Source: Bacteroidia bacterium | Lineage (GTDB): Bacteria; Bacteroidota; Bacteroidia; JADZBD01 | Direction: 5' to 3' | Assembly (NCBI GenBank): GCA_020054095.1 | Contig: JAGVMA010000052.1 | Span: 186,001-250,000 of the forward strand | Length of the DNA stretch: 64,000 nt | In this document: one piece after another, positions 1 through 64,000 of the stretch | How the letters are laid out: each line of letters opens with the position of its first letter | Position numbering within the stretch: position 1 is the first letter of the stretch | Position numbers and translations under genes: made by a program | The notes under the pieces: model-generated | Database searches by the model: none | Told to the model about the DNA's origin: nothing | Seen by the model: only the letters and a program-made list of their open reading frames with translations

Positions 1-515
1 AAGTACGATCTAAGGATAAGGACGGTTACGAAGCAGTTCAACTTGCTTTTGGCGAGCGCAAAGAAAAGCACTCGAACAAAGCAATGATGGGCCACTTTAA
101 AAAAGCCAACACCACACCAAAACGCAAAGTAGCCGAATTTAAGGGCTTTGAAGCAACAAAAAACTTAGGCGATGTGTTAACAGTAGCCGATGTTTTTACT
201 GAAGGCGAATTTGTTGACATTATAAGCAAATCAAAAGGTAAAGGATTTCAAGGTGTTATAAAACGCCATAACTTTAGTGGTGTAGGCGGCCAAACTCACG
301 GTCAGCACGATAGGTTACGTGCACCGGGTTCATTAGGTAACTCATCAACAGGTGCTCGCGTTATTCCGGGCAAACGCATGCCTGGCCGCACAGGTGGCAA
401 CCGCGTTAAATCACTAAACTTAGAAATAGTTAAAATATTAGCCGAAAAAAACCTAATCCTTGTAAAAGGTTCGGTAGCCGGCTCAATAGGAACTTTAGTT
501 ACAATTGAAAAATAA
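1..515 (+). CDS. rplC: 50S ribosomal protein L3, 5'-truncated by window edge
   Basis: The reading frame is open from base 3, well before the first internal ATG at 84, so this is the C-terminal 170 or so residues of L3; roughly 35 N-terminal residues lie outside the window. The glycine-rich segment around bases 270-400 ([10 protein letters not shown], then [11 protein letters not shown]) is the L3 loop that reaches toward the peptidyl-transferase centre. L3 is an early-assembling 23S rRNA binder. The stop is 2 nt before rplD, as expected in the S10 operon. Confidence 0.97.
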
Positions 516-517
516 TC

Positions 518-1144
518 ATGGAACTGTCAATATTAAATACAGAGGGTAAAAAAACGGCTAAATCGGTAAAACTCAACAAAGAAATTTTTGAGATTGAACC
601 TAATGACCATGCTATTTACTTAGATGTGAAACAACACCTTGCTAACAAACGCCAAGGAACACACAAAGCAAAACAACGTGCCGAAATTAACCGCACCACC
701 AAAAAATTAAAACGCCAAAAAGGTACAGGTGGCGCACGCGCAGGTTCAATGAAATCACCTTTGTTTCGTGGTGGTGGCCGTGTATTTGGTCCCGAGCCAC
801 GCGATTACACTTTTAAACTGAACAAAAAAGTAAAACAATTAGCACGCAAATCGGCTTTAACATATAAAGCAAAAGATAATTGCATCACTGTTTTAGAAGA
901 TGTGAAGTTTGAAAAGCCACAAACAAAACAATATATTTCTATGTTAACCAACCTTAAATTAGATGATAAGAAAACACTTTTAGTAGTGGGCGATATAAAC
1001 AAAAACGCTTTCTTATCAGCACGTAATTTAAGCGCAGCAAAAGTAGTTGCTGCAAAAGACATCAACACTTACGATATACTAAATGCCGATAACGTGTTAT
1101 TGTGCGAAAGCTCAATAAAACAAATAGAAACCATTTTAAGCTAA
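518..1144 (+). CDS. rplD: 50S ribosomal protein L4
   Basis: L4 of 208 residues, normal for the family. The conserved extended loop lies at about residues 66-92 ([11 protein letters not shown], then [10 protein letters not shown]); in the family it lines the exit tunnel. In enterobacteria L4 also represses its own operon, but no leader is visible here. It starts 2 nt after rplC and ends 6 nt before rplW, consistent with one transcript. Confidence 0.97.
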
Positions 1145-1150
1145 TTTGAA

Positions 1151-1456
1151 ATGAGCACATTAATAAAACCAATAATTACAGAAAAAATGACATCGCTTTC
1201 GGCCGACAAGTTTGCCGAAAAAGGATTTCGATATGCGTTTGTAGTTCACGAAAACGCTAACAAAATTGAAATTAAAAAAGCGGTAGAAAAACTTTACGGT
1301 GTTACCGTAGAAGCAGTTAACACAATTAACAACAATGGTAAACTAAAATCGCGCAACACACGTTCGGGCGTATTAGTGGGCCGTGTAAAACGTCATAAAA
1401 AAGCAATAGTAACCCTAAAGAAAGGCGAAACAATCGACTTTTTTGCAGGAATATAA
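1151..1456 (+). CDS. rplW: 50S ribosomal protein L23
   Basis: L23, 101 residues. It opens with the family signature (LIKPIITEKMT) and ends with the basic segment before the usual short tail. L23 sits at the tunnel exit and docks trigger factor and SRP. It lies between rplD and rplB in canonical order, with a 24-nt A-rich gap to rplB. Confidence 0.97.
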   Translation: MSTLIKPIITEKMTSLSADKFAEKGFRYAFVVHENANKIEIKKAVEKLYGVTVEAVNTINNNGKLKSRNTRSGVLVGRVKRHKKAIVTLKKGETIDFFAGI

Positions 1457-1480
1457 TAACGCACTAAGGAAAAGATAAAG

Positions 1481-2305
1481 ATGGCAATTAAAAAATTTAA
1501 ACCGGTAACTCCAGGATCACGTTTCAAAGAAATTGTGGTTAATGCGGATATTACTAAATCGCAACCTGAAAAATCGTTACTTGCCCCTAAGAAAAAATCG
1601 GGCGGAAGAAATAACTCAGGTAAAATGACTATGCGCTACATAGGCGGTGGTCACAAGCAACGCTACCGCATTATAGATTTTAAACGCGATAAGCAAGATA
1701 TTCCTGCAAAAGTTGTTAGCGTTGAATATGACCCTAACAGAACAGGTCGCATTGCGCTATTAAATTATGTGGATGGCGAAAAACGCTACATCATAGCACC
1801 ACACGGATTAAAAGTGGGACAAACTGTTATGGCAGGTCGCAAAGCTGCGCCTGAAGTAGGTAACGCATTGTACTTAAGCGATATTCCATTAGGAACAATT
1901 ATACACAACATTGAATTACGTCCGGGCGAAGGCGGCAGCATTGCACGCGGTGCCGGTTCGTACGCACAATTAACAGCTCGCGAAGGCAAATATGCAGTAT
2001 TGCGTATGCCATCGGGCGAAATGCGTATGATATTAGTTACTTGCATGGCATCTGTTGGTTCGGTTTCAAACCCCGATCATAGCTTAGAAAGTCACGGAAA
2101 AGCAGGTCGCAAACGCTGGTTAGGTCGCAGATCGCGCACCCGTCCGGTAGCGATGAACCCGGTTGACCATCCGATGGGAGGTGGCGAAGGCCGTGCATCT
2201 GGCGGACACCCGCGCTCACGCAAAGGGATTCCGGCTAAAGGATACAAAACTCGCTATCCTAAAAAAGCATCGAACAAATACATTATTGAAAGAAGAAAAA
2301 AATAA
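1481..2305 (+). CDS. rplB: 50S ribosomal protein L2
   Basis: L2 of 274 residues, full length. The C-terminal hallmark ([14 protein letters not shown] followed by [10 protein letters not shown], about residues 220-250) includes the conserved histidine near the peptidyl-transferase centre. L2 is needed for subunit association and tRNA binding. The start ATG is preceded by an A-rich stretch with only a weak purine run, typical of this window. Confidence 0.98.
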
Positions 2306-2315
2306 AAACTAAACA

Positions 2316-2594
2316 ATGGCACGTTCATTAAAAAAAGGACCTTTCGTAGATTACAAGTTGGATAAAAAAGCCCAAGCGATGATTAAATCGGGCAAAAAAC
2401 AACCTATCAAAACGTGGTCGCGCAGGTCAATGATTACCCCCGATTTTGTGGGAATGACTTTCTTGGTTCATAACGGCAATAAACACATTCCCGTTTATGT
2501 TACCGAAAACATGGTGGGACACAAATTAGGCGAATTTTCACCTACACGTATTTTCCGCGGACATTCAGGAAACAGAGATAAAGCAACTACATAA
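2316..2594 (+). CDS. rpsS: 30S ribosomal protein S19
   Basis: S19, 92 residues, beginning [15 protein letters not shown], the family N-terminus. The C-terminal [14 protein letters not shown] segment binds 16S rRNA in the head of the 30S subunit beside S13, which is encoded later in this operon. It starts 10 nt after rplB. Confidence 0.97.
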
Positions 2595-2621
2595 TAAAAA
2601 CAGTAAGAATAAAACACTACA

Positions 2622-3026
2622 ATGGGTGCACGTAAAAAAGAAATGGCAGAAAAGCTAAAAGAGCAGCGTAAATCAGCTTACTACGCTAAGTTGAACAACT
2701 GCCCTACTTCGCCACGCAAAATGCGATTGGTAGCCGATTTAATTAAAGGCAAAGAAGTATCATTAGCATTAAACATATTAAAATTCAGCAAAAAAGAAGC
2801 AGCCGGCCGCATGGAAAAACTATTAACCTCGGCTATTGATAACTACGAAAAAAAATCGGGTGCTCGTGCTGATGAAGGAACATTATTTGTAAAAACCGTT
2901 ACCGTTGATAGCGCATTTATCCTAAAACGCCTTCGCACTGCACCACAAGGCCGTGCACACCGCGTTCGCAAGCGCTCTAACCACGTAACACTGGTAGTAG
3001 ATACTAAACAAACAACTGAAGAATAA
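2622..3026 (+). CDS. rplV: 50S ribosomal protein L22
   Basis: L22, 134 residues from the ATG at 2622. An alternative ATG at 2643 would remove seven residues. The core begins with [17 protein letters not shown], and the beta-hairpin that lines the exit tunnel is recognisable toward the C-terminus ([18 protein letters not shown]). The product is longer than the common 110 residues because of a basic N-terminal extension. Confidence 0.96.
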
Positions 3027-3047
3027 AAATTAATTAAAAAACAATAA

Positions 3048-3815
3048 ATGGGACAAAAAGCAAACCCGATAGGTAACAGATTAGGCATCATCAGAGGATG
3101 GGAATCAAGCTGGTATGGTGGCCGTAACTATTCAGATAAATTGGTTGAAGACCAAAAAATACGAGAATACTTAAATGCTCGCTTGGCTAAAGCAAGCATC
3201 TCTAAAATAGTTATAGAACGCACAGGTACCGAAAAACCTATTACAACTATTACCGTTCACACTGCACGTCCGGGCATTATTATAGGTAAAGGCGGTAAAG
3301 AGGTGGATAAGTTGAAAGAGGAATTAAAAAAGATTACCAAAAAAGAAGTTCAAATAAATATTTTTGAAGTAAAACGCCCTGAGTTAGATGCTCGCTTAGT
3401 TGCAGATAGCATTGCTCGCCAAATAGAAGGCCGTATATCTTACCGCAGAGCACTAAAAATGGCAGTTGCATCAGCAATGCGCATGGGAGCTGAAGGAATC
3501 AGAGTTCGTACATCGGGCCGTTTGGCAGGTGCTGAAATAGCACGTGTAGAAGGCTACATGGAAGGCCGCGTTCCACTTCACACATTCCGTGCAGATATTG
3601 ATTACTCAACAGCTGAAGCACACACTACCTACGGCCGCATAGGCGTTAAAGTATGGATTTGCCGTGGCGAAGTTTATGGCAAACGCGACTTATCGCCAAA
3701 CTTTGCACTAAACAAAGACAAAAAACAAGGCGGTGGTAACGACCAACAACGTAACAATAAAGGCGGTGGCCCCCGTGGCGACAACCGTGGAAAAAGAAGA
3801 GAAAACAAAGATTAA
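3048..3815 (+). CDS. rpsC: 30S ribosomal protein S3
   Basis: S3, 255 residues. The type II KH domain carries its GxxG loop as GKGG at residues 80-83. The C-terminal domain follows, and then an extra tail from about residue 218 that is rich in G, Q, N, R and K. S3 lies at the mRNA entry tunnel and contributes helicase activity with S4 and S5, both encoded downstream. The tail is low complexity and probably disordered. Confidence 0.97.
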
Positions 3816-3838
3816 TAACTATATAAGCATAACATAAA

Positions 3839-4270
3839 ATGTTACAGCCAAAAAGAACAAAATTCAGAAAAACGCACAAAATGGTGGGCAAAGGCATCGC
3901 ACAGCGCGGCTTTACTCTTACCAGAGGTTCGTTTGGAATTAAAGCAGAAGAAGCAATATGGATTACGGCTCGCCAATTAGAAGCAGCTCGTGTTGCATTA
4001 ACTCGCCATTTAAAACGCGAAGGCCAAGTGTGGATTAATATTTTCCCTGATAAACCGGTAACACGCAAACCTGCAGAGGTACGTATGGGAAAAGGTAAAG
4101 GAGCTCCTGAATTTTGGGTAGCACCTATTAAACCCGGAAGCTTAATATTTGAAGTGGACGGAGTACCAATGGCAGTAGCAAAAGAAGCATTACGCTTAGC
4201 AGCTCAAAAACTACCTATCACAGTAAAATTTGTAGTTCGCAGAGATTACGTTGAAGAAAAAGCAGCATAA
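3839..4270 (+). CDS. rplP: 50S ribosomal protein L16
   Basis: L16, 143 residues, starting [11 protein letters not shown]. It has the conserved GIAQRG and [15 protein letters not shown] segments; the latter contains the arginine that is hydroxylated in some bacteria. L16 organises the A-site region of the 50S subunit. Its place between rpsC and rpmC is canonical. Confidence 0.97.
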
Positions 4271-4292
4271 TCCTTTATAAAAGACTTAGAAC

Positions 4293-4502
4293 ATGAAAAG
4301 AAAAGACCAACTATCAAACATTAAGCAACTATCTGACGCTGATTTAAAGGCAAAAATTGCTGAGCAAAAAGAAGCGCTTACAAAACTTAAATTCAATAAC
4401 ACTATCTCTCAAATAGATAACCCATTGAGATTAAGAACATCAAGAAAAGAAATTGCGCGCATGATTACTGAATTACAAGCACGCACAAAACAGGCAAAAT
4501 AA
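4293..4502 (+). CDS. rpmC: 50S ribosomal protein L29
   Basis: L29, 69 residues, a two-helix protein. It ends with the family signature region (NPLRLRTSRKEIARMITEL). L29 binds beside L23 at the exit tunnel. It starts 22 nt after rplP and ends 15 nt before rpsQ. Confidence 0.95.
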   Translation: MKRKDQLSNIKQLSDADLKAKIAEQKEALTKLKFNNTISQIDNPLRLRTSRKEIARMITELQARTKQAK

Positions 4503-4517
4503 AACTCCTGAAAAAAC

Positions 4518-4775
4518 ATGGAAAACAGAACAACGAGAAAAGAAAAAGTAGGCATTGTAACCAGCAATAAAATGCAAAAATCAATTGTTATTGCCGTAGA
4601 GCGTAAAGTAAAACATGCTAAATACGGCAAGTTCATTAAGCGCACATCTAAATTTATGGCGCACGATGAAAAAAACGAGTGCCAAGTAGGCGATTTAGTG
4701 CGCATTGAAGAAACACGCCCGCTAAGCAAAAACAAATGCTGGAGATTTGTTGAAATAATAGAAAAAGCAAAATAG
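4518..4775 (+). CDS. rpsQ: 30S ribosomal protein S17
   Basis: S17, 85 residues, an OB-fold primary rRNA-binding protein. Recognisable segments are [15 protein letters not shown] near the N-terminus and [16 protein letters not shown] near the C-terminus. Length and order between rpmC and rplN are standard. Confidence 0.96.
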
Positions 4776-4802
4776 AAGTTTACCTATATAATTTAAAACG
4801 AA

Positions 4803-5171
4803 ATGATACAATCAGAATCAAGATGTACAGTAGCCGATAACAGCGGAGCAAAAGAAGTGCTTGTGATACGTGTATTGGGCGGTACAAAAAAGAGATATGC
4901 TCGCATAGGCGATAAAGTGGTGGTTACCGTTAAAAACGCAATGCCGGCAGGTAACATAAAAAAAGGCGCTGTATCAAAAGCAGTAGTAGTACGCACTGCA
5001 AAAGAAACAAAACGTCCGGATGGTTCATACATCCGTTTTGACGACAATGCGGTGGTATTATTAAACGCTCAAGACGAATTGCGCGGCACACGTATATTCG
5101 GGCCTGTAGCCCGCGAGTTACGCGAAAAACAATTCATGAAAATTGTATCATTAGCACCCGAAGTAATTTAA
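4803..5171 (+). CDS. rplN: 50S ribosomal protein L14
   Basis: L14, 122 residues, exactly the usual length. It begins [19 protein letters not shown] and contains the signature [18 protein letters not shown]14 forms an intersubunit bridge and is the docking site for the silencing factor RsfS. No unusual features. Confidence 0.98.
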
Positions 5172-5192
5172 AACAGCATAACAGTAAATAAA

Positions 5193-5513
5193 ATGCAAAA
5201 AAAATTAAAGTTAAGAAAAGGAGATTTGGTTAAAGTAATGACCGGAACTTCAAAAGGAAAAGAAGGCAAAATCATCTCTATTGATCGTAAATCATTGCGT
5301 GCAATTGTAGAAGGCGTAAACTTAGTATCGCGCCACACCAAGCCAAATTCTAAAAGCCCACAAGGCGGTATTGTAAAAAAAGAAGCTCCTATTCATATCT
5401 CTAACCTGATGTATGTAGAAGGTGGCAAAACCACACGCATAGGCCGTAAGTTAGATGAAAAAACAGGAAAATTAGTACGATTCTCAATAAAGTCAAACGA
5501 AGTTATAAAGTAA
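5193..5513 (+). CDS. rplX: 50S ribosomal protein L24
   Basis: L24, 106 residues. The KOW motif is at the N-terminus ([19 protein letters not shown]). L24 is one of two assembly initiators of the 50S subunit. The stop is 4 nt upstream of the rplE start. Confidence 0.97.
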
Positions 5514-5517
5514 AACA

Positions 5518-6081
5518 ATGAGTTACTCACCACGTTTAAAAGACAAGTATAAAAAAGAAGTAGTTCCTGCCTTGCAGCAAGAATTCAAATTCAAATCATC
5601 AATGCAAGTTCCTCGTTTGGAAAAAATATGCATCAACCAAGGTATTGGCGATGCAGTATCAGACAAAAAGATGATTGAAGCAGCAGTTAATGAATTAACC
5701 GCTATCACTGGTCAAAAAGCAGTAGCTACCTACTCTAAAAAAGACATCTCTAACTTTAAGTTGCGCAAAGGCGTTCCGATAGGAGTGCGCGTTACATTAC
5801 GCGGCAATATCATGTACGAGTTTTTAGATCGCTTAATTGCAGCATCACTACCACGTATCCGCGATTTTAGAGGCGTGAACGAAAAAGGATTTGATGGCCG
5901 CGGAAACTACACGTTAGGTGTTACCGAGCAAATCATTTTCCCTGAGATTAACATTGATAAAGTAACAAAAATGAATGGTATGGACATCACCTTTGTTACC
6001 TCATCGCAAAGCGACAAAGAAGCTCACGCTTTATTAAGAGAATTCGGAATTCCGTTTAAAAACAATAAAAAACAACAATAG
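5518..6081 (+). CDS. rplE: 50S ribosomal protein L5
   Basis: L5, 187 residues. It has the conserved [19 protein letters not shown] segment and the downstream FPEINIDKV motif. L5 binds 5S rRNA together with L18, encoded later in the operon, and contacts P-site tRNA. Confidence 0.98.
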
Positions 6082-6087
6082 CACACC

Positions 6088-6357
6088 ATGGCTAAAGAAT
6101 CAATGAAGGCGCGCGATGTAAAGCGCAAAAAATTAGCGGCACGTTACGCAAAAAAACGCGAAGAATTAAAAGCAGCTGGCGATTTTATCGCTCTTAGCAG
6201 ATTGCCTCGTAACTCTTCACCGGTTCGCCAACGAAACCGTTGCAAACTAACAGGCCGCCCACGCGGATACATTCGCCAGTTCGGTGTTTGCCGTAACCAG
6301 TTTCGCGAATTAGCACTTATGGGCAAAATACCGGGTGTAACTAAAGCAAGCTGGTAA
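6088..6357 (+). CDS. rpsN: 30S ribosomal protein S14 (zinc-free long form)
   Basis: S14, 89 residues. This is the long form without the paired CxxC zinc ribbon; only two isolated cysteines remain, in [12 protein letters not shown] and FGVCRNQF. The C-terminus ends in the conserved IPGVTKASW. It starts 6 nt after rplE. Confidence 0.96.
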
Positions 6358-6398
6358 TTAAAAAAAAACTGAAACCAAAAAAACTAAATAAGTAAACA

Positions 6399-6794
6399 AT
6401 GACTGATCCAATAGCAGATTACTTAACAAGATTAAGAAACGCATTACAAGCACAACACCGTGTGGTAGAAATACCTGCTTCTAATCTTAAGAAAGCAATG
6501 ACAAAAATTCTTTTTGAAAAAGGCTATATTTTAAACTACAAGTTTGAAGAAACAGAAAACAACCAAGGTTCAATAAAAATTGCTTTAAAATATTCGGCTA
6601 ACCGCCAGCCGGCTATTAAAAGTATTCAACGTGCGAGCCGCCCCGGCATGCGTAAATATGCAGGCAGCGAAAAATTGCCACGTGTGTTAAACGGATTGGG
6701 CATTGCTATTGTTTCTACATCAAAAGGAGTAATGAGCGATAAAGAAGCAAAAGCACAGCACATAGGTGGCGAAGTATTATGCTATGTGTATTAA
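6399..6794 (+). CDS. rpsH: 30S ribosomal protein S8
   Basis: S8, 131 residues, with the family start MTDPIADYLTRLRNA and the C-terminal signature LGIAIVSTSKGVMSDKEA. S8 is a primary 16S rRNA binder that controls the spc operon in E. coli; no matching regulatory hairpin was identified here. Confidence 0.97.
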   Translation: MTDPIADYLTRLRNALQAQHRVVEIPASNLKKAMTKILFEKGYILNYKFEETENNQGSIKIALKYSANRQPAIKSIQRASRPGMRKYAGSEKLPRVLNGLGIAIVSTSKGVMSDKEAKAQHIGGEVLCYVY

Positions 6795-6819
6795 TTATTA
6801 ATTAGAAAAGAACAGAAAA

Positions 6820-7374
6820 ATGTCACGAATAGGAAAATTACCGGTTGCAATTCCACAAGGTGTAGAAATTAAAGTTTCTGACAAAAATGTGGTTACCGTA
6901 AAAGGAAAATTAGGCGAATTAACGCGCAAACTTGATACTGCCATCACTGTAAAAGTAGAAGGTACTGAAGCTATTGTATCGCGTGCTACTGACCAAAAAC
7001 GCCACAGAGCTTTACATGGTCTTTACCGCGCTTTATTGGCTAACATGGTTAAAGGTGTATCGCAAGGTTATAAATTAGAACAAGAATTAGTGGGTGTGGG
7101 TTACCGTGCGGCTAACAAAGGTCAGTTATTAGAGCTTACATTAGGTTACTCGCATAACGTAGCTTTTGATTTACCAAAAGAAATAAAAGTAACTACTGCT
7201 CAAGAAAAAGGACAAAACCCTAAAATAGTTTTAGAAAGCGCTGATAACGAACTTTTGGGCTTAGTAGCATCAAAAATACGCTCGTTACGCAAACCTGAGC
7301 CATACAAAGGAAAAGGTATTAAATTCTCTAACGAGATTTTACGCAGAAAAGCAGGTAAAGCAGCAGGTAAATAA
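6820..7374 (+). CDS. rplF: 50S ribosomal protein L6
   Basis: L6, 184 residues, with two tandem L6 folds. It begins MSRIGKLPVAIPQGVE, and the C-terminal signature (RKPEPYKGKGI) is intact. L6 stabilises the GTPase-associated region of the 50S subunit. Confidence 0.97.
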   Translation: MSRIGKLPVAIPQGVEIKVSDKNVVTVKGKLGELTRKLDTAITVKVEGTEAIVSRATDQKRHRALHGLYRALLANMVKGVSQGYKLEQELVGVGYRAANKGQLLELTLGYSHNVAFDLPKEIKVTTAQEKGQNPKIVLESADNELLGLVASKIRSLRKPEPYKGKGIKFSNEILRRKAGKAAGK

Positions 7375-7421
7375 TAGCTAAACACTATTCACAGTAAAGA
7401 AAAAATAAAAGACTAAATAAA

Positions 7422-7778
7422 ATGGCAAAAACAAAAGTTGAAAGACGCTTAAAATTAAAAAAGAAAATTCGCGGAGTAATTAGCGGTGATGCCGGAGCTC
7501 CACGCCTAACCGTTTTTCGTAGCAATAAACAAATTTATGCTCAGTTAGTTGATGATGTAGCAGGCAAAACACTTGCGGCAGCAGCTTCAATAGAAAAAGA
7601 CTTAGCAGGCAAAAAGGTAAACAAAACCGAACAAGCCAAATTAGTAGGCAAAACAATTGCCGAAAAAGCAATGAAATCAGGCATCACAGCAGTTCGCTTT
7701 GACAGAAACGGCTACTTATATCATGGTCGTGTTAAAGCTTTAGCCGATGCAGCACGCGAAGCAGGTCTTAAATTTTAA
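7422..7778 (+). CDS. rplR: 50S ribosomal protein L18
   Basis: L18, 118 residues. Visible family segments are [16 protein letters not shown] and [26 protein letters not shown]. It binds 5S rRNA with L5. The 47-nt gap from rplF is A-rich and shows no promoter consensus. Confidence 0.97.
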
Positions 7779-7802
7779 TTATATACAAGCACAAATAAAA
7801 AC

Positions 7803-8321
7803 ATGGCACAAGAAAACATAAAAAGAGTAAAATCAAGCGAAATTGAACTAAAAGACCGTTTGGTAGCAGTACAGCGTGTAACTAAAGTTACAAAAGGTGG
7901 TCGCACATTCAGTTTCTCGGCAATTGTGGTAGTAGGAAACGAAAAAGGCGTGGTAGGTTATGGCTTAGGTAAAGCTAAAGAGGTAACAGATGCAATCACT
8001 AAAGGCATTGATGATGCTAAAAAGAACTTAATTAAAGTTCCTATTTTAAAAGGTACGATACCTCACCTGCAATATGGTAAATACGGTGGTTCGCGCGTAT
8101 TACTAAAACCTGCATCGCAAGGTACCGGAGTTATTGCCGGTGGTGCTATGCGTGCTGTTTTAGAAAGCGTAGGCGTGCACGATGTATTAGCTAAATCGCA
8201 AGGATCGTCAAACCCGCACAGCGTGGTAAAAGCTACAATAGATGCACTTACCAACCTGCGCGATGCTTACACAGTAGCTCAAAACAGAGGCATTACCGTT
8301 GACCAAGTATTTAAAGGATAA
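7803..8321 (+). CDS. rpsE: 30S ribosomal protein S5
   Basis: S5, 172 residues. The double-stranded-RNA-binding-like N-domain carries the S5 signature ([20 protein letters not shown]), followed by the C-terminal domain with [22 protein letters not shown]5 works with S3 and S4 at the mRNA entrance and in decoding fidelity. Confidence 0.97.
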
Positions 8322-8343
8322 ACCGACAAGAAAATATAACACG

Positions 8344-8520
8344 ATGGCAAAAATTAAAATAAAATACGTAAAAAGCATGCTCGACAGACCGGAGCGCCAA
8401 AAACGCACTATGCGTGCTTTAGGTTTCAGAAAACTTAACCAAGTAGTAGAAAAAGAAGCTACACCTCAGGTTTTAGGCATGATAGCTAAAGTAAAACACA
8501 TGTTATTTATTGAACAATAA
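8344..8520 (+). CDS. rpmD: 50S ribosomal protein L30
   Basis: L30, 58 residues from the ATG at 8344. The frame extends upstream to an ATG at 8299 inside the end of rpsE, but that extension does not look like L30 and would overlap rpsE, so the internal start MAKIKIKYVKS is used. The family segment TMRALGFRKLNQVV is present. Confidence 0.95.
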   Translation: MAKIKIKYVKSMLDRPERQKRTMRALGFRKLNQVVEKEATPQVLGMIAKVKHMLFIEQ

Positions 8521-8544
8521 TATTAACTAAGATACTACAATACA

Positions 8545-9000
8545 ATGAAATTGAATAACTTAAAACCTGCTGAAGGTTCGGTAAAAAAAGAAAAAAAGCG
8601 CATCGGTCGTGGTGAAGGTTCCGGAAAAGGTGGAACATCTACAAAAGGACACAAAGGAGCTCAATCGCGCGCAGGTTACTCTCAAAAACGTGGACACGAG
8701 GGTGGTCAAATGCCATTACAAAGACGCATTCCTAAATTCGGTTTTAAAAACATTAGCCGCATTGAATACAATGGAATTAACCTGGATACTTTACAGGGTT
8801 TAATTGAATCTAAAAAACTAAACGCTGTTGATACAGCAACTTTGATTGAAAGCGGCTTAGTATCTAAAAATGACCGAGTTAAGATACTCGGAAGAGGTGA
8901 ATTAAAAGCTAAAGTAGATGTAAAAGCACACGCATTTTCAGCATCGGCAAAAGCAGCTATTGAAGCAAAAGGCGGTGTAGCAACAGTAATTCAAAAGTAA
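8545..9000 (+). CDS. rplO: 50S ribosomal protein L15
   Basis: L15, 151 residues. It has the glycine-rich basic N-terminal extension (GRGEGSGKGGTSTKGHKG) that threads into 23S rRNA and a C-terminal globular L15/L18e fold. It directly precedes secY, as in most bacteria. Confidence 0.97.
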   Translation: MKLNNLKPAEGSVKKEKKRIGRGEGSGKGGTSTKGHKGAQSRAGYSQKRGHEGGQMPLQRRIPKFGFKNISRIEYNGINLDTLQGLIESKKLNAVDTATLIESGLVSKNDRVKILGRGELKAKVDVKAHAFSASAKAAIEAKGGVATVIQK

Positions 9001-9019
9001 TTAGGGATTTATATCTGAT

Positions 9020-10348
9020 ATGAAAAATTTTATCAAAAAAATAAAAGACATTTGGTCAATTGAGGAGTTACGCTTCCGCATATTAGTTACGCTGGGCTTT
9101 ATCCTCATTTACAGATTAGGTTCTTTTATCGTTTTACCGGGTGTTGACTCAGTTGCCTTAGCAGCAAGCTCAGCATCTCGTTCCGAAGGTATCTTGGGAA
9201 CCATAAATATGTTTACCGGTGGCGCTTTTGCAAAAGCATCCATTTTTGCATTAGGTATTATGCCATATATTTCGGCATCTATCGTAGTGCAATTATTGGG
9301 CATGGCTATCCCCTACTTTCAGCGTATGCAAAAAGAAGGCGAAAGCGGTCGTAAAAAACTAAACCAAATTACCCGCATGCTAACCATCCTTATCACAGCA
9401 TTGCAGGCACCTACTTATATCGCATCACAAGTTCCGGCCGATGTTCGCCCCGATGATTTCTTGTGGTGGTTCTCAAGCGTATCAATACTTATTGCCGGAA
9501 CCATGTTTGTAATGTGGCTTGGTGAGCGTATTACTGACAAAGGATTGGGTAACGGTATTTCACTAATCATTATGGTGGGCATTATTGCCGACCTGCCTTT
9601 CGCATTTTTCTCTGAATTTGGTGCACGCATGGAAAGCAAAGGCGGTGGCTTAATTATGCTCCTTGTTGAGTTAGCTTTCTTGCTCTTTGTAATCATTATC
9701 TCCATATTATTAGTTCAGGGTACACGAAAAATACCGGTTCAGTTCGCCAAAAAAATTATTGGCAACAAGCAATACGGTGGTCAGCGCCAGTACATTCCAT
9801 TAAAAGTGAATGCTGCCGGAGTTATGCCAATCATTTTTGCACAGGCAATTATGTTTATTCCTATCACATTAGTTGGCCTATCTCAGTCATCAACAGGACT
9901 TGTAAATATATTATCAGACCATAACGGATGGGTGTATAACACCATTTTCCTATTCCTTATCGTTGTTTTTACTTATTTCTATACAGCAATAATGGTAAAC
10001 CCTAACCAAATGGCGGAAGATATGAAACGCAATGGCGGATTTGTGCCGGGCGTAAAACCAGGCAAAAAAACAGCCGAATTTATTGATGAAATTATGTCGA
10101 GAATAACATTGCCCGGCTCGCTTTTCTTGGGCTTAGTAGCAATACTACCTGCATTCGCTAAAAATTTACTGGATATGAACGATCAGTTTGCACGCTTCTA
10201 TGGTGGAACATCATTGCTTATCCTTGTGGGAGTTGTATTAGATACACTACAGCAGATAGAAAGTCATTTATTGATGCGCCATTACGATGGATTAATGAAA
10301 TCCGGAAGAATTAAAGGTCGCTCATCAATGACAATGCAGCAAGCATAA
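9020..10348 (+). CDS. secY: Protein translocase subunit SecY
   Basis: SecY, 442 residues, with ten predicted membrane helices; it forms the Sec channel with SecE and SecG. Recognisable motifs include GIMPYISASIVVQLL (plug and TM2 region), LGERITDKGLGNGISLII and FAQAIMFIP. A cytosolic loop with the conserved proline- and glycine-containing turn precedes the last helices. It sits between rplO and map, the typical Bacteroidota arrangement without adk. Confidence 0.97.
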   Translation: MKNFIKKIKDIWSIEELRFRILVTLGFILIYRLGSFIVLPGVDSVALAASSASRSEGILGTINMFTGGAFAKASIFALGIMPYISASIVVQLLGMAIPYFQRMQKEGESGRKKLNQITRMLTILITALQAPTYIASQVPADVRPDDFLWWFSSVSILIAGTMFVMWLGERITDKGLGNGISLIIMVGIIADLPFAFFSEFGARMESKGGGLIMLLVELAFLLFVIIISILLVQGTRKIPVQFAKKIIGNKQYGGQRQYIPLKVNAAGVMPIIFAQAIMFIPITLVGLSQSSTGLVNILSDHNGWVYNTIFLFLIVVFTYFYTAIMVNPNQMAEDMKRNGGFVPGVKPGKKTAEFIDEIMSRITLPGSLFLGLVAILPAFAKNLLDMNDQFARFYGGTSLLILVGVVLDTLQQIESHLLMRHYDGLMKSGRIKGRSSMTMQQA

Positions 10349-10356
10349 ATTTTAAA

Positions 10357-11154
10357 ATGGCTAAATCAGTTATTTTAAAAAATGCCCAAGAAATAGAGTT
10401 AATAAGAAAAAGTTCTTTACTTGTTGGAAAAACCTTAGCCGAAGTGGCGAAACTAATTGAGCCGGGCGTTACAACCGCCAAGCTCGATAAAGTAGCAGAA
10501 GAGTTTATAAGAGATAATGGAGCCATACCCGCTTTCAAGGGTTATAACGGCTTCCCTTTTTCGCTTTGCATATCGCCTAACGATGTAGTAGTTCACGGAT
10601 TTCCGAGCAATTATACACTAAATGAAGGCGATATACTATCGGTTGATTGTGGTACAATTTTAAACGGTTTTTATGGCGATTCGGCTTACACATTTACAGT
10701 AGGCGAAATAGCCGATGAAACCAAACAATTGTTAAAAACCACTAAAGAATCGCTTTACAAAGCAATAGAACAATGTGTGGAAGGCAAACGAGTGGGCGAC
10801 ATAAGCAATACCGTAGAACAGCATTGTGAGGCAAAAGGTTACGGAATAGTGCGCGAGTTAGTGGGGCACGGTGTAGGCAAGCAATTGCACGAATCACCCG
10901 AAATACCCAACTATGGCAAAAGAGGCACCGGAATGAAACTGCAATACGGAATGGTAATAGCCATAGAACCGATGATAAACATGGGAAAACGTAATGTGAA
11001 ACAAGACAATGACGGATGGACTATACGCACACAAGATGGAAAACCATCAGCACACTTTGAACACACCGTAGCAATAGGTAAAACAACAGCTGATATACTT
11101 TCATCGTTTGCACCGATAGAAGAAGTATTAGAAAAACAAAAAGTACTGATATAA
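10357..11154 (+). CDS. map: Type I methionine aminopeptidase
   Basis: MetAP type I, 265 residues, which removes the initiator methionine from nascent chains. The metal ligands are recognisable in order: Asp in LSVDCGT, Asp in FYGDSAYTF, His in [12 protein letters not shown], Glu in AIEPMINMG and Glu in HFEHTVAIG. It starts 8 nt after secY and ends 5 nt before infA, so it is co-transcribed with translation genes. Confidence 0.96.
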
Positions 11155-11159
11155 AATAT

Positions 11160-11378
11160 ATGGCTAAACAGTCGCTAATAGAACAAGATGGAACAATAGT
11201 AGAATCATTGTCAAACGCAATGTTTCGAGTAGAGTTGGAGAATGGCCACATAGTAATAGCGCACATTTCGGGTAAAATGCGCATGCACTATATAAGAATA
11301 CTACCCGGTGATAAGGTGAAGTTGGAAATGTCGCCTTATGACTTAACTAAAGCAAGAATAATTTTCAGATATAAATAA
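11160..11378 (+). CDS. infA: Translation initiation factor IF-1
   Basis: IF-1, 72 residues, a single OB fold that binds the 30S A site. Family segments are [17 protein letters not shown] and [21 protein letters not shown]. Length and place upstream of rpmJ are standard. Confidence 0.97.
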
Positions 11379-11386
11379 AACATAAA

Positions 11387-11503
11387 ATGAAAGTAAGATC
11401 ATCCATAAAAAAAAGAAGTGCTGACTGCAAAATAGTTAGAAGAAAAGGTCGCTTGTATATCATCAACAAGAAAAACCCAAAATTCAAACAACGTCAGAAA
11501 TAA
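11387..11503 (+). CDS. rpmJ: 50S ribosomal protein L36 (cysteine-depleted form)
   Basis: A 38-codon gene between infA and rpsM, starting [20 protein letters not shown] and ending KFKQRQK, clearly L36. Of the four zinc ligands in the classical Cys-Cys-Cys-His form (11, 14, 27, 33 in E. coli numbering) only Cys14 remains; position 11 is Ser and 27 is Asn. This is a zinc-independent form of the kind known in Bacteroidota. Confidence 0.95.
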
Positions 11504-11534
11504 ACAAAAACTAAAAACCACTAAATAAAAATAA

Positions 11535-11915
11535 ATGGCAAGGATTGCAGGTATAGATTTACCAAGAAACAAAAGAGGCGAAATAGGCCTTACTTACATT
11601 TTCGGTATTGGCCGCAGCAGAGCTCGCACCATATTGAAAAACGCAGGTATCAGTTTAGATAAAAAAGTACAAGACTGGACTGACGAAGAACAAAACAAAA
11701 TAAGAAACGGTATTAACGACAACTTTAAAGTAGAAGGTGCGCTTCGCTCAGAAACGCAACTTAGCATAAAGCGCATTGTTGATATTGGTACTTATCGTGG
11801 TGGTCGCCACCGTGGCGGATTACCAGTGCGCGGACAACGCACACGCACCAATGCACGTACCCGCAAAGGAAAACGCAAAACAATTGCGAACAAAAAGAAA
11901 GCAACTAAAGGATAG
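11535..11915 (+). CDS. rpsM: 30S ribosomal protein S13
   Basis: S13, 126 residues, with helix-two-turns-helix architecture. It begins [22 protein letters not shown] and has the C-terminal [16 protein letters not shown] signature, followed by a basic tail that reaches the P-site tRNA. Next to rpsK as expected. Confidence 0.97.
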
Positions 11916-11934
11916 AAAATAACCAATAATAAAA

Positions 11935-12345
11935 ATGGCAAAACAAGAAGCACAACAAGCCGGTAAACCGGTAAAAGCTAAAAAGCGTGTTGTAAAAGTT
12001 GAAGCAGTAGGCGAAGCACATATTGACGCTAATTTCAACAACATCATCATTTCGTTAACCAATACTCAAGGGCAAGTTATTGCATGGTCATCGGCCGGCA
12101 AAATGGGTTTCAGAGGTTCAAAAAAGAACACACCTTATGCTGCTCAGTTAGCTGCTGCCGATTGTGGTAAAGTAGCATTTGAGGCAGGTTTACGTAAAGT
12201 AAAAGTTTATGTAAAAGGTCCGGGAGCCGGTCGCGAATCAGCTATTCGCAGCTTAGGCACAGTAGGTATTGAAGTTACCGAAATAATGGACATCACTCCT
12301 ATGCCACATAACGGATGCCGCCCATCTAAACACCGCAGAGTTTAA
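11935..12345 (+). CDS. rpsK: 30S ribosomal protein S11
   Basis: S11, 136 residues. Visible motifs are [32 protein letters not shown] and the C-terminal [15 protein letters not shown]11 lies on the 30S platform beside the mRNA exit. It has a short lysine-rich N-terminal extension. Confidence 0.97.
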
Positions 12346-12389
12346 TACGCAATAAATAACTAACGATTATAAATTCATAATTAATAAAA

Positions 12390-12995
12390 ATGGCCAGATA
12401 CAGAGGACCGCAATCGAAAATAGCTCGCAAGTTCAAAGAACCAATCTTCGGACCCGACAAATATCTTGAAAAGAAAAACTACCCTCCGGGTATGCATGGT
12501 TTATCAAAAAAACGCATGAAACAATCGGAGTATGCAATACAATTACAAGAAAAACAAAAAGCAAAATACACCTATGGTATTTTAGAGCGTCAGTTCTCTA
12601 ATATCTTTTTGCGTGCAGCACGCATGAAAGGAATTACCGGTGCTAACTTGCTTAAACTTTGCGAAGCTCGCTTAGACAACGTGGTTTACCGCATGGGAAT
12701 TGCCCCTACTCGCATGGCTGCACGCCAATTAGTAGGCCACAGGCACATTACTGTGAATGGTGATTTAATTAATATCGCATCGTTTACGCTTAAAGCTGGC
12801 GATGTAGTAGAAGTTCGCGAACGCTCTAAATCAATGGAAGTTATCAGCAACTCAGTTGCTTCATCAGCCGCTGTTTACTCTTGGATAGAGTTTGATAAAA
12901 AAACCTTAACAGGCAAATTTATCAGCATGCCCGAGCGCGAGCAAATTCCTGAAAACATTAAAGAACAATTAATCGTTGAGTTGTACTCTAAGTAA
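12390..12995 (+). CDS. rpsD: 30S ribosomal protein S4
   Basis: S4, 201 residues, a 16S assembly initiator. The S4 RNA-binding domain is at about residues 90-160 ([33 protein letters not shown]). The N-terminus lacks a four-cysteine zinc knuckle, so it is the zinc-free form. The 96-nt gap to rpoA holds a short stem (ACTCG/CGAGT near 13022-13036) of unknown role. Confidence 0.97.
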
Positions 12996-13091
12996 TTCTT
13001 AACGATAGTCTGCTGATAACTGACTCGCAAAACGAGTTATGTCAATCAGAATAAAAATAAAATTTGCAACCTAAAAAATAAAAAAAACAAC

Positions 13092-14084
13092 ATGGCAATA
13101 TTAGCATTTCAAAAACCCGATAAAGTAGTATTACTTAATGCAAATGATACTGAAGGACAATTCGAATTCCGCCCATTGGAGCCCGGTTACGGCATCACCA
13201 TCGGAAACGCTTTGCGCAGAATTCTACTTTCTTCTTTAGAAGGACACGCTATCACTGCAATACGCATTGAAGGTGTGGAACACGAATTTAGCACCATTAA
13301 AGGTGTAGTTGAAGATGTAACAGAGATAGTACTTAATTTAAAACAAGTTCGTTTTAAAAAACAAATTGAAGGTACCGACTTTGAAAAAGTAACTGTTACC
13401 ATCAGCGGTAAAAACCAATTTACTGCCGGAGATATTGGCAAATTTACTAACGGCTACCAAGTTTTAAACTCAGATTTAGTTATCTGTAACATGGAAAGCA
13501 ATGTGAAATTGAAAATAGAATTGCTCTTGAACAAAGGTCGGGGATACGTTCCCGCTGAAGAAAACAAACCATCAAGCTCTTTCCAAGGGTTTGTTGCTAT
13601 TGATTCTATCTTCACTCCTGTTCGAAATGTAAAATACACTATTGAGAACTACCGTGTGGAGCAAAAAACCGATTACGAAAAATTACTTTTAGATATCGTT
13701 ACAGATGGATCTATCCACCCGAAAGATGCTTTAAAAGAAGCTGCTAAAATTCTTATTCACCACTTTATGTTATTTTCTGACGAGCGCATTACACTCGATT
13801 CGGAAGAAAAAACAGAAAGCGAAGAATTTGACGAAACATCATTACACATGCGTCAACTATTAAAAACCAAATTATCTGACATGGATTTATCGGTACGCGC
13901 ACTAAACTGCTTAAAAGCAGCCGATGTAGAAACATTAGCCGATTTAGTATCGTTCAACAAAAACGACCTATTGAAATTCCGCAACTTTGGAAAAAAATCA
14001 TTAACCGAATTAGAAGACTTAGTTGCTGCAAAAGGATTAAACTTCGGAATGAACTTGGCAAAATATAAATTAGACAAAGAATAA
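13092..14084 (+). CDS. rpoA: DNA-directed RNA polymerase subunit alpha
   Basis: RpoA, 330 residues. The N-terminal dimerisation and assembly domain carries [21 protein letters not shown]. The C-terminal domain (about residues 258-325) has the helix-hairpin-helix segments for UP-element and activator contacts ([34 protein letters not shown]). It lies between rpsD and rplQ, the standard alpha-operon order. Confidence 0.98.
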
Positions 14085-14154
14085 ACGAGTACAAAAGATT
14101 ATCACTTGTGTATTTACACAGATATAACAGACTTAGTACTTAATACAATTTAAA

Positions 14155-14643
14155 ATGAGACACGGAAATAAAAGAAACCATTTAGGAAGAAAAAAAGCCC
14201 ACGTTGAGTCGTTGCTTTCTAACCTTGCTTCTTCGCTTATACTTAAGAAAAGAATCAATACTACAGTAGCAAAAGCAAAAGCATTAAAAAGCTATGTAGA
14301 GCCAATCATCACAAAATCAAAAGCAGACAATACACACTCGCGCAGAGTAGTATTCAGCTACCTTCAAAACAAAGAAGCAGTTACTACTCTTTTCAGAGAT
14401 GTGGCTGTAAAAGTAGCGGACAGAAAAGGCGGTTACACACGCATCATTAAAACGGGTGTACGCTTGGGCGATAAAGCCGAAATGTGTTTATTAGAATTAG
14501 TTGATTTCAACGAACTATACACAGCGGGCAAAGCAAGTGGTGCAGGCGAGAAAAAAGCAAAAACCACTCGCAGAAGCAGAAGTTCAGCAAAGAAAAAAGA
14601 AGCAACTACTGAAACTAACACTGCAGAAACAAAAAGTGAATAA
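14155..14643 (+). CDS. rplQ: 50S ribosomal protein L17 with C-terminal extension
   Basis: L17, 162 residues. The core of about 116 residues starts [20 protein letters not shown] and ends around VDFNELY. It is followed by about 45 residues of low-complexity A, K, S, T, R and E sequence, probably disordered. It is the last gene of the ribosomal superoperon, with a strong terminator 27 nt after the stop. Confidence 0.96.
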
Positions 14644-14670
14644 GTTTTTAAACTCTGTTTTATAAAGACG

Positions 14671-14704
14671 AAAAAGGATGAAGTATTTTTGCTTCATCCT
14701 TTTT
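14671..14704 (+). terminator. Intrinsic terminator closing the ribosomal superoperon
   Basis: A perfect 13-bp stem (14671-14683 with 14692-14704, core AAGGATGAAG/CTTCATCCTT) has an 8-nt loop and runs into T residues through 14708. It lies 27 nt after the rplQ stop and before carA. Confidence 0.92.
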
Positions 14705-14735
14705 TTTTAACATAAAAAAACAAAAGACGACAACT

Positions 14736-15878
14736 ATGAAATACGCCACCAAAAAAGATGCAGTTTTACTTTTAGCCGATGGAAAAGTGTTTAACGGAAA
14801 AGCCGCAGGCGCAAATGGAACAGCAACCGGTGAAATATGTTTTAATACAGGATTAACGGGTTATCAAGAAATATTTACCGATCCATCCTATTTCGGACAA
14901 CTAATGGTAATGACCAATGTGCACATTGGCAACTATGGCATTCATGCTGATGAGATAGAAAGCGAATCAGCAAAAATTGCAGGACTAATCGTTCGCAACT
15001 TCAGCGATTTTCATTCGCGCTACTCGGCAAACATGAGCATTAACCAATACTTAGTAAAAAACAATATTGCCTGCATTGCCGAAGTTGATACACGAGCAGT
15101 AGTAAGATACATTCGCGATAAAGGCGCTATGAATGCAATCATAAGCACCGAAACTACCGATATAGAAAAATTAAAAACACTACTTGCAAAAGTTCCATCC
15201 ATGGAAGGATTGGAATTATCATCAAAAGTTACTACCACTAAACCTTATCACTTTGGAGATAAAAATGCAAAATACAAAGTGAGTGTATTGGATTTAGGAG
15301 TGAAGAAAAATATTTTGCGCATGCTTGCTGAACGCAATTGCTACTTGCAAGTTTTCCCGATGAACAGTACCAAAGATGAAATGACAGCGTGGAACCCCGA
15401 TGGATTTATGATAAGCAACGGTCCTGGCGATCCATCGGCAATGCCGCAAGTTGTAAAAAATGTAGCCAATGTTATAAATGCAAACTATGCTGTAATAGGT
15501 ATTTGTTTAGGCCACCAAGTAATTGCACAAGTAAACGGATTGAAAACTTATAAAATGCATAACGGCCACCGCGGCACTAATCATCCTGTTAAAAATATTA
15601 TTTCGGGTAGAGATGAAATCACATCGCAGAACCATGGTTTTGCAGTAAAAGCAGAAGACATAAGGCAAGCAAAAAATGTGGAAGTAACACACATTAACTT
15701 AAATGATGATACCATAGAAGGGCTGCGAATGACAAACAAAAATGTTTTTAGTGTACAATATCACCCGGAGGCAAGCCCCGGCCCGCACGATTCACGTTAC
15801 TTGTTTGATGATTTTATTTCGATGATGGAAAAGGTAAAGTTGGCTAAAAAAACTAACCCTGAAAAAATAACTGCCTGA
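14736..15878 (+). CDS. carA: Carbamoyl-phosphate synthase small (glutaminase) subunit
   Basis: CarA, 380 residues, which hydrolyses glutamine to feed ammonia to CarB for pyrimidine and arginine synthesis. The N-terminal small-subunit domain (NTGLTGYQEIFTDPSYFGQ) is followed by a class I glutamine amidotransferase domain with nucleophile Cys257 in GICLGHQVIA and His343/Glu345 in QYHPEASPG. carB is not adjacent. It begins 32 nt after the ribosomal terminator with no recognisable promoter consensus. Confidence 0.97.
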   Translation: MKYATKKDAVLLLADGKVFNGKAAGANGTATGEICFNTGLTGYQEIFTDPSYFGQLMVMTNVHIGNYGIHADEIESESAKIAGLIVRNFSDFHSRYSANMSINQYLVKNNIACIAEVDTRAVVRYIRDKGAMNAIISTETTDIEKLKTLLAKVPSMEGLELSSKVTTTKPYHFGDKNAKYKVSVLDLGVKKNILRMLAERNCYLQVFPMNSTKDEMTAWNPDGFMISNGPGDPSAMPQVVKNVANVINANYAVIGICLGHQVIAQVNGLKTYKMHNGHRGTNHPVKNIISGRDEITSQNHGFAVKAEDIRQAKNVEVTHINLNDDTIEGLRMTNKNVFSVQYHPEASPGPHDSRYLFDDFISMMEKVKLAKKTNPEKITA

Positions 15879-15882
15879 TTTT

Positions 15883-15913
15883 TTTGTTTATACGTATAAT
15901 ATTTTTATTTTTG
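15883..15913 (+). promoter_or_regulatory. Bacteroidota-type promoter of the toxin-antitoxin pair
   Basis: The -33 box TTTG (15883-15886) and the -7 box TATTTTTG (15906-15913) are separated by 19 bp, an exact match to the Bacteroides-type consensus TTTG-N19-TAnnTTTG. The antitoxin ATG at 15932 follows 18 nt later. Confidence 0.75.
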
Positions 15914-15924
15914 TCGTATAAACA
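15885..15924. promoter_or_regulatory. Palindromic candidate operator inside the TA promoter
   Basis: A perfect 12-bp palindrome TTATACGTATAA (15888-15899) lies in the promoter spacer. In addition 15885-15894 (TGTTTATACG) and 15915-15924 (CGTATAAACA) form a perfect 10-bp inverted repeat flanking the -7 box. Type II antitoxins commonly repress their own promoters through such sites; binding here is inferred. Confidence 0.6.
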
Positions 15925-15931
15925 TAAAGCC

Positions 15932-16189
15932 ATGGATGCAAAAGTTACACTCAGTTTTGATGAATCAGTTATCTCTAAAGCAAAACGCTTTGCCGATGAT
16001 AACAACATCAGTTTATCTCGCCTCACAGAGTTTTTGCTACGTAAAGTAACCACAGGTAATTATCAATCTTTAGATGATTTGCCCGTTGCCGATTGGGTAA
16101 ACATGGTAGCCGAAGGACAAACTGAATACATCACTAAACCCAAATCAAGAAAAGATTTAAAGAAAGAATACCTTAAATCTCGCAAATGA
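15932..16189 (+). CDS. Antitoxin-like DUF6364-type protein
   Basis: An 85-residue protein. The N-terminal stretch (AKVTLSFDESVISKAKRFAD, then NISLSRLTEFLL) fits the ribbon-helix-helix-like DUF6364 antitoxin family; the basic C-terminus would contact the toxin. The frame continues upstream to 15884, but the start at 15932 is preferred because the upstream ATG overlaps the promoter. Its stop overlaps the next start (ATGA at 16186-16189), indicating translational coupling with the PIN-domain gene. The pair is an inferred type II toxin-antitoxin module. Confidence 0.75.
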   Translation: MDAKVTLSFDESVISKAKRFADDNNISLSRLTEFLLRKVTTGNYQSLDDLPVADWVNMVAEGQTEYITKPKSRKDLKKEYLKSRK

Positions 16190-16608
16190 ATATTTTTTTG
16201 GATGCCAATATTTTGGTATCGGTTTTAAATAACGAGTACCCTGCTTTTACTTATTCTGCGCGTGTGTTATCATTAGCCGATAGCAGTAGATTTAAAATTT
16301 ATACATCGCCCATTTGCCTTGCAATAGCATTTTATTTTTCCGAAAAGAAAAGTGGAACTGCAATGGCAAAACAAAAAATTGAAATGTTATCGCGCAAGCT
16401 GAACATTGCCGATTGCAATAAAACAGATGTGCTGCAAGCAATAAGTAACAAAAAAGTAAACGACCTTGAAGATGGTATGGAATATTATGCAGCAATGCGC
16501 GCCAAATGCAAATGTATTGTTACACAGGATGTAACCGATTTTTATTTTGCTGATGCCGAAGTACTTAATGCCGAAGATTTTGTAGAAAACTATCTCATAA
16601 AAAAATAA
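16186..16608 (+). CDS. PIN-domain ribonuclease toxin (VapC-like)
   Basis: A 140-residue protein with a PIN fold. The likely acidic metal site is Asp6 (FLDANIL), Asp96 in NDLEDGMEYYAA and Asp118 in VTQDVTDF; a mid-chain Glu (Glu53) may complete it. PIN toxins cleave RNA, often tRNA or rRNA, and are neutralised by the antitoxin encoded immediately upstream. All key acids are present, so nothing suggests inactivation. It ends 1 nt before the miaE-like gene, so the module is inserted tightly between carA and tRNA-modification genes. Confidence 0.78.
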   Translation: MNIFLDANILVSVLNNEYPAFTYSARVLSLADSSRFKIYTSPICLAIAFYFSEKKSGTAMAKQKIEMLSRKLNIADCNKTDVLQAISNKKVNDLEDGMEYYAAMRAKCKCIVTQDVTDFYFADAEVLNAEDFVENYLIKK

Positions 16609-16609
16609 A

Positions 16610-17191
16610 ATGTTAGGATTAAAATTACCAACCGACCCACGCTGGGTTAACATAGTTGAAACCAACATTGACGAAATATTAACCGACCACGCATGGTGCG
16701 AACAGAAAGCAGCTTCTAATGCCATTTCAATTATTGTAGGCTATCCGGAGCATACCGAAATGGTGGATGCATTACTCGAACTTGCGAAAGAAGAAATTAC
16801 TCATTTCGAAATGGTACACCAAAAAATTAAAGAGCGCGGAAATGTTTTGGGCAAAGAGCGTAAAGATGCTTACGTAAATCAGCTTTATAAATTTATGCGC
16901 ACGGGTTATAAACGCGAAATTGTATTGATAGACCGCTTACTTTTTTCGGCAATGATTGAAGCTCGCAGTTGCGAGCGCTTTAAAGTGTTGAGCCAAAACA
17001 TTTCTGATAAAACTATGGCCTCATTCTATCACGATTTAATGGTATCAGAAGCAAACCATTACACCATGTTTATTGGCTTCGCAAAAAAATATGCTTGTGG
17101 CGAAGATGTGGACAAGCGCTGGAAAGAATGGCTTGCTTTTGAAGCCGAAGTAATTGCAAACTACGGCAAGTCTGAAACCATACATGGATAG
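16610..17191 (+). CDS. miaE: tRNA-(ms2io6A)-hydroxylase, MiaE-like diiron enzyme
   Basis: A 193-residue ferritin-like four-helix protein. Candidate diiron ligands are Glu31 (WCEQKAAS), Glu62 and His65 (EEITHF), Glu117 (IEARSCE), and Glu147 and His150 (SEANH), matching MiaE-type proteins. MiaE hydroxylates the isopentenyl group of ms2i6A37 in tRNA using O2. The gene follows the toxin by 1 nt and may share its transcript. alaS follows after 68 nt with its own promoter. Confidence 0.85.
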   Translation: MLGLKLPTDPRWVNIVETNIDEILTDHAWCEQKAASNAISIIVGYPEHTEMVDALLELAKEEITHFEMVHQKIKERGNVLGKERKDAYVNQLYKFMRTGYKREIVLIDRLLFSAMIEARSCERFKVLSQNISDKTMASFYHDLMVSEANHYTMFIGFAKKYACGEDVDKRWKEWLAFEAEVIANYGKSETIHG

Positions 17192-17215
17192 CCAATCGGT
17201 AATTAAGCAATGATT

Positions 17216-17242
17216 TTTGTTGACAACTAATTAGTATTTTTG
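17216..17242 (+). promoter_or_regulatory. Candidate alaS promoter
   Basis: An exact -7 box TATTTTTG lies at 17235-17242, with TTTG at 17216-17219 (15-bp spacer, shorter than ideal). The alaS ATG is 17 nt downstream. The -7 match is strong; the -33 assignment is uncertain. Confidence 0.5.
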
Positions 17243-17259
17243 CCACCTCATTATTTAGC

Positions 17260-19899
17260 ATGAACAGTAATAAAGTACGCGAACGATTTTTAGATTTTTT
17301 CAGAGCCAAAGGCCACGAGATAGTGGGTTCTGCGCCAATGGTTGTAAAAAACGACCCAACACTGATGTTCAACAACAGCGGCATGGCTCCGTTTAAAGAT
17401 ATATTTTTAGGCAACGCCCCTGTTAAATTTCCGCGCATTGCCGATACTCAAAAGTGCTTGCGTGTAAGTGGTAAACACAACGATTTGGAAGAAGTGGGTG
17501 TTGACACTTATCACCACACCATGTTCGAAATGCTTGGCAACTGGAGTTTTGGCGATTACTTTAAAAAAGAAGCCATTGAATGGAGCTGGGAATTACTTGC
17601 CGGAGTTTATAGAATAGATACCGATAGAATTTACGTTACCGTATTTGAAGGTAGTGCCGAAGAAAATATTCCGTTTGACCAAGAAGCTTACAACAACTGG
17701 AAACGCTTTATAAGTGAAGACCGAATTTTACGCGGAAACAAAAAAGATAATTTTTGGGAGATGGGTGATACAGGCCCGTGCGGCCCGTGTTCAGAGATAC
17801 ACGTGGATGTGCGCGATGACAAAGAGCGAAAAAAAATTGATGGAAAAACATTAGTAAACGCAGGCCACCCACAAGTGATTGAAATCTGGAACAATGTGTT
17901 CATGGAATTTAATCGAAAAGCCGATGGCAGCTTAATAAAATTACCTGCTCAGCATGTGGATACAGGCATGGGTTTCGAGCGGCTGTGCATGGTATTGCAA
18001 GGCAAAAAATCGAATTACGATACGGATGTTTTTCAGCCCATCATTAATAAGATAGAAGATATTTCCGGATTGCGCTACCGAGCTGATGCACCAAGCAAAA
18101 GCGAAGATGTTATAAATATTGCAATGCGTGTTATTGCCGATCACATTCGTGCCATTTCGTTTTCAGTTGCTGATGGACAGTTGCCAAGCAATACAGGTGC
18201 CGGCTATGTTATCCGCAGAATTTTAAGACGCGCTATCCGCTACGGATACCAATCGCTTAATTTAAAGGAACCATTTATGCACCGCTTGGTTCCGGTGCTT
18301 GCTAATCAAATGGGCGCTGCTTTCCCTGAATTAGTTTCGCAAAAGCTGCTGATAGAAAAAGTTATAAAAGAAGAAGAAACATCTTTTTACCGCACGTTAG
18401 AAACCGGCCTCAAGAAAATTGACCAAGTGTGTATTGATGCCGTGAAAAATAAAAACGCTGTAATAGATGGCAAAATTGTTTTTGAATTGTACGATACATT
18501 TGGCTTCCCTGTTGATTTAACATCACTCATTGCGCGTGGTTATGAATTAAGCATTGACGAAACTGCTTTTAATGCCGAATTGGAAAAACAAAAAAACCGC
18601 TCACGCGATGCCACTGCCACAGATGCCGGAGATTGGGAAACAATTACAAAAACCGACAAACAGCAATCGGCATTTATTGGTTACGAAAAAACCGAGAGCG
18701 AAATAGAAATAATTAAATACCGAAAAGGAAAAGCAAAGGGAAAAGAATTATTTCAGTTGGTGTTTAACACCACACCTTTTTATGCCGAAAGTGGTGGCCA
18801 GGTAGGCGACACAGGCACAATTGAAAAAGGTGATAAAAAAATTTACATCACCGATACAAAAAAAGAAAACGGAGAGTGGATACATTTTGCCGATAAAATA
18901 ACCGATGACTTATCGGGTAAATGGACGGCAAAAATAAATACTGCCAAACGCAAACTCACCGAGAATAATCACAGCGCCACTCACCTCCTCCACGCTGCAT
19001 TGCGCAATGTACTTGGCACACATGTGGAGCAAAAGGGCTCGCTTGTAAATGATGAATATTTGCGTTTCGATTTTTCGCATTTCAGTAAAATAACCGAAGC
19101 TGAAATTACTACCATCGAAAATAGGGTGAACGAAAAGATAAGAGAAAACATTACTACTGAAATAAAAGAAATGCCAATTGCCGATGCTAAAAAGCAAGGT
19201 GCAATGGCACTGTTTGGCGAAAAGTATGGCGATGTGGTGCGCGTGGTTACCATTGATAAAAACTACTCGGTGGAATTGTGCGGAGGAACACATGTAAAAA
19301 ACACAGCACAAATAGGCACCTTTAAACTAACTGCCGAAACCGCTGTTGCTGCAGGCATCAGGCGTATTGAAGCCATCACTTCAGTAAAAGCCGAAGCGCA
19401 TTTGAATAATCAAATTGCTGAATTGCATCAGTTAAAAGCATTGCTCAAAAACCCGAAAGATACTGCAAAAGCATTGCAGCAATTACTGGACGACAATGCA
19501 CAGTTAACTAAAAAATTAGAAAGTTTTGTTCGCGAAAAAGCAAAAGCAGTAAAAGATGCGCTGCTCCAACACCCCGATATTATTAACGGCACTTCGGTTA
19601 TTTGCAAAAAAATAGAATTAGATAATGCCGATGCAATTAAGGACATTGCATTTAGTTTAAAAAAAATACCTAATAGCTACACCGTGCTGGCGGCCATTGT
19701 TAATGGCAAGCCATCGCTCACGGTTGCAATAAGCGATGATGTGGTTGAACAAAAAAAATTAAATGCAGGGCAAATTGTGCGCGAACTGGCAAAAGAAATA
19801 CAAGGTGGTGGCGGTGGCCAAGCCAACTATGCTAATGCAGGTGGTACTAATGCTGCCGGAATAGAAGCCGCACTTAAAAAAGCGCTAACACTTATTTAG
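17260..19899 (+). CDS. alaS: Alanyl-tRNA synthetase
   Basis: AlaRS, 879 residues, full length. The class II catalytic core is at the N-terminus (RFLDFFRAKGHEIV, then HHTMFEMLGNWSFGDYFKKEA). The editing domain carries the zinc motif HSATHLLH with the partner CGGTH. The C-terminal C-Ala domain ends with the glycine-rich GGGGGQANYANAGG. It charges tRNA-Ala and clears Ser- or Gly-mischarged tRNA. It follows the miaE-like gene with its own promoter. Confidence 0.98.
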   Translation: MNSNKVRERFLDFFRAKGHEIVGSAPMVVKNDPTLMFNNSGMAPFKDIFLGNAPVKFPRIADTQKCLRVSGKHNDLEEVGVDTYHHTMFEMLGNWSFGDYFKKEAIEWSWELLAGVYRIDTDRIYVTVFEGSAEENIPFDQEAYNNWKRFISEDRILRGNKKDNFWEMGDTGPCGPCSEIHVDVRDDKERKKIDGKTLVNAGHPQVIEIWNNVFMEFNRKADGSLIKLPAQHVDTGMGFERLCMVLQGKKSNYDTDVFQPIINKIEDISGLRYRADAPSKSEDVINIAMRVIADHIRAISFSVADGQLPSNTGAGYVIRRILRRAIRYGYQSLNLKEPFMHRLVPVLANQMGAAFPELVSQKLLIEKVIKEEETSFYRTLETGLKKIDQVCIDAVKNKNAVIDGKIVFELYDTFGFPVDLTSLIARGYELSIDETAFNAELEKQKNRSRDATATDAGDWETITKTDKQQSAFIGYEKTESEIEIIKYRKGKAKGKELFQLVFNTTPFYAESGGQVGDTGTIEKGDKKIYITDTKKENGEWIHFADKITDDLSGKWTAKINTAKRKLTENNHSATHLLHAALRNVLGTHVEQKGSLVNDEYLRFDFSHFSKITEAEITTIENRVNEKIRENITTEIKEMPIADAKKQGAMALFGEKYGDVVRVVTIDKNYSVELCGGTHVKNTAQIGTFKLTAETAVAAGIRRIEAITSVKAEAHLNNQIAELHQLKALLKNPKDTAKALQQLLDDNAQLTKKLESFVREKAKAVKDALLQHPDIINGTSVICKKIELDNADAIKDIAFSLKKIPNSYTVLAAIVNGKPSLTVAISDDVVEQKKLNAGQIVRELAKEIQGGGGGQANYANAGGTNAAGIEAALKKALTLI

Positions 19900-19925
19900 T
19901 ATTCATCACTCCTTTTTTATGAGTG

Positions 19926-19963
19926 CCAATGCAACTAACAAGCATTGGTATTTGTCTTTTTTG
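19926..19963 (+). terminator. Probable weak terminator after alaS
   Basis: A 7-bp stem CCAATGC/GCATTGG (19926-19932 with 19942-19948) is followed by a T-rich run (TATTTGTCTTTTTT). The stem is short and the T tract starts a few bases later than ideal, so strength is uncertain. Confidence 0.45.
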
Positions 19964-19975
19964 TAAATCATTTTT

Positions 19976-20767
19976 ATGAAAAGCGGCTGCTTAAGTTTTA
20001 TTTTTTCTTTACTCTTTTTTTCATCTCAAGCACAGTGTCTTGTGCAAATTACGGGTTACCAGCCCTCTTGTTTTGGTTATTGCGATGGGGCGGCAACCGC
20101 TTATGCCTCGGGCAATGCCCCATTTACTTACCAGTGGAATACTAACCCTGTGCAAACTACACAAACCGCTACAGGCCTGTGTGCAGGCACTTACTCGGTA
20201 GTTGTTGTGAACTGAAATAATTGCACTGCCGTGGGTAGTTATACTGTTATCCAACCAGCGCTGTTTCAAGCAACAATCACTTCAATCATACCAGCGTCTT
20301 GCTCTAATTGCTGCGATGGTGTTGCGTCTGGCGGCCCAACTGTAGGAGGAACCCCGCCCTATATGTTACTCTGGTCACCAAGTAATCAAACGTACACAAC
20401 TGCAACGGGATTATGTGCCGGTACAACTTATACTATGTGCGTTACCGATGCTAATGGATGCGTTGCTTGTGATAGCGTAATGGTGAGCTACACCGTTGGT
20501 AATGTTGAAGAAAATGATGCAGGAAATTTCAGCACTTATCCTAATCCCGTTTTAAACGAATTAACCATCAGCACAACACAAACTGATAATTATACCATAA
20601 GCGTTTACGATTGCTTGGGCAAACTAATCTTAACACAAAGCATACCCATTGCTGCAAACAGTAATTATATTTTAAATTGCAGCGAAATGCCAATCGGCAT
20701 TTACACTATGCAAATAAGTAATGTGGCTGCAAGCACTCGCTTTTACAGGCGATTTGTAAAACAGTAA
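19976..20767 (+). pseudogene. SprB-repeat T9SS-secreted protein interrupted by in-frame TGA
   Basis: One continuous reading frame of about 263 codons runs from a signal peptide ([20 protein letters not shown]) to a T9SS sorting tail (FSTYPNPVLNELTIS, ending in FYRRFVKQ), but codon 80 is TGA (20213-20215). Two SprB-like repeats flank the stop, and the TGA falls at the variable position of the repeat motif where the second copy reads VTDANGC. No frame shift is needed, so this is a point nonsense mutation, a sequencing error or readthrough. Intact, it would be a small surface-secreted protein. Confidence 0.75.
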
Positions 20768-20904
20768 CCGCGCTTTGTTTTCCCTTCAGCTTTCTATTAA
20801 TTAAGGCGTAATTTTTGCTGTATTTGTTTATGGAATTTTTAAATCTGTTACATCACTAATATGTAACATTACAAAACCGATTACCGTAAAACAAACCACG
20901 CACA

Positions 20905-22488
20905 ATGATCCCTAAAAATATTTTCCTCGCAATAATTTTTAGCTCAGTAAGCACCATTGCGCTGCAAGCACAAACTACCGTAAACTTTAAACACACCGGC
21001 AAAACCGAAATATTTATAGTGCCACAGGGCGTAACGAGTATTACTGTTGATATGGCCGGAGGATCGGGTGGAAATATTGGTGAGGCCATAGGCGGAAAAG
21101 GTGGCCGTGTGCAATGCGTGGTGCAAGTAACACCCGGAGAAACGCTGCGCGTTAATGTGGGCGGTGCAGGTTTAGATGGCGACAATAAAAGTGGAATTAT
21201 TAAAGGTGGATTTAACGGTGGCGGCACTGGCTATGATGATGACGATTCGTGGGGCGGTGGCAGCGGTGGCGGTGCATCAGATATTACACGCACACCATTC
21301 GGTTTAAAAAACCGAATAGTGGTAGCAGGTGGCGCAGGTGGCGGTGGTATTGATGGCTGCTCGAGTTCATATATGCTTTATGGCGGAAACGGTGGCGGCT
21401 TAATAGCTGCCGATGCACAACCTGCAAAAGGCGGTGGTTGCGATGGCAGCGGATTTGGCGGCACACAAACAGAAGGCGGAAAAAAAGGAAACTACACTTT
21501 AAACCCCTGCGAAAACAGATCAACCGATGGAAAATTTGGACAAGGCGGAAATGCTTTTGGCGCATGCGATAATAGCGATGATGGTGGCAGCGGTGGCGGT
21601 GGGGGCTGGTATGGTGGTGGCAGCGGAAACTTTGGTGCGGGCGGTGGCGGCAGCAGCCACACTGCCGATGGTTGCACCAATGTGGAACACACACAAGGTT
21701 ATCAGCAAGGCGATGGCTACATTACTATTACTTATGGTGCAGCAATTAAAACGGTGGTTGAAAAATTAAATGCAAACGCATCGGCATTACCTGCCGAAAT
21801 TTGCAAAGGAACTTCTACGGTGCTTACTGTGGCCGATATTACAGGCGGCACTCCGCCCTACTCTTGCCTCTGGACTCCCGGAAATTTATACGGCAATGTG
21901 ATAAACGTAAACCCTTCAAAAAATACAATTTACACCGTTCACATCACCGATAATAGTGGCAACACATTTACACAAACCGTAGAAATATTTGTAAAATCTG
22001 CGCTAAGCATAAGCATCACCAGCACACACGATAGTATATGCCCGGGCGAAAACACCACACTAAACGCTACCAAAGGCATGAGCTACAAATGGTTGCCTGC
22101 CGAAGGATTAAGCAATGCCTATATCCAAAACCCAACTGCCAACCCAAGCACCACCACTTGTTACACCGTAATAGTAACCGATGAAAACGGCTGCACCGGC
22201 TCCGCCACAAAATGTGTGGCCATAAAAAAATGCAAAAACATTAAAGAAGTAGGACTCGAATCTATTTATGTTTTTTACAACGCAGCTAATAACGAGTTTA
22301 TAGTATATGGCTTAGTAGCACCCGAAAACGAAGTGAAAATACTAAGCGGAACGGGCGATGTGCTGCTCACAAAAAATGCAGGGCCGGGTAATTGTATTTT
22401 AAGTGCAAGCAAATTACCCGATGGCATGTATTACGTTACCATCAAAACCAAAGTGGGCATGGTAAAGAAAAAAGTGGTGAAAAAGTAA
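20905..22488 (+). CDS. Glycine-rich secreted protein with SprB-like and T9SS-like tail
   Basis: A 527-residue protein. Signal peptide to about residue 22, then a glycine-rich domain of about 260 residues with GGGSGGGASD and GGAGGGG runs. Next come an SprB-like repeat (GGTPPYSCLWTPG) and a second Ig-like segment (PGENTTLNATKGMSYKWLP, ending in VTDENGCTGSATKCV). The last 85 residues resemble a T9SS type A sorting tail (LPDGMYYVTIKTKVGMVKKKV), but the usual YPNP start is replaced by FYNA. It is probably surface-exposed or secreted; no enzymatic motif is visible. Its organisation parallels the 44.1-46.0 kb protein. Confidence 0.7.
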   Translation: MIPKNIFLAIIFSSVSTIALQAQTTVNFKHTGKTEIFIVPQGVTSITVDMAGGSGGNIGEAIGGKGGRVQCVVQVTPGETLRVNVGGAGLDGDNKSGIIKGGFNGGGTGYDDDDSWGGGSGGGASDITRTPFGLKNRIVVAGGAGGGGIDGCSSSYMLYGGNGGGLIAADAQPAKGGGCDGSGFGGTQTEGGKKGNYTLNPCENRSTDGKFGQGGNAFGACDNSDDGGSGGGGGWYGGGSGNFGAGGGGSSHTADGCTNVEHTQGYQQGDGYITITYGAAIKTVVEKLNANASALPAEICKGTSTVLTVADITGGTPPYSCLWTPGNLYGNVINVNPSKNTIYTVHITDNSGNTFTQTVEIFVKSALSISITSTHDSICPGENTTLNATKGMSYKWLPAEGLSNAYIQNPTANPSTTTCYTVIVTDENGCTGSATKCVAIKKCKNIKEVGLESIYVFYNAANNEFIVYGLVAPENEVKILSGTGDVLLTKNAGPGNCILSASKLPDGMYYVTIKTKVGMVKKKVVKK

Positions 22489-22587
22489 ACAACCAATCAC
22501 TTCTCAATATCGCCTGCGCTGCCTGCCGCAGGCAGAATAAACGTGCGGTTCACGATTAAAACTGCTTAATAACGAACACACAAAACA

Positions 22588-22672
22588 CGTCATTACGATC
22601 CGCCTCAGGCGGAGAAGTATTCTCAAAAATAAAACTACATTGTATCGGTCGTTACGCTCCCTTGCAATGACG
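22588..22672. repeat. Inverted-end intergenic element (CGTCATT...AATGACG)
   Basis: Outer 7-bp inverted ends CGTCATT (22588-22594) and AATGACG (22666-22672) enclose a GC-rich palindrome CCGCCTCAGGCGG. It resembles the small CGTCATTGCGA-type intergenic repeats that are common in Bacteroidota genomes; only one copy is in the window. Confidence 0.4.
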
Positions 22673-22703
22673 AACTCGACAACGTCATGCTCTATCTGCG
22701 CGC

Positions 22704-22731
22704 TGTCATGCTGAGCCTGTCGAAGCATCTC
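22704..22731 (+). repeat. Dispersed repeat, copy 1
   Basis: The 28 bp beginning TGTCATGCTGAG match, in inverse orientation, 25 of 28 positions of 62447-62474. TGTCATGCTGAGC-type elements recur in intergenic regions of many Bacteroidota genomes. Confidence 0.6.
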
Positions 22732-22785
22732 TTGGCGTAGCCATAATTTTTTGTTTTAACAATTCATATCAATCAATTTTGAACT

Positions 22786-23013
22786 CTACAATAGCAAGTG
22801 TTAATGCTACAATCTAATCTTCTAAAACTACAACGGGCTACCGCGAATCAAAACAATACATTGTAGCATTAACGAGGTAAATTGTAAAACACACAATACG
22901 CATTGTGGAAACAAAAACGGTGATTGTAGCCCGTACAATGTACATTGTAGCAATGGCTTTAGTAATTGTAGCGTTAGATTATTAATGTGTAGCACCGTTA
23001 GATTATAGCGTAG
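22786..23013. repeat. 21-bp-phased TTGTAG array with inverted arm
   Basis: Forward cores start exactly every 21 bp at 22861, 22882, 22903, 22924, 22945, 22966, 22987 and 23008: TTGTAG, TTGTAA, TTGTGG, TTGTAG, TTGTAG, TTGTAG, GTGTAG, GCGTAG. On the left, inverted cores CTACAA start at 22786, 22807 and 22828, also 21 bp apart. The 14-15 bp between cores is largely non-repetitive. A perfect 14-bp inverted repeat (22800-22813 with 22860-22873) and a 14-bp palindrome ACAATGTACATTGT (22935-22948) sit inside. Function unknown. Confidence 0.8.
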
Positions 23014-23478
23014 CATCGTATTTACAAAACTACAGCCCTTGTAAATTGCGCAAAGGATTAAAAACATCATCCAGAAGGATAATTTAATGCTGTACTGGGG
23101 CAAGCAGTGAAAATTACGTAAAGTGCGCAAGGTTGATTATTGTAATTGTTTATTCTTTACAAACTATTTCTCCTTTTGATACTTTATGATTAATGCATAT
23201 ACTTGAATAACTACTGTCTTGCAGGCTCAGCTACCCAAAAGTATGTATACATTTACTTTTTTCCGACTTATTATTTTTCTTTATGGAACGTCAAAAAGTA
23301 AAAGAGCCAAATCTTTTTCTCGCTTGCACTTTTGCGCCTTATTTTATTGTATGTAATTTTAGCGGGCGCAAAAGAGCAAGCATCCGATTACGAAAAACCA
23401 GATAAAAAAGATTGTTTTTTTATCCGAAAAAATGTTATTCTTTTACTACATATTACTCAACAACTTAAAAACCCAAGC

Positions 23479-23805
23479 ATGGCTTGTACAATTACGGTTA
23501 CTTCAGCAGTAGTTAATGGCGGCAACGTCATAGTCGCTGGAAATTTTTCCGCAACTCCGTCATGCACTGGTACGCTTACAATAAGTGTAACCGTAACCTG
23601 TCTGGACGCAGGCGGGACTTTCAACATGACATCAGCAACAAATATTGCCATCTTTGCAACAATTCTCATTGATATTTTTTCTGGGGGCTTACTTACAACG
23701 GGTTTAGTAGTTGCACTTATAGCAATAACAGCATTTGCCACATGGGTTGCAATGTTTCCTTTAAGTAACCCACCCTGCAAAAACAACACCGCAACATGTC
23801 AATAA
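23479..23805 (+). CDS. Small cysteine-containing membrane protein of unknown family
   Basis: A 108-residue protein from the ATG at 23479 (MACTITVTSAVVNGG). The frame is open to an ATG at 23332, but those extra 49 residues are lysine- and aromatic-rich and unlike the rest. An N-terminal beta-rich part with three cysteines is followed by two adjacent hydrophobic segments (about residues 53-92) and a short tail PPCKNNTATC. It overlaps the next gene by 10 nt and begins a coupled cassette. Family not recognised. Confidence 0.5.
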   Translation: MACTITVTSAVVNGGNVIVAGNFSATPSCTGTLTISVTVTCLDAGGTFNMTSATNIAIFATILIDIFSGGLLTTGLVVALIAITAFATWVAMFPLSNPPCKNNTATCQ

Positions 23806-24566
23806 AAATTCTAAATGAAGTGCGAAAGGAAAAATTATTCTTGGCAATCGTATTTTTTATTTCTATTGATTCATATTGTCAGTCACAAACAGATACTACT
23901 AAATATATTTTTGGATGGCAAGTTTCAACAGGTATAATGCAACAAAATTTCTCTGCTCTTAATAAATATGAATACCTACTGAATAGACCTCAAAATTTTT
24001 CTTTCCAATATCCAAGTCCTTCATTATTTATTGGTAATCCTGAAAAAATTTTCATTTCACTTTCATTGAGTACAGCTTTTGGCTCTGAAAATTCAGGGAC
24101 ATACAATAATTATAATATCAAATCAGGAGGTTCAAGTTCCTTTATGGGAGGCAATATAAATTGCCCTCTTAAAACAGATTTTTCAAAAAAATCTCTTCAA
24201 GGAATTTATGTTTCGTTGGGCGTAAGATATGTTTCAACTTCTATTTATTCAAAAGCGCAGGGAATAAATTCGCTAAAGAGGGATACTACTTTTTATTATG
24301 AAAACAGTAAGGCAAAGAATGTTGTTGCGAATGCAGAAATAATGTTTGAATTATTTAGCTTGGGCAAAAGACCCACACGATTGCGTTATCCACTCATGAT
24401 TAAAATCGGTTATAATTTACAAATTCAAAAACCAACTTGGTCAGGAGATTACAGCAGATACAGCGGAGACGAAAGCCCAAATATAAATTTAGGTGGGTTC
24501 TATTTTGGAATAGGATTTAATTTCTGGTTAAAAAAAGGTGTTATGAAATCTTGGTTTAAGAAATAA
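23796..24566 (+). CDS. Putative outer-membrane beta-barrel protein
   Basis: A 256-residue protein. The N-terminus has a charged start and a hydrophobic run ending near SIDSYCQSQ, plausibly a signal peptide. The remainder alternates aromatic and polar residues in beta-strand-like segments (GGFYFGIGFNFWLKKG near the end), typical of Bacteroidota porin-like proteins. It overlaps the upstream gene by 10 nt and lies 4 nt before the next frame. Specific family unknown. Confidence 0.55.
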   Translation: MSIKILNEVRKEKLFLAIVFFISIDSYCQSQTDTTKYIFGWQVSTGIMQQNFSALNKYEYLLNRPQNFSFQYPSPSLFIGNPEKIFISLSLSTAFGSENSGTYNNYNIKSGGSSSFMGGNINCPLKTDFSKKSLQGIYVSLGVRYVSTSIYSKAQGINSLKRDTTFYYENSKAKNVVANAEIMFELFSLGKRPTRLRYPLMIKIGYNLQIQKPTWSGDYSRYSGDESPNINLGGFYFGIGFNFWLKKGVMKSWFKK

Positions 24567-24570
24567 AAAT

Positions 24571-24903
24571 ATGGAACAAACAAATGAGGGTTGTTCTGGT
24601 TGTAATCAAGAACAATCAATATCAGCTAATCAGTTTAATAATGTTACTGTACAGCAAAATGCTCCATGAACAGGATGCAGAAAAAATCAATTCAAAGGAA
24701 AGCTTGGTACTTGTATTGATTGCATAGTAGCCAATATAATCGGCACAGTATTGGGATGGATTGTTTTTTTATCCTTTCTTTTTTTCTATCCTGATAAAAG
24801 AGCTTTATACACAACAATTTTTATTTCGGGATTATTCACACTATTACTATCTGCTCACGCAATTGCTTATTTGATAAAACGAAATAAAGCTTCTGAAAAA
24901 TGA
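24571..24903 (+). pseudogene. Two-helix membrane protein frame interrupted by TGA
   Basis: The frame starts at the ATG at 24571 (MEQTNEGCSGCNQEQ), meets TGA at codon 33 (24667-24669), stays open for 77 more codons and ends at TGA 24901-24903, overlapping the next ATG (ATGA). After the interruption come a cysteine pair (GTCIDC) and two strong hydrophobic segments (VANIIGTVLGWIVFLSFLFF and LYTTIFISGLFTLLLSAHAI). The reading frame and coupling are preserved, so the stop is recent, a sequencing error, or read through. Confidence 0.55.
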
Positions 24904-25829
24904 AAAAGATTTTATTTTTTTTAATTGTTTTTTTCATTCACAAAATTGTACAATGTCAAAATCTTGTTCCTGATGGAAGTTTTGAGCAAGACACTGCTTG
25001 TCCGCTGACAACTTATGTTTATTATAATGCTTATTGGAAAGTACCTACGGCAGGAACGCCTGATTATTTTGATACTTGCTCAAATTCGTGGACTAATAGC
25101 GTTCCAAATAATTTTGTTGGAAGTCAACCTGCATTTGGCGGTGCTTATGTTGGTCTCGTAACAAAAATTGCTGGTGATTATAAAGAATATGTTCAAGTTC
25201 GTTTGCTTGATTCTCTAAAAGCAGGTATATCTTATTGTGTAAGTTACTATGTTTCCCTTGCTGGTAAATCAGCCTATGCAACTCCCGCTCCACAACTTTA
25301 TTTTTCTGATTCAGCAATTTCAAGCACTGGCTCATCCTATTTCCCTTACACACCACAAATAAATAACACTTCAATAATTACCGATACTACAAACTGGACA
25401 CATATTACGGGAACTTATACCGCTAATGGAGGTGAAAAATATATTACTATTGGCAATTTCTTTTCTGATGCAAACACTCCCTCTGTTTTTATAAATTTTA
25501 GTTCCATTATGGCTTATTTCTATCTTGACAGCGTTTCGGTTGTAAATTGTGACAGCTCAAACGGAGTAAATGAACAAACTTTTAATATTAAAATAAATAT
25601 TTTTCCAAATCCCTTTTCTGCGCAGACAACTTTAAAAACAGATATTCCTTTAGTCAATGTAACTCTCACGGTGGACAACTGTTTCGGTCAGACAGTTGCG
25701 CAAATAAAAAACATCAACGGGCAGACAGTCGTTTTCTCGCGTGACAATCTCACAAGTGGACTGTATTTCGTTCGGCTGACAGAAGAGAATAAAATCATCG
25801 CAGTAGACAAACTTGTAATCACCGACTGA
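24900..25829 (+). CDS. Secreted jelly-roll-like protein with T9SS sorting tail
   Basis: A 309-residue protein. Signal peptide to about residue 19 (ending VQCQ), then a domain opening NLVPDGSFEQD, a common start of Bacteroidota carbohydrate-binding-like beta-sandwich modules. The last 80 residues are a T9SS type A tail (INIFPNPFSAQTTL, then GLYFVRLTEENKIIAVDKLVI). It overlaps the upstream frame by ATGA and is the last gene of the cassette; a strong terminator follows 73 nt later. Ligand unknown. Confidence 0.7.
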   Translation: MKKILFFLIVFFIHKIVQCQNLVPDGSFEQDTACPLTTYVYYNAYWKVPTAGTPDYFDTCSNSWTNSVPNNFVGSQPAFGGAYVGLVTKIAGDYKEYVQVRLLDSLKAGISYCVSYYVSLAGKSAYATPAPQLYFSDSAISSTGSSYFPYTPQINNTSIITDTTNWTHITGTYTANGGEKYITIGNFFSDANTPSVFINFSSIMAYFYLDSVSVVNCDSSNGVNEQTFNIKINIFPNPFSAQTTLKTDIPLVNVTLTVDNCFGQTVAQIKNINGQTVVFSRDNLTSGLYFVRLTEENKIIAVDKLVITD

Positions 25830-25902
25830 CATGAAAGACAACAGCACTGGGCACAACAATGGTAACTGTTGCACAACCATAAAAAAATAAAATTAATTCA
25901 TA

Positions 25903-25940
25903 AAAAAAACGATTCTTTTGAAAAAGAGAATCGTTTTTTT
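25903..25940 (+). terminator. Strong intrinsic terminator ending the accessory cassette
   Basis: A 14-bp perfect stem (25903-25916 with 25927-25940, core ACGATTCT/AGAATCGT) has a 10-nt loop; the right arm ends in seven T residues and the left arm begins with A residues, so it could act on both strands. Confidence 0.9.
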
Positions 25941-25941
25941 A

Positions 25942-26279
25942 CGTTTTAAGCGCTTGGGTAAAAATTCGCACAAATTAGAATTAGGTTTAGGGCAAGATAT
26001 TACCATTACAACCAAAGACCGTTTTTTTGCATTAACAACTGCCGCTATCGGATACCGTCAGCAAAAAACCGGTTTTACGGCATAGCATATACTACACCTA
26101 TTTCTTACCTCGTTTATTTTCAAATTCAGCAATGGGCAGGAATAAGCAATGGTTACACCGGACAACTCATTATTGATAATAAAAACAACAGAACACTTCC
26201 TAAAGACCTTTTGTATGCTCAACAAGGCACTAAGGGAATGTATAGCAGCTTTGAAATAGTAGTAATAGCAAACTCATAA
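25942..26279 (+). pseudogene. Remnant of an outer-membrane protein gene
   Basis: Two overlapping frames together read like the C-terminal strands of a Bacteroidota outer-membrane protein. The first runs to a TAG near 26086 (LGKNSHKLELGLGQDI, then TAAIGYRQQKTGF). The second continues after a one-base shift near 26075 (YGIAYTTPISYLVYFQ, then WAGISNGYTG) to a stop at 26279. There is no start codon and the remnant abuts the terminator, so the 5' part is missing. The last 39 residues do not fit the barrel pattern. Confidence 0.55.
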
Positions 26280-26356
26280 GACAATCAACATTATCAATGT
26301 GGGTTGATGATATAAGAAATGAAAAGGCAAGCTGAAGAGGCAATGTGCAATTTACA

Positions 26357-26389
26357 CTTGTATTAGCTAAATACTTAATTATAAATTTG
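26357..26389 (+). promoter_or_regulatory. Promoter of the DUF1801 gene
   Basis: CTTG (26357-26360) as the -33 box is followed after 21 bp by an exact -7 box TAAATTTG (26382-26389). The start codon is at 26414. Confidence 0.6.
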
Positions 26390-26413
26390 TATTTATAAAA
26401 GAAATGAAACAAC

Positions 26414-26830
26414 ATGGCAAAATTAGCAGTAATAAAAACCACCCAAACCACCGCCAGCGTGGATGATTACATAAGTACCTTACCCACCGAGCAGCAGCGT
26501 GCAGATAGTGCTGTGCTATTGCGGCTGATGAAAAAAGCAAGTAAAGAAGAAGCTAAGCTATGGGGCAAATCTATGATAGGTTTCGGGAAATTAATTTACA
26601 AAAGTCCGGCCACAGGTCGCGAGGTGGAATGGTTTAAAATTGGTTTTTCGCCACGCAAAGCAAATTTTTCGTTGCACTTGGTATTAAACATTAAAGCGCA
26701 CGAGCAATTGCTTAAAAAACTTGGTAAACACAAAAGAGGAGTAGGTTGTCTTTACATTAATAAACTTGCCGATGTGGATATAAAAGTTTTGGAACAACTT
26801 ATACAGGTGGCTGCAAAAGGGAAAAAGTAG
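26414..26830 (+). CDS. DUF1801 (YdhG-like) domain protein
   Basis: A 138-residue cytosolic protein. It has the DUF1801 pattern: an N-terminal helical part (VDDYISTLPTEQQRADSAVLL), the middle segment WGKSMIGFGKLIYKSP and the C-terminal KRGVGCLYINKLADVD, where family members usually have GKGCLYI. Biochemical role of the family is not established. It is convergent with the sugar-nucleotide operon; stops are 14 nt apart and no terminator hairpin is visible between them. Confidence 0.8.
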   Translation: MAKLAVIKTTQTTASVDDYISTLPTEQQRADSAVLLRLMKKASKEEAKLWGKSMIGFGKLIYKSPATGREVEWFKIGFSPRKANFSLHLVLNIKAHEQLLKKLGKHKRGVGCLYINKLADVDIKVLEQLIQVAAKGKK

Positions 26831-26843
26831 TTATACCCAATCA

Positions 26844-27836
26844 CTACTTTTTAAAATCCTCAAAATTTTTGTGTTCTATTTTATTAAGTTCATCGGCAGT
26901 TAAGGATTTAAAATAATCGTAAGTAATTTTTAATCCTTCGGCACGGTTAACTTTTGGTTCCCATCCTAATATTTTTTTGGCTACAGTAATATCGGGCTTA
27001 CGTTGTTTTGGGTCGTCTTGCGGCAGCGGCAGCGATATTAATTTTTGTTTGGTACCGGTGAGTTTTATAATTTCTTCGCCAAATTGCTTAATGGTTATTT
27101 CGCTTGGATTACCAATGTTTACAGGTTGTACATAATCGCTCATAAGCAAACGGTAAATGCCTTCCACTAAATCATCTACGTAACAAAACGAACGCGTTTG
27201 TGAGCCATCACCAAAGATAGTTAAGTCTTCACCACGCAATGCCTGGCCAATAAATGCAGGTAACACACGACCATCGTTAAGTCGCATGCGCGGCCCATAA
27301 GTATTAAAAATGCGCACAATGCGTGTTTCTAATTTATGATACGTGTGGTAAGCCATTGTAATTGCTTCCTGAAAACGCTTGGCTTCGTCATACACACCAC
27401 GCGGACCAATGGGATTTACATTGCCCCAATAATCTTCCGTTTGAGGATGCACTAATGGGTCGCCATAAACTTCGGATGTGGATGCCACTAAAATACGTGC
27501 GCCTTTTGCTTTTGCTAAGCCCAATAAATTGTGTGTACCCAGCGAACTTACTTTTAATGTTTGTATCGGAATTTTTAAATAATCAATAGGGCTTGCCGGT
27601 GATGCAAAATGTAAAATATAATGTAATTCACCGCCAATGTGTACGTGCTGAGTAACATCGTGGTGATGAAACTCAAATTGTTCGAGCCGTGTTAAGTGCT
27701 CAATGTTTTTCATATCACCAGTTATTAAATTATCCATGCCTATCACATGGTAACCCTCTTTAATGAATCGGTCGCACAGGTGCGAGCCTAAAAAGCCCGC
27801 AGCGCCTGTAATTAATACTCGTTTACGATTAGTCAT
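26844..27836 (-). CDS. uxs: UDP-glucuronate decarboxylase (UDP-xylose synthase)
   Basis: A 330-residue extended short-chain dehydrogenase. It has the NAD site [11 protein letters not shown], the active-site segment TSEVYGDP with the YDEAKR (YxxxK) motif, and [16 protein letters not shown], all typical of UXS. It converts UDP-glucuronate to UDP-xylose. It overlaps the upstream membrane protein gene by ATGA and ends a four-gene leftward operon that also encodes UDP-glucose dehydrogenase, its substrate supplier. Confidence 0.88.
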
Positions 27837-29329
27837 TTTTTATTTATTACGCTAAGTTGATTAATAACTGCATACACCATGAAAAAGAAAAACACACTGA
27901 ACATAATTACATACCTGTAATGGATAGGATGGCTGATAACTAAAAAGCCAACCGTGAGTATAAAAAAGATGAGAGTGAGCGCGATAATATTTTTTTGGTG
28001 TTCAGAGAAATTTAGTTTTTTACGCTTGAGCGCATAATATGCAAATGCAATTAGGCCTGCAATCCATGCCAAAAAATATTTTGCATAGTTGTAATCAATA
28101 AGATATTTGTAATAAAAATCGAACTTGGTAAAATAGCTTGGGTGATTAAGCCCGAACCATTCTTTGGTTTTCTCGTCAATCTTAGTAGCCGGAAAATAAC
28201 TGTAATCAACCAAAGGCGAAAAAAACTGCGCCACATTCCATAACACAAAGTGTTTGAAAAATTGTAATGGGTAATTTTTAATTAAATAGTTGGCGTATTT
28301 GCTTAAAATGGTTCCGGTATAAATCCAGCATTTTACATAACCCCACTGTCCACCTCGTTTCATGTATACATCGGTTAACACCGTTTTACCCGGATAACCT
28401 TTGTACCACATAAATGCAGTAGCGTTAACTTTATCCATACTGTAAATGCTATCGTTAAAGCGGGTGCATATACTGTTAATTCGTTTTAGTTCACTGTCTT
28501 TTATTTTTGATGAATCAATATCAATATAGGGCAAAATAGCAGTGGCATTATTTGCTTGTGCCCATCCGCTAAATCCTGAAAATGTTTCTATCTCCACTAA
28601 TCGCTTGTTATCATTTATGCCTTGCTTATAAATAGAAAAAAACAAAAACAAATTAATGGCTGCCAAATACCAACTTTGTAAACGATAGATGTAAGCAAAA
28701 ACAACCACAGCCACTATTGGGTAAATAAGACCTGTGTAACGTATTTTCATTAAGAAAAAAAGTACAGCTCCGTTAAGCAAAAGCATAAGCCAGTTATTTC
28801 GGTTTTTCACAAGCCACATTAGTGTGGTAAACCAAAAGATGGTAAGCGAAATAAAAACAGAATCGCTCATAAGCCATTTGCTGAGAAAAATAATTCCTTC
28901 GTTAAAGAGTGTGAAAAAAGCAAGTGCCCAAAAGAAATATTTTTTGACTGCAGGAAAAAAATATTTTATTGTAAACAGTAGAAATGCAAAACTGATAAAG
29001 TGCAAACCAAATTGCACAAGCATTAAAAAATTAACATTGTGAGATAGTGTTCCCACCAAGCGAATAAAGCCAGAATAGCCATAAGGGCGATAGCCACCAA
29101 AATCGGCATTGATGGCGCAAAGCACATAGTTAGGCGAATCGGCAGTGGTATAAGGCGATGGGTAGCAGATTTGAAAAATAGTGTAAACCAAAGCAGATAG
29201 AAATGCAAAAATGAGCAGCTCGTTTCGATTTTGTTTTTCCTTAAAAACAAATCGAAAAAACTGCGCATTATCAGATGCAGCTGTTTCTGATTTGTTGACT
29301 ACTGTTTCGGTTTTGTTTTTCTTTGCCAC
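27833..29329 (-). CDS. GT-C-like polytopic membrane protein, putative glycosyltransferase
   Basis: A 498-residue protein with about ten membrane helices after a charged N-terminus. An early acidic motif after the first helix ([10 protein letters not shown]) resembles the catalytic Asp loop of GT-C enzymes that use polyprenyl-phosphate sugars, and a long extracytoplasmic loop lies at about residues 245-370. It is located between ugd and uxs with an ATGA overlap to uxs, consistent with transferring the sugar made by its neighbours. The family assignment is inferred from topology and context. Confidence 0.55.
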
Positions 29330-29335
29330 AGAAAA

Positions 29336-30652
29336 TTAGTGTGTAATTAATTCGCGACCCACGCTTGCATAGTAATAACCCAATTCTCGCATTTGCTGTG
29401 TGCTGTATAAATTACGTCCATCAAAAATGGTTTTGTTTTTTAATGCAGCAGATACTTTTTCAAATTCAGGAGTGCGGAACACCGCCCACTCGGTGCATAT
29501 AACAAGGCAATCGGCATCTTTAAGCGCATCGTATTGGTTATCGGCAAAATTTATCCTAGCGCCATAAAGTTTTTTTACATTTTCCATCGCCTCTGGGTCG
29601 AATGCGGTAACCGTTGCACCTGCACTAATTAATTCATCAATAATATAAAGAGCAGGAGCTTCGCGTATATCGTCAGTATCGGGTTTAAAGGCAAGTCCCC
29701 AAATAGCAATATGTTTATTTTTTAAATCGTTTTTAAAGTAGTGCTTTATTTTAGGTACCAAAGTTGTTTTTTGTTTTTCGTTTACATCCATTACCGATGT
29801 GAGTATTTTAAAATCGTATTTGGCATCGTTAGCCGATTTGTAAAGTGCTTGCACATCTTTAGGAAAGCAGCTTCCACCGTATCCTATGCCCGGAAATAAA
29901 AAGCGCTTTCCTATTCTATCGTCCGATCCAATTCCAATGCGAACCATATCTACATCGGCACCAAGCAATTCACACAAATTAGCAATCTCGTTCATGAAAG
30001 TAATTTTGGTTGCTAAAAATGCGTTGGCTGCATACTTTGTAAGCTCTGCCGATTTTTCGTCCATAAAAAATATTGGATTTCCTTGTCGCACAAATGGCTT
30101 GTAAAGTTCTTCCATTATTTTTTTTGCTTTATCAGATGATGTTCCTATCACCACTCTATCGGGTTTCATAAAATCATCTACAGCATATCCTTCGCGCAAA
30201 AACTCAGGGTTGCTCACAATGTCAAATTCGGTTTTGCTCCCAGAGGACAAAACAGCTTGTTTTACTTTTTCGGCTGTGCCAACCGGAACGGTGCTTTTAT
30301 CTACTATTACTTTATAATCAGTGATGATATTTCCTAAGTCTTTAGCTACTCCCAACACATAACTTAAATCGGCAGAGCCATCTTCGCCCGGAGGTGTGGG
30401 CAATGCAAGGAAAATAATTTTGGCATCTTTTACTGCATCGGCAAGTTTGGTTGTAAAACTTAATCGGCCGGCTTTAATATTGCGGTGAAAAAGAACATCT
30501 AAATGCGGCTCGTATATTGGCACTATACCACTGCGCATTTTGTTCACTTTTTCTTCGTTTATATCCACACATATTACATTGTTTCCGGTTTCGGCAAAAC
30601 AAGTACCTGTAACCAATCCAACGTATCCTGTTCCTACTACTGCTATGTTCAT
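29336..30652 (-). CDS. ugd: UDP-glucose 6-dehydrogenase
   Basis: A 438-residue enzyme. The start at 30652 gives MNIAVVGTGYVGLVTGTCFAE, the canonical N-terminal Rossmann motif; an in-frame start 16 codons upstream would lie in a repeat and adds unrelated sequence. The catalytic Cys is in GIGYGGSCFPKDVQAL. It oxidises UDP-glucose twice to UDP-glucuronate, which UXS downstream can decarboxylate. The GT-C-like gene begins 6 nt after its stop. Confidence 0.94.
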   Translation of the reverse strand: MNIAVVGTGYVGLVTGTCFAETGNNVICVDINEEKVNKMRSGIVPIYEPHLDVLFHRNIKAGRLSFTTKLADAVKDAKIIFLALPTPPGEDGSADLSYVLGVAKDLGNIITDYKVIVDKSTVPVGTAEKVKQAVLSSGSKTEFDIVSNPEFLREGYAVDDFMKPDRVVIGTSSDKAKKIMEELYKPFVRQGNPIFFMDEKSAELTKYAANAFLATKITFMNEIANLCELLGADVDMVRIGIGSDDRIGKRFLFPGIGYGGSCFPKDVQALYKSANDAKYDFKILTSVMDVNEKQKTTLVPKIKHYFKNDLKNKHIAIWGLAFKPDTDDIREAPALYIIDELISAGATVTAFDPEAMENVKKLYGARINFADNQYDALKDADCLVICTEWAVFRTPEFEKVSAALKNKTIFDGRNLYSTQQMRELGYYYASVGRELITH

Positions 30653-30665
30653 TTTTATTATTGGC

Positions 30666-30749
30666 CTCTCTCCTGCTCTCCCCTTAGGGGAGAGAGACAA
30701 TTATATTATTTTTTACCACCCTCCTTTGGGGAGGGAAGGGTGGGGTTTT
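30666..30749. repeat. GC-rich hairpin repeats between aminotransferase and ugd
   Basis: Two neighbouring hairpins, CTCTCCCC/GGGGAGAG (30676-30683 with 30687-30694) and CCCTCC/GGAGGG (30719-30724 with 30730-30735, flanked by CCACC and GGGTGGGG), look like the CCCTCCCC-type intergenic repeats common in Bacteroidota. They split the leftward operon. On the minus strand no U-run follows either hairpin, so they need not terminate it. Confidence 0.5.
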
Positions 30750-30752
30750 TAA

Positions 30753-31892
30753 CTAATTAACAAATTCCAAAACACTATCGGTAATATATTTCAATGTACT
30801 CTCGTCCAATTCGGTGTGCATTGGCAGCGATATTACATTTTTGCACAAGTGAATTGTTATCGGAAAATTTTCGTCTTTAAACAAAGGATTGTGATATGCT
30901 TTTTGGTGATGAAGCGGGAGCGGGTAATAAATCATTGCCGGAATATCTTTTGTGGCCAAATGCTCCCTCAGCTTATTTCGATCAACACCATTAAGCACTA
31001 AAGTGTATTGATGAAAAACGTGTGTAGAATTTTTGGCACGTGCCGGTGTTTTAATTTTAGGATTATTGGCAAATGCTTTATCGTAATATGCTGCTGCATT
31101 ATTACGCGCTGTTGCGTAGCTATCAAGCTGTTTTAATTTTATACGGAGCACTGCTGCTTGCAAGCTATCAAGGCGGGAATTAACGCCTATGTCATCGTGA
31201 ATGTATTGCACCGATTGACCATGATTGGCAATCATTCGGATGCGTGCTGCTAATTTATCATCATTAGTGTAAAGCGCTCCGCCATCGCCATAACATCCTA
31301 AGTTTTTTGATGGGAAAAAGCTGGTGCATCCAACTGTGCCAATTGTTCCACCTTTGTGCGTTTTACCATCAGCCGATGTGTATTCGGCACCTATGGCTTG
31401 TGCCACATCTTCTATCACATATAAATTATGTTTCTTGGCAATATCCATAATTTTATCCATATCGGCACACTGGCCATACAAGTGAACCGACACAATTGCT
31501 TTTGTTTTTGGAGTTATTGCTTTTTCAATAGCCGCTGGGTCAATGGTAAATGTATCGGGATTGCACTCAACCAAAACAGGTGTGAGCTTAAGCAATGCAA
31601 TTACTTCGGCAGTGGCCACATAAGTAAAATTTGCAGTAATTACTTCATCGCCCGGTTTTAAATCGAGCGCCATCATGGCAATTTGCAGCGCATCGGTTCC
31701 GTTTGCACAAGGTATTACGTGTTTTACACTTAAATATTTTTCAAGATCCGCCTGAAATGCTTTCACCTCCGGCCCATTTATAAAAGCAGTATTATTTATC
31801 ACATTACTGATGGCAGTATCTACTTCTGTTTTGATTTTTTCGTACTGCGTTTTTAAATCAACCATTTGTATTTTTCGCGCTGTTTTTTCCAT
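30753..31892 (-). CDS. DegT/DnrJ/EryC1 family sugar aminotransferase (WbpE-like)
   Basis: A 379-residue PLP enzyme. Signature segments are PCANGTDALQIAMMALDLKPGDEV, VSVHLYGQCADM, VIEDVAQAIGAEY and the PLP-lysine motif SFFPSKNLGCYGDGG. The closest family pattern is WbpE/WlbC, which aminates the 3-keto form of UDP-N-acetylhexuronic acid. An alternative start nine codons downstream (MVDLKTQYEKI) is possible. First gene of the leftward sugar-nucleotide cluster; substrate is inferred. Confidence 0.85.
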   Translation of the reverse strand: MEKTARKIQMVDLKTQYEKIKTEVDTAISNVINNTAFINGPEVKAFQADLEKYLSVKHVIPCANGTDALQIAMMALDLKPGDEVITANFTYVATAEVIALLKLTPVLVECNPDTFTIDPAAIEKAITPKTKAIVSVHLYGQCADMDKIMDIAKKHNLYVIEDVAQAIGAEYTSADGKTHKGGTIGTVGCTSFFPSKNLGCYGDGGALYTNDDKLAARIRMIANHGQSVQYIHDDIGVNSRLDSLQAAVLRIKLKQLDSYATARNNAAAYYDKAFANNPKIKTPARAKNSTHVFHQYTLVLNGVDRNKLREHLATKDIPAMIYYPLPLHHQKAYHNPLFKDENFPITIHLCKNVISLPMHTELDESTLKYITDSVLEFVN

Positions 31893-31962
31893 ACTGATAT
31901 TTTTAATAAAGTGTTGCGAATATAGGCAATTTTAGAGCACATTTTTCGTTAGTAAATCATAT

Positions 31963-31970
31963 TATCTTTG
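31963..31970 (+). promoter_or_regulatory. Candidate -7 box TATCTTTG
   Basis: TATCTTTG matches TAnnTTTG and lies 5 nt before the ATG at 31976, implying a very short leader. No clean TTTG is found 19-21 bp upstream. Confidence 0.35.
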
Positions 31971-31975
31971 TAATA

Positions 31976-32734
31976 ATGGTAATTGTAAAAAAAACACTTT
32001 TTATAATCTTTTTATGTCTTGCGCTAAGTTTAAGAGCGCAGGTAAATATTAAAGATTCAATCATTAATTGTTCGTTCACAGGGCTATCATTAGGCATGGA
32101 TTTGCCGGGGGGTAATCTCTCCAAGCGATTTGGGTATAATTCGCATATAGCATTTTCTTATTTCTATAAAACAAAAACCAACTGGTTATTTGCATTTGAT
32201 GTAGGTTATATTTTTGGAAGCAAAATAAAAGAGAATGGAATATTAGATAGTATAAAAACCAGCACCGGCAACATCATAAACAAGAACGGAGAATTTGCCG
32301 AAGTGCGCCTTTTTGAACGCGGTTGGGTATCAACCATAAGAGGCGGAAAATTGTTTCCGGTAATTGGCCCGAATAAAAACTGTGGCATTTTTGTAATGGT
32401 AGGTGGTGGAGTTTTACAACATCGCATTCGGATTGATGATATTGGCAACAACTCTTTACAATTAAGAAAAGAGTACAAAAAAGGTTACGACCGACTTACC
32501 AATGGTTTTGCGCTTAGCCAGAGTGTTGGCTATTTACACTTGGGCAACAAACGATTTGTCAACTTTTTTGCCTTATTTGAATTCACACAAGGTTTTACAC
32601 AAAGTCGCAGAAGCTGGGATTATGATTTAATGCGAAGAGATACTGAAAAACGAATTGATTTATTAAATGGTTTCCGCTTTGGCTGGATTTTACCTTTGTA
32701 TAAAAAGACACCTGATGAATTTTATTATTATTGA
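31976..32734 (+). CDS. Putative outer-membrane beta-barrel protein of unknown function
   Basis: A 252-residue protein. Signal peptide to about residue 22 (ending LRAQ). It has beta-strand-rich sequence with aromatic girdle-like segments (SHIAFSYFYKTKTNWLFAFD, GYIFGSK) and a final strand ending LPLYKKTPDEFYYY. The stop overlaps the waaA start (TGATG). Pairing with an LPS-core gene suggests an envelope role, but the family is not recognised. Confidence 0.6.
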   Translation: MVIVKKTLFIIFLCLALSLRAQVNIKDSIINCSFTGLSLGMDLPGGNLSKRFGYNSHIAFSYFYKTKTNWLFAFDVGYIFGSKIKENGILDSIKTSTGNIINKNGEFAEVRLFERGWVSTIRGGKLFPVIGPNKNCGIFVMVGGGVLQHRIRIDDIGNNSLQLRKEYKKGYDRLTNGFALSQSVGYLHLGNKRFVNFFALFEFTQGFTQSRRSWDYDLMRRDTEKRIDLLNGFRFGWILPLYKKTPDEFYYY

Positions 32735-33978
32735 TGCGCCTACTCTACTCTTTTTCTATCCGCCTATATGTTATGCTTATACATATAGCAGCACTGTTTA
32801 ATAAAAAAGCAAGACTGTGGGCGAACGGAAGAAAAAATGTTTTTGAGAATTTAGAAAAAAAACTTGCTACAATAAATAAGCCCAGTGCAAAACTATATTG
32901 GTTTCATTGCTCATCATTAGGCGAGTTTGAACAAGGCAGGCCACTTATTGAAAAAACAAGAGAGAAAGAAAATGTCATTATCCTTGTTTCATTTTTTTCA
33001 CCATCAGGCTACGAAATAAGAAAAAACTACCCGCTTGCCGATTATGTTTTTTACCTACCTACAGATACACAAAGCAATGCGAAAAAAATTTTAGCAACAA
33101 TAAAACCTACTGCCGTATTTTTTATCAAATACGAATTTTGGTTTAATATTCTAAACGCATTAAAACAAAATAAAATTCCGGTTTATTTGGTAAGCGGTGT
33201 TTTCCGACCCGAACAACATTTCTTTAAATGGTATGGCAGTTGGTTTGCAAAGCAACTAAAAAACTTTGAGCAGTTTTTTTTACAGAACGAAACGAGCCAA
33301 AAACTACTCAACCAAATAGGATATAAGAACACAACCCTATGTGGCGATACGCGTTTTGACAGGGTGGCACAAGTAGCATTGCAAAAAAAAGAAATTGAAA
33401 TAGCGAAGCAGTTTTCTGCCAGTGCTAAAACAATTGTTGCAGGTAGCACTTGGCCTGCTGATGAAACTATTTTAGCCGATGCAATTAGTAATGACAAACT
33501 GCAAAATATGAAGCTAATTATTGCTCCTCACGAAATAGACGAGCAACATTTGGCTGCTATTGAAAAATCATTCAACGGAAAAAAAATTGTTCGCTTTTCA
33601 AAAGCGGACGTATTGAGTGTGATTAATTTTGATGTGCTGATTATTGACAATATTGGTATGTTATCATCTCTTTACCAATATGCTTACATTGCCTATATTG
33701 GTGGGGCCTTCGACAAAGGATTGCATAATATTTTAGAAGCAGCCGCACACGGCTGCCCTATTTTATTTGGACCTAATCACAAAAAATTTGCTGAGGCCGC
33801 TGCATTGATTGATGCCGGTGGTGCATTTGAAATAAATTCTACAGCGCAGTTTATAAACTATTCGAGTATGCTACTGAATGAGCCCGCAATGCAAAAAATG
33901 GCGGCACTGTGCAGTAAAAATTATGTTAATACAAATAAAGGCGCTTGCGATATTATTCTAAATCAAATCGCTATTTGA
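32734..33978 (+). CDS. waaA: 3-deoxy-D-manno-octulosonic acid (Kdo) transferase
   Basis: A 414-residue GT30 enzyme that adds Kdo to lipid A precursor at the inner membrane. The N-terminal membrane anchor (about residues 1-22) is followed by WFHCSSLGEFEQGRPLIE with the catalytic base Glu, then GDTRFDRV and the C-terminal EAAAHGCPILFGPNHKKF. The ATG at 32734 overlaps the upstream stop. Its stop is only 1 nt from the convergent gene on the minus strand. Confidence 0.93.
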   Translation: MRLLYSFSIRLYVMLIHIAALFNKKARLWANGRKNVFENLEKKLATINKPSAKLYWFHCSSLGEFEQGRPLIEKTREKENVIILVSFFSPSGYEIRKNYPLADYVFYLPTDTQSNAKKILATIKPTAVFFIKYEFWFNILNALKQNKIPVYLVSGVFRPEQHFFKWYGSWFAKQLKNFEQFFLQNETSQKLLNQIGYKNTTLCGDTRFDRVAQVALQKKEIEIAKQFSASAKTIVAGSTWPADETILADAISNDKLQNMKLIIAPHEIDEQHLAAIEKSFNGKKIVRFSKADVLSVINFDVLIIDNIGMLSSLYQYAYIAYIGGAFDKGLHNILEAAAHGCPILFGPNHKKFAEAAALIDAGGAFEINSTAQFINYSSMLLNEPAMQKMAALCSKNYVNTNKGACDIILNQIAI

Positions 33979-33979
33979 T

Positions 33980-34522
33980 TTAATCCAACTTATCTTCAAT
34001 TGCATCCATTTTTTCATCGGTGTAAGCACCCGAAGTGGTATAAATGATTTTACCCTCGGCATCTAAAACAAAAATATATGGCACATTCTCTTTGGTTAGC
34101 TGTAAATCTTTATAATACTTATCCAAATCGCCTTTGTAAATAAGTATGTAAGGATGCAATTGATTATCAATATCGGTTTTTAGTTTGTTTTTTGCAGCAT
34201 CGGCAGTAGCTGCTTTCAGACCGGTAAACATCGGAATGAAATATAAATTAATATCATAAGGCACTAATTGTGTTTGCGCTATAAATTTATCGTATGTGGG
34301 TTCGAGCCAAGTTTTTAAATCGGCTTCGGCATCTTTTGAAAACGCAAGGCAAAGCAAAGTTTGTTTGCCTTTCACTCCTGCGGGTAATGTAACTTTTTTG
34401 TCATCTATGGTTGTTCCGTTTAAATCCGGAAATTGCTTGCCTATTACATCGGTAACTATTTTAAACCCGAAAACTGATACTACAGCCAAAAATGTAAATG
34501 AGGTGATGATTGTTTTGCGCAT
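33980..34522 (-). CDS. Thioredoxin-fold exported protein lacking CxxC
   Basis: A 180-residue protein from the ATG at 34522 (MRKTIITSFTFLAVVSVFG, signal peptide or anchor); a longer start 24 codons upstream would place extra sequence over the divergent msrB start. The pattern IGKQFPDLNGTTIDDKKVTL, then ENVPYIFVLDAEGKIIYTTSG, is thioredoxin/TlpA-like. The redox CxxC is absent: the equivalent segment is LLCLAFSKDAEADL. A structural or ligand-binding role is more likely than thiol exchange. Confidence 0.6.
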   Translation of the reverse strand: MRKTIITSFTFLAVVSVFGFKIVTDVIGKQFPDLNGTTIDDKKVTLPAGVKGKQTLLCLAFSKDAEADLKTWLEPTYDKFIAQTQLVPYDINLYFIPMFTGLKAATADAAKNKLKTDIDNQLHPYILIYKGDLDKYYKDLQLTKENVPYIFVLDAEGKIIYTTSGAYTDEKMDAIEDKLD

Positions 34523-34593
34523 ATTTATAATTTTAACATTCATTAACAAAACTAAAGCCAAACTTGCAAACGTATATCTGATAAAAATTAACA

Positions 34594-35115
34594 ATGTATA
34601 AACTTATCACGATAATAATAAGTGCGATGCTTTTAAAAACTTGCACCGAAGTACCTAACAGTTCATTAGCTAATACACTCACTACAAATAATACCACTAT
34701 GGGCGACACCAATAAAATTGTGAAAACAGAAGAAGAATGGAAAAAAATACTTAGTCCCGAACAGTTTTACATACTGCGCGAAAAAGGAACTGAACGACCA
34801 TTTACTGGTGCGCTCCTGCACAACGAAGAAAAAGGCGTGTATAACTGCGCTGCCTGTGGAAATGAACTATTTACTTCAGACATGAAATTTGATTCGCACT
34901 GCGGCTGGCCAAGTTTTGACAAAGAAATAGAAGGTGGAAAAATAATTCAGAAAAAAGACAGCTCTTTTGGCATGGTGCGGATTGAAATTATGTGCGCTAA
35001 ATGTGGCGGACACTTAGGGCATATTTTTGATGATGGGCCTACCGAAACAGGCATGCGTTATTGTGTTAATTCTGTTTCAATAGGTTTTAAAAAAGATAGT
35101 ACTGCTTCAAAGTAA
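34594..35115 (+). CDS. msrB: Peptide-methionine (R)-S-oxide reductase, exported
   Basis: A 173-residue MsrB that reduces methionine-R-sulfoxide. Zinc-binding pairs are CAAC and CAKC, the active-site region is SHCGWPSFDKEI, and the catalytic Cys is in RYCVNSVSIGF. A hydrophobic N-terminus ending LLKTC may be a lipobox, which would place the enzyme in the periplasm. It is divergent from the thioredoxin-fold gene, so the pair may protect envelope proteins. Confidence 0.93.
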   Translation: MYKLITIIISAMLLKTCTEVPNSSLANTLTTNNTTMGDTNKIVKTEEEWKKILSPEQFYILREKGTERPFTGALLHNEEKGVYNCAACGNELFTSDMKFDSHCGWPSFDKEIEGGKIIQKKDSSFGMVRIEIMCAKCGGHLGHIFDDGPTETGMRYCVNSVSIGFKKDSTASK

Positions 35116-35147
35116 TAATGCATAAAGCTAATTAGTACCTTAGCGAA

Positions 35148-35753
35148 ATGCTTAAGCGTTTCGCTTTTTTTGTTTTACTAATTTCTATACACTGCATATC
35201 ATTGGCGCAAACCAATGATATAAAAGTGGTGTTGCACGAAGAAATGATAAACAAAGTGCTTGCTGCTGTTGGCCCTTTCAGCGATACATCAAGCTACAAA
35301 GTCTTATTTATAAAAGGGACTTATAAATGGACCGTACTTAGCACAAAAATAAAATTGCTAAATAATGGCAAAGCGGAATATGTGTGTAATGTAAAAGTGG
35401 AAGTTGGGCCATTTGATTATACATCGGAAGTAATTGGCGATGCAATTGTTTATTACGACAGAAAAACCAACTTGATAAACATAAAAATACTGCATGGCAT
35501 TTTTGAAGTTTACACTAAAGTACTCGGTAAAAAATTTCATATAAAAGATATAGATATTGCGGAATATTTTACCGAGCCACTCACATTTGAAGGCCCCAAA
35601 AGCATGTACACCGATTTTGATTTTACATTACCGGATGGAACAGTGAAAAAAATTTATGCCATACCTATGGAATGCGACTTGGTGGTAAGTGAAAAAATAA
35701 TATCTGTAACCTGCGAAATGAATTTTACAGAAAAAAAACCTGCCGAAAAGTAA
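35148..35753 (+). CDS. Secreted protein of unknown function
   Basis: A 201-residue protein. Signal peptide to about residue 21 (ending SLAQ), then a beta-rich chain with a KVEVGPFDYTSEVIGDAIVY segment and a two-cysteine C-terminal part (MECDLVVSE, SVTCEMNF). The two halves show loosely repeated strand patterns, reminiscent of lipid-binding folds, but I do not recognise a family. It follows msrB by 32 nt and may be co-transcribed. Its end is 4 nt from a convergent stop. Confidence 0.5.
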   Translation: MLKRFAFFVLLISIHCISLAQTNDIKVVLHEEMINKVLAAVGPFSDTSSYKVLFIKGTYKWTVLSTKIKLLNNGKAEYVCNVKVEVGPFDYTSEVIGDAIVYYDRKTNLINIKILHGIFEVYTKVLGKKFHIKDIDIAEYFTEPLTFEGPKSMYTDFDFTLPDGTVKKIYAIPMECDLVVSEKIISVTCEMNFTEKKPAEK

Positions 35754-35757
35754 TAAG

Positions 35758-36204
35758 CTAATACGATCCAATTCGCGTAATAATTATAGTACTGTATCCG
35801 CTATAATCAATTCGCCAAAATTTTTCGGGGAAAATACGCTTGGCATAACGATAATATAAGTTAATGCGTGCTGTTGATTTTTGTTCGCTCTCCCCTTCTC
35901 TCGCTAATCCTGTAAATTCATACGATATCATTTTTTGGTGCTCGTTCATGAACATAGAAATCACCATGTTTATGGTTTCCATAACTCTGTAAAGTTCGCC
36001 ACGATTAGTTACAACATATTCCTCGCCTTCAAATTCATCGTTTATGACTCCAAATACAATGGTAGCTTTTAAAATATTGTCTTTTCGTCTACCAAAGCGC
36101 ACCTCATATTTTATACCACTATCAGTAGTAAAATAATAAAGCCCTGCCGAAGGAATGGCAGGTGGAATAATTTTGTATGAAGGCACTTTTCCGCTACTCA
36201 CCAT
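35758..36204 (-). CDS. Cytosolic protein of unknown function
   Basis: A 148-residue protein without signal peptide. The sequence has mixed alpha/beta character (GLYYFTTDSGIKYEVRFGRR, then VMETINMVISMFM, and YEFTGLAREGESEQKSTARI) and ends with a YRYAKRIFPEKFWRI segment. Length and pattern fit small Bacteroidota hypothetical proteins; no catalytic motif is visible. Confidence 0.5.
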   Translation of the reverse strand: MVSSGKVPSYKIIPPAIPSAGLYYFTTDSGIKYEVRFGRRKDNILKATIVFGVINDEFEGEEYVVTNRGELYRVMETINMVISMFMNEHQKMISYEFTGLAREGESEQKSTARINLYYRYAKRIFPEKFWRIDYSGYSTIIITRIGSY

Positions 36205-36240
36205 CCGAAGGTAGAAAATTTATTTTACACCAAAACAAAT

Positions 36241-37578
36241 CTACTGAGGCGAAGAACTGATGGTTTCTTTATATAAAAACTTGCTTTGCAACGAGCCGTG
36301 CGGACGATAGAGGTAATATGCAAAACCATCTTTAATTTTAATTTTTTCCACAAATGGCATCTCTAATTTACTTACAGAAATGATGTTTCCGGTATAAAAA
36401 TTTATTTGCTTAAGGTAAGTGATATCGCCTTTTAAAAACAAACCATAAATACAACTTCGGTTGTCATCTTTAATCAGCATTCGTTTCCACTCGCGCCACT
36501 TTTGTGGATGATGGTATGAAACAGGAATGGAGTCAATGCAAAGCGATGCTGTATCGTATTTGTAAATTTTATTAGCATAGTGATCGAAAACCATTAGCGT
36601 ATCGTTGATGATATACATGGGTGCATAAAGCGGAGTAAAATAACGTGAGTTGCTAAAGTTGGTCATATAGGCAGCAATTTGATACCTATCTACTCCTGAT
36701 TGTTGTTCGAGTTTACGTGCATACAATTTTAATTTGGGCGGCAAAAACTCATATTCAAAAGCGTATAAATCTGCCAATGGTTTGTCAATCACATGGTGAA
36801 CAACGGAGGCGGTGCTATCGCTTCTTGCCCACTTGTAATAATTAAACTCAGGGTAATCTTTTCGGTAATCCGAAAAAATTATCTTGCTGCCCACCGTATC
36901 CACACAGGGCATTATCATAAGGCGATAATCTTCGGGCGGCAACTGCTGTAAAACAATTTTGGCTTCGCTTATTTTCAACCTATATATTTTTTCCTTGCCA
37001 ATGATGTTAGTGTAACCTAAAAAATCGGTGTATAAGAAATAGGTTTCGTCAATTTCGGGAAGCTGTGTTTTGGCTATTATTACACTCCCTTCTTTTGCAA
37101 TGGCCACGCTGTATTTATTCGTTTTCTTATCGGTGGTGAGTAAAATAAATTTATCGTTGTAAAATTCAAAATCTTCAATAAAGAAATTATTATTTCCAAC
37201 CACCGTATCGGGTTTTATTTTTTCAATAATATCTACTTCGGGCAAATCAATAAGCGAACTTTTCATTTCTATGTTTAACCAAATGGTATCGGCATTGGTT
37301 TTTGTTTCCACCTGCTTTATCACATTAAAATAACCAACAAACGAAAAAACTATTTTAGCATTTATGTTAGCCGAAACCGGAAGTGCATAAAATCCTTTTT
37401 TATTGGTTGTAACTGTTTTAGAAAGCCATGTTACGTTAGCATTCACAAGCAAGTGCTTTTTATCCGTATCGGTAACATAGCCACAAAAAATTTTAACTTG
37501 TGCATTTAAACAAGCAGGCAACGCAAAAAACACTAAAGCAAAAAAGAAACGCATAATTGCTTTTTTATACAGACGCAT
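36241..37578 (-). CDS. Exported protein with carboxypeptidase-like regulatory domain and propeller-like region
   Basis: A 445-residue protein. Signal peptide ends near residue 27 (CLNAQ); a start eight codons downstream is equally plausible. Residues about 30-110 form a CarboxypepD_reg-like beta-sandwich (GYVTDTDKKHLLVNANVTW, then KKGFYALPVS). The rest alternates short strands and loops (LLTTDKKTNKYSVAIAKEG, YIINDTLMVFDHYANKIYKY), resembling a six-bladed propeller. Probably envelope-associated; ligand unknown. Confidence 0.55.
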   Translation of the reverse strand: MRLYKKAIMRFFFALVFFALPACLNAQVKIFCGYVTDTDKKHLLVNANVTWLSKTVTTNKKGFYALPVSANINAKIVFSFVGYFNVIKQVETKTNADTIWLNIEMKSSLIDLPEVDIIEKIKPDTVVGNNNFFIEDFEFYNDKFILLTTDKKTNKYSVAIAKEGSVIIAKTQLPEIDETYFLYTDFLGYTNIIGKEKIYRLKISEAKIVLQQLPPEDYRLMIMPCVDTVGSKIIFSDYRKDYPEFNYYKWARSDSTASVVHHVIDKPLADLYAFEYEFLPPKLKLYARKLEQQSGVDRYQIAAYMTNFSNSRYFTPLYAPMYIINDTLMVFDHYANKIYKYDTASLCIDSIPVSYHHPQKWREWKRMLIKDDNRSCIYGLFLKGDITYLKQINFYTGNIISVSKLEMPFVEKIKIKDGFAYYLYRPHGSLQSKFLYKETISSSPQ

Positions 37579-37607
37579 TTATTATTTTTATTGCATAAAT
37601 TTAGTTA

Positions 37608-38015
37608 ATGATAATTGATTACTATAAAATGTTAGGCATAAGTACCAATGCATCGGCAGATGAAATAAAACGTGCTTACCGAATAAAATCAAAACAATAT
37701 CATCCGGATTTAAACCCAAGTAATGATGCACAAGAAAAATTACAAACAGTGCAAGAAGCTTATGATACATTGTCGAACGAACACCTGCGTATAGTTTATG
37801 ACATGAAACTAAAGCAAGTTGCTACAACAAAGGAAACAGAAAAAAATTTCCACTACGATTTTTCAAGTAATTATCCTAAAGAAAATTTGTATCCGCAGCG
37901 GAGAGTAAACTATGTTTTAATAATTGCTGTGGTAGGATTTCTAATTATGGGCATTGCTGTGGCGTGCTTTCTTTTTTTAAAGGGTAATTCTGTACCTGAC
38001 CCCACAAACTATTAA
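37608..38015 (+). CDS. Membrane-anchored J-domain protein
   Basis: A 135-residue protein. An N-terminal J domain (residues about 4-66; DYYKMLGISTNASADEIKRAYR, with HPD at residues 33-35 in YHPDLNP) should stimulate a DnaK partner. There is no zinc domain. A single membrane helix at about residues 103-126 (VLIIAVVGFLIMGIAVACFLF) anchors it. It is distinct from the full-length dnaJ whose end appears at the right edge. Confidence 0.88.
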   Translation: MIIDYYKMLGISTNASADEIKRAYRIKSKQYHPDLNPSNDAQEKLQTVQEAYDTLSNEHLRIVYDMKLKQVATTKETEKNFHYDFSSNYPKENLYPQRRVNYVLIIAVVGFLIMGIAVACFLFLKGNSVPDPTNY

Positions 38016-38057
38016 ACCAATTTAAACAACTAACAACAAAAAACACAAAACAAACAG

Positions 38058-38714
38058 ATGAAAAATCTATTATTTATTTCAGCTACCACATTGTTTTTCG
38101 CATGCGGAAACAATCAACAAGCCACAACTAACGAAAGCACAAACACAGACACTGTTAACGCACAAGTAACAGCAACACCCACTGAAATTACAACTACTGC
38201 TGATGGACCGGGAATTACATATACAGTTGATGGCACGGAAATAAACAATTATGCATCGGTTTTGGTACAAAAAGACAAAGACATAAAACAAGCCGATGCT
38301 CCTTTTTTATGTGTGCTTACTTCAAATGCTGCAAAAAATAACAACGAATACATTGCAATTAATTTTTTGCTGAACACAAAAACAGGAACGTATCCTGTAG
38401 TTGGTACAAGTTTTCAGCGCGGCAAAAGCCCTAACGACCAATCGTTTGGTGCCATTTTAGGTGGTACACCTAAGTTAACTGACTACAAAGTAACAATTGC
38501 CGAGTGCAAAGACTTAGGTGACAATAATATGGGCGGGCATAAGTGGAGCATATCGGGTACATGCGAAATGGTTATTATTAAAGCCATGGAAATTATGCTG
38601 ATGGATAAATCAAAAGGCCACCCTGCTGAGATAAAAATTGAAAAAATAAGTTTTAAGAATTTACAATTTGACGACAACTGGGACGAAATGATGAAGAAAG
38701 CAATGGGTAAATAG
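38058..38714 (+). CDS. Lipoprotein of unknown function
   Basis: A 218-residue protein. The N-terminus has a lipoprotein signal with lipobox FFAC (Cys at residue 16), then a long Thr/Asn/Gln-rich linker to about residue 50 and a beta-rich domain with TYTVDGTEINNYASVLV. The C-terminus is amphipathic. No family recognised. A terminator that overlaps the convergent neighbour follows. Confidence 0.6.
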   Translation: MKNLLFISATTLFFACGNNQQATTNESTNTDTVNAQVTATPTEITTTADGPGITYTVDGTEINNYASVLVQKDKDIKQADAPFLCVLTSNAAKNNNEYIAINFLLNTKTGTYPVVGTSFQRGKSPNDQSFGAILGGTPKLTDYKVTIAECKDLGDNNMGGHKWSISGTCEMVIIKAMEIMLMDKSKGHPAEIKIEKISFKNLQFDDNWDEMMKKAMGK

Positions 38715-38735
38715 CGCGACTATTTTTTGAATTTT

Positions 38736-38786
38736 AATCAATACTTAAAACGAAGGACATTTTTTCTTTTTAAGTATTGATTTTTT
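38736..38786 (+). terminator. Terminator overlapping the end of the convergent gene
   Basis: A perfect 15-bp stem (38736-38750 with 38768-38782, core CAATACTTAAAA/TTTTAAGTATTG) with a 17-nt loop is followed by TTTT. It serves the rightward lipoprotein gene but extends into the last codons of the leftward gene ending at 38745. Confidence 0.7.
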
Positions 38787-39149
38787 ATAAAATCTCACTT
38801 CTTTAGCACCTAAATAACTAATCGAGTCCTTATGTAATAGGTACGTATCTGTACATAGTTCATTTATTTTATCAGACTTAGAAAACAGAGTATTCTTCAT
38901 ATAACACTTATTATCATTTAGGACTATGGTGTCGCTGCATACTTCCCATGTTCCCTTAGCATAATAAATTCCTTTAAAGTTTTTACGCTTGTATTTAAAT
39001 TTATTATTTCTCTTAAGCTTAAGTACCTCTATCTGGTAGTGGCGAAAACAAGTTTTCCTATAATATTTTCTTTTTAAACCGCTACATGAAACGAAAAAGC
39101 AAGTAAATAAGAATAATATTATAGTTGCTTTAACAAAAAAACGAACCAT
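38745..39149 (-). CDS. Small basic lipoprotein
   Basis: A 134-residue protein. Lipoprotein signal with lipobox FVSC (Cys at residue 22) and a highly basic mature part (FKYKRKNFKGIYYAKGTWEV). The middle segment (GIYYAKGTWEVCSDTIVLND) resembles small beta-barrel-like domains of Bacteroidota lipoproteins. Last gene of a leftward operon, 7 nt after the upstream barrel-protein gene. Confidence 0.55.
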   Translation of the reverse strand: MVRFFVKATIILFLFTCFFVSCSGLKRKYYRKTCFRHYQIEVLKLKRNNKFKYKRKNFKGIYYAKGTWEVCSDTIVLNDNKCYMKNTLFSKSDKINELCTDTYLLHKDSISYLGAKEVRFYKKSILKKKKCPSF

Positions 39150-39156
39150 GGGTTAT

Positions 39157-40008
39157 TTAAAACAAATACCTACAAGAAAAATAAATTGTGAACATATCTC
39201 GCACAATCATGCGTTTTTTTAAAATATTTTTATAGTATACCTCGCTTCCAATTGCTGAATTTTCTACACTGTTTTCGCCCCCAGCATTTAAAACAGATAG
39301 TGAATGTTGTATAAAGTTCAATACATCAAAAGAAATAGCGCGGTCATAAATAATTTTATCGAAAAAGACCCTTTGTCTACCATAAGCAAAACTGAGATGT
39401 GGTACAACCACCCCTTTTCTCTTTGTAGTTGTTTTAGGAAAAATCTCAGATGGTATTAATGCACTTGAAGATGTTAAACCCAAGTAATATGCAATATATT
39501 TTCCCATTGGAGCTAAATTATTTTGAAACACTTTATAACCAAATTTGGCTCCAAAAGCATTAACATCAGAAATAAAACCTTTATAATAAACAGGTATTTG
39601 ATTCCCAAATTGATCATTTTGATATTCCAAGTAATCATCGAATATTACTCCTGTTTTTTTATAAAATGTGTTAATCAAAATTGCTGCGGAACGCGACACT
39701 AATTTTTCGTATGATAAACTATAGGTAATACTTGACGAAAATAAGGTATGTTTTATGTTGCTATAATCATACCTCTCTAAAGATCCTCCTCCGGTAAATG
39801 GGTCGTAGTAATACTGATATCTTTCAGAATCAAATATTCCTAACTTGCTTCTTATTCCAAATGAATTTACATCTCCCATGTTTAAGGTATAATCTATAGT
39901 TAAACCAATGCTTGATGTTTTACCCTGATATCCAGGTATTTGAGCATAAGAATTATATGCGCTAATAATGCAAAAAAATGCGATTATATAATGACTATAA
40001 AACTTCAT
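39157..40008 (-). CDS. Putative outer-membrane protein
   Basis: A 283-residue protein. Signal peptide to about residue 22 (ending SYAQ), then beta-barrel-like sequence (SIGLTIDYTLNMGDV, FGAKFGYKVFQNNLAP) ending in FTIYFSCRYLF, a typical aromatic outer-membrane insertion signal. It lies between the M48 peptidase and a small lipoprotein, 4 and 7 nt gaps, so all three are probably expressed together. Confidence 0.6.
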   Translation of the reverse strand: MKFYSHYIIAFFCIISAYNSYAQIPGYQGKTSSIGLTIDYTLNMGDVNSFGIRSKLGIFDSERYQYYYDPFTGGGSLERYDYSNIKHTLFSSSITYSLSYEKLVSRSAAILINTFYKKTGVIFDDYLEYQNDQFGNQIPVYYKGFISDVNAFGAKFGYKVFQNNLAPMGKYIAYYLGLTSSSALIPSEIFPKTTTKRKGVVVPHLSFAYGRQRVFFDKIIYDRAISFDVLNFIQHSLSVLNAGGENSVENSAIGSEVYYKNILKKRMIVRDMFTIYFSCRYLF

Positions 40009-40012
40009 ATAT

Positions 40013-42430
40013 CTATTGTTTAGGTTGACTTTTTATTTGATAAAGTGTGCTGTAAATGAATGTGTTTAAAACTGCATTATCGTCTTTCATATCCAATTCA
40101 TATTCTGTATACAGTTCAATTTTTCCTGTTTCGATGTTAAATACGATAGTGTAAAAGTAGGTGTCATAGTCAGGGCTAACTAAATAGGGAATTGTATATG
40201 GCCATAAATAAGGAAGAAACGAAAGTGCAATATGTGTCCCAACTGCCTTTTTTTGCCTTACATTTATTATACCTGACCATGCAAAATATTTTGTGTCAAA
40301 TTTCTCGTTTAATTTTTGTTTAAAATCAGCACTTAACACTAATGCATTATCTAATTCATCATGCTGTAGTCTTTCTTTCAACCAATCATTAACCAAAGCC
40401 AACTCATTGTACTTATGCATATCGCTTTCATCAAATGTTGAAGGATTAAGCAATTCTATCTCTAAGTTTAATAATCCTGCATTTTTTTCAATCAAGGATG
40501 CATACTCCTTTTGTTTCGATTCACCACTAAAATAATTTACATTGTCTTTTTTACGCATATCAATTTTTAAATAGTAAGGATCAACAAAAACTAGTTTATC
40601 AATGCCCAGCATTTTAAAATCTTTCTTATAAGGTTCGCCTCTAGAATAAAGTGTTGAAACCACTTCTTTAACTTCATCTTGGTTTAATTTTACAGAGTCG
40701 CCAATTGATACATCACCACCAATTTCACTTTCTTCTTCCTCATCGTTCTTTTTGTTCTTTTTTCCCGTTTTTGGGGATTTACTCTGCTGCTCTTCCTTTT
40801 CTTTTTTCTTTAGTTTGTTAGCATATTTTTGATCATTTGTCCAGGTTGATTGAAACTTAGGGTCTTTTAAAATATCAACAAGGGCATATTTTACAAATCC
40901 ATCATCGGAAAACGATTCGCCTGTTGACTTGTTTTTTCTTATCTTATCGTATTTGCTTGCGTTTTGATTAGGTTTGTCGGGCTCAGGAGCTGTTTTATTT
41001 TCAACTCTAGGAGTTTTCGAAAACTGATCGAGTTTAACCATGTGCTTTCCGGCTAAGATTACAATAAGTGAGTCGCACACCTCCCTTGTGTTTGCATCCT
41101 TGTAATCCAATTTTTGGTTTAACAACCAATTATTGTGCAATGCCAATACCGAAATTTCAAAAGCCGACATTTTATTTAGCATGTAATACACCTGCTGAGA
41201 GCTGCCTTGTATACTATCGGCACTACCTAAGGAGTAATGCACTTGTGATTTTTGGCGCTTTTTGTATGCTGTATTGGTAAATGGATAATAAGTGTATGAG
41301 TAAACCTCATGCAAACTTTTGTATGCAGCAATTTCGTATAGCGAATACGCCACAATTTTTTTCAAGTAAATATTTTGAGGGTATTTTTTAAGGAGAATAT
41401 ATGCCGAATATATTGCCTCGGCATAATCAAGTTGAAGCATGTATAACCTACATGTTTCGAAGCGTGCCAATTCCCGCACATGTTCAAAATCTGTTTTAGA
41501 TATTTCAAATGGAGTGCGTCCATCATTTTTTTTGCTTTTCACTTTTTGCTCCATTTCTTTTCTGCGCTTACCAATATTTGGGTGAGTGCTTAATGAGTCG
41601 TTTTCATTCTCGTTGTAGTATATTTTTTTAGTTTTTTCAAGAAAATAGTTATTTGAAACTACCAAGTTGTTATCATTAAAAAATGTTTTATCAAACTCTA
41701 CTTCATCAAATGGTAAGTATGAGTATAACAAAACATCAAACAATCCGTTAATTGATGTATAATCATAATTTGTCTTATCATACATCGAAAAACCGAGTAA
41801 ATCAGCTTCGGTTTCTTGCTTTTTATTAAACTTACTTTTCTCAAGTAGCAAATCGGTTCCGTTTCTATTTATACTTTTTTTCTTTTTTTCGAGTTTAACA
41901 AATTCAAGATGTGCGTTTATGTTATGCTTTTTCTTATAGTGTGTAATTTCATGGCAAAGCACAAATGCAAGTTGCGCCTCATTTTCAAGTTGAGAGAGTA
42001 AGCCAGTGTTAACCAATATCACTCCATTATCAAGAGCATAAGCATTAACCACCGGAGACTTTACGACATAAACTCTAACTTCGCCCTTCAATTGAGGGTC
42101 TGCCTTATTAATAATGCTATCGAGCACCTTGTTTATATATTCACTTATTGGATCGCCATAAAGTACTTTGCCGCTTTTTAAAACATTGTCTAAAAAGAAA
42201 CCACTCGATATTACAAACCTTATTTTATCTTTTACTTTATTTCTTGGGCCTCCTTTTTGTTTGATTTTTTCTATCTCAATTTCAGCTTTTGATGATGCGC
42301 TAACTATAAAATCGTTAGGCAGTGTACCTGATGATGTTAACGGCAAATAATTATATTTAAAATCTTGTTGCTGCGATAATGCAACCGTGCATATAAAAAG
42401 TAAAAAACTTAATAACATTTGCTTTGTCAT
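40013..42430 (-). CDS. Exported M48-family metallopeptidase with long C-terminal region
   Basis: An 805-residue protein from the ATG at 42430 (MTKQMLLSFLLFICTVALSQ, signal peptide); a start 13 codons upstream adds unrelated residues. Zinc motif HEITH at residues 160-164 with the downstream ligand Glu in QETEADLLGF is typical of BepA/Oma1-type M48 peptidases, which control outer-membrane protein quality. After the peptidase domain there are TPR-like helices (YMLQLDYAEAIYSAYILLKK), a charged K/E-rich linker and a C-terminal domain. It starts an operon with a barrel protein and a lipoprotein. Confidence 0.8.
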   Translation of the reverse strand: MTKQMLLSFLLFICTVALSQQQDFKYNYLPLTSSGTLPNDFIVSASSKAEIEIEKIKQKGGPRNKVKDKIRFVISSGFFLDNVLKSGKVLYGDPISEYINKVLDSIINKADPQLKGEVRVYVVKSPVVNAYALDNGVILVNTGLLSQLENEAQLAFVLCHEITHYKKKHNINAHLEFVKLEKKKKSINRNGTDLLLEKSKFNKKQETEADLLGFSMYDKTNYDYTSINGLFDVLLYSYLPFDEVEFDKTFFNDNNLVVSNNYFLEKTKKIYYNENENDSLSTHPNIGKRRKEMEQKVKSKKNDGRTPFEISKTDFEHVRELARFETCRLYMLQLDYAEAIYSAYILLKKYPQNIYLKKIVAYSLYEIAAYKSLHEVYSYTYYPFTNTAYKKRQKSQVHYSLGSADSIQGSSQQVYYMLNKMSAFEISVLALHNNWLLNQKLDYKDANTREVCDSLIVILAGKHMVKLDQFSKTPRVENKTAPEPDKPNQNASKYDKIRKNKSTGESFSDDGFVKYALVDILKDPKFQSTWTNDQKYANKLKKKEKEEQQSKSPKTGKKNKKNDEEEESEIGGDVSIGDSVKLNQDEVKEVVSTLYSRGEPYKKDFKMLGIDKLVFVDPYYLKIDMRKKDNVNYFSGESKQKEYASLIEKNAGLLNLEIELLNPSTFDESDMHKYNELALVNDWLKERLQHDELDNALVLSADFKQKLNEKFDTKYFAWSGIINVRQKKAVGTHIALSFLPYLWPYTIPYLVSPDYDTYFYTIVFNIETGKIELYTEYELDMKDDNAVLNTFIYSTLYQIKSQPKQ

Positions 42431-42528
42431 ATTCGTGTTTTTAATATTAATACATAAAAATTTTGCCAATAATAATTGTTTTATTTCTACAAAAAATTAA
42501 TCAAAGAAAACATAAATCTGTTGGAATA

Positions 42529-43602
42529 CTAAATCTTCATCATCCAGCCATGTTTATCGTTGGCTTTACCTCTGCGTATATCGTCAAGTTCTTTTGAAAC
42601 TCGGTTACTGAAAATACGCTCGGGCACGGGTGGTAAATCATAATCTTTTCCATCAAAACCGATGGTAGAAATATGTGCAATGGTAGCGGCAGTGCCTGTA
42701 CCAAATGCTTCTTGTAATGTCCCGCGCTTGTGTGCATCGCAAATTTCGTCAATACTTATTTTTCGTTCTTGCACTCTATAACCCCAGTCGCGGGCGAGCG
42801 TTAAAACACTATCGCGTGTGATGCCCGCCAAAATTGTATCGCCAAGTGGTGGTGTAATAATAATATCATCAATTACAAACATCACGTTCATTGTTCCTGA
42901 TTCTTCGATAAAACGGTGGTTGCGAGCATCGGTCCATATAATTTGTTCATAGCCGCGCTTTTTTGCTAACGATGTAGGGAAAAGCGAACGACCATAATTA
43001 CCAGCCGCCTTTACATAGCCTATTCCGCCTTCAACTGCACGTATATAATTGGTTTCTACTAACACACGCAGCGGAGTGCTATAGTAAGCGCCTACAGGAG
43101 CTGTAAATATTATAAACTTATAGGTTTCTGATGGTTTTACACCAATGTATTCATCAGCGCTAAACATAAATGGGCGTATGTACAACGAAGTTCCGGCTGC
43201 AGCCGGCACCCACGATTTATCGAGTTTTAAAAGCTCTATCAATCCTTCCATAAATAACTCTTCGGGTACGATGGGCATTGCCATTCGTTCGCACGATACA
43301 TTCATGCGTTTTACATTGGCAAGCGGGCGCGATACCAAAACTTCTCCCGCTTCGTTTTTATATGCTTTTAATCCTTCAAAAATGGTTTGACCATAATGCA
43401 GTGCCGAAATGGATGGCGCCATCGGTATTTTATCGTAAGGCATTATGCTTGCTTTTTCCCAGTGTCCGTTACGATAATCGGCAACAAACATGTGATCGGA
43501 AAACAAATGTCCGAAAGTGAGGTTTTTTAAATCCAATTCGCTGATGCGCGATTTTGTAATTTTTTGCACATCAATTTTTACGACTTCCTTGGTCAATATC
43601 AT
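42529..43602 (-). CDS. ilvE: Branched-chain amino acid aminotransferase
   Basis: A 357-residue fold-type IV PLP enzyme. It interconverts leucine, isoleucine and valine with their 2-oxo acids. The PLP lysine is in GGIGYVKAAGNYG; other signatures are SALHYGQTIFEGLKAY and the C-terminal EAFGTGTAATIAHIS. Length fits the class II BCAT subgroup. A good promoter lies upstream; no other ilv genes are adjacent. Confidence 0.95.
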   Translation of the reverse strand: MILTKEVVKIDVQKITKSRISELDLKNLTFGHLFSDHMFVADYRNGHWEKASIMPYDKIPMAPSISALHYGQTIFEGLKAYKNEAGEVLVSRPLANVKRMNVSCERMAMPIVPEELFMEGLIELLKLDKSWVPAAAGTSLYIRPFMFSADEYIGVKPSETYKFIIFTAPVGAYYSTPLRVLVETNYIRAVEGGIGYVKAAGNYGRSLFPTSLAKKRGYEQIIWTDARNHRFIEESGTMNVMFVIDDIIITPPLGDTILAGITRDSVLTLARDWGYRVQERKISIDEICDAHKRGTLQEAFGTGTAATIAHISTIGFDGKDYDLPPVPERIFSNRVSKELDDIRRGKANDKHGWMMKI

Positions 43603-43622
43603 AACAGGTTATTTTAGTTATA

Positions 43623-43653
43623 TAAAGGTAAAATAATATGTTCAAGAATCAAA
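43623..43653 (-). promoter_or_regulatory. ilvE promoter
   Basis: Read on the minus strand, TTTG (43653-43650) and TACCTTTA (43630-43623) are 19 bp apart, one base off TTTG-N19-TAnnTTTG. The ATG at 43602 follows 20 nt later. Confidence 0.55.
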
Positions 43654-43736
43654 TTTGTAGCAATTATTGATAAGTTGCACCATTCCCTCAAAGATTTAAT
43701 AGTTAAATTCGCTAAAACGCATAAAAACTCCTACCA

Positions 43737-44039
43737 ATGGCACAATTCGCAGTAATATTAAAGCCCACACGGGCTCATTTTCTTGAAACCATATTGCCAT
43801 CGGAAGATCAAATAGTGCAAGAACACTTTTACTATTTAAAAGAACTAATGGATCGCAAAAAATTAGTTTTAGCCGGCCGATGTATTGATGCCAGTTTTGG
43901 CTTGGTTATAATTATTGCTAATGAATTGAAAGAAGCTCAATCAATAATTGACTGCGACCCAGCCGTGATGCGAAAAATATTTACGGCTACTGTCCATCCG
44001 TTTTCTTTAGCATTGCTTGCCGATGATTTGCCGAAATGA
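43737..44039 (+). CDS. YciI-like protein
   Basis: A 100-residue protein of the YciI/dimeric alpha-beta barrel type. It has AQFAVILKPTRAHFLETI, the acidic turn SEDQIVQEHFYYLKELM and DPAVMRKIFTATVHPF. The classical His-Asp pair of YciI is only partly recognisable (His at residue 30 in EHFYYL). Function unknown. It stands alone between leftward genes. Confidence 0.7.
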   Translation: MAQFAVILKPTRAHFLETILPSEDQIVQEHFYYLKELMDRKKLVLAGRCIDASFGLVIIIANELKEAQSIIDCDPAVMRKIFTATVHPFSLALLADDLPK

Positions 44040-44041
44040 AA

Positions 44042-44069
44042 AATGGAGACCGCTTAAGCAGCCTCCATT
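44042..44069 (-). terminator. Terminator of the glycine-rich T9SS gene
   Basis: An imperfect 14-bp stem (44042-44055 with 44056-44069, AATGGAG/CTCCATT outer arms, GCTTAAGC centre, two mismatches) is followed on the minus strand by a run of five T. It lies 21 nt beyond the minus-strand stop at 44090. Confidence 0.5.
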
Positions 44070-44089
44070 CCAAAATCTAAAAAAATCTA

Positions 44090-45970
44090 TTATCGTTGTA
44101 TCGTAATTTTAAAGGGTGTAATTTGATTATTGTAATTAAACATTACTGTGTAAACACCGTTAGGCAAGTACGATAAATCAAAAAATGAATTATTTGCTTG
44201 ATGTAATTTTGAATATACAGTTTCACCAAGCACATTTGTTATAGTTATCATAGTTTCGCTTTGTAGTTCAACATATAACAAACCTTTACTTGGGTTTGGA
44301 TACATTTTTATCCCTGATGTTACATAAGAGTTTACGCCCGTACACAAATCAACTGTAACAATAGATGTATCAGAATTAGTGCAACCGTCTCCATCAGTAA
44401 AAGTGTAAATAATGTTATATGTACCGGCTCCTGCTGCTGCCGGATCAAATGTGTTTCCCACAACTGTTGTTCCACTGTAGGCACCGTTTGATGGGCTGCC
44501 TGCCGTTAAAGTTTGCACAGGATAGTTTATGCAAAACGTACTTGGATTTTGAACATAAGTAACCACCGGCAAAGCATTTACATATACTGTGGCAGAACCT
44601 GTTTGTGTACAACCGTTTGCATCGGTTACGGTTAACGAATATGATGTTAAAGTAGTTGGGCAAGGGCTTGCAGTAGATGTTGTAGAACCATTTGACCATG
44701 AATAAGTATAATTAGGATTACCGCCTGTTACAACACCTGTTATAGTTGCGCAGCCACCTGCACAAATTGTATCGTCAACTGTTGATATCATAATTTGTGT
44801 TGGCTCTGTTATTATTACTGTAGCCGTAGTTGAATTACATCCAGATGCATCAGTAATATAGCAGGTATAAGTGTTGGGCGATAAGCCTGTTACAGATTGT
44901 GTAGTATAATTACCTGATACCCATGAATACGTGTATGGACTTACACCACCGCTAGGCGATACTGATGCAGTTCCATTATTATCACCAAAACATAAAACCG
45001 ATGAGCTTGTGGCTGTAGCTGAAAGAGCATTTGTTGGTACGCCAGTTGTATAGCCAATAGCCGGGTTGCTTGTGCCACTACCCGAAAATGTATTTCTATC
45101 AACACGAATACGTCCAACTGCGCCATTGCCACCTACACCATAATATGGAGGACCTACAAGTGTAGATATGCCACCCGAACCTGCTGCTGCTGATAAGGCG
45201 CCTTGGTGCGTTACAGTAGGAGCAGCAAGCCATAAGCTACCGCCCGAACCACCTGCACCACCTCCGCAGTTTCCTGTACCATCGCTTCCACCATCGCCAC
45301 CATTTACTGATATTAATCCTGTTGAAGCAATTGTTATGCTGCCGCATGCGTTAATTACAATTAAGCCACCTCCTGCACCACCGCCTCCACTGCCACATGA
45401 ATAACCGCCTGAACCACCACCGCCACCGCTACCGGCAACCAATGGGTTAATTTGCACATTGCCATACGAAGCACCGCCAAATCCTCCTACACCACCCGAA
45501 GATGAACCATTTGTAGTGTAACCAGCACCGCCACCACCTGACCAGCCATCGCCACGATTATTATTACTTCCGCTTCCCACCCCATCAACTCCGGGTAATG
45601 GACCTACGCTTGAACTGTATGAGCCATCGCCACCATTACCACCACCAGCAACGCCAATGCCTCCTGTACCAAAAGTAGAAAATGTAATACCATTATTTCC
45701 ATTGCCACCATTGGCAACAAGCGAGCCGTTAATAATCACATTGCCAGTGCAACGTATAGTTAATGGCTGTGTCCCAGTTACAGTAACTGTAACACCTGCG
45801 TTGATGGTAAATGAACTGTAATCATACGTGCCACCAGCCAAGGTAGTGTTACTTGTAGCTAAATAAGCACCTGATGACCCTGTTCCGCAATTGAAACAAG
45901 GTGCTTGGCTAATAGCCGTTTTAAATGTTAGTATGCCAATTATATTGGCAAAGAGTAATTTTTTTATCAT
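44090..45970 (-). CDS. Glycine-rich surface protein with SprB repeats and T9SS tail
   Basis: A 626-residue protein. Signal peptide to about residue 22, then a region of about 300 residues rich in Gly and Ser (GGNGGDGSYSSS, GSGGGGGSGGYSCGSGGGG). Two SprB repeats follow (GVSPYTYSWVSGN with DASGCNSTTA; GNPNYTYSWSNGS with DANGCTQTGS), then an Ig-like segment and a T9SS type A tail (KMYPNPSKGLLYVEL, PNGVYTVMFN). Likely exported by T9SS and displayed or released; SprB repeats are associated with surface adhesins. Related in design to the protein at 20.9 kb. Confidence 0.75.
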   Translation of the reverse strand: MIKKLLFANIIGILTFKTAISQAPCFNCGTGSSGAYLATSNTTLAGGTYDYSSFTINAGVTVTVTGTQPLTIRCTGNVIINGSLVANGGNGNNGITFSTFGTGGIGVAGGGNGGDGSYSSSVGPLPGVDGVGSGSNNNRGDGWSGGGGAGYTTNGSSSGGVGGFGGASYGNVQINPLVAGSGGGGGSGGYSCGSGGGGAGGGLIVINACGSITIASTGLISVNGGDGGSDGTGNCGGGAGGSGGSLWLAAPTVTHQGALSAAAGSGGISTLVGPPYYGVGGNGAVGRIRVDRNTFSGSGTSNPAIGYTTGVPTNALSATATSSSVLCFGDNNGTASVSPSGGVSPYTYSWVSGNYTTQSVTGLSPNTYTCYITDASGCNSTTATVIITEPTQIMISTVDDTICAGGCATITGVVTGGNPNYTYSWSNGSTTSTASPCPTTLTSYSLTVTDANGCTQTGSATVYVNALPVVTYVQNPSTFCINYPVQTLTAGSPSNGAYSGTTVVGNTFDPAAAGAGTYNIIYTFTDGDGCTNSDTSIVTVDLCTGVNSYVTSGIKMYPNPSKGLLYVELQSETMITITNVLGETVYSKLHQANNSFFDLSYLPNGVYTVMFNYNNQITPFKITIQR

Positions 45971-46024
45971 AGTTGTGTTTTAATGTTTGGTACGAATTTA
46001 TCATTATATGAGCTAGTAAAACAA

Positions 46025-46057
46025 TTTGCCAAATAAAAAAAGATAAAACTACTTTTG
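46025..46057 (+). promoter_or_regulatory. cca promoter
   Basis: TTTG (46025-46028), a 21-bp spacer and the exact -7 box TACTTTTG (46050-46057). The ATG at 46064 leaves only a few nucleotides of leader, so the mRNA may be nearly leaderless. Confidence 0.65.
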
Positions 46058-46063
46058 TAGCCG

Positions 46064-47464
46064 ATGAAAGATCATTTATCTCATCCTGTATTTAAAACTA
46101 TTGCCTTGGCTGCAGCAGAACTTAATACACCTGCTTTTGTAGTGGGCGGCTGGGTGCGCGATGTTTTGCTTAACCGGCCTTGTAAAGATATTGATGTAGT
46201 ATGCGTAGGCAGCGGCCTCGATTTAGCAAAATTAGTTGCCGAAAAATTAAACATAAGCCAAGTAACCTACTTTAAATCATTTGGCACGGCACAATTAAAA
46301 TTAGATGATTATGAAATAGAATTTGTAGGGGCACGCAAAGAATCGTACAGCCGTAACTCACGAAACCCAAAAGTGGAAACCGGCACATTTATGGACGACC
46401 AACTGCGCAGAGATTTTACCATTAACACGCTTTCTGTTTCATTAAACCCAAACGATTATGGAATGCTGGTAGATACTTTTGGCGGTAAAGCAGACTTAGA
46501 AAACAAATTAATTAAAACGCCTACCAACCCCGATATTACTTTTAGCGATGACCCATTGAGAATGATGCGAGCCATACGCTTTGCAAGCCAATTAAACTTT
46601 ACGATAAGTGAAGATGCACAAAAATCAATAGCCAAAAATGCCGAACGCATTAATATAATTACCAAAGAGCGAATTGCCGATGAGTTAAACAAAATAATTT
46701 TATCAGCCACACCAAGCACCGGTTTCAAACTATTGTTTGATACAGGAATATTAAAACATATTTTCCCGCAAATGGTGCTGCTGCATGGCACGGAAACTAT
46801 TAACGGCAAATCGCATAAAGATAATTTTTACCACACGCTGCAAGTGCTTGATAATATTTGTTTAAAGACAAACAATCTTTGGCTCCGCTGGGCTGCCATT
46901 TTGCATGATATTGCCAAACCGCAAACTAAGCGTTTTGAGCCTGAGCATGGATTTACTTTTCATGGACACGAAGACCGAGGCGCTCGTATGGTGCCCCAAA
47001 TTTTTGAGCAGTTAAAATTGCCGCTCGATGAGCGAATGAATTATGTAAAAAAATTAGTGTTGCTTCACTTACGCCCCATTGTATTGGCAAAAACAGAAGT
47101 TACCGATAGCGCAGTGCGCAGATTACTTTTTGAAGCCGGAAACGATATTGATGATTTAATGACACTTTGCGAGGCCGATATAACATCAAAAAACGAATAC
47201 AAAGTACAACGCTATCTCAAAAATTTTGAATTAGTGCGCCAAAAGTTAAACGACATTGAAACGAAAGATAACCTCCGCAATTGGCAGCCGCCTATTAGTG
47301 GCGAACTTATTATGCAAACATTTAACATGCAACCATGCAAAGAAGTAGGCATCATAAAAACAGCCATCCGCGAAGCAATACTTGATGGCATTATTGAAAA
47401 TAATTTTGAGCAGGCACATTCAATTATGATGGAAAAAGCCAAACAACTTGGCTTAGTAAAATAA
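46064..47464 (+). CDS. cca: CCA tRNA nucleotidyltransferase with HD domain
   Basis: A 466-residue class II nucleotidyltransferase. The head domain has VGGWVRDVLLNRPCKDIDVVC with the metal-binding DxD (IDVV) and LRRDFTINTLSVSL, then the arginine-rich RAIRFASQLNF neck. The C-terminal HD domain carries RWAAILHDIAKP. It adds or repairs the CCA end of tRNA. Followed by a strong terminator. Confidence 0.92.
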   Translation: MKDHLSHPVFKTIALAAAELNTPAFVVGGWVRDVLLNRPCKDIDVVCVGSGLDLAKLVAEKLNISQVTYFKSFGTAQLKLDDYEIEFVGARKESYSRNSRNPKVETGTFMDDQLRRDFTINTLSVSLNPNDYGMLVDTFGGKADLENKLIKTPTNPDITFSDDPLRMMRAIRFASQLNFTISEDAQKSIAKNAERINIITKERIADELNKIILSATPSTGFKLLFDTGILKHIFPQMVLLHGTETINGKSHKDNFYHTLQVLDNICLKTNNLWLRWAAILHDIAKPQTKRFEPEHGFTFHGHEDRGARMVPQIFEQLKLPLDERMNYVKKLVLLHLRPIVLAKTEVTDSAVRRLLFEAGNDIDDLMTLCEADITSKNEYKVQRYLKNFELVRQKLNDIETKDNLRNWQPPISGELIMQTFNMQPCKEVGIIKTAIREAILDGIIENNFEQAHSIMMEKAKQLGLVK

Positions 47465-47492
47465 AAAACCTCCGCATGAGCGGAGGTTTTTT
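47463..47492. terminator. Bidirectional terminator between cca and an outer-membrane gene
   Basis: A perfect 13-bp stem AAAAAACCTCCGC/GCGGAGGTTTTTT (47463-47475 with 47480-47492) with loop ATGA. The A-tract on the left and T-tract on the right make it functional for both convergent genes. Confidence 0.92.
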
Positions 47493-47516
47493 GTCTAACC
47501 CAAAATTACTATTCTG

Positions 47517-48389
47517 CTAAAAGTGGAAAGTAATATTTAAAGAACCCATACCTAACATATTGTTAGTAATATCGGTATCAACACCAAACATGCTGGTTTT
47601 ACCGGTTACTACAGTCATTTTATCAACTTTTGCACCCACTGCATCCCAATACTCAGTAGTTGACTCTCCTTCGCCTTGGCTCATAAAACCAATTCCCCAA
47701 CCGTACTCTGCACCAATTGATATTTTTGGAAATATAAAATACTCAGCACCTATGAAACCACGAATTCCTAAACCAAAGGTTGAGCCTTGCTTGGTAGAAG
47801 TTAAACGGGAAGGCGGATTACCCACAGTGGGAGCTGAAGGTATAGTCCAATCCGTACTTGTAGGTGAAGTAAAAGTTGCATCAATAGCGTTACCATAAGT
47901 GTATTCACTTTTTCCGCCACCTAACATAATCCAAGCCATACCACCATAATAACCTTGCAAGCGTGTTTTACCTCTGCGCATTTCTAATCCACCGCCTAAC
48001 AAAATATTGTTTGCCGACATTTTTAATGCATCAGAAACTGTAACTTTTGGATCTGGTGTTGCTTGGTCTTTTGTTACATAATTATTGTAAGTGGTTGACC
48101 CAAAACCGATACGCAACATAGCGCGGTATGCAGTTTTTTCGTCTTTAAACATTTTACCCGTGATGGCCCAAGGGTAATTTTGAACATACATTGCACCCGG
48201 AGAAGGGTTGTTGGCATTACCATTAAGTAAATTACCTGCATACGTTAAAAATGGAGTGGCATCAAAACTAATTGCCCAATCGCCACTTTCAGGTAAATAG
48301 GGCTCACCTTTTTTTGAGGTAAGGTCTTGTGCAAAAACAGTTGCCGAAGCAAAAGCTATTGCGGTAAACATTAAGATTGTTTTTTTCAT
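47517..48389 (-). CDS. Putative outer-membrane beta-barrel protein
   Basis: A 290-residue protein from the ATG at 48389 (MKKTILMFTAIAFASATVFAQ, classic signal peptide); the longer frame upstream is not signal-like. The chain shows strand patterns (GDWAISFDATPFLTYAGN, GLEMRRGKTRLQGYYGGMAW, EYFIFPKISIGAEYGWGIGF) and ends LNITFHF, a terminal aromatic signature for outer-membrane insertion. Resembles the BT1926-like/porin-type hypothetical barrels of Bacteroidota. Confidence 0.7.
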   Translation of the reverse strand: MKKTILMFTAIAFASATVFAQDLTSKKGEPYLPESGDWAISFDATPFLTYAGNLLNGNANNPSPGAMYVQNYPWAITGKMFKDEKTAYRAMLRIGFGSTTYNNYVTKDQATPDPKVTVSDALKMSANNILLGGGLEMRRGKTRLQGYYGGMAWIMLGGGKSEYTYGNAIDATFTSPTSTDWTIPSAPTVGNPPSRLTSTKQGSTFGLGIRGFIGAEYFIFPKISIGAEYGWGIGFMSQGEGESTTEYWDAVGAKVDKMTVVTGKTSMFGVDTDITNNMLGMGSLNITFHF

Positions 48390-48442
48390 AGATTTTGGTT
48401 TTGGTTTAACATTAGCCGTTTCTTTTATAATGACGACCTTGA

Positions 48443-48450
48443 CAAAAATA
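48443..48450 (-). promoter_or_regulatory. Exact -7 box TATTTTTG for the barrel protein
   Basis: On the minus strand TATTTTTG (48450-48443) lies 53 nt before the ATG at 48389. No good TTTG is found at the right distance, so only the -7 element is supported. Confidence 0.4.
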
Positions 48451-48515
48451 CATTGTATTATAGACCGAGTTTTATTAACAGCTTTGCCATTTTTCACAGC
48501 ACATTGTTAATAACG

Positions 48516-49172
48516 CTATTTGTCTTTCGCTTTTTTTTCGAGCATGGGTACAAATGAAAATTGGCCAAACTCATCTTTGTCGTATTGGTTTTCAGCTATT
48601 TTAACCAAGCGCCACATGGTTTGTTTTTCGCCTTCGCCCACAGGTATTACCATTATGCCGCCCGTTTTTAATTGTTTCAATAGTTCTTGAGGCACAAATG
48701 GGGCACCGCAGGTAATTATCACTTTATCGAACGGGGCAAATGCGGGCAAGCCGGCAAAACCATCGCCATAAAAAAAGCGTGGCGAATAGCCCATTTCGGG
48801 TAAAAACAATTTGGTTTTATCGTATAGCGATTTTTGTCGCTCAATGGTAAACACTTTTACACCCATTTCCATTAATATACAGGTTTGGTAGCCACTACCG
48901 GTTCCTATTTCCAATACTTTTTCGCCTTTTTTAAGTTCGAGCAATTGTGTTTGAAAAGCCACAGTAGATGGATGCGATATAGTTTGCCCTGCTCCTATCT
49001 GAAAAGCAATATCATCATAAGCCATTTCGCGAAAAGCTTCATCAAAAAAAACATGGCGCGGCACTTTGGCTATGGCTGCTATCACTTCCGGAAAATCAAT
49101 GCCTTTGGCCTTTAGTTTTTCTATCAGGCGCTTACGTAATCCCTGATGTAAATGCGTATCTTTTATCTGCAT
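48516..49172 (-). CDS. pcm: Protein-L-isoaspartate O-methyltransferase
   Basis: A 218-residue SAM-dependent enzyme that repairs isoaspartyl residues. Motif I is LEIGTGSGYQTCIL; other signatures are VPRHVFFDEAFREMAYDD, GQTISHPSTVAFQTQLL and ITCGAPFVPQELLKQLKTGG. Length is typical. Divergently placed next to the Gfo/Idh gene, with exact -7 boxes on both strands in the 99-bp gap. Confidence 0.95.
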   Translation of the reverse strand: MQIKDTHLHQGLRKRLIEKLKAKGIDFPEVIAAIAKVPRHVFFDEAFREMAYDDIAFQIGAGQTISHPSTVAFQTQLLELKKGEKVLEIGTGSGYQTCILMEMGVKVFTIERQKSLYDKTKLFLPEMGYSPRFFYGDGFAGLPAFAPFDKVIITCGAPFVPQELLKQLKTGGIMVIPVGEGEKQTMWRLVKIAENQYDKDEFGQFSFVPMLEKKAKDK

Positions 49173-49209
49173 GCCTCAACTAATTAAAAAACTGTTGTTT
49201 ATAACAAGC

Positions 49210-49250
49210 CAAAATTACAAAAACACTGCTTGCGTTTTGGTTTAGTTTTG
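49210..49250. promoter_or_regulatory. Divergent -7 boxes between pcm and the Gfo/Idh gene
   Basis: On the plus strand TAGTTTTG (49243-49250) precedes the oxidoreductase ATG at 49272. On the minus strand TAATTTTG (49217-49210) precedes pcm. Both match TAnnTTTG; the -33 boxes are not convincing. Confidence 0.4.
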
Positions 49251-49271
49251 CACATATTAGTTTTACTTATT

Positions 49272-50258
49272 ATGATAAAAATAGGTGTACTTGGTGTAGG
49301 GCATTTGGGCAGAATTCATACCCGCCTTTTAAAAGAAATGAAGGATTTTGAATTGGTGGGTTTTTACGATCCCGATAATGCAAATGCCCAAAAAACGATG
49401 GACGAATTGGGCGCAACTCGCTTTACTGATATGGATAAACTAATAGATGCCTGCGATGCGGTGGATATTGTAACGCCTACTATTTATCATTACCAATGTG
49501 CCGAAAAGGCAATAAAAAAATCGAAGCACTTATTTATTGAAAAGCCGCTAACCAATACTATAAAAGAAGGGAAAAAATTACGCGATTTAGCCACCGAAGC
49601 AGGCATAAAAGTGCAGGTAGGCCATGTGGAGCGTTTTAATCCGGCTTTTATAGCTGCGCAAAGTTATTTTGCCCAGCCCATGTTTATTGAAACACACCGC
49701 TTGGCGCAATTTAACCCGCGCGGAACCGATGTTTCGGTTGTTTTAGATTTAATGATACATGATATAGATATTGTGCTAAGCGTGGTAAAATCGAACATCC
49801 GCAAAATTAGCGCAAGTGGTGTGGCAGTGGTGAGCGATACGCCCGATATCAGCAATGCCCGCATTGAGTTTGACAATGGCTGTGTGGCTAATTTAACTGC
49901 CAGCCGCATCAGTTTAAAAAACATGCGAAAAACCCGCTTCTTTCAGCGCGATGCCTACCTTTCGGTTGATTTTTTAGAGAAACAAACTTCGGTAGTGAAA
50001 ATGAAAACCGTAGAGGGAGAGCCCGACCCGCTTGCCATTACCATTGATTTGGGTGCCGATAAGGGCGTGAAACAACTAATTTTCGATAATCCTGCGGTGG
50101 AACCCGTTAATTCCATAAAAATGGAACTTGAACTATTTGCCAAAGCCATTCTAAATGATACGCCTACTCCTGTAACTATTGATGATGGCTACAATGCACT
50201 TGATGTAGCTTACCAAATTATCGGAAAAATGGAATCGGTTAGTAATTTCACCGGTTAG
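49272..50258 (+). CDS. Gfo/Idh/MocA family NAD(P)-dependent oxidoreductase
   Basis: A 328-residue protein from the ATG at 49272 (MIKIGVLGVGHLGRIHTRLL); an ATG 14 codons earlier would overlap the -7 box. Rossmann glycine motif GVGHLGRIH and the family substrate motif EKPLTNTIKEGKKL (EKP) are present, with a C-terminal alpha/beta domain. The substrate is a sugar or inositol-type alcohol in characterised relatives; here unknown. The polyprenyl sugar transferase two genes downstream makes a surface-glycan role possible. Confidence 0.85.
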   Translation: MIKIGVLGVGHLGRIHTRLLKEMKDFELVGFYDPDNANAQKTMDELGATRFTDMDKLIDACDAVDIVTPTIYHYQCAEKAIKKSKHLFIEKPLTNTIKEGKKLRDLATEAGIKVQVGHVERFNPAFIAAQSYFAQPMFIETHRLAQFNPRGTDVSVVLDLMIHDIDIVLSVVKSNIRKISASGVAVVSDTPDISNARIEFDNGCVANLTASRISLKNMRKTRFFQRDAYLSVDFLEKQTSVVKMKTVEGEPDPLAITIDLGADKGVKQLIFDNPAVEPVNSIKMELELFAKAILNDTPTPVTIDDGYNALDVAYQIIGKMESVSNFTG

Positions 50259-50273
50259 CATACAATATCCTGC

Positions 50274-50281
50274 TATTTTTG
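50274..50281 (+). promoter_or_regulatory. Candidate -7 box TATTTTTG
   Basis: Exact TAnnTTTG, 25 nt upstream of the lipoprotein ATG at 50307. No TTTG lies 19-21 bp upstream, and the site is 16 nt after the oxidoreductase stop. Confidence 0.35.
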
Positions 50282-50306
50282 CCGTTCTTTTTTTGGGGAA
50301 TAGTGT

Positions 50307-51158
50307 ATGCGTATAAATCTACTCGCTTTTTTATTGCTTATTTTTTCGGCTGCCTGGCTTGGCAGTTGCAGTTTATTTGATAAAGATGAGCCTATTCCGG
50401 CATACATTCACATTGATAGTATTTCACTTAACACTGATTTTCAGGCACAGGGCACAGCAAAGCATAAAATTACCGATGCCTGGGTTTATATTGATGACCA
50501 ATTGATAGGCGCATTTGAATTACCCGTTACACTACCCGTGCTATTTGAAGGCACCCACGAAATAAAAGTGCGCGCAGGTGTAAAAATGAATGGCATTGCT
50601 GCCACCCGCGTTATTTATCCGTTTTATAATTTTTACATCAGCAATATTAATTTAGTGGCTGCACAGGTAACCACCGTTCAGCCCAATGTGGGTTATTTTA
50701 GCGGAACCATTTTTGAAGAATTAGAAGCATTTGAAAGTGCCGGACATATTTTTATTGATACATCGGCCACTGATACCACCTTACAAATAATACAAAACCC
50801 GCCCGATACCAATGTGTTTGAAGGTTTTAAATCCGGTGCATCGTTTTTAGATAGCACACACTTGGTTTTTCAGATGCGCTCACCTGTTTATCCGCTGCAG
50901 GCCGATGGGCAAGCAAAGTTTATCGAACTGCATTACAAAACAAACAATGCTTTTACTGTTGGCTACATTTTCGATAATATAAACTACACCGTGGTGGGCG
51001 TAAATGCATCGCCCGGCAAGTGGAATAAAATATACATTAACCTTACCGACCAAGTATTAACATCGGGCAATTACCAAATTTACATTGCTGCCATTAAAAC
51101 ACCCGATTTGCAAAACACTTTTTTGTACCTCGATAATTTTAAATTTATACGCTACTGA
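50307..51158 (+). CDS. Lipoprotein of unknown function
   Basis: A 283-residue protein. Lipoprotein signal with lipobox GSCS (Cys at residue 21). The mature part has a PEGA-like segment early (DAWVYIDDQLIGAFELPVTL, then GTHEIKVRAGVKMNG) and a later beta-sandwich-like half (NYTVVGVNASPGKWNKIYINL). The stop overlaps the sugar-transferase start (TGATG), so the two are translationally coupled, suggesting a role in glycan export or assembly. Confidence 0.65.
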   Translation: MRINLLAFLLLIFSAAWLGSCSLFDKDEPIPAYIHIDSISLNTDFQAQGTAKHKITDAWVYIDDQLIGAFELPVTLPVLFEGTHEIKVRAGVKMNGIAATRVIYPFYNFYISNINLVAAQVTTVQPNVGYFSGTIFEELEAFESAGHIFIDTSATDTTLQIIQNPPDTNVFEGFKSGASFLDSTHLVFQMRSPVYPLQADGQAKFIELHYKTNNAFTVGYIFDNINYTVVGVNASPGKWNKIYINLTDQVLTSGNYQIYIAAIKTPDLQNTFLYLDNFKFIRY

Positions 51159-52582
51159 TGACAAAACTAGGAAGGGTTATATTGCACCTATTTGCCGATA
51201 CGGCTTGCGCTGCCCTTGCCTGGACCTTGTTTTATGTTTGCCGCAAGCAATACATCGAAACCGAAAAATACGGTGTGCCGGTGCCGCTTGAATTTGATAA
51301 CCCGCAATATTACTGGGGCTTAATAGGCGTTACGCTGTTTTGGTTATTGCTTTATACTATTGGCGGTTCGTATGGCAATGTGTTTCATAAATCGCGGTTG
51401 CGCGAGTTTGCACAAACTTTTATGATATCGCTCATTGGCGCTATTGTAATTTTCTTTGTGCTTATTTTAGATGATGAGGTGGTGAGTTACAAATCGTATT
51501 ACCAATCGTTTTTTGCACAATTTTGTTTGCATTTTGGCATCACTGTTTTTGTGCGCTTAGTGCTCACATCGCAAGTTGTGAAAGCGGTGCATAATCGCAA
51601 AATAGGTTTTAACACCATTTTAGTGGGCAGTAATGAAAATGCCTGGAATCTGTTCAGCGAAATGCAAGCGATGCGAAAATCTACCGGAAATAAATTTGTG
51701 GGCTTTGTGCACATTGATAATAAAAATGGTTTTTCGGAAAAACTAAAAGAAAAACTGCCGCACTTGGGTGAGTTTTCTAATATCAAAGAAATCATTAAAA
51801 AACAAAGAGTAGAAGAAGTGATTATAGCCATCGAATCGAACGAGCACGAAAACATAGGCAGCATTATTAATGAATTGGAAGAACCTATAACGCTTATAAA
51901 AGTGATACCTGATATGTACGATATTTTATCGGGCCAGGTAAAAATGAGTTCCATATTTGGTGCACCGCTTATTCAAATTAGTTATGATATTATGCCGCCC
52001 TGGCAGCGAAACGTAAAACGCGCGTTCGATATTTTTGTTTCTCTTTTTGCGCTCACCGTTCTATCGCCCGTTTACATCATCATTGGCATCCTTGTAAAAT
52101 TTACTTCAAAAGGCCCCATGCTTTATAGCCACGAGCGGATAGGTATACACGGCAAACCTTTTATGATACACAAGTTTAGAAGCATGTGTACCGATGCCGA
52201 AAAAAACGGCCCGGCATTATCATCCGAAAACGACCCGCGCATTACCAAACTTGGCAAGTTTTTGCGCAAAAGCCGATTAGATGAACTGCCGCAATTTTTT
52301 AATGTATTAAAAGGCGAAATGAGCATTGTGGGCCCGCGCCCCGAACGGCAGTTTTTCATCGAACTGATTATGAAACAGGCTCCGCATTACAAGCATTTGA
52401 ATAAAGTAAAACCCGGCATCACATCGTGGGGGCAAGTAAAATATGGCTATGCCGAAAACGTGCCCCAGATGATTGAACGCCTCAAATACGATATTATTTA
52501 CATCGAAAACATGAGCTTGGCAGTAGATTTTAAAATAATGATTTACACCATTCTTATTGTGATGCAAGGCAGGGGCAAGTAA
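51158..52582 (+). CDS. Polyprenyl-phosphate sugar-1-phosphate transferase (exopolysaccharide priming)
   Basis: A 474-residue membrane enzyme. The N-terminus has four helices, then a Rossmann-like NAD-binding part (GFNTILVGSNENAWNLFSEM). The C-terminal bacterial sugar transferase domain begins with a membrane re-entrant helix (KRAFDIFVSLFALTVLSPVY) and has KFRSMCTDAEKNGPALSSEN, ITKLGKFLRKSRLDELPQF and MSIVGPRPERQFF. It starts glycan synthesis by moving a sugar-phosphate to undecaprenyl phosphate. It starts inside the upstream lipoprotein's stop. Confidence 0.9.
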   Translation: MTKLGRVILHLFADTACAALAWTLFYVCRKQYIETEKYGVPVPLEFDNPQYYWGLIGVTLFWLLLYTIGGSYGNVFHKSRLREFAQTFMISLIGAIVIFFVLILDDEVVSYKSYYQSFFAQFCLHFGITVFVRLVLTSQVVKAVHNRKIGFNTILVGSNENAWNLFSEMQAMRKSTGNKFVGFVHIDNKNGFSEKLKEKLPHLGEFSNIKEIIKKQRVEEVIIAIESNEHENIGSIINELEEPITLIKVIPDMYDILSGQVKMSSIFGAPLIQISYDIMPPWQRNVKRAFDIFVSLFALTVLSPVYIIIGILVKFTSKGPMLYSHERIGIHGKPFMIHKFRSMCTDAEKNGPALSSENDPRITKLGKFLRKSRLDELPQFFNVLKGEMSIVGPRPERQFFIELIMKQAPHYKHLNKVKPGITSWGQVKYGYAENVPQMIERLKYDIIYIENMSLAVDFKIMIYTILIVMQGRGK

Positions 52583-52640
52583 ATGAGTAAATTAGTTGAT
52601 GAGTAAATTTGTAAATATCACCCGAACGAAGTAGAAGTGT

Positions 52641-52668
52641 AGTTAATTAGATAATTGCCTAATTAACT
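52641..52668. repeat. 10-bp inverted repeat
   Basis: AGTTAATTAG (52641-52650) and CTAATTAACT (52659-52668) are perfect inverse copies with an 8-nt loop. It sits between the sugar transferase gene and mtaB without a T-run, so its role is unclear. Confidence 0.4.
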
Positions 52669-52692
52669 AATCAGCCACTCACAATTAATAAT

Positions 52693-52700
52693 TACTTTTG
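52693..52700 (+). promoter_or_regulatory. Candidate -7 box TACTTTTG for mtaB
   Basis: Exact TAnnTTTG, 7 nt before the mtaB ATG at 52708; no TTTG box was found at the expected distance upstream. Confidence 0.35.
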
Positions 52701-52707
52701 CAGCCAG

Positions 52708-54060
52708 ATGTTACAAGGCAAAAAAGTATCGTTTCACACACTGGGCTGTAAATTAAATTTTTCAGAAACATCAACCATCGCTCGCCTCTTTGCCGATAAC
52801 GGTTACACAAAAACCGAATTGGGCACCGCTACCGATGTGGTGGTGATTAACACCTGCTCCGTTACCGAAAATGCCGATAAAGAATGTAAACGAATAGTAC
52901 GCTCGGCCTTAGATACATCGCCCGATGCACTGGTGGTAATAGTGGGCTGCTATGCACAACTAAAACCAACCGAAATTGCCAACATACCCGGTGTGGATTT
53001 GGTACTTGGCGCTGCCGAAAAATTTAAAATCATTAATTACATTAACGATGTAAAAAAACGCGAGCAAACCGAAATTCACTCCTGCGAAATTGATAGCGTT
53101 AATCATTTCATTGATTCGTATTCCGTTGCCGAGAGAACGCGCTCGTTTTTAAAAGTGCAAGATGGCTGCGATTACACATGCAGCTATTGCACCATACCAT
53201 TAGCGCGCGGTGCAAGCCGCAGCGATAGTATTACCAATGTGCTTAACAATGCACGCAAAATTGCAGCACACGGTGTAAAAGAAATAGTGCTCACAGGAGT
53301 TAACATTGGCGATTTTGGAAAACAGCCGGGCAGTAAAAATTACGAGCACAATTTTTTAGAACTAATTTCCGCGCTCGATGAAGTGGAAGGAATTGAACGC
53401 TTTCGCATATCATCCATCGAACCCAATTTATTGAGCGATGAAATTATTGAACATGTAGCGCAATCGAAAAAATTTGTGCCACACTTTCACATTCCATTGC
53501 AATCGGGCTCCGATAAAATTTTAAGATTAATGCGCAGGCGCTACCGCAGTAATTTATATGCCGGGCGTGTGCAAAAAATAAAACAGCTTATGCCGCATTG
53601 CTGCATTGGCGCAGATGTTATTGTGGGTTTCCCCACCGAAACAGAAGAAGATTTTAAACATAGCTTTGATTTTATTCACTCGCTCGATGTTTCTTACTTG
53701 CACGTATTCACCTATTCTGAGCGAGCTAACACTGATGCCATTGAACTTAAAAACACAGTGCCAGTTAATATCCGCAAGCAGCGCAATAAAATGCTGCGAA
53801 ATTTATCCGTAAAAAAACTAAGGCAATTTTACACACATCACACAGGCAAAACGCACACCGTTTTATTTGAAGCTGAAAACAACAATGGTTTTATTTTCGG
53901 TTTCACCGATAATTATATAAAAGTGAAAACAGTTTACGATAACAATTTAGTAAACCAATTATGCCAAGTAGAAATTACCGCAATAGATGCCGATGGAATT
54001 GCATTAATAAATTCATGTAAAAAAAAGTATGAAGTAGAACGTATTATGTATCATGCGTAA
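52708..54060 (+). CDS. mtaB: tRNA (t6A37) methylthiotransferase MtaB
   Basis: A 450-residue radical-SAM methylthiotransferase. N-terminal UPF0004 cysteines are in TLGCKLN, NTCSVTENAD and VGCYAQ. The radical-SAM cluster is DGCDYTCSYCTIP, and a C-terminal TRAM-like domain follows. It adds a methylthio group to t6A37 of tRNA decoding ANN codons. TRAM and the GVNIGDFG signature favour MtaB over MiaB or RimO. Confidence 0.92.
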   Translation: MLQGKKVSFHTLGCKLNFSETSTIARLFADNGYTKTELGTATDVVVINTCSVTENADKECKRIVRSALDTSPDALVVIVGCYAQLKPTEIANIPGVDLVLGAAEKFKIINYINDVKKREQTEIHSCEIDSVNHFIDSYSVAERTRSFLKVQDGCDYTCSYCTIPLARGASRSDSITNVLNNARKIAAHGVKEIVLTGVNIGDFGKQPGSKNYEHNFLELISALDEVEGIERFRISSIEPNLLSDEIIEHVAQSKKFVPHFHIPLQSGSDKILRLMRRRYRSNLYAGRVQKIKQLMPHCCIGADVIVGFPTETEEDFKHSFDFIHSLDVSYLHVFTYSERANTDAIELKNTVPVNIRKQRNKMLRNLSVKKLRQFYTHHTGKTHTVLFEAENNNGFIFGFTDNYIKVKTVYDNNLVNQLCQVEITAIDADGIALINSCKKKYEVERIMYHA

Positions 54061-54135
54061 ATGCTAAATTTTAAGTTTTAACACAAATGCTTCTGCCAAA
54101 TTGTAAATTGTAAACCAAAAATTGTAAATTCTAAA

Positions 54136-55293
54136 ATGTATCCAAACCTATATTACCTTTTTGAAGATTTATTTGGCATTGAAATTCACTTTTTAAAAAT
54201 ATTTCAAACTTTTGGTTTTATGGTAGCACTATCGTTTTTATTGGCTGCCTATTATTTTACCAAAGAATTAGCACGCAAACAAGCCGAAGGATTATTACAA
54301 GCATCTACTAAAAAAACATTAATAGGCGCACCTGCATCAGTTACCGAATTAATCACATCAGCCATTTTAGGTTTTATTATATTTTACAAATTGGTTTTTG
54401 TAGTGTTTAATTTTTCAGCATTTACTCAAGACACACAAGGATTTTTATTATCCACACATGGAAATTTAACAGGCGGCATAATTGGCGCAGTATTAATGGC
54501 TTATTTAAAATATCGCGAAAAAGAAAAAATAAAATTACCAGCCCCCGAGTGGCGCGAAGAAACCGTGAACGCAGCCGACCACGTGGGCAACATGACAATA
54601 ATTGCAGCCATTGCCGGATTATCGGGCGCCAAGCTCTTCGATATATTTGAAAGCATTGATAGTTTTTTAGCTGATCCATGGGGAACCATTTTTTCGTTTA
54701 GCGGATTAACCATGTATGGCGGCTTAATAGTGGGCTCAGCAGCAGTATTAATTTATGCCCGAAAAAATAAATTAATCTTAACACCTGTAATTGATGCCTG
54801 TGCACCGGGCCTTATGCTTGCTTACGGAGTAGGCCGCGTGGGCTGCCACCTTTCGGGCGATGGCGACTGGGGAATAGCAAACACAGCACCTAACACAAGT
54901 TTTTTACCCGATTGGATGTGGGCATACAATTATCCGCACAATGTAATACATGCCGGTGAACTTATACCCGGCTGCACCGATAAGTATTGCACCCAACTTG
55001 TACCGCCCGTTTACCCCACTCCACTTTACGAAGCAATTATTTGCATCACACTCTTTTTTGTTTTGTGGACCTTGCGCCACCGTATAAAAACAGCAGGTGT
55101 TTTATTTTGCACCTATTTAATTTTTAATGGCATCGAGCGATTTTTTATCGAGAAAATAAGAGTAAACAACACTTACACAATTGCCGGCTTTGCCATTACC
55201 CAAGCCGAAATAATTGCAACCATTTTATTCTTGCTCGGCATTGCAGGTGTATTTTATTTTAGGAAGAAGGGAAAAGATAAATTCCACCTCTGA
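54136..55293 (+). CDS. lgt: Prolipoprotein diacylglyceryl transferase
   Basis: A 385-residue polytopic protein, about 100 residues longer than the E. coli enzyme but similar to Bacteroidota homologues. Conserved motifs are STHGNLTGGIIGA (the HGGL-type loop) and GRVGCHLSGDGDWG (the signature glycine-rich segment). It attaches diacylglycerol to the lipobox cysteine of lipoproteins, several of which are encoded in this window. Confidence 0.88.
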   Translation: MYPNLYYLFEDLFGIEIHFLKIFQTFGFMVALSFLLAAYYFTKELARKQAEGLLQASTKKTLIGAPASVTELITSAILGFIIFYKLVFVVFNFSAFTQDTQGFLLSTHGNLTGGIIGAVLMAYLKYREKEKIKLPAPEWREETVNAADHVGNMTIIAAIAGLSGAKLFDIFESIDSFLADPWGTIFSFSGLTMYGGLIVGSAAVLIYARKNKLILTPVIDACAPGLMLAYGVGRVGCHLSGDGDWGIANTAPNTSFLPDWMWAYNYPHNVIHAGELIPGCTDKYCTQLVPPVYPTPLYEAIICITLFFVLWTLRHRIKTAGVLFCTYLIFNGIERFFIEKIRVNNTYTIAGFAITQAEIIATILFLLGIAGVFYFRKKGKDKFHL

Positions 55294-55332
55294 CTAAAAA
55301 TCATTAAATTCGTTACTGAAAAGAAAAAACGA

Positions 55333-56538
55333 ATGTTAAAAGCGCGTTATTTTTCCGGAATTTTATTTGCACTGCTGGCATTAAATGCTTTTGCCGATGA
55401 AGTGGAAAAACCCGGCACCGAGCCAAGCAAAGGCCATGAAACACGCACGCCATTCCTACCTGTTATTTCAGGTTTTGCTTCCGATTCATCGGCTGTTATG
55501 CCCGATAGTGTTTACAGTAATAAAACCATAAAAGGCAAAATTCCGGTAAAGAAAAAAGTATATCAATTTAAAATACAAGATGAAATAAATGTATCCACAT
55601 TAAGGCAAACCGAAGAAATGCTGGTGAATGCCGAAAACATGGATGTGGATTTTATTCTTATTCACCTAACTGCCGAAGGCGGAAATTATTCGGCTGCCAA
55701 TAAAATTAAAAATACGCTTATCCACAGCAAAACACCTGTGCTTATGTATATTGATAACAAAGTAGAAACATCGGGCGCTATTGTTTCGCTTGGCGCAGAT
55801 AGCATTATAACTGCAAAAAATATACAGATAGGAAAAGTTACCGTTACTACTGATAAGGCGAGCAATAAAAATAAAAGCTACCAATACTATGTAAAAACAT
55901 TATTGCGCAACACGGCTTCAAAAACCGAAATGCAAAATACATCGGTTACGCCTAATGGAAAACAAAGCACATCGGTATTTACCGACCCTTATGAGCAACA
56001 ATACGCAAGCGCAGAGTTAAACACGGCATTAAAAGATGCCGGATTAAACAACTACGATATTATAGAATATGAAACATCGCGCATTGGCGCATTTATGGAT
56101 ACTATTATTTCAGAAAAAGGAGTTGCAACCATTGCATTTATTATTTCGGGGTTGCTTTTTTTATTTTTCAGAAGCAGAAAAAAAGGAATTGCACTTTGTT
56201 TAATCTTTATTTTATCACTCGTGTATTTTGCATCGTGCTATTTCGAAAATAATTTATCATTTACGGCATTACTTGCTTTTTATGGCAGCTTGCTCACGCT
56301 GGTACTTAGCTTGGCAATAAAACTAAAAAACTTTTTACCCCAACTGATGAGTATCGTTTTAACAGGCGCACTACTCTTAAATTACAATTCATTGCTCTCG
56401 GCATTTCTCATAATTGTTTTTAGCGCTGCGGCATTAGTTGGCGCAATGGTTTTATATAGTAAACTAAGAAATAGAACTATTGTTAGTTTAATTTCAGTGA
56501 ACAGGATTTTGAATGAAAGAAATTTGGGAGCTGATTAA
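55333..56538 (+). CDS. NfeD/SppA-type membrane serine protease-like protein without OB domain
   Basis: A 401-residue protein. Signal peptide to about residue 21, then a ClpP-fold region: VYQFKIQDEINVSTLRQTEE, ILIHLTAEGGNYSAANKIKN and PVLMYIDNKVETSGAIVSLG. Here the usual NfeD SAG nucleophile site reads TSG, and a Lys follows in QIGKVTV. About five membrane helices follow (from about residue 260). The C-terminal OB-fold of long NfeD proteins is missing. A tiny membrane peptide gene overlaps its end. Confidence 0.7.
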   Translation: MLKARYFSGILFALLALNAFADEVEKPGTEPSKGHETRTPFLPVISGFASDSSAVMPDSVYSNKTIKGKIPVKKKVYQFKIQDEINVSTLRQTEEMLVNAENMDVDFILIHLTAEGGNYSAANKIKNTLIHSKTPVLMYIDNKVETSGAIVSLGADSIITAKNIQIGKVTVTTDKASNKNKSYQYYVKTLLRNTASKTEMQNTSVTPNGKQSTSVFTDPYEQQYASAELNTALKDAGLNNYDIIEYETSRIGAFMDTIISEKGVATIAFIISGLLFLFFRSRKKGIALCLIFILSLVYFASCYFENNLSFTALLAFYGSLLTLVLSLAIKLKNFLPQLMSIVLTGALLLNYNSLLSAFLIIVFSAAALVGAMVLYSKLRNRTIVSLISVNRILNERNLGAD

Positions 56539-56626
56539 AAAAAACACTTCGTATTTCCCTGCTGACTATTGGGCATTTTTAATTTTTATTATTGTGTTTA
56601 TTGTGCTTTGGATGGTGGTTAATTAA
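56513..56626 (+). CDS. Possible 37-residue membrane peptide overlapping the NfeD-like gene
   Basis: A small frame from the ATG at 56513 reads [20 protein letters not shown] and continues as one hydrophobic helix ([17 protein letters not shown]). It overlaps the end of the NfeD-like gene in another frame by 26 nt and the stop of the convergent mutase gene by 4 nt. It has the form of a membrane miniprotein; being expressed is inferred only. Confidence 0.4.
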
Positions 56627-58200
56627 CCACTATACTCACCAAACACACCACGCATTACATCGGCAATTTCGCCAAGAGTGGCATAATTTTCGGCAGCGTT
56701 TAAAATTACGGGCATCACATTGGCATCGGCTTTTGCGGTTTGCTCCAGTTGGGTTAAAATAGTTTTCACTTTAGCATTATCGCGATCGGCTTTCAGTTGT
56801 TTTATTTTTTCAATTTGTTTTTCGCGAATGCTATCGTCAACAGTAAAAATATCCTGCAACGGTTTTTCTTCTACTTCAAATTTATTTACGCCCACTATAA
56901 TTTTTTCGCAGCGCTGTATATCGTTTTGATATTTGTAAGCCGATGCAGCTATTTCTTTTTGTATAAATCCTTGCTCAATGGCAGCTACCGAACCGCCCAT
57001 GGCATCAATTTTACTTATTAAATCATAAGCAGCTGCTTCTATTTCATCGGTTAGCTGTTCCACAAAATAAGAACCCGCAAGCGGGTCAACTGTATCGGCT
57101 GCGCCACTTTCATACGCCAAAATTTGTTGTGTACGCAATGCAATGCGTGCTGCATCTTCGGTGGGTAATGCAATGGCTTCGTCAAAACCATTGGTGTGCA
57201 AACTTTGTGTGCCGCCCAGCACAGCGCTAAGCGCTTGAATGGTAACTCGTGTAATATTGTTTTGCGGTTGCTGTGCAGTTAATGTACTTCCGCCCGTTTG
57301 TGTATGAAATCGCAGCATCATTGCTCGTTCGTCTTTTGCGCCAAGTTCTTTCATGATACTTGCCCACATTCTGCGTGCGGCTCTAAACTTTGCTACTTCT
57401 TCAAATAAATTATTGTGTGCGTTAAAAAAAAACGAAAGGCGTTTGCCAAATACATCAATAGCTAATCCTTTTTCCTGTGCTGCTTTTACATACGCTTTTC
57501 CGTTAGCAAGTGTAAATGCTAATTCTTGCACAGCGCTTGAACCAGCTTCGCGTATATGATAACCTGAAATAGAAATGGTGTTCCATTTGGGTACTTCTTT
57601 ACTACAAAACTCAAAAATATCGGTGATGATGCGCATGCTTGGCTTAGGCGGATAAATGTAAGTTCCGCGCGCTGCATATTCTTTAAGCAAATCGTTTTGT
57701 ATAGTACCTGATATTTTTTTTAAATCAGCGCCTTGCTTTTTTGCAAGTGCTATATACATTGATAGTAGAATAGATGCTGTGGAATTAATGGTCATAGATG
57801 TGGTAACATCTTCCAGTTTAATTCCATCAAAAAGTATTTCAATATCGCGCAAGCTATCAATAGCAACACCCGATTTCCCTACTTCGCCTTCGGCAAAACT
57901 GTGGTCAGAATCGTAACCAATTTGCGTAGGCAAATCAAACGCAACGGATAAGCCCGTTGTTCCGTTCGCTAATAAATATTTATAACGCTTGTTAGATTCT
58001 TCGGCAGTAGAAAATCCTGCATACTGGCGCATGGTCCAAAATTTGCCGCGATACATACTCGGCTGCACACCACGCGTAAAAGGGAATTTACCCGGTTCGC
58101 CTAATTTTTCGGTGGCATATTTATACGAGCTGTAAACTCGCTTGATTTCAATTCCTGAGTCGGTTAAAAATTTTTCTTTACGTTCTTTTTCCTCCGCCAT
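56623..58200 (-). CDS. Acyl-CoA mutase large subunit (methylmalonyl-CoA mutase type)
   Basis: A 525-residue protein equal to the catalytic TIM-barrel of B12-dependent acyl-CoA mutases, without the C-terminal cobalamin-binding domain. Signatures are [46 protein letters not shown] and [20 protein letters not shown]. The Tyr in RQYAGF favours methylmalonyl-CoA. The small B12-binding subunit must be encoded elsewhere. It is 12 nt after a small membrane protein gene in the biotin-gene run; propionyl-CoA carboxylase is a biotin enzyme. Confidence 0.88.
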
Positions 58201-58212
58201 AAATAAATACGA

Positions 58213-58734
58213 TTAAAAATCTTGCGATAATTCTTTTTTCAATGCCTCTATTGCAATTTGTGTGGGCAGCTTGGGTATTTGCGAAGCTATTTCAATCACT
58301 GCCTGCGAAAACTCTAAACCACCTATTGTATCGGGCACTTTGGTAGATGCTATGTTTATTATTTTAACCGTTTCTTCCTTTGCTGTTTTCACTAATTCCC
58401 AAGCTTGGTTGCTCATGTAAATTTGCTGGCTCATGTTATGCTCAAATTCGCTGCGGATAGATTTTATTAATTCGCCTTGCAACATTCTGCCCGTCATTCC
58501 GGCTTTGTAAGTACGCATCACCAAACTGTTAGGCGAAATACGATCTAAAAAAAGTGTAACACGCTCGTAGGCTTGCAAGCGCACAGGTGTAATTAATTCG
58601 CGGTTGCCTTTTTTCAATTCCATCATTCGCGATTTTGATTCATTATCAAAAAAACTTTTCACTAAAAAATAAGTACCGGCACACATGGTGGCAACCGGTA
58701 AAACAATAAGTACTATTTGTACTGCCCAATGCAT
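58213..58734 (-). CDS. Membrane-anchored protein of unknown function
   Basis: A 173-residue protein. One N-terminal membrane helix (residues about 4-25, IVLIVLPVATMCAGTYFLV), then a charged helical cytosolic part with YERVTLFLDRISPNSLVMRT and SEFEHNMSQQIYMSNQAWEL. It resembles a widespread Bacteroidota hypothetical family that I cannot name with certainty. It lies between bioD and the mutase, 24 nt after bioD, in the same direction. Confidence 0.6.
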   Translation of the reverse strand: MHWAVQIVLIVLPVATMCAGTYFLVKSFFDNESKSRMMELKKGNRELITPVRLQAYERVTLFLDRISPNSLVMRTYKAGMTGRMLQGELIKSIRSEFEHNMSQQIYMSNQAWELVKTAKEETVKIINIASTKVPDTIGGLEFSQAVIEIASQIPKLPTQIAIEALKKELSQDF

Positions 58735-58758
58735 AGTGAGTGATTGTATTCGTTTAAA

Positions 58759-59376
58759 CTAAATATTTTTAAACTGTTCGGCATATTTCAGAACAGTAGC
58801 TTTATCTATTGTGTTTTCTTTTCCTACTTTTCCAATACAGGGAGTACCGCTGTATTCTACAATAATATCGTGCGAGAGCTGGTGGGGAGGGCCGTTAAAA
58901 ACAATGCCCGTTACTTTTACATTTTTCGCTTTCAGCATTTCGAGGGTGAGTAACGAGTGGTTAATACTGCCCATGTAATTTTGAATCACTACCACTACTT
59001 CGGCAGCTAATTTCTGAATTAAATCTATTATCAGTTCGCGTTTGTGGTTAAGCGGAACCATTAATCCTCCGGCACCTTCTATTATGATATTGGCATTTGA
59101 AGTTTGCGGAAGGTTGATGCCTGCCAAATTAATTTCTACGTTTTCCATTTCGGCAGCTGCGTGTGGCGACATGTAATGCTTTAAACAATATGATTCAGGA
59201 TGCAAAATAGTTTTGGTGTTAGAAATATACTTCGCAATTTTTTCTGAGTCGGTGCCGTAATAGGTGCCTGTTTGCACCGGTTTCCAATAATCTGCATGTA
59301 AAGCTTCGGCAAGTATTGCTGAAATAACTGTTTTGCCTACATCAGTTCCTACTCCGGTTACAAATATCTTTCTCAT
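58759..59376 (-). CDS. bioD: Dethiobiotin synthase
   Basis: A 205-residue ATPase that forms the ureido ring of dethiobiotin from DAPA, CO2 and ATP. P-loop GTDVGKTVISAIL, substrate-binding YWKPVQTGTY and EGAGGLMVPL are all present. An ATG at 59376 (MRKIFVTGVGTDVG) is chosen over a TTG two codons upstream. It follows bioF by 48 nt. Confidence 0.95.
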   Translation of the reverse strand: MRKIFVTGVGTDVGKTVISAILAEALHADYWKPVQTGTYYGTDSEKIAKYISNTKTILHPESYCLKHYMSPHAAAEMENVEINLAGINLPQTSNANIIIEGAGGLMVPLNHKRELIIDLIQKLAAEVVVVIQNYMGSINHSLLTLEMLKAKNVKVTGIVFNGPPHQLSHDIIVEYSGTPCIGKVGKENTIDKATVLKYAEQFKNI

Positions 59377-59424
59377 ACGCAATTGATTTAATCAAAAGTA
59401 AATTATTTTTTGGTAATTTCTGTT

Positions 59425-60555
59425 TCAGGCAGTCATATTTTTCACTGTATCGGCAAGCAATTTTATTTCGTGTGCGGTGTTAAACGCATGCAGGCAAATA
59501 CGCACTCGCTCCTTATCTTGTGGCACAGTGGGTGATTTTATTGCTTTGGCATTAATGCCGCTGCTTTTAAGTTTTTCGGCAACCATATCCACTGTTTTTT
59601 TTTCATCGGCAGTAATGTATTGTATTGCCGATTTATTTTTCGAACAATTTTTTAAATCGGTACACAAGTGCAAATACTCATTGATATTATTTTGCAATGC
59701 TGCACGGTTTTCGGTAGCCGATGGCAACAGTTGGTATGCCGCTTTTATAAAAGCAAGTGAATGTTGCGGTAGCGCAGTGGTGTAAATAAACGAGCGCGAA
59801 TAATTAACCAAATAATTTATAAGCGATTGCGAACCTACCACCGCAGCCCCGTGCGCGCCCATTGCTTTTCCAAAAGTGTGTACTCGAGAAAAAACAGAAT
59901 TTGTAATTCCAAAATCTTGCACCACACCTGCTCCGTTATTGCCACTTAGGCCTGTTGTGTGTGCTTCATCCACAATTAATTTGGCATTGTATTTTTCGCA
60001 AAGCACTGCCATTTCTTTTAGCGGTGCATATTCGCCATCCATAGAATAAAGCGATTCGGCAACTACATATACTTCGCCTGAGGCTGCCGAAACTAATTGC
60101 GAGAGGTCTTCCAAATCATTGTGTTTAAACTTTACAGTTTTTGCCAAGCTTAAGCGGATGCCATCAATAACCGATGCGTGCGAAAGTTCATCGTAAATAA
60201 TTGTATCGTGGCGCGATGCAATGCACGATAGTAAACCAATATTTGCATCGTAACCCGAATTAAAAATTAAAGCAGCTTCTGTTTCGTGAAACTGTGCAAT
60301 TTCTTTTTCCAAATCAATACAAAATTGGCTATTGCCGGATATTAATCGCGAGCCGGTAGAACCCGATTGGCGGGTAAAATATTTTTGGGCTGTGGCACTT
60401 AATTTTTCGCTGCGAGCAAAACCCAAATAATCGTTCGAAAAAAAATCTATTTTATCGGGTGGTGCTATTGCGAGCGTGCGTAGCGTGTTAGTTGCAGCGC
60501 GGTTTTGTAATGCTTGTAAATGAGGATTGCCCTCAGCGGGTTTTTTACTGGGCAT
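59425..60555 (-). CDS. bioF: 8-amino-7-oxononanoate synthase
   Basis: A 376-residue PLP alpha-oxoamine synthase that condenses pimeloyl-ACP or -CoA with alanine. Signatures are FFSNDYLGFARS, FNSGYDANIGLLSC, DEAHTTGLSGNNGAG and the PLP lysine in HTFGKAMGAHGA. The ATG at 60555 is used because the earlier ATG at 60585 overlaps the upstream gene, but that longer start cannot be excluded. It is part of the biotin run bioB to bioD. Confidence 0.93.
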   Translation of the reverse strand: MPSKKPAEGNPHLQALQNRAATNTLRTLAIAPPDKIDFFSNDYLGFARSEKLSATAQKYFTRQSGSTGSRLISGNSQFCIDLEKEIAQFHETEAALIFNSGYDANIGLLSCIASRHDTIIYDELSHASVIDGIRLSLAKTVKFKHNDLEDLSQLVSAASGEVYVVAESLYSMDGEYAPLKEMAVLCEKYNAKLIVDEAHTTGLSGNNGAGVVQDFGITNSVFSRVHTFGKAMGAHGAAVVGSQSLINYLVNYSRSFIYTTALPQHSLAFIKAAYQLLPSATENRAALQNNINEYLHLCTDLKNCSKNKSAIQYITADEKKTVDMVAEKLKSSGINAKAIKSPTVPQDKERVRICLHAFNTAHEIKLLADTVKNMTA

Positions 60556-60568
60556 GGTCAGTTGCTCT

Positions 60569-61315
60569 TTATTCTTTTGAAACATCAATGCGGATGCCCG
60601 CCATGCAACTGTAACTAAAAATTTTGTGAACTATATTTTTGGGTTGCTCGTCTTTGTTATTGTTATAAAATTTATACTCCACATTAGGAAAAATAAATAC
60701 ATAACAATGCGGATACAGTTTAATATCGGCCACTATACCGGTTGCCATCCAAAAAGTTTTGGCAAGTGCCTCTTCGCCAAAAAGCGAAAACCTATCTACA
60801 TACGAATAGCCGAAATAACCCAAATGTGTTTTAGAACTAAAGCTGTAAGATTTATCGCTTTCGTATTTAAATGGAATTTCTGCCGAAACAAAAAATTTAT
60901 CCCAGCGAAAACTTTCGTCATATAGAATAATATTGGTGGCAAATGGTGTTGTTATTTCGAGCTTATCTAAAAAATAATAATCGAACTGAATACCTATACC
61001 TAAGCGTATTTTTCCGAAAGGTGCGCTGGCATCTAAGCTAAAACTGTTTAGATCGTTTTGGGCTTTGAAATCTAAATCGCCCGATTTAATTACAGAGCCA
61101 AATTTGTCGAATATTTCGGCCTGGCCTAGTTGCGATTTCCAATGTGCTTGGCCTAAGCCGTAACTTAATGCAACAAAATATTTTGCTTCTTTGCGGCTTT
61201 TGCGGAAAAAGAAACCGCCCAGCGTTTTGCCACTGCCCACTCTGTTTTTCCGCTGCGCTTGGGCAGGTATTGCAAACGAAATCAATAAAACAAAAAATAC
61301 TAATCGTTTAATCAT
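60569..61315 (-). CDS. Outer-membrane beta-barrel protein within the biotin operon
   Basis: A 248-residue protein. Signal peptide to about residue 21 (PAQAQ), then many strand-like segments ([57 protein letters not shown]). It overlaps the end of bioB by 8 nt and ends just before bioF, so it is co-expressed with biotin synthesis. It could be a porin or transporter for a precursor or biotin, but this is inference from position alone. Confidence 0.65.
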
Positions 61316-62303
61316 TTAAAACTGCTTTTTCTTTTTGTTTATGATGCTGAAATGCTTCCATAGGTTGCAAGCCCAAAATCTTAAACATTTCCATGTCCTC
61401 ATTAAAATCGGGGTTAGGAGTGGTTAAAAGTTTATCGCCTGCAAATATTGAATTAGCACCTGCCATAAAACAGAGTGCCTGGCCTTCCATGCTCATTTGT
61501 GTGCGACCTGCCGATAGGCGCACTTGCGTATCGGGGATAACGATGCGCGCGGTGGCTATCATGCGCACCATTTCCCATATTGATGCCGTTTGCTGATTTT
61601 CGAGCGGAGTACCTTCAACCGGAACAAGTGCGTTAATTGGGAGCGATTCGGGGTGTGGTGTTAAATTAGCAAGCACTTGCAGCATTGCCACACGGTCGGC
61701 TGCTTTTTCGCCCATGCCTATAATGCCGCCTGAACAAACAGTGATTTTTGTTTTACGAATATTTTTTATTGTGTTTAATCTGTCATCGTAATTTCGGGTG
61801 CTTATAATATTGCTGTAATTTTCTTCGGATGTATCCACATTGTGGTTATAGGCGTAAAGCCCTGCCGCTTCAAGCTTTTTCGCCTGTTCTTCGGTAACCA
61901 TGCCAAGTGTGCAGCATACTTCCATGTTAAGTTGGTTAATGCCTTTCACCATTTCGAGCACGCGGTCAAAATCTTTATTATCGCGTACTTCGCGCCAAGC
62001 AGCGCCTAAGCACATGCGCGATGCACCATTGGCTTTAGCATTTTGTGCCGATTGCAGCACCTCGCCCACTTCCATTAATTTGTGCACTTTTACATTGGTG
62101 TGGTAACGCGCTGCCTGCGGGCAATATGAACAATCCTCAGGGCAGCCGCCTGTTTTAACCGATAATAACGAACTCACCTGAACCCGATTAGCCGCATGAT
62201 ACTTGCGATGCACCGATGCTGCTTTGTAAATAAGCTCCAGCAATGGAGTGTTAAAAATGGTGTTTATCTCTTCGTAAGTCCAGTTGTATTTTATTTCGGC
62301 CAT
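61308..62303 (-). CDS. bioB: Biotin synthase
   Basis: A 331-residue radical-SAM enzyme that inserts sulfur into dethiobiotin. The 4Fe-4S motif is [12 protein letters not shown] (CxxxCxxC); the second 2Fe-2S cluster ligands include Cys residues in [10 protein letters not shown] and [13 protein letters not shown]. Downstream motifs are [13 protein letters not shown] and [14 protein letters not shown]. First gene of the leftward biotin run. The upstream stretch has only a weak -7-like TACTTTTA. Confidence 0.97.
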
Positions 62304-62381
62304 AAAATGCTATTAATTGATGGCTAAAAGTAAACATTTTGGTTGATTTTGGAAATAGAGTTTATGGTAAATAAAGTAAAA

Positions 62382-62474
62382 TGTCATGCTGAGCGTTAGG
62401 CTCATTTACACAGATTGTTGGACAGTATTCAAAAGTAAGTATGAGTGAGATGCTTCGCTACGCTCAGCATGACA
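62382..62474. repeat. Dispersed repeat with 14-bp inverted ends, copy 2
   Basis: The 93-bp element has perfect 14-bp inverted ends TGTCATGCTGAGCG (62382-62395) and CGCTCAGCATGACA (62461-62474). Its right 28 bp match copy 1 (22704-22731) at 25 positions in opposite orientation. Miniature inverted-repeat type; no reading frame. Confidence 0.7.
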
Positions 62475-62539
62475 GCGCACGAGGACAAAAACCGATTAAG
62501 AACACAATTTGGGTTGTTTTTAGTATTATTCACCGCATT

Positions 62540-62665
62540 TTAAGTCTTATAGATTGGATTTACAATGCTAAGAATTGCGCCAATGATGCCGAGAATTGAA
62601 TTTGCAGCACCATGATTTGCATTCTCAAGATTAGAAAAAGAATACAAAGGGCTGAAAATCTCCAT
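62540..62665 (-). CDS. Possible 41-residue hydrophobic peptide
   Basis: A short frame on the minus strand from the ATG at 62665 (MEIFSPLYSFSNLENANHGA) continues with a hydrophobic helix (ANSILGIIGAILSIVNPIYK) and ends at 62540. Small, glycine-containing hydrophobic helices of this kind occur in toxins and bacteriocin-like peptides. No clear promoter or partner is visible, so this is a candidate only. Confidence 0.35.
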   Translation of the reverse strand: MEIFSPLYSFSNLENANHGAANSILGIIGAILSIVNPIYKT

Positions 62666-62808
62666 TTTACGGATTTTGATGTTTTTTAGGGGCAATTTAT
62701 GAGGTTAAAACCCGTTTTTACTCTCAGCGGATGGCGGTTTTATATCTTGGTTGGTTTTGTTTAGATTTGTTGGGGGGTATATGGTAAGTTACTTTCAATT
62801 ATTAAAAC

Positions 62809-63273
62809 ATGAAAAAAACATCAATACTATTTCTAAAAACAGTGATTGTGCTGGTGGGCATTGGTGTTATGGCGCTGCTTATTCGGCTACCGTTAATAGA
62901 AGGCAGAGCTACTAATTTAGATTTGGTGAGTATCTATCTCGATCCTTTCATTTTATATGTTTATGCAGCATCGGTTGCATTTTTTGTTGTATTGTTTCAA
63001 GCATTTAAATTACTTGGTTACATGGGGCAAAACAATATTTTTTCAACTATGGCTGTAACTGCTTTGCGAACGATAAAACGCAGCGCCATTTTATTGGCAG
63101 TGCTAATAGTATTTGCAGTACTATACATTCTATTGTTTCATGCCAAAGATGATGACCCGACAGGGTTTATTACATTAGGTGCCATTGCTACTTCTATTTC
63201 TTTAATTGTGGCGGCTGCTGCAAATCTGCTTGAAAAAACGTGCAGCCAAGCCCTTAGTAATGCCAAAAATTAA
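62809..63273 (+). CDS. DUF2975 family membrane protein
   Basis: A 154-residue protein with four membrane helices (about residues 8-25, 44-66, 93-112, 120-140). The pattern fits DUF2975, which usually precedes a small XRE-type regulator; no such gene follows here. Function unknown, and family-level assignment is moderate. Confidence 0.6.
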   Translation: MKKTSILFLKTVIVLVGIGVMALLIRLPLIEGRATNLDLVSIYLDPFILYVYAASVAFFVVLFQAFKLLGYMGQNNIFSTMAVTALRTIKRSAILLAVLIVFAVLYILLFHAKDDDPTGFITLGAIATSISLIVAAAANLLEKTCSQALSNAKN

Positions 63274-63347
63274 AACCAATTACTAATAATGCTTATCTAA
63301 TAATCGGCAATAATGGTGGGAGAAATAAGGCAAATGGTCTAAAACCG

Positions 63348-63377
63348 ATTGAGCGAACAAGTTTTTACTTACATTTG
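63348..63377 (+). promoter_or_regulatory. Promoter of the 63.4-kb gene
   Basis: ATTG (63348-63351) and the exact -7 box TACATTTG (63370-63377) are separated by 18 bp. The ATG at 63411 follows 33 nt later. Confidence 0.5.
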
Positions 63378-63410
63378 TTGTCCTTTCTCATTTAAAAAAT
63401 ATTAATTGCC

Positions 63411-63863
63411 ATGTTTGACATCCTAAAAAACTTTGAATCCAAGTATGGTCACCTTAAAAAAAAGGGCTTAACCATCGAAGGATTAGCATTAGTTGATCCA
63501 AAAAAGAAAAAGCACATCATTAAAGTATCAAAACCATTAGTATTTGATAATCGCTTGTTGCCGAAAAAATTTGAGGGATTAGATATAAAAGCGAATATTA
63601 AAATGAATGAGGAGTTGCCTACCGAATTTAAAGTTGACCGCAGCAAACCTGATTGGCACAAGAAGCAATATATATGGGCTCCGGAGCGCTTTGAGCAATT
63701 TGTTAATCGCTGCAGCGATGATATTAAAAAAGGATTAGGCGAACCAAGCATGAGCAAAAAAGAAATGCTTGATGCACTTTGCTTTGGCGATTTTAAAGAG
63801 CACAAAAAGAAAGTGAACACTTTAATTAAAGAAGGCAAATTACCTGCTTACAATAACAATTAG
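63411..63863 (+). CDS. Cytosolic protein of unknown function
   Basis: A 150-residue lysine-rich protein. It has an N-terminal helix (MFDILKNFESKYGHLKKKG), a beta-like middle and a C-terminal helical half (APERFEQFVNRCSDDIKKGL, MSKKEMLDALCFGDFKEHKK). I do not recognise a family. The strong bidirectional terminator follows, and it has its own promoter, so it is probably a single-gene unit. Confidence 0.5.
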   Translation: MFDILKNFESKYGHLKKKGLTIEGLALVDPKKKKHIIKVSKPLVFDNRLLPKKFEGLDIKANIKMNEELPTEFKVDRSKPDWHKKQYIWAPERFEQFVNRCSDDIKKGLGEPSMSKKEMLDALCFGDFKEHKKKVNTLIKEGKLPAYNNN

Positions 63864-63883
63864 TTTTATTGATTTTATTATTG

Positions 63884-63916
63884 AAAAAATCCCCGCCTTT
63901 CAGGCGGGGATTTTTT
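63884..63916. terminator. Bidirectional terminator
   Basis: A perfect 15-bp stem AAAAAATCCCCGCCT/AGGCGGGGATTTTTT (63884-63898 with 63902-63916) with a 3-nt loop, A-rich on the left and T-rich on the right. It closes the rightward gene and the leftward gene ending at 63917. Confidence 0.92.
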
Positions 63917-64000
63917 TTACTCAAAATACTCTTTCATCCTATCAAACCACGATTTAGTTTTTTTGGTTAAATCGGGTTTAAAGTTTAGCGATTCACGTAA
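63917..64000 (-). CDS. dnaJ: C-terminal end of a chaperone DnaJ-like protein, truncated by window edge
   Basis: Only 27 codons plus the stop are inside the window. They read LRESLNFKPDLTKKTKSWFD then RMKEYFE, which matches the extreme C-terminus of Bacteroidota DnaJ proteins (short FxP segment, KK, then FFxRMKEFF-like end). Identification rests on this tail alone; the start lies beyond base 64000. Confidence 0.5.
   Translation of the reverse strand, partial: LRESLNFKPDLTKKTKSWFDRMKEYFE

Follow-up and report, generated by a model that had tools for sequence, protein, structure and literature searches.

A worn 21-bp array in a Bacteroidia genome and a class of intergenic arrays whose cores may be held in register by bound protein

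The iterons of plasmid and phage origins are direct repeats set about two helical turns apart, so that their cores are read on one face of the DNA, and an inverted copy is often found close by. Two turns of B-DNA equal 21 bp. Other short repeats are organized differently. Slippage minisatellites usually come in many unit lengths, and CRISPR repeats are near-identical, about 23 to 47 bp long, and parted by spacers of similar length. In freshwater Planctomycetota, intergenic tandem repeats, whose unit length the text does not give, often take part in deletions of non-coding DNA (PMC9426551). REP elements have GTAG as their guide tetranucleotide and are recognized by a GTAG or GTGG with a completely paired stem, 7 to 20 nt long, that begins no more than 2 nt behind it (PMC6006769). 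A literature search, with most subscription journals outside its reach, yielded neither an account of 21-bp intergenic arrays in Bacteroidota nor anything on phased iterons.

Here we describe an array of this spacing in a window of 64,000 nucleotides (G000:C40:186001-250000). The genome, G000, comprises 3.17 Mb in 87 contigs, is Bacteroidia-like, and contains T9SS genes. The array is intergenic and lies 298 bp behind the end of one gene and about 450 bp ahead of the next. The features of the locus are as follows.

20905..22488, + strand: upstream gene, encoding a glycine-rich (ALK_LTK_GRD) protein with a T9SS sorting tail.
About 22490..22740, no strand: dispersed repeats CGTCATTACGATCCGCCTCAGGCGGAG... 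and TCATGCTGAGCCTGTCGAAGCATC, outside the array, of which the genome has many other copies.
22786..22833, - strand: inverted arm of three perfect CTACAA cores (TTGTAG on the - strand) at 21-bp steps.
About 22826..23008, + strand: open frame with one Cys per seven residues, which has no usable start codon and which we take to be incidental.
22834..22860, no strand: 27-bp centre between the arms; the core-to-core step across it is 33 bp, which is no multiple of 21.
22849..23016, + strand: best window of seven to eight units in the period-21 census, z 7.6.
22861..23013, + strand: direct arm with cores at 22861+21k and extended core ATTGTAGCA; four cores are perfect, and the rest have one or two mismatches.
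23480..23805, + strand: downstream gene, encoding a 108-aa protein with no family assigned; a further ORF begins at 23796, after this gene.

The first-pass annotation, made from the sequence alone, had reported eight direct cores at exact 21-bp steps from 22861 to 23008. We confirmed all of their letters and coordinates: TTGTAG at 22861, TTGTAA at 22882, TTGTGG at 22903, TTGTAG at 22924, 22945, and 22966, GTGTAG at 22987, and GCGTAG at 23008. The inverted arm was likewise as reported, with CTACAA at 22786, 22807, and 22828 (3/3 perfect) in 21-bp steps. The eight-core chain agrees with TTGTAG at 43 of 48 letters. No chain did better than 28 in 20 Markov surrogates, and with the step set to other values between 15 and 29 bp the best chain reached 29. 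Under an independent-letter model, with every hexamer, 15 periods, and the full genome allowed for, the expected number of chains this good is about 4e-9. We searched G000 for a second 21-bp array of TTGTAG and found none; this locus is the only one in its genome.

We then aligned the 11 units and found that the core exceeds the 6 bp first noted. It reads roughly A-T-T-G-T-A-G-C-(A), which gives ATTGTAGC(A) as the extended core. Of the 21 columns, 6 to 9 are nearly invariant across the 11 units, and the others approach randomness. The spacers had been described as largely unique. They are variable, but they are not wholly unrelated, since over 13 nt their identity averages 0.313, vs 0.275 for shuffled spacers (p=0.017). 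Among the recurring fragments, GTTAGATTAT appears twice and TAGCATTAAC appears on both strands. The claim of exact phasing with variable spacers stood, and we found no indel across the eight direct and three inverted cores. Like a CRISPR array, the locus has short conserved cores parted by variable segments of constant length. Unlike one, it has a core of only 6 to 9 bp, spacers of 12 to 15 bp, imperfect cores, and inverted units. The earlier exclusion of CRISPR was confirmed by the size of the core and by the unlikeness of the units. We also rejected a structured non-coding RNA, as there was no Rfam match in the window and the fold z score against shuffles was -1.06.

We scanned viral contigs, sets of 60 and 395 Bacteroidia genomes, and GTDB contigs with three-core and four-core patterns. 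Most viral matches to the core pattern resemble coding or low-complexity tandem repeats. A reversed control pattern matched Bacteroidia about as often as the true pattern did. This suggested that the signal lies in period 21 as such and not in TTGTAG. Because the pattern scans returned many 21-bp arrays of other sequence, we measured array periods without reference to any core. These period scans were ungapped and thus favour arrays without indels. In G000, the census covered 1,017,416 unmasked bp, about one third of the genome, with 72 kb of the sample masked. We found 12 period-21 arrays at z>9, and each of the other periods from 15 to 30 gave none or one. The array in the window scores z 7.6, vs 9 to 25 for the clear members, and lies below the gap that divides clear arrays from background. 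It is the most diverged non-coding period-21 array that the census found in G000. A 21-bp signal in shuffled sequence would have undercut the first-pass annotation, and we found that Markov-3 surrogates of G000 contained no array at z>7.5 for any period from 15 to 30.

The same census found no period-21 array in 150 kb of Escherichia coli. Forty other Bacteroidia genomes, sampled over 606 kb, gave one period-21 array at z>9 and no excess over other periods. In contrast, the census of 119,604 bp of the metagenome-assembled genome (MAG) Umea1_bin-1585 (G272) gave 22 period-21 arrays at z>10. In a lag scan of 120 kb of G272, period 21 accounted for 27 arrays and period 42 for another 4; the only array with a different period had one of 57. 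From this count, we estimate very roughly hundreds of arrays in the G272 genome. Arrays in G272 typically have 7 to 14 units, and all of the near-identical, and so presumably young, arrays are of 21 or 42 bp. Across the G272 loci that we inspected (L257 to L263), the density is about one array per 4 kb, and each array has a unit sequence of its own. The excess in G000 and G272, set against its absence from the 40 other genomes and E. coli, indicates that the preference for period 21 is real and limited to certain lineages.

A termite-gut Odoribacteraceae MAG (Cd354_bin70) carries three long 21-bp arrays with TTG(G/T)AGCTACAA in both orientations. These arrays were retrieved with the ATTGTAGC pattern, so their core was selected for but the rest of the unit was not. 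Two stretches of this MAG (L221 2456-3179 and L232 77-847) show more than 700 bp of continuous 21-bp periodicity, with two unit families in succession. We also observed near-same 21-bp units (ATTGTAGCGATACAATTACCG / ATTGTAGCCCTACAATTACCG) across phyla, in Prevotellaceae and Planctomycetaceae MAGs (L223 1469-1716, L235, and L236). This may reflect transfer, binning error, or chance. Elsewhere in Bacteroidia, the commonest short arrays are degenerate 7-bp tandem repeats (L278, L291, L296, and L300), which G000 has too. Although 21 is 3 x 7, the 21-bp arrays that we inspected show no obvious 7-bp sub-period.

A class of 21-bp non-coding intergenic arrays in this genome and in other Bacteroidia is well supported. 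In G272, nearly all arrays lie in gaps between genes, and a few lie inside large ORFs. In G000, 10 of the 13 listed arrays are clear of every ORF of 90 aa or more, and 2 overlap only ORFs of 113 to 117 aa that are largely confined to the array. The array at C84:26240 is coding, of low complexity, and inside a 1988-aa ORF.

We found that diverged arrays concentrate their conservation in one contiguous block per 21 bp (one-cycle z 6.2, n=17). With the end units dropped, the block signal persisted (z 4.8, n=14; 0/1000 shuffles). The array in the window was left out of this test and shows the same form. In less diverged arrays, the block is weak or absent, and within single genomes the signal is weak (z 1.4, n=7 in G000; z 2.2, n=6 in G272). 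An out-of-phase unit on the same strand was found near the array in only 4 of 51 cases. Inverted in-register units recur (in G123, G007, G132, and others), and the period-42 arrays show strict alternation. The sequence of the conserved block varies from array to array, and the unit in the window is common to no other array. The window array is therefore assigned to the class by its period, position, and form.

We compared G272 with its congeners G395 and G396, taking as orthologous short stretches with flanks 65 to 78% identical. At four G272 array loci, the orthologous stretches available from the congeners show no array. G395 and G396 carry 21-bp arrays of their own at other loci, one of them with 28 units. 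Absence at the orthologous loci and presence elsewhere suggest that arrays turn over quickly. A sequence of roughly 45 bp stands directly behind two G272 arrays (L262 9637-9700 and L263 8464-8500), with more copies in G272 and G395. As a general array-end leader it was rejected, because it occurs in 2 of about 27 sampled arrays.

We tentatively propose, with a probability of roughly 0.45, that the window array is an old, worn member of this fast-turning 21-bp class, in which one core per two turns would be held in register and bound by protein. According to this model, arrays would arise by tandem copying in 21-bp steps and then diverge. During their persistence, one core of roughly 9 bp per two helical turns would be kept in register. 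Proteins on successive cores would sit on the same side of the helix and touch, and this would hold the register. The inverted left arm would be a second co-oriented row that converges with the direct arm on the 27-bp centre.

Several observations bear on the parts of this model. Other periods are near-absent even among near-identical arrays, from which we infer that the 21-bp step dates from formation and was not picked out of random slippage by selection afterwards. The block of old arrays, with an invariant core between near-random spacers, suggests that one helix face is constrained every two turns, and bound protein would be the simplest cause. A single sequence-specific protein for all arrays is unlikely because the core differs between arrays. 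Conserved regulation of neighbouring genes is argued against by the turnover of arrays between congeners. If the arrays are protein-bound, they would be natural binding platforms phased at two turns. If they are not, they would point to a copying process of fixed step.

It is quite possible that the arrays are instead neutral minisatellites, made by slippage or copying that favours 21-bp units and then left to decay, with cores that are mere leftovers and bind nothing. The fast turnover between congeneric species speaks for this, as do a consensus particular to each array, a variable number of units, and an abundance limited to certain lineages. The young G272 arrays, all of 21 or 42 bp, add to it, since their step seems fixed at formation and not by later selection. 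Neutral copying accounts for formation equally well, but it does not account for the conserved block. Uniform decay should not leave 6 to 9 of 21 columns nearly invariant and the others near-random, and the block recurs across other diverged arrays. The lack of any indel beside near-saturated spacers also tells against neutral decay, but it weighs less than it appears to, because an ungapped scan favours arrays that are true to phase.

Like intergenic minisatellites and VNTRs, the 21-bp arrays consist of head-to-tail intergenic units, turn over quickly, and differ in unit sequence from locus to locus. Unlike them, they keep a fixed period across arrays, genomes, and families, retain one block per diverged unit, and include inverted in-register units. 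The first-pass annotation had held that the window array differs from ordinary tandem repeats. That view has to be softened: the 21-bp tandem arrays of G000 form a continuum, and this array stands at its diverged end.

A near-uniform 21-bp unit in arrays of differing sequence calls for a step that measures DNA length and not sequence. It is conceivable, if unlikely, that this step reflects a ruler mechanism, in which an enzyme or DNA-wrapping complex would copy intergenic DNA in exact 21-bp steps, with the unit changing from locus to locus, and would still hold the cores in register. Some arrays would then have been made with alternating or inverted units, and the array in the window would be an old product. 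Such a mechanism, if it exists, would be previously undescribed in Bacteroidia.

It is rather improbable that the locus is an independent cluster of operator or iteron-like sites, at which one regulator, Rep protein, or phage or plasmid remnant would recognize ATTGTAGC, unrelated to the other arrays. The confinement of the core to this locus within its genome fits such a cluster, as does the short downstream gene without a known family. A phage family also has about 10 sites with a TGTA core by its primase gene, with TGTAGCA in two members. On the other side, about 450 bp separate the end of the array from the next gene, the adjacent genes that we scanned gave no Pfam or NCBIfam match to replication, phage, or plasmid functions, and matches to plasmid and phage records cover no more than 8% of the query. 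An independent cluster would also leave about a dozen other 21-bp arrays in G000 unexplained. The window array shares with iterons the direct repeats at two turns and the nearby inverted copy, and its binding is predicted. It differs from them in that we found no rep gene or replicon context; it is chromosomal and lies between T9SS-type genes, and the core changes with each array of G000. The first-pass annotation had also offered a recombination site, for which we found no positive evidence.

In the phage family (viral contigs L388 to L397), the sites lie in an intergenic stretch near the primase gene, roughly 520 bp ahead of the matched gene. They vary by phage and keep the TGTA core (TGTAGCA, CTGTATA, TGTAACA, and TTTGTATA), and their spacings include 10, 11, 21, and 31 bp. 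They look like clustered binding sites of shifting specificity. The phage example indicates that cores of this type can work as a cluster of sites, but it does not speak for kinship with the window array.

We consider it very improbable that the locus is a decayed heptad-repeat minigene with a Cys every seven residues. The Cys-heptad frame that had suggested this does exist, with one frame open over the array and 21 bp equal to seven codons, but it has no usable start codon and the five other frames are interrupted by stops. Across 50 arrays, we found no excess of codon-position variability (3 of 50 at p<0.05, median p 0.51), and 7 of the 50 have stops in every frame. Coding alone should also give units of 18, 24, and 27 bp, which are rare here. 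We rejected heptad coding because the 50 arrays show no codon-wise variation; of the readings offered at first, a cause at the DNA level fits better than coding. In genomes of this kind, a predicted heptad "hypothetical protein" may be an array misread as a gene.

It is scarcely credible that the array is a cluster of REP elements moved by a RAYT (TnpA-REP) transposase. The array resembles REP/BIME elements in its GTAG, its intergenic position, and its inverted pairs, and G000 has one Y1 transposase gene, but in 10 of 11 units the 30 nt that follow GTAG form no stem as long as 7 bp (one unit reaches 7 pairs), dispersed single copies of the unit are absent from the genome, and the array has a fixed 21-bp phasing with neither a REP hairpin nor a matching RAYT. 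We sought a cognate RAYT gene in G000 and found none; the single Y1_Tnp match is subclass 1.2-like, with a DHVH / WQ / YIKNQ-HH signature. Subclass 1.2 is a Bacteroidetes/Cyanobacteria group of unknown role, described as being without REP-type structures (PMC6006769). The Y1 transposase-like gene, the only one found in the genome, is at L170 116-460 (G000:C31).

We made further observations around the array. A replication terminus, suggested by a turn in GC skew near 22 kb, was rejected, because the whole 268-kb contig has no single turn there. In the synteny comparison with the window, alaS was located in G001. The dispersed repeat TCATGCTGAGCCTGTCGAAGCATC also matches Hymenobacter plasmids, with 93 to 100% identity over about 28 bp. 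Finally, we observed a weak 21-bp array in another gap of the window (62516-62620; GCATTTTAAGTCTTATAGATTGGATTTACAATG...), whose units resemble those of the clear array at G000:C84:43261-43438.
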